In this document: piece by piece, positions 1 to 9,385 of the stretch
Layout: each line of letters begins with the position of its first letter
How positions within the stretch are numbered: the first letter of the stretch is position 1
From: an uncultured Elusimicrobium sp.
GTDB lineage: Bacteria; Elusimicrobiota; Elusimicrobia; Elusimicrobiales; Elusimicrobiaceae
Assembly (NCBI GenBank): GCA_946061795.1
Contig: CAMGSK010000056.1
Location: 1 to 9,385, forward strand
Reading direction: 5' to 3'
Length of the DNA stretch: 9,385 bases
Notes under the pieces: generated by a model
What the model saw: the letters and a program-made list of their open reading frames with translations, nothing else
What the model was told of the DNA's origin: nothing
Databases searched by the model: none
Translations under genes and position numbers: made by a program

Positions 1-259
1 ACACCAGGCTAAACGTTAAGTCCGCCCCGTGAAACACCATGCCGCCGCCCGTCGGCCTGCGGCAAAGCGGGCTGGATGCGGCGGGCGCGCCGCGGCGCAC
101 AAAATCATAAAACTGCCCATAGCCAAACGTGACGGCCGGACCGGCCGTCCAATGATAAAAGCGCAGCACGGGCTCCTCAGGCGCGTCATGGGCCAGCGTT
201 TCGTCCAGGGCCATGTGTTCAAAAACATCCAGCGCAGGGGTCAGCAATATTTTAGCCAT
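1..259 (-). CDS. lplA: Lipoate-protein ligase family protein (N-terminal part, 3' end outside window)
   Basis: The first 86 codons of a ligase of the LplA/BirA-type (BPL_LPL) fold are visible; the rest lies beyond position 1. The protein starts [20 protein letters not shown] and reaches the family signature [20 protein letters not shown] (around residues 67-86). This is the RRxTGGGxVxHxxDLxxS lipoyl/adenylate-binding motif of lipoate-protein ligases and octanoyltransferases. The ATG at 259 is the only sensible start: no upstream in-frame ATG is visible and the preceding bases form a hairpin. There is no Shine-Dalgarno. The gene follows gcvPB by 42 nt on the same strand, so its likely job is attaching lipoate (or octanoate) to the lysine of GcvH, which is encoded in the same cluster. 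The catalytic lysine region is outside the window, so ligase (LplA) versus octanoyltransferase (LipM type) cannot be decided here. Family assignment is firm; the exact symbol is less so. Confidence 0.85.
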
Positions 260-261
260 AG

Positions 262-292
262 AAAAGGCGCGGCGTTTACTTGCCGCCGCGCC
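262..292 (-). terminator. Intrinsic terminator-like hairpin between gcvPB and the lipoate ligase gene
   Basis: On the minus strand GGCGCGGCG (292-284) pairs perfectly with CGCCGCGCC (274-266) across a 9-nt loop and is followed by TTTT. The hairpin begins about 10 nt after the gcvPB stop and ends only a few bases before the ligase ATG. It should therefore both attenuate read-through into the ligase gene and occupy the place where a ribosome-binding site would sit. Confidence 0.75.
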
Positions 293-301
293 AAACAAAA
301 C

Positions 302-1735
302 TCACCAGCGCAGATTGGGCTCGCGCGCCGCGCTGACCTCGTCAATGCGTTTGACGGGCTGGGAATGCGGGGCGTCGTGCACGGTCTGCGGTTGGGAAAC
401 GGCTTCTTCAAAAATCCGTTTTAAAGCCAGGATAAATGCGTCCAAAGACTCTTTATTTTCGGTTTCGGTCGGCTCAATCATAATCGCCTCGGGCACGATG
501 AGCGGGAAATAAATGGTCGGCGCGTAAAACCCGAAATCCAACAACCGCTTGGCCACATCGGTCGTATGCACGCCGTTCATTTTGTCCTTCTGAATGGTCA
601 GTACGCATTCGTGCATGCACGGAGCGTCAAAATATGCGGGAAATGCGTCTTTGAGGCAAACCCGGACGTAATTGGCGTTGAGCACCGCGTTTTCGGCGAT
701 GTTTTTCAGCGTTGTTCCGTCAAACTGGCGCAGATAACAATAGGCGCGCACGCAAACGGCGGCGTTGCCGTAAAACGCTTTCATTTTGCCCAAGCTTTTG
801 GGCATTTTGCCGTTTAACGTAAATTTACCGTTCTTCTTTTCCACCAGCGGTTTGGGCAAATAGGGCGCCACATGCGCCGCAGCGCCCACCGGGCCGGAGC
901 CCGGGCCGCCGCCGCCGTGGGGAGCGGCGAAGGTTTTGTGCAAGTTTAAATGCATGAGGTCCACGCCGAAATCGGCCGGCTTGGCCACACCGATCAACGC
1001 GTTGAAATTGGCCCCGTCCATATACAAAAGCGCACCCGCCGCATGCACCATATCGGCAATTTCGCGGATGTCTTTTTCAAACAGACCCACTGTGTTGGGC
1101 ACAGTCAGCATGACGACGGCCGTGCGCTCGGAAAGTGCATTTTTCAAAGCGGTCTTGTCCACACAGCCGTCGGGGCCGGAGGCGATATTGACCACCGTAT
1201 ATCCCGCCATATGCGACGTAGCCGGATTGGTGCCGTGCGCGGTGTCGGGCACGATGACTTCCGTACGTTTTTTGTCTTTGCGCGCGTCAAAATACGCCCG
1301 CGCGGTCAAAATACCCGTCAATTCTCCGTGCGCTCCGGCGGCGGGCTGCAGCGTAAAAGCGGCCAAACCCGTGATTTCTTTGAGCATTTCCTGCAGTTCA
1401 TACAACATTTCCAGAGTGCCCTGCACCGCTTCTTCCGGCGCAAACGGATGCGCCTGGGCAAAAGGTTCCAAAACGCTCAGCACGTCATAGGCTTTGGGGT
1501 TGTATTTCATGGTGCAGGAACCCAACGGATAAAAATGGCTGTCCAAACAATAATTTTTACGTGACAAATTCGTGAAATGACGCACGGCGTCCAATTCGCT
1601 CATTTCGGGCAGACGCGGCGCGCGTTTGCGCAGACATCCTGCGGGCAGATAGGCTTGCGGCGCGCCTTTCGGCGTTTCCACTCGCACGCCGCGCCGTCCG
1701 GGAACGGATTTTTCAATGCTCAATTTATTTTCCAT
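302..1735 (-). CDS. gcvPB: Glycine dehydrogenase (decarboxylating) subunit 2, P-protein C-terminal half
   Basis: This is the PLP-binding subunit of the two-subunit P-protein. With GcvPA it decarboxylates glycine and passes the aminomethyl group to the lipoyl arm of GcvH in the cytoplasm. The 477-residue length is normal for bacterial GcvPB. Visible family landmarks are HFYPLGSCTMKYNPK (about 68-81), FTLQPAAGAHGELTG (127-141), DTAHGTNPA (164-172), MDGANFNA (239-246) and NLHKTFAAPHGGGGPG (264-279). K267 of NLHKTF is the expected Schiff-base lysine. I chose the ATG at 1735: a GGAGGG Shine-Dalgarno at 1744-1749 lies 8 nt upstream, whereas the in-frame TTG at 1741 would be too close to it. The start overlaps the end of gcvPA by 11 nt, so the two subunits are probably translationally coupled. 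Nothing appears broken. Confidence 0.96.
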   Translation of the reverse strand: MENKLSIEKSVPGRRGVRVETPKGAPQAYLPAGCLRKRAPRLPEMSELDAVRHFTNLSRKNYCLDSHFYPLGSCTMKYNPKAYDVLSVLEPFAQAHPFAPEEAVQGTLEMLYELQEMLKEITGLAAFTLQPAAGAHGELTGILTARAYFDARKDKKRTEVIVPDTAHGTNPATSHMAGYTVVNIASGPDGCVDKTALKNALSERTAVVMLTVPNTVGLFEKDIREIADMVHAAGALLYMDGANFNALIGVAKPADFGVDLMHLNLHKTFAAPHGGGGPGSGPVGAAAHVAPYLPKPLVEKKNGKFTLNGKMPKSLGKMKAFYGNAAVCVRAYCYLRQFDGTTLKNIAENAVLNANYVRVCLKDAFPAYFDAPCMHECVLTIQKDKMNGVHTTDVAKRLLDFGFYAPTIYFPLIVPEAIMIEPTETENKESLDAFILALKRIFEEAVSQPQTVHDAPHSQPVKRIDEVSAAREPNLRW

Positions 1736-3059
1736 AGACAAATCCCTCCAACGCGTTTACATAAGCGCACAAATCTTCTTTGGTTTTGGTTTCCGTCGCG
1801 CACACCAGCAGCAGGTCCGCCCACTCTTTGCGCACGCGGCCCAAATCAAAGCCCGCGCCAATGCCTTTTTTGGCCAGTTTTTTCACCGCCGTTTTGGCCG
1901 GCGCATTCAGCCGCAGGACAAATTCGTTAAAGAACGGGCCTTCAAACTCCACTTTGTGCCCGGCCGCGCGCAGCAAGTCTTTTAACTGGTGCGCACGCTC
2001 CAAATTCAGCTGAGCGACTTCTTTGATTCCTTGAGGGCCCAACAAGGTCAGATAAATCACGGCGTTCAGAGCGCACAAAGCTTCGTTGGAGCAAATGTTG
2101 GAAGCGGCCCGTTCGCGCCGGATATGCTGCTCGCGCGCCTGCAGGGTCAGCACAAAAGCGCGCTGGCCGTCTTTGTCTTTGGCCACGCCCACAATGCGCC
2201 CCGGCATCTGCCGGACATATTCTTTTTTGCAGGTAAAAAGCCCCAGACCGGGCCCGCCGAAATTCATGGCATTGCCCAAACTCTGCCCCTCGGCCACCGC
2301 AAAATCCGCCCCGTACTGCCCCGGCGTTTGCAGCACGCCCAAAGACAACGGATGCACTACGCTGACCAGCAGTGCTCCCGCTCCGTGTACGGCGGAAGAA
2401 ATTTCGTCCATCGGCTCCAACTGTCCCAAAAAGTTCGGCGTCGCCGCGGCGAAGCAAGACGCTTGCTCCGTCAGTTTTTCTTTTAATGCATGCACATCCG
2501 TCACACCGTCTTTTAAAGGAATTTCTTCCAGTTTCAGCCCCGGTACGTGTTTTAAATAAGTTTTCAGCACCGTTTTATAATGCGGGTGCAGTCCGGCGGA
2601 ATACAACACCGTGCTCTTGCCGTTTATGCGCAGACACGCGGCGCAGGCTTCCGCCAGCGCGGTCGCGCCGTCATAATGGGACGCGCTGCACACGTCCATG
2701 TCAAACAACTCGCAAATACAGCTTTGAAATTCGTATATGGTTTGCAGGGTGCCCTGGCTGGCCTCGGCCTGATAAGGGGTATAAGCGGTCAAAAATTCTC
2801 CGCGGGAGCTCAAAGCGTTGACGGCGGCCGGGATAAAATGCTCCTCACAGCCCGCGCCGATGAAATTTAAAAGCGGCTTGTTTTTGGCGGCCAATTCGCG
2901 CACATGGCGCGACAGGGCGGCCTCGGTCAGCGCCTCGGGCAGATTTAAAACCGGATAACGCAAGCCTTCCGGCAGAGAAGCGAACAATTCGGAAACGGAT
3001 GAAACGCCGATTTTGGCCAGCATTTCTTTTTTATTTTCGGGGGTATTGGATGTGAACAT
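1725..3059 (-). CDS. gcvPA: Glycine dehydrogenase (decarboxylating) subunit 1, P-protein N-terminal half
   Basis: This is the non-PLP-lysine subunit of the split P-protein, which forms the active glycine decarboxylase with GcvPB. The 444 residues match the usual length. Landmarks are FIGAG (66-70), the strongly conserved EFLTAYTPYQAEASQGTLQ (88-106) and ASHYDGATALAEA (126-138). FNFGGPGLG in the middle of the chain is also typical. A cysteine (C71) follows FIGAG where many homologues have an aromatic residue. The ATG at 3059 has an AGAGGA Shine-Dalgarno 5 nt upstream (3065-3070). The 55-nt gap from gcvH contains a strong hairpin plus T-run, so gcvPA-gcvPB may be expressed at a lower level than gcvT-gcvH. 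A split P-protein is common in many bacteria and archaea but absent from E. coli, which has a fused GcvP. Confidence 0.96.
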   Translation of the reverse strand: MFTSNTPENKKEMLAKIGVSSVSELFASLPEGLRYPVLNLPEALTEAALSRHVRELAAKNKPLLNFIGAGCEEHFIPAAVNALSSRGEFLTAYTPYQAEASQGTLQTIYEFQSCICELFDMDVCSASHYDGATALAEACAACLRINGKSTVLYSAGLHPHYKTVLKTYLKHVPGLKLEEIPLKDGVTDVHALKEKLTEQASCFAAATPNFLGQLEPMDEISSAVHGAGALLVSVVHPLSLGVLQTPGQYGADFAVAEGQSLGNAMNFGGPGLGLFTCKKEYVRQMPGRIVGVAKDKDGQRAFVLTLQAREQHIRRERAASNICSNEALCALNAVIYLTLLGPQGIKEVAQLNLERAHQLKDLLRAAGHKVEFEGPFFNEFVLRLNAPAKTAVKKLAKKGIGAGFDLGRVRKEWADLLLVCATETKTKEDLCAYVNALEGFVYGK

Positions 3060-3071
3060 AAGGGTCCTCTT

Positions 3072-3100
3072 AAAAAATCCCCCGCCGCAAAGGCGGGGGA
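3072..3100 (-). terminator. Intrinsic terminator inside the gcv operon (gcvH-gcvPA gap)
   Basis: On the minus strand a 9-bp stem, TCCCCCGCC (3100-3092) with GGCGGGGGA (3086-3078), encloses a 5-nt loop and is followed by six T (3077-3072). This is a textbook rho-independent terminator. It lies 14 nt after the gcvH stop and just before the gcvPA Shine-Dalgarno (3065-3070). No clear promoter is visible between it and gcvPA, so transcription of gcvPA probably depends on partial read-through. Confidence 0.85.
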
Positions 3101-3114
3101 AAGCGGCGCGGCGT

Positions 3115-3492
3115 TTATTTAATTGTTTCTTTGTACGCGCTTAAATCCAACAGATTTTCATACTCGGCCGGTGCGGAAGACTGGATTTTAAACAGCCAGC
3201 CGTTGCCGTGCGGCTCGCGGTTAACCAGCGCGGGGTCGGAGGTCAGCGCTTCGTTGACTTCCACCACTTTTCCGCTGACGGGAGCGTAAATCTCCGAGGC
3301 GGATTTAACCGACTCCACCACGCAGCAGTTCTGTCCCGCCTGCACGTCTTGGCCCACTTTGGGCAATTCCACAAACACAACGTCTCCTATCTCTTGCTGC
3401 GCGTGGTCGCTGATTCCCACCGTGACCACCGCTCCGTCCATATGCGCCCATTCGTGGGTTTTGGCGTATTTGCTGTTTTCTGCCGTATGCAT
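3115..3492 (-). CDS. gcvH: Glycine cleavage system H protein (lipoyl carrier)
   Basis: GcvH carries the aminomethyl group from the P-protein to the T-protein on a lipoyl-lysine arm and then delivers the reduced arm to the L-protein. The protein has 125 residues, the usual size. Family features are KTHEWAHMDG near the N-terminus, VGISDHAQQEIGDVVFVELP (about 25-44), the lipoylation site VVESVKSASEIYAP (58-71, K63 being the modified lysine) and the C-terminal GNGWLFKIQ. The ATG at 3492 has an AAGGAGAA Shine-Dalgarno 5 nt upstream (3498-3505). The gene is 22 nt downstream of gcvT, so the two are clearly co-transcribed. A terminator follows it. Confidence 0.97.
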   Translation of the reverse strand: MHTAENSKYAKTHEWAHMDGAVVTVGISDHAQQEIGDVVFVELPKVGQDVQAGQNCCVVESVKSASEIYAPVSGKVVEVNEALTSDPALVNREPHGNGWLFKIQSSAPAEYENLLDLSAYKETIK

Positions 3493-3514
3493 AAATGTTC
3501 TCCTTAGAATAAAT

Positions 3515-4588
3515 TTAGACCCTGTTTTTATAAAACGGAGTTTTCACTTTTTTGGCCGGAATTTTCCGTCCGTGCACTTCTATTTCCACTTCGCAGCCTT
3601 CGGGCAAGGACGCTTCGGCGTAGCCGACGGCGATTCCCTTGAAAAGCGGCGAATAGGTGCCGCTGGTCAAAACGCCCGTTTCGGCCCCGTCTTTAAATAC
3701 TTTGCATCCCCCTCTCGGCACACCCGCGCCCGTCAGTGCAAAACCCGTCAGGCGGCGCGTCAGGCCGGCCTCTTTCTGCGCCTGCAGGGCGGCCTTGCCG
3801 ATGAAATTTTCTTTGGCCAGTTTTACCACCCAGCCGCAGCCAGCTTCATACGGGGTCTGACTTCCGTCCGCGTCCACCCCGTTCAAAAGATACCCGGCCT
3901 CCAGCCTCAGCACGTCGCGCGCGCCCAAACCGCAAGGTTTTACTCCGGCCGACAGCAGTGCGTCCCACACCTTTTCAATCGCTTCCGGGGAAGCCATAAT
4001 TTCCACGCCGTCTTCTCCGGTGTATCCGGTGCGGGTCACATACCCCGGCGCGCCGAAAAGGCTTATTTCCTTTATAGTAAAACGGGGCATTTCTTGCACG
4101 CCCTCAATCAGATTAGAAGCGTATTGCAGTGCCTTGGGCCCCTGCAGGGCAATCATGCCCCACTCCGCACTGGCGTCCGTAATGCGCACGTCAAACCCGA
4201 CGGCGTGTTTGTTAAACCAGGCCACGTCCACATCTATGCAGGCGGCGTTGACCACCACCAAAAATTTTTCCGGGGTCAGGCAAAAAGAAATCGCGTCGTC
4301 AATAATTTGGCCTTTTTCGTTGACGATGTGCGAATAAGTTCCCGCACCGGGGGCGTTTTTGATTTGGTTGGTGTTGACGTATTGCAGGAAATTCCACGCG
4401 TCCTTCCCTTCCACAAACACCTGCCCCATGTGGGACACGTCAAACATTCCGGCGGCTTCGCGCACGGCTTTGTGTTCGGCCAGAATGCTTTCAAACTGCA
4501 CGGGCAGCAGCCACCCGTGGAAATCCACCATTTTTCCGCCGGCTTTTTCGCAGGCGGCGCACAACGGAGTTTTTTTGAGGTTGTTCAC
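3515..4588 (-). CDS. gcvT: Aminomethyltransferase, glycine cleavage T protein
   Basis: GcvT takes the aminomethyl group from GcvH, releases ammonia and makes 5,10-methylene-tetrahydrofolate. The 357-residue length is standard. Motifs are MVDFHGWLLPVQF (20-32), MFDVSHMGQ (48-56), GQIIDDA (93-99, containing the expected catalytic aspartate, probably D97), RTGYTGEDGVEI (186-197) and GLGARDVLRLEAGYLL (220-235). In place of the common YGxDxxxxxTPLEAGL stretch it has NGVDADGSQTPYEAGC, a mild variation that need not affect function. The start is GTG at 4588, supported by a perfect AGGAGG Shine-Dalgarno at 4594-4599, 5 nt upstream. This is the first gene of the operon; the cluster promoter is expected in the short divergent region upstream. 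Confidence 0.96.
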   Translation of the reverse strand: MNNLKKTPLCAACEKAGGKMVDFHGWLLPVQFESILAEHKAVREAAGMFDVSHMGQVFVEGKDAWNFLQYVNTNQIKNAPGAGTYSHIVNEKGQIIDDAISFCLTPEKFLVVVNAACIDVDVAWFNKHAVGFDVRITDASAEWGMIALQGPKALQYASNLIEGVQEMPRFTIKEISLFGAPGYVTRTGYTGEDGVEIMASPEAIEKVWDALLSAGVKPCGLGARDVLRLEAGYLLNGVDADGSQTPYEAGCGWVVKLAKENFIGKAALQAQKEAGLTRRLTGFALTGAGVPRGGCKVFKDGAETGVLTSGTYSPLFKGIAVGYAEASLPEGCEVEIEVHGRKIPAKKVKTPFYKNRV

Positions 4589-4611
4589 GCGTCCCTCCTA
4601 AATATAGGATT

Positions 4612-4617
4612 ATTGTA
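4612..4617 (-). promoter_or_regulatory. Candidate -10 element of the gcv operon promoter
   Basis: TACAAT on the minus strand (within TATACAAT) lies 23 nt upstream of the GTG start, leaving a short leader with AGGAGG. No good -35 hexamer is present; the best-placed sequence, GTGGAA, falls inside the left arm of the inverted repeat at 4628-4665. A weak -35 may mean the promoter needs an activator. Confidence 0.4.
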
Positions 4618-4627
4618 TAAAATAATT

Positions 4628-4665
4628 GGCCGTTTTCCACGCCCAAAACGCGGGTGGAACGGGCC
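4628..4665. promoter_or_regulatory. Imperfect inverted repeat in the divergent gcvT/metallopeptidase promoter region
   Basis: GGCCGTTTTCCAC (4628-4640) faces GTGGAACGGGCC (4654-4665). The reverse complement of the right arm, GGCCCGTTCCAC, differs from the left arm by one base shift in the C/T runs. It sits over the presumed -35 region of the gcv promoter and just upstream of the -10 of the plus-strand gene. It could be an operator for one or both genes; there is no T-run, so it is not a terminator. Confidence 0.4.
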
Positions 4666-4672
4666 AAATTGC

Positions 4673-4678
4673 TATAAT
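4673..4678 (+). promoter_or_regulatory. -10 element of the metallopeptidase gene (probably leaderless)
   Basis: A perfect TATAAT ends 6 nt before the ATG at 4685, which places the expected transcription start on or next to the A of the ATG. No Shine-Dalgarno is present in between (AAAGTT), and no convincing -35 hexamer is seen. Confidence 0.55.
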
Positions 4679-4684
4679 AAAGTT

Positions 4685-5383
4685 ATGAGTGACACGCAAA
4701 GCGTCATCAGCGACGTAAAACTATTTATTGAGAAACTGAAAAAAGAACTGCCGGAAGTATTCGGCGGGCCGCAGGAAAACACCGAAACGGAAGCGGGCAA
4801 AATCCTTTACGAAGGCCGCCTGCTGCCCGCGCGCATACACCTGACGCCGGACCAAGAAGAAGGCGTGGACTTTGCCGCAGACGCTTTTAATATTTACCTT
4901 CAAACGCCGCAATCCAACCCCAACGCGCTGGCTGAAAAATGGCTGCGCGAAAAAGCGGGCGACGTTCTGCGCGCCAAAACCGCCGAATGGGCGCAAAAAA
5001 TGGGCGTGGAGTACAACAACATCGTCATCAAAGACCAGCAAACGCTTTGGGCCAGCTGCTCTTCCAAGAAAAACATCAACTACACGTACCGCATCATCAA
5101 AATGCCGACGGCCATACGGGACTATCTGATTATTCATGAACTGTCCCATTTGGTGCATATGAATCACGGGACGGAATACTGGCAGCTGGTGGCGCAATAC
5201 CACCCGGAATACAAAGCCAGCCGCAAATGGCTTAACGACAACCGGGGCGCGGTGTTTGCGGATTTGGATTTAAAATATACGCCGCAAACGCAAGACTCCA
5301 ACGAGGGAAACCCCGCCGTCTCCGCAGTGCAAACCCGCCCGGAAAACGCGGAACCGCCGCTCCCCTCGGAAAAAACCAATTAA
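4685..5383 (+). CDS. YgjP/SprT-like zinc metallopeptidase domain protein
   Basis: A 232-residue protein with the YgjP-like (DUF45) metallopeptidase signature. LWASCSSKKNINYTYRIIKMP (121-141) matches the family's WGSCSxxxNIxxxxRLxxxP block, followed by the zinc site HELSHLVHMNHGTEYW (151-166). H151, H155 and probably H161 would be ligands and E152 the catalytic base. The N-terminal part has the family's GRLLPARIHL-type strand segment (about 45-54). Residues 200-232 form a polar, Pro/Glu-rich tail without a visible domain. There is no signal peptide, so a cytoplasmic location is likely. The natural substrate of this family is poorly known. The ATG at 4685 fits the conserved N-terminus; the reading frame stays open far upstream, but that part is antisense to gcvT and is not coding. 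It is divergent from gcvT and probably leaderless. Confidence 0.88.
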   Translation: MSDTQSVISDVKLFIEKLKKELPEVFGGPQENTETEAGKILYEGRLLPARIHLTPDQEEGVDFAADAFNIYLQTPQSNPNALAEKWLREKAGDVLRAKTAEWAQKMGVEYNNIVIKDQQTLWASCSSKKNINYTYRIIKMPTAIRDYLIIHELSHLVHMNHGTEYWQLVAQYHPEYKASRKWLNDNRGAVFADLDLKYTPQTQDSNEGNPAVSAVQTRPENAEPPLPSEKTN

Positions 5384-5392
5384 TTTATCCGT

Positions 5393-5421
5393 AAAAAAGC
5401 CGCCCAGAAAGGCGGCTTTTT
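5393..5421. terminator. Bidirectional terminator between convergent metallopeptidase and pilin genes
   Basis: GCCGCC (5399-5404) and GGCGGC (5411-5416) form a stem with a 6-nt loop, flanked by A6 on the left and T5 on the right. It can end transcription in both directions: 10 nt after the metallopeptidase stop on the plus strand and a few bases after the pilin stop on the minus strand. Confidence 0.85.
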
Positions 5422-5423
5422 AA

Positions 5424-5933
5424 TCAGCAACAGCAACAACCGTCATACCCGACATCCGGCACATTCAACAGCTTTGCATAATCAAAAGAGGCCTCTTTAT
5501 TTACACAAGTAGCCATTTCGTGGTCTTGGGAAAGCACGATTTGCCCGTCTTGGCGATAGCAGAGACATACATCTTCCGATTGATACTGAGCCGCCGACCA
5601 AATCGGATTTCCATTACAATCATAAGACGCTGTCTGATAGTTAAAATTCTTTGTTTCGCGCCAATGATCACTACTATATCTTCCTACATCTATATCCAGT
5701 TCATCAAACGAACAGCCCTCTCCTTTCCCCAGAGAGCAAGCCTCATGCGCTTGGGCAATCGTCTTCAAATTTGCAAACGCTTCCGCAAACCGGGTTTTGG
5801 TCACTGCCTTAGTATATTGAGGCAAAGCAACGGCTGACAGGATACCGATAATTAAAACAACAACAAGCAACTCTATCAGCGTAAATCCGGCGTTTTTATC
5901 GCCGGGAAAGGGTTTTTGATAAATTTTGTTCAT
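5424..5933 (-). CDS. Type IV pilin-like protein, cysteine-rich
   Basis: A 169-residue prepilin-like protein. A 16-residue basic leader ending in G16 is followed by the class signature FTLIELLVVVLIIGILSAVALPQYTKAV (from F17). Cleavage and N-methylation would occur at G16/F17, and E21 is the conserved Glu5. The first ~30 mature residues form the membrane/assembly helix; the rest should be a small periplasmic or surface head. The mature part carries ten cysteines (66, 74, 106, 123, 125, 143, 166-169), the last four forming an unusual CCCC C-terminus. I chose ATG 5933 over the in-frame TTG at 5939. No Shine-Dalgarno is visible, and a -10-like TAAATT ends 6 nt upstream. The gene looks more AT-rich than the gcv genes. 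It stands alone, away from pilus-assembly genes, so whether it is a major pilin, minor pilin or type II secretion pseudopilin is unknown. Confidence 0.88.
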   Translation of the reverse strand: MNKIYQKPFPGDKNAGFTLIELLVVVLIIGILSAVALPQYTKAVTKTRFAEAFANLKTIAQAHEACSLGKGEGCSFDELDIDVGRYSSDHWRETKNFNYQTASYDCNGNPIWSAAQYQSEDVCLCYRQDGQIVLSQDHEMATCVNKEASFDYAKLLNVPDVGYDGCCCC

Positions 5934-5939
5934 AAGCAA

Positions 5940-5967
5940 AATTTATCAAAAAAAAAAAACAATACAA
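5940..5967 (-). promoter_or_regulatory. Candidate pilin promoter with a 12-bp A/T homopolymer in the spacer
   Basis: On the minus strand TTGTAT (5967-5962) is a -35-like hexamer and TAAATT (5945-5940) a -10-like hexamer, separated by 16 nt that include 12 consecutive T (5959-5948). The -10 ends 6 nt before the ATG at 5933. The hexamers are weak matches, so the promoter call is tentative; the homopolymer itself is certain. Confidence 0.45.
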
Positions 5968-6061
5968 GCCCCTCCCGGCAAAAGGGCGTTTCCCGCAGAA
6001 ACATCCCGGTCATTCTCCCGGGCAACGGCATGATGCCCCTAGCCGCAGACGAAATACATAC

Positions 6062-6091
6062 AAAAACGCCGCACCCTTTCGGAATGCGGCG
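6062..6091 (-). terminator. Intrinsic terminator downstream of the small secreted protein gene
   Basis: On the minus strand CGCCGCA (6091-6085) pairs with TGCGGCG (6073-6067), with further weak pairing in the loop, and is followed by five T (6066-6062). It lies about 70 nt after the stop of the gene at 6163 and points the same way. Confidence 0.75.
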
Positions 6092-6104
6092 TATCTTATG
6101 GCCC

Positions 6105-6138
6105 GGCGCGTTCCCCGTGCGCTTACGCGCAACGCGCC
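6105..6138. repeat. GC-rich inverted repeat in the 3' region of the small secreted protein gene
   Basis: GGCGCGTT (6105-6112) and AACGCGCC (6131-6138) are perfect reverse complements, and a second GCGC/GCGC pairing can form inside. In the plus direction it is followed by GTTTT, in the minus direction by no T-run. It lies 24 nt from the stop of the gene at 6163. It may protect the 3' end or be a plus-direction terminator. Confidence 0.45.
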
Positions 6139-6162
6139 GTTTTCCCCATGGCATATTTTCAG

Positions 6163-6597
6163 TTATTTCAGCGCAAAATAAACGAAATCACTGATCGAAC
6201 CGGAAACGGAGGATTTCACCAAGCTTCTCCCGTTCCAGACCAATCTGGCGGTTTTCATCGTCAGTTTTTGGTCTTCGTCTTTCTGAGCGTAAAAGCACGA
6301 AGAAGGAACAAACAAGAGCGAATCTTTCACCACGGCCGAACAGCGGGTCTGCACGTCCTTACAATTGGTGGTCAAAACGATGTGTTTGGATCCGATCCCC
6401 AACCGATGACCGCGGTTTCTGTATTTTTTTATGTCGCAGCGTTCCCAAAGGGTATGTACGGAACCCACGCTTTGCACCAGCTCCGAAGCGCGCTTATGCA
6501 CGGCCTGTCCGGCCTGGGCGGAAGAAGCGGCAAACGCCGCAGCGCAAGAAAGATACATAGCGGCAAACACCGCAGTTATTTTTAACGTTTTATTCAT
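6163..6597 (-). CDS. Small secreted/periplasmic protein of unknown function
   Basis: A 144-residue protein that I do not recognise with confidence. It has a typical signal peptide: basic MNKTLK, a hydrophobic core to about residue 22 and a likely signal-peptidase I site after AFA (21-23). The cysteine at 18 lies in the hydrophobic region but the context (YLSC) is a poor lipobox. The mature part is basic and has four cysteines (54, 79, 86, 101). The stretch CSAVVKDSLLFVPSSCF (86-102) looks loosely like the CGG-x-LI...VLTAAHC block of trypsin-like proteases, but with no histidine, so no protease activity can be claimed. The ATG at 6597 has an AAGGAGAA Shine-Dalgarno and an upstream TATAAT (6620-6625). 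The promoter region carries a long perfect inverted repeat. The gene stands alone and has its own terminator. Confidence 0.75.
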   Translation of the reverse strand: MNKTLKITAVFAAMYLSCAAAFAASSAQAGQAVHKRASELVQSVGSVHTLWERCDIKKYRNRGHRLGIGSKHIVLTTNCKDVQTRCSAVVKDSLLFVPSSCFYAQKDEDQKLTMKTARLVWNGRSLVKSSVSGSISDFVYFALK

Positions 6598-6619
6598 TTT
6601 ATTCTCCTTGGATATTTTT

Positions 6620-6649
6620 ATTATAGCAAAAGTTAGTCTAAACTAACAA
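6620..6649 (-). promoter_or_regulatory. Promoter of the small secreted protein gene
   Basis: A perfect TATAAT (6625-6620) with TTGTTA (6649-6644) as -35, 18 nt apart, lies upstream of the Shine-Dalgarno and ATG at 6597. The -35 hexamer falls inside the large inverted repeat at 6628-6674. Confidence 0.6.
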
Positions 6650-6674
6650 ATATTTTTAGTTTAGACTAACTTTT
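6628..6674. promoter_or_regulatory. Perfect 19-bp inverted repeat, candidate operator
   Basis: AAAAGTTAGTCTAAACTAA (6628-6646) is the exact reverse complement of TTAGTTTAGACTAACTTTT (6656-6674), with a 9-nt AT-rich spacer. Each arm also contains a near-palindromic 14-mer, TTAGTCTAAACTAA, so the site looks like two head-to-head operators. It covers the -35 element of the promoter for the gene at 6163-6597. By shape it could also act as a hairpin, but the stem is AT-rich and ahead of a gene, which favours a protein-binding site. Confidence 0.6.
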
Positions 6675-6784
6675 AAAAGAGAGGCGGATCAAAAATTTTA
6701 CTCAGAAATAATAAAGAGGGAAACTGACAAAAAACCCGGGAAGGTATAAGGCAGATTCTGGCCGAAACGTTTTTCTGACAACGA

Positions 6785-6820
6785 CAAAACAGGCGGAACA
6801 TTCCCGTTCCGCCTGTTTTT
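6785..6820. terminator. Terminator after the chromate-transporter pair (bidirectional)
   Basis: AACAGGCGGAAC (6788-6799) and GTTCCGCCTGTT (6806-6817) form a perfect 12-bp stem with a 6-nt loop. T-runs follow on both strands (TTTTT to 6820 on plus, TTTT on minus). It lies about 17 nt beyond the stop of the minus-strand transporter gene. The stretch from 6675 to 6784 between this and the operator shows no gene or other structure that I can support. Confidence 0.85.
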
Positions 6821-6836
6821 ACACAATGCCCCGATT

Positions 6837-7361
6837 TTAATACAACAACCAGCCCGCCGCGCCGGCCAGGAGAATCAGTTTGACGGGCCCCAGTTTCAAA
6901 CGAAACAACAAGAAAAAAGAAACCGCAAAAATCGCCGCGCTTTTCCAATCTACAAAATTTTCTCCGTCACATAACACCAACGCCGCGGCGGCAATCAACC
7001 CGATAATCGCCGGGCGCAGCCCCGTAAAGGCCGCCTGTAAAGAAGCGTTTTGGCGGTGCGTTAAAAAATAGCGGGTTATCAAAATCATAATAACAAACGA
7101 CGGCAGACACACGGCCGCCGTCGCCGCGACGGAGCCCCACACGTCCCCGGAGGCGGCGTAGCCCGTATAAGTGGCCATATTGATGCCCACCGGACCGGGC
7201 GTCATTTGGCTGACGGCCACGATATCGGTAAACTCGGCGTTGCTCAGCCACGCATGTTTAAAAACCACCTCGTTTTGAATAAACGAAATCATCGGATATC
7301 CGCCGCCAAAATTAAAAAGCCCTATCTTAAAAAAGGTCTTAAAAATTTGCCAGTAAATCAT
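6837..7361 (-). CDS. Chromate transporter (CHR) family protein, short-chain subunit B
   Basis: A 174-residue membrane protein of the short-chain CHR/ChrA family (half of a full-length ChrA). It begins MIYWQIFKTFFKIGLFNFGGGYPMISFI. The FGGGYPM block (18-24) and QMTPGPVGINMAT (52-64) are hallmark CHR motifs, followed by several hydrophobic segments ending in LLAGAAGWLLY. Short-chain CHR proteins usually occur as adjacent pairs that work together, as here. The ATG at 7361 has GGAGG and AAGGA just upstream and overlaps the preceding gene's stop as ATGA, so translation is probably coupled. An open frame extends upstream to 7505, but it overlaps the first transporter gene and lacks family sequence. 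The family is named for chromate efflux; the real substrate (chromate, sulfate or another anion) cannot be read from the sequence. Confidence 0.9.
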   Translation of the reverse strand: MIYWQIFKTFFKIGLFNFGGGYPMISFIQNEVVFKHAWLSNAEFTDIVAVSQMTPGPVGINMATYTGYAASGDVWGSVAATAAVCLPSFVIMILITRYFLTHRQNASLQAAFTGLRPAIIGLIAAAALVLCDGENFVDWKSAAIFAVSFFLLFRLKLGPVKLILLAGAAGWLLY

Positions 7362-7894
7362 TGTCCTTCCCTCCGGCAAAACAGCCATCCGCCCAGACCG
7401 GCCAGCAGAACAATATAAGCGGGAGAAAATCTCCCTTTCCATACGGCCAGCGCGCACAGCGCGGGCACCCATGCGCTTTTCCAGCTCAGCCCGGCCGAAC
7501 GCCACAGTGTAAACACCGGCACGGCAATCAGCGCCACCACCGCCGGGCGGATACCGGCAAAAATGCGGGCGGCCGTCGGGTTTTGCCTAAAGTTATGAAA
7601 AAACAGGGCGATCGCCAAAATAATGCCGAACGAAGGCAACGCCGCCCCCAGCGCAGAAGCGACGCTTCCCCAAAAACCGCACAATTTGTATCCGCAAAAC
7701 ACGGCCATGTTGACCGCCAAAATGCCCGGGGCGGCCTGGGCCATGGCCGTCAGGTCCAAAAATTCTTTTTTGTTTATCCAGCCGCGTTTGGTGACGATTT
7801 CCGCTTCTATCAGCGGCAGCATGGCGTACCCGCCCCCCAGCGTAAACAAGCCGATTTTGAAGAAAATAAAGAAAAGAAAAAAAAGACGCTTCAT
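7358..7894 (-). CDS. Chromate transporter (CHR) family protein, short-chain subunit A
   Basis: A 178-residue membrane protein, the partner half of the CHR pair. LGGGYAMLPLIEAEIVTKRGW (19-39) and QAAPGILAVNMA (53-64) are the N-terminal CHR motifs; further hydrophobic segments follow and the protein ends CRREGQ. The start is the ATG at 7894; the upstream in-frame TTG at 7921 adds residues that do not look like the family. There is no Shine-Dalgarno; TACAAT ends 6 nt before the ATG, suggesting a leaderless mRNA. The gene lies 47 nt behind the HTH regulator on the same strand and overlaps the second CHR gene by 4 nt. The regulator could influence it by read-through, although a hairpin over the start codon may block that. 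Substrate unknown. Confidence 0.9.
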   Translation of the reverse strand: MKRLFFLFFIFFKIGLFTLGGGYAMLPLIEAEIVTKRGWINKKEFLDLTAMAQAAPGILAVNMAVFCGYKLCGFWGSVASALGAALPSFGIILAIALFFHNFRQNPTAARIFAGIRPAVVALIAVPVFTLWRSAGLSWKSAWVPALCALAVWKGRFSPAYIVLLAGLGGWLFCRREGQ

Positions 7895-7900
7895 GCGTCT
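7877..7900 (-). terminator. Hairpin plus T-run spanning the start codon of the first CHR gene
   Basis: On the minus strand AGACGC (7900-7895) pairs with GCGTCT (7889-7884) with ATGAA as the loop, so the start codon sits in the loop. Seven more T follow (7883-7877). The shape is that of a short intrinsic terminator. A transcript starting at the ATG would lack the 5' arm and escape it; read-through from the regulator gene would contain it. Confidence 0.5.
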
Positions 7901-7922
7901 ATTGTAGCAATTTGACGTCAAA
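7901..7922 (-). promoter_or_regulatory. Candidate promoter of the CHR pair with a 12-bp palindrome
   Basis: TACAAT on the minus strand (7906-7901) is a -10-like hexamer ending 6 nt before the ATG at 7894. A perfect palindrome TTTGACGTCAAA (7911-7922) lies in what would be the -35/-10 spacer and may be a binding site. No clear -35 is visible at the normal distance. Confidence 0.4.
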
Positions 7923-7941
7923 AGCCGCTTGCGGAAAACGA

Positions 7942-8172
7942 TTATTTAAACAGCTCTCCTTCCGGGATTTTCAAACCGGCGGCGATTTTGCGCACATTGA
8001 GCAGCGCCAGATTGCGCTCCCCGCGCTCCACGCCACCCATATACGTGCGGTCCAAACCCACTTCCAGCGCAAACGCTTCCTGCGAATATCCCGCCGCCCG
8101 GCGCAGCGCGCGCACACGCGCGCCAAAACGCCGCAAATATTTTCTGTCCGCGGGGGAATATCTGTTTTCCAT
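7942..8172 (-). CDS. XRE-family HTH regulator resembling restriction-modification controller (C) proteins
   Basis: A 76-residue single-domain helix-turn-helix protein. The segment [46 protein letters not shown] (19-63) is a complete five-helix XRE domain. [16 protein letters not shown] (39-54) is the turn and recognition-helix pattern shared by C proteins of R-M systems (such as C.AhdI and C.Esp1396I) and by related stand-alone regulators. Its size also fits C proteins. The ATG at 8172 is the only start: an in-frame stop lies about 27 nt upstream. There is no Shine-Dalgarno, and a -10-like TATGCT ends 6 nt before ATG; leaderless mRNAs are common for C genes. A C-box-like operator lies directly upstream, arguing for autoregulation. 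No restriction or methyltransferase gene is seen; neighbours are the CHR pair downstream and a divergent pilin. That it is a C protein is inference; that it is an XRE regulator is firm. Confidence 0.9.
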
Positions 8173-8178
8173 ACTTAC

Positions 8179-8184
8179 AGCATA
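8179..8184 (-). promoter_or_regulatory. -10 element of the HTH regulator gene (probably leaderless)
   Basis: TATGCT on the minus strand ends 6 nt before the ATG at 8172. The -35 position, about 17 nt upstream, falls inside the operator-like repeat and has no good consensus, as is typical for C-protein promoters that depend on activation. Confidence 0.45.
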
Positions 8185-8190
8185 TCCGTT

Positions 8191-8223
8191 TGATACTTAT
8201 CAGTACACGGACTATAAGTATCA
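8191..8223. promoter_or_regulatory. C-box-like operator between the HTH regulator and the divergent pilin gene
   Basis: TGATACTTAT (8191-8200) and ATAAGTATCA (8214-8223) are perfect inverted repeats separated by 13 bp. The minus-strand core ACTTATAGTCCGTGT (8219-8205) matches, from memory, the core of the C.Esp1396I operator. A third half-site (ATACTTA, 8171-8177) overlaps the regulator's start codon. The centres of the three half-sites are 22 bp apart (8174, 8196, 8218), placing them on the same DNA face. The site covers about -19 to -51 of the regulator promoter and the -35 region of the pilin promoter. Confidence 0.7.
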
Positions 8224-8232
8224 TTTTTTTGT

Positions 8233-8238
8233 TATAAT
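8233..8238 (+). promoter_or_regulatory. -10 element of the second pilin-like gene
   Basis: A perfect TATAAT lies 24 nt before the ATG at 8263, with an AAGGAGAA Shine-Dalgarno in the leader. The -35 window (about 8210-8215) lacks a consensus and lies within the operator-like repeat, so expression probably depends on whatever binds there. Confidence 0.6.
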
Positions 8239-8262
8239 AACTTATCCGCTCAAGGAGAATTT

Positions 8263-8718
8263 ATGAAAAAAGGATTTACGCTCATAGAGCTTTTGGTGGT
8301 GGTTTTGATTATCGGCATTTTGTCGGCCATCGCCTTGCCCCAATATCAAAAGGCGGTGGCCAAAAGCCGCTATACGCAGCTGATAACAGCAGGCAAAAAT
8401 TTGAAAGACGCCATGGAAGTGTACTATATGGCCAACGGAAATTATCCAAATTTCTGGCATGAATTGGACATTCAGTACCTGGACTGTGAAGAAAGCGCCG
8501 CCGGACGCTATATGCTATGGTGCGACAAATTCGCCGTGGATATGTTTTTAGACGTAAACGTAAATTTAGCTTTATATGATATGCACGATGTGGCGGATAA
8601 AAAAGACAGAAGCCAGGCAAAAAGCACGTATATCGTTTGGCTGGACCATTCCGAGCACCCGGGCAAAACGGAGTGTCAAAGCAAGATTTCAGGACTTTGC
8701 CAAAGCATGGGTTATTAA
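8263..8718 (+). CDS. Type IV pilin-like protein
   Basis: A 151-residue prepilin-like protein with a very short leader: MKKG then FTLIELLVVVLIIGILSAIALPQYQKAVAKSR. Cleavage is expected after G4, with E9 as Glu5 of the mature protein. The N-terminal helix is nearly identical to that of the pilin at 5424-5933, while the heads are unrelated apart from a shared aromatic/cysteine-rich look. Four cysteines (75, 87, 138, 146) could form two disulfides, the last pair making a C-terminal loop like the D-region of type IV pilins. The start has a clear AAGGAGAA Shine-Dalgarno. The gene is divergent from the HTH regulator and shares its operator region. It stands alone and ends at a strong terminator. Its role (structural pilin, minor pilin or pseudopilin of a secretion or competence machine) cannot be told from sequence. 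Confidence 0.9.
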   Translation: MKKGFTLIELLVVVLIIGILSAIALPQYQKAVAKSRYTQLITAGKNLKDAMEVYYMANGNYPNFWHELDIQYLDCEESAAGRYMLWCDKFAVDMFLDVNVNLALYDMHDVADKKDRSQAKSTYIVWLDHSEHPGKTECQSKISGLCQSMGY

Positions 8719-8776
8719 TTGCCGACGCAAGAACTTATAACTCCCGCCGCGCCGGCTTCATACGTATTTCATGACA

Positions 8777-8810
8777 AAAGCCCCGGACAAACGTCCGGGG
8801 CCGCATTTTT
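8777..8810. terminator. Bidirectional terminator between convergent pilin and amidase genes
   Basis: GCCCCGGAC (8780-8788) and GTCCGGGGC (8793-8801) form a perfect 9-bp stem with a 4-nt loop (AAAC). In the plus direction CGCATTTTT follows; in the minus direction CTTTTG follows. It serves the pilin gene (stop 8718) and the amidase gene (stop 8822). Confidence 0.85.
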
Positions 8811-8821
8811 CCAACAAAAGG

Positions 8822-9385
8822 TTATTTCATCCGGCCTTCGGCCTTGGCGTATGACACAATGCCTTTGGCGATGGCCTCGCCCATGCGTTTTTGCACGGCC
8901 TTATTGTTCAAACGCGCGCGGTCCTTGGGACTGCTGATATAGCCCATCTCCACCAAAACGGCCGGAGCCTGTACGCCTTTGAGCACGTAAAAATTGGCCT
9001 GCCTTATTGCGCCGTTTTGGCGCACGGCAATGCCGATGCCCGGCTCTTTATACACGTAATTGCGTATATGGCCGGCCACCTTAGAGCTTTCGTTCATATA
9101 CTCCGTTTTGGCCAAAGACTGCAAAAGCATATCCACAAAATTATAGTGGGTTTCTTCGTATTGCAACGCTTCGTTTTCAAACGCGGCCACTTCCGCCGCT
9201 TCCGCGTCGGTGGCTTTATCGGAACGGAAATACACTTCAAATCCGTTGGCAGCGGAACGTTTGGCGGCGTTGGTGTGCACGGAAACGAACAAATCGGCTT
9301 TGTATTGGTTAGCTTGTTTGCTGCGCCCGCCCAAAGTGACAAACGTATCATTGTCGCGGGTCATTTTTACGTCAAAACCGCGTTT
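8822..9385 (-). CDS. N-acetylmuramoyl-L-alanine amidase, C-terminal part (5' end outside window)
   Basis: The last 187 residues of an Amidase_3 family enzyme, which cuts the bond between MurNAc and L-alanine in peptidoglycan and helps separate daughter cells. The frame is open to the window edge and begins KRGFDVKMTRDNDTFVTLGGRS, the conserved G-x-V-x-x-TR-x-x-D block. It continues with ADLFVSVHTNAA (30-41 of the visible part, H37 a zinc ligand), a long insertion-like helical segment (about 58-115), then RQANFYVLKGVQAPAVLVEMGYISSPKDRARL (128-159) with the catalytic E146. The first zinc ligands (HxG...E) and any signal peptide or AMIN domain lie upstream, outside the window. The ATG at 9364 is internal, not the start. 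Family call is secure; which amidase paralogue it is cannot be said. Confidence 0.92.
   Translation of the reverse strand, partial: KRGFDVKMTRDNDTFVTLGGRSKQANQYKADLFVSVHTNAAKRSAANGFEVYFRSDKATDAEAAEVAAFENEALQYEETHYNFVDMLLQSLAKTEYMNESSKVAGHIRNYVYKEPGIGIAVRQNGAIRQANFYVLKGVQAPAVLVEMGYISSPKDRARLNNKAVQKRMGEAIAKGIVSYAKAEGRMK

Follow-up and report, generated by a model that had tools for sequence, protein, structure and literature searches.

A C-protein-family regulator and exchangeable pilin genes diverge from one predicted operator in a genus of gut Elusimicrobiaceae

An orphan regulator of the C-protein family and a set of exchangeable pilins form a module, larger than first reported, that is present in 13 of 66 genomes of one genus, whose members carry the names Avelusimicrobium and Elusimicrobium/Elusimicrobiaceae. 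The two genes of the module, regulator and pilin, diverge from one predicted operator, and the arrangement of sequence elements suggests that the regulator probably acts as an activator at its own promoter and as a repressor at that of the pilin. Homology, operator conservation, sequence geometry, the pairing of the two genes and the exchange of the divergent gene were established by direct comparison. C proteins are timers of restriction genes. The sequence analysed (9,385 nt, referred to below as the window) is the whole of contig C56 from an uncultured Elusimicrobium sp. assembly of 1.30 Mb in 159 contigs that is 85.6% complete.

The regulator gene (7942–8172, minus strand) encodes an XRE protein of 76 residues (Pfam HTH_3) that carries the 14-letter recognition pattern noted in the original prediction. 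It starts with ATG and is predicted to be leaderless; no ribosome site was seen upstream of the start codon. The best solved relatives are C.AhdI (E 1.3e-16), C.BclI, NHTF and C.Esp1396I, and an AlphaFold model of the protein (pLDDT 92.6) gave C.AhdI (TM 0.93 by target) and C.BclI as best fold matches. Mutation of T36, Y37 or R46 of C.Esp1396I hurts binding, according to the published study (PMC4041747). With a numbering offset assigned by us, these residues align with T43, Y44 and R53 of the regulator, which are invariant in a 17-row alignment; S52 of C.Esp1396I aligns with N59 and is not kept. The C-protein likeness originally noted therefore holds at the level of sequence relatives and fold match, and sequence and model support placement of the regulator in the C-protein sequence family, as a predicted small five-helix HTH protein of the XRE/HTH_3 controller fold. 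We file it under that family, and not as a restriction-modification (R-M) controller, because linkage to R-M genes, sought through methyltransferases, was not found.

The predicted operator, common to both promoters, is a 33-nt element (8191–8223, minus strand) that comprises two tandem C-box sites. The OL-type box, TACTTATAGTC (8210–8220, minus strand), is distal to the regulator gene and proximal to the pilin promoter; the OR-type box, TACTGATAAGT (8195–8205, minus strand), is proximal to the regulator gene and forms the half that varies in relatives. The operator was scored with a profile built from 54 distinct sites, all from relatives outside the genus. There, a site with at most 12 mismatches from a 33-nt consensus was found upstream of 61 of 69 loci, the consensus that seeded the search having been written by eye after the window had been seen. 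The C-box-type operator predicted upstream of the regulator was recovered by this profile, which contains no sequence of the genus, at 40.9 bits (8191–8223, minus strand); the next best site in the window scored −1.7, and the background in the window had a mean of −55 (sd 12.5; 18,706 positions). The other 12 modules scored 29–40 bits, and the best of 47 slot loci that lack the regulator scored 4.0.

An original basis for the operator was a perfect 10-bp inverted repeat, TGATACTTAT / ATAAGTATCA, at 8191–8200 and 8214–8223. The repeat is indeed present. Such repeats occurred at a mean of 0.1 in block shuffles of the window (20 shuffles), and the actual window has five clusters of them, the operator's included, so the repeat by itself is weak evidence. 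It is perfect in only one of the 13 orthologous operators, that of this genome, and it was rejected as the operator. What is kept in all 13 operators is GATACTTATAGTCCGTGTACT, in which two TACT half-boxes stand at a distance of 15 bp; the right half that comes after it is variable. It is the tandem box pair that is conserved, not the inverted repeat. Within the pair, relatives preserve the OR box poorly, with TTAAAA in place of TATA in L046.

The 15-nt core ACTTATAGTCCGTGT (8205–8219, minus strand) is the sole copy with fewer than 3 mismatches in the genome assembly. Its predicted match to the C.Esp1396I operator, judged on the printed oligonucleotides, is complete (15/15) on the assumption that the base missing from oligonucleotide 25OL is C. 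This oligonucleotide is printed as ATGTGACTTATAGTC-GTGTGATTA, with 24 letters for a "25-mer" and an added hyphen, and 19OR as TGTGTGATTATAGTCAACA (PMC3758141). Counted on these oligonucleotides, the spacing of the Esp1396I operator is the same as here, 15 bp between TATA centres (PMC3758141). Across the genus, a 19-nt operator core is exact in 13 of 66 genomes, with a single copy in each; an intact regulator is present in precisely these 13. Six further matches to the core in the 66 genomes all have 3 mismatches and do not exceed the 15 given by a reversed-pattern control. A regulon was rejected, as there is one operator per genome.

The divergent gene (8263–8718, plus strand) encodes a type IV pilin of 151 residues with the prepilin cleavage/methylation motif KKGFTLIELL, matched by PF07963 and TIGR02532, both above their cut-offs. 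A ribosome-binding site, AAGGAG, was identified by reading at 8252–8257 (plus strand). The pilin promoter is predicted to have an extended −10 element, TGTTATAAT (8230–8238, plus strand), 9 nt from the operator edge; the perfect TATAAT expected beside the operator was found within it, at 8233–8238. The regulator is predicted, by similarity, to have a weak −10 element, TATGCT (4 of 6; 8179–8184, minus strand), 6 nt before its ATG. The −10 hexamers were picked by similarity in a short range and not mapped, those of the regulators matching at 3–4 of 6 positions. The −35 regions of both the regulator and the pilin are weak.

The spacing of these elements is nearly constant among the modules. A −10-like hexamer stands 6–7 nt ahead of the regulator ATG in all 13, with the centre of OL 30 nt from it in 13 of 13 and the centre of OR 15 nt upstream of it, OR being 15 nt from OL by definition. 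The operator is separated from the regulator ATG by 18–19 nt in 13/13 modules (in L050 measured to an ATG that lies 3 nt before the one at 21 nt), and from the start by 18–20 nt at 45 of 61 distant sites, where start codons were chosen mechanically. On the other side, the TATAAT of the divergent gene lies 7–9 nt from the operator in 12 of 13 modules, with OL 16–18 nt and OR 31–33 nt upstream, and an extended TGN-TATAAT precedes the divergent gene in 11 of 13. In the remaining module, that of G041, the TATAAT is 18 nt from the operator, with OL 27 nt and OR 42 nt upstream; OL would there (L047:2261–2836) sit near the activating distance from the TATAAT of a lipoprotein-like gene.

In the published C-protein scheme, as given in PMC4041747, OL activates and OR represses; by that scheme, occupancy of OL would be expected to leave the regulator on and the pilin off. 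We propose that the pilin promoter, with its perfect extended −10, would be on by default, and that the regulator promoter, with a weak −10 and a weak −35, would need its own protein. At low levels, OL would be occupied by a dimer; its centre, 30 nt upstream from the −10 of the regulator, lies at the activating position of C-protein systems. For the pilin, whose −10 follows OL at 16–18 nt in 12 of 13 modules, the same site would be in a blocking position. A single binding event at OL could thus switch on the regulator and shut off the pilin, because it would activate one side and block the other. At higher levels OR would fill and the regulator would be limited.

A more elaborate form of this scheme is possible, and we put it forward tentatively: a bistable surface switch without DNA rearrangement, in which one operator would serve two promoters in mirror image, populations would contain pilin-on and pilin-off cells, and different species could exchange the pilin, or some other envelope protein, in the slot while the switch stays as it is. 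OL would then mean on for the regulator and off for the pilin, and OR the reverse. In the case of the PvuII system, hysteresis is reported (PMC3695507). If the bistable reading is true, the orphan controllers of Planctomycetota with the same operator would be further uses of the same device.

A counterpoint to repression of the pilin is that in 12 of 13 modules OR precedes the pilin −10 by 31–33 nt, a position from which activation of the pilin would be possible. The regulator might then activate the pilin as well as itself, the distance from OR to the pilin −10 nearly mirroring that from OL to the regulator −10 (31–33 vs. 30 nt); the weak −35 of the pilin and the shifted TATAAT of the swapped gene in G041, with OL 27 nt upstream, also point in this direction. 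We consider this rather unlikely, since OL, the better conserved box, is at the blocking distance of 16–18 nt from the pilin −10, and the extended −10 in 11 of 13 modules suggests that no activator is needed. Furthermore, in G021 (L081:3380–3495, with chrA on the plus strand) a pilin persists without the regulator and, by our reading, with only a TGATAC-like trace of the operator beside its promoter. Persistence of this pilin beside a decayed operator is consistent with a promoter that works without the regulator, and we continue with the reading in which the regulator would activate itself and repress the pilin.

Intact orthologs of the regulator (64–80% identity) were found in 12 other members of the genus when 101 genomes, 61 of them of the genus, were searched. 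The five remaining genus genomes (G101–G105) were searched for the regulator and gave no match, and a weak match in G030 (E 4e-4, 32% identity, longer frame) was not counted as an ortholog. G027 (L051:9700–10010) has only the C-terminal half of the regulator, with no pilin and no operator; here the module has decayed as a whole.

All 13 modules occupy one chromosomal slot, with an amidase gene on one side and a chrA pair on the other. In the window, these flanks are an N-acetylmuramoyl-L-alanine amidase gene that runs off the contig end (8822–9385, minus strand; PF01520) and the first chrA, a chromate transporter gene (7358–7891, minus strand; PF02417), which is not counted as a target. A further 48 slots lack the regulator (47 plus the G027 remnant locus), and in 22 of them the amidase and chrA matches are no more than 130 bp apart. 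The survey left out G006, G037 and G105 (no chrA match), G038 (second chrA only) and G059 (contig end); L079 (G026) was counted among the 48 though the fragment shows no amidase match. The slot is a site of gene exchange. As a separate observation, varied secreted-looking or repeat-rich (WPxx) proteins are encoded in the slots of L053, L054, L056, L057, L059, L061–L063 and L065–L067, and likewise in those of L070, L079 and L092, on the strand opposite the flanks.

Regulator and operator are tied to a pilin gene, as originally proposed, in 12 of the 13 genomes. A pilin occupies the slot in 12 of 13 loci with the regulator vs. 3 of 48 without it (Fisher p 3e-9, with the frameshifted pilin of G048 counted as a pilin). 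The pattern of regulator presence amounts to 11 changes on a tree of amidase and chrA, and among 8 independent pairs on the starred branches an average of 6.8 changed in the same direction and 0 in the opposite one (median sign-test p 0.016). In G025, G039 and G054 (loci L039, L041 and L046) the regulator–pilin pair is inverted as a unit and still divergent. These three belong to one nine-member clade whose six other members lack the regulator, a pattern that fits an old module lost repeatedly. Since three of the 48 loci without the regulator have a pilin in the slot, pilins can live without it.

The two sides of the module differ in how well they are kept. Mean pairwise identity over the 13 modules is 77.7% for the regulator and 62.5% for the flanking proteins, and the C-termini of the pilins are 26% identical (11 pilins, excluding G041 and G048). 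Beyond the N-terminus, the window pilin shares 68% identity with that of G044, from a different part of the tree. G041 is the sister of G044, their regulators differing at 4 of 83 residues, and it carries in place of the pilin a gene for a 191-aa protein that is lipoprotein-like by reading of its N-terminus. The contrast in identity, together with the cargo of G041 and G044, indicates exchange of the divergent gene beside a conserved regulator and operator. The divergent genes thus comprise 12 pilins, one of them frameshifted, and one lipoprotein-like gene, and the lipoprotein-like cargo of G041 and the frameshifted pilin of G048 are a counterpoint, because they show that the pilin is not obligatory. 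In G048 (L050:9275–9900) the pilin is split by the frameshift, a possible assembly error, and the regulator and operator are intact.

It might be argued that the regulator controls only itself and that the pilin is a passenger whose promoter stands beside the operator by chance. Pilins are abundant, with 75 prepilin-motif (N_methyl) matches in the 1.3 Mb genome of this organism, G000 (G011 has at least 150), and the cargo of the slot is varied. We regard the passenger explanation as improbable in view of the constant gap of 7–9 nt between operator and TATAAT in 12 of 13 modules, the way pilin presence tracks regulator presence, inversion of the pair as a unit in three genomes, and preservation of the divergent arrangement while the pilins are exchanged. 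With one operator and 75 prepilin-motif matches in the genome, a switch of pilin expression as we propose would serve one pilin among many.

C proteins have their family history in R-M systems, and the regulator might be left over from such a system or control one elsewhere in the genome. A linked methyltransferase gene, which would mark an R-M controller, was found at none of the 13 modules: iterated HMMs of the N6/N4 type detected none in the 9.4-kb window contig or in the 12–20 kb that surround the other 12 modules, and regular expressions for C5 and amino-type methyltransferase motifs detected none in the flanks of the 13. The genome of this organism (85.6% complete) has no match to PF01555, PF00145 or PF02086. 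These families are matched by 5, 3 and 6 of the 13 genomes, respectively, and at least one of the three by 9 of 13 if a weak match in G018 is counted, with no match to any of the three in G000, G031, G053 and G054. A search for R-M genes elsewhere in the genome with the same box, as the original prediction had suggested, yielded no second operator with fewer than 3 mismatches, and the same was true of all 13 genomes (assemblies 72–99% complete). An R-M target in trans is disfavoured by the single operator per genome and by the lack of a match to these methyltransferase families in the organism's own genome.

Relatives outside the genus were collected by a scan of GTDB contigs. From the 159 found, we retained 80 loci (11 of the genus and 69 outside, including 34 from Planctomycetota and 17 from Pseudomonadota); a plasmid search returned 65 records with relatives of less than 80% coverage. 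In a regulator tree from which three too-short distant rows had been dropped and whose forks are poorly supported, the 13 regulators form one clade (SH-aLRT 96). A neighbouring group of 36 rows, mainly Planctomycetota, joins the genus clade with a support of only 80. A methyltransferase is nearby in 5 of these 36, among them L111, L144 and L150, whose methyltransferases were missed by the iterated HMMs and added separately. Over all 69 distant loci, a methyltransferase was found in the flank of 17 and none was found at 52, and of the 46 loci flanked on each side by 3 kb or more, 11 have one; C5 methyltransferases, sought by regular expression only, were not found in the distant loci. The suggestion that the switch lost its R-M genes in this lineage was not borne out, as 31 of the 36 loci of the neighbouring group have no methyltransferase nearby.

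The family history, with a methyltransferase near 17 of 69 outside relatives, and the presence of at least one of the three methyltransferase families in 9 of 13 genomes are the points in favour of an R-M leftover or a distant R-M target. We judge such an origin or role very improbable since none of the 13 genomes showed another operator copy at fewer than 3 mismatches, no methyltransferase was detected in the module flanks and the incomplete own genome has no match to the three Pfam families; an operator core kept exact among species with a mean identity of 62.5% in the flanking proteins is also at odds with a relic. Scarcely credible is control of the downstream chrA genes as the regulator's main targets, as the original prediction had allowed: in 10 of 13 modules the chrA pair does follow the regulator gene on its strand, 50 nt away in the window, but a chrA match occurs in 63 of the 66 genomes of the genus, the majority of which lack the regulator, and the inverted modules of G025, G039 and G054 (3 of 13) point the pilin, not the regulator, toward chrA, so this candidate was rejected.

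A motif search found no prepilin genes opposite the regulator in the 69 distant loci. Pairing with a pilin is so far confined to this genus, and orphan members of the family are common. The idea that divergent genes outside the genus generally encode envelope proteins was only partly borne out: of the 52 distant loci in which no methyltransferase was found, 44 have a divergent ORF of at least 90 aa, with an N-terminal hydrophobic stretch in 17 of the 44. Pfam and PADLOC scans at the distant loci covered 91 chosen neighbouring proteins and were read from the first 25 of 47 and 90 families. Individual species have several such loci, with three orphan regulators in Planctomycetales bacterium 10988 (L124–L126) and two in Blastopirellula marina (L129, L135), each with a similar 33-nt operator and no methyltransferase found nearby. 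Many other Planctomycetota loci likewise have an orphan regulator and operator, in many cases facing a membrane or lipoprotein-like gene; for six of the divergent genes at these orphan loci there was no Pfam match above cut-off.

The module resembles C.AhdI, C.BclI and C.Esp1396I in regulator sequence, predicted fold and DNA-contact residues, in tandem boxes 15 bp apart with OR over the −35 region, and in a start codon close behind the −10; unlike those systems, it has no methyltransferase detected at the locus and has a pilin as the divergent gene. The closest published logic that we found is that of C.Kpn2I, whose gene is also divergent from its target and which is reported to block the −35 of the divergent methyltransferase promoter and thereby to raise its own transcription (PMC6237814). 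It differs in that the target is a methyltransferase gene and the negative-feedback site is inside the C.Kpn2I gene itself (PMC6237814). NHTF of Neisseria (PDB 3vk0), third-ranked among the sequence relatives of the regulator, shares the C-protein-like XRE fold and is reported to be an auto-repressor that controls a non-restriction gene, glnD (PMC5722371, PMC10470515). In contrast to the module, it is reported to repress downstream genes, with no divergent pilin or shared C-box operator described in the text consulted (PMC5722371, PMC10470515). NceR of Neisseria gonorrhoeae is likewise reported to be an XRE regulator acting on a surface-protein gene, ompA, and differs in its iron-dependent activation (PMC10470515). 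Among the open-licence papers that our searches listed, titles and abstract openings mention neither a C protein that controls a pilin nor pilin control in these gut bacteria.

The host gut bacteria carry dozens of pilin genes, and a conserved orphan branch acting on an exchangeable pilin would show a restriction timing device reused for surface variation. The 33-nt operator profile offers a means to find other orphan uses. Elsewhere in the window, a second pilin gene (5424–5936) stands without an operator. A gcvT-gcvH-gcvPA-gcvPB glycine cleavage cluster was identified by ORF reading at 302–4588, and similar genes accompany the slot in relatives. A secreted-looking protein with no Pfam match is encoded at 6163–6597; in relatives, genes similar to it in place and length come after the chrA pair.
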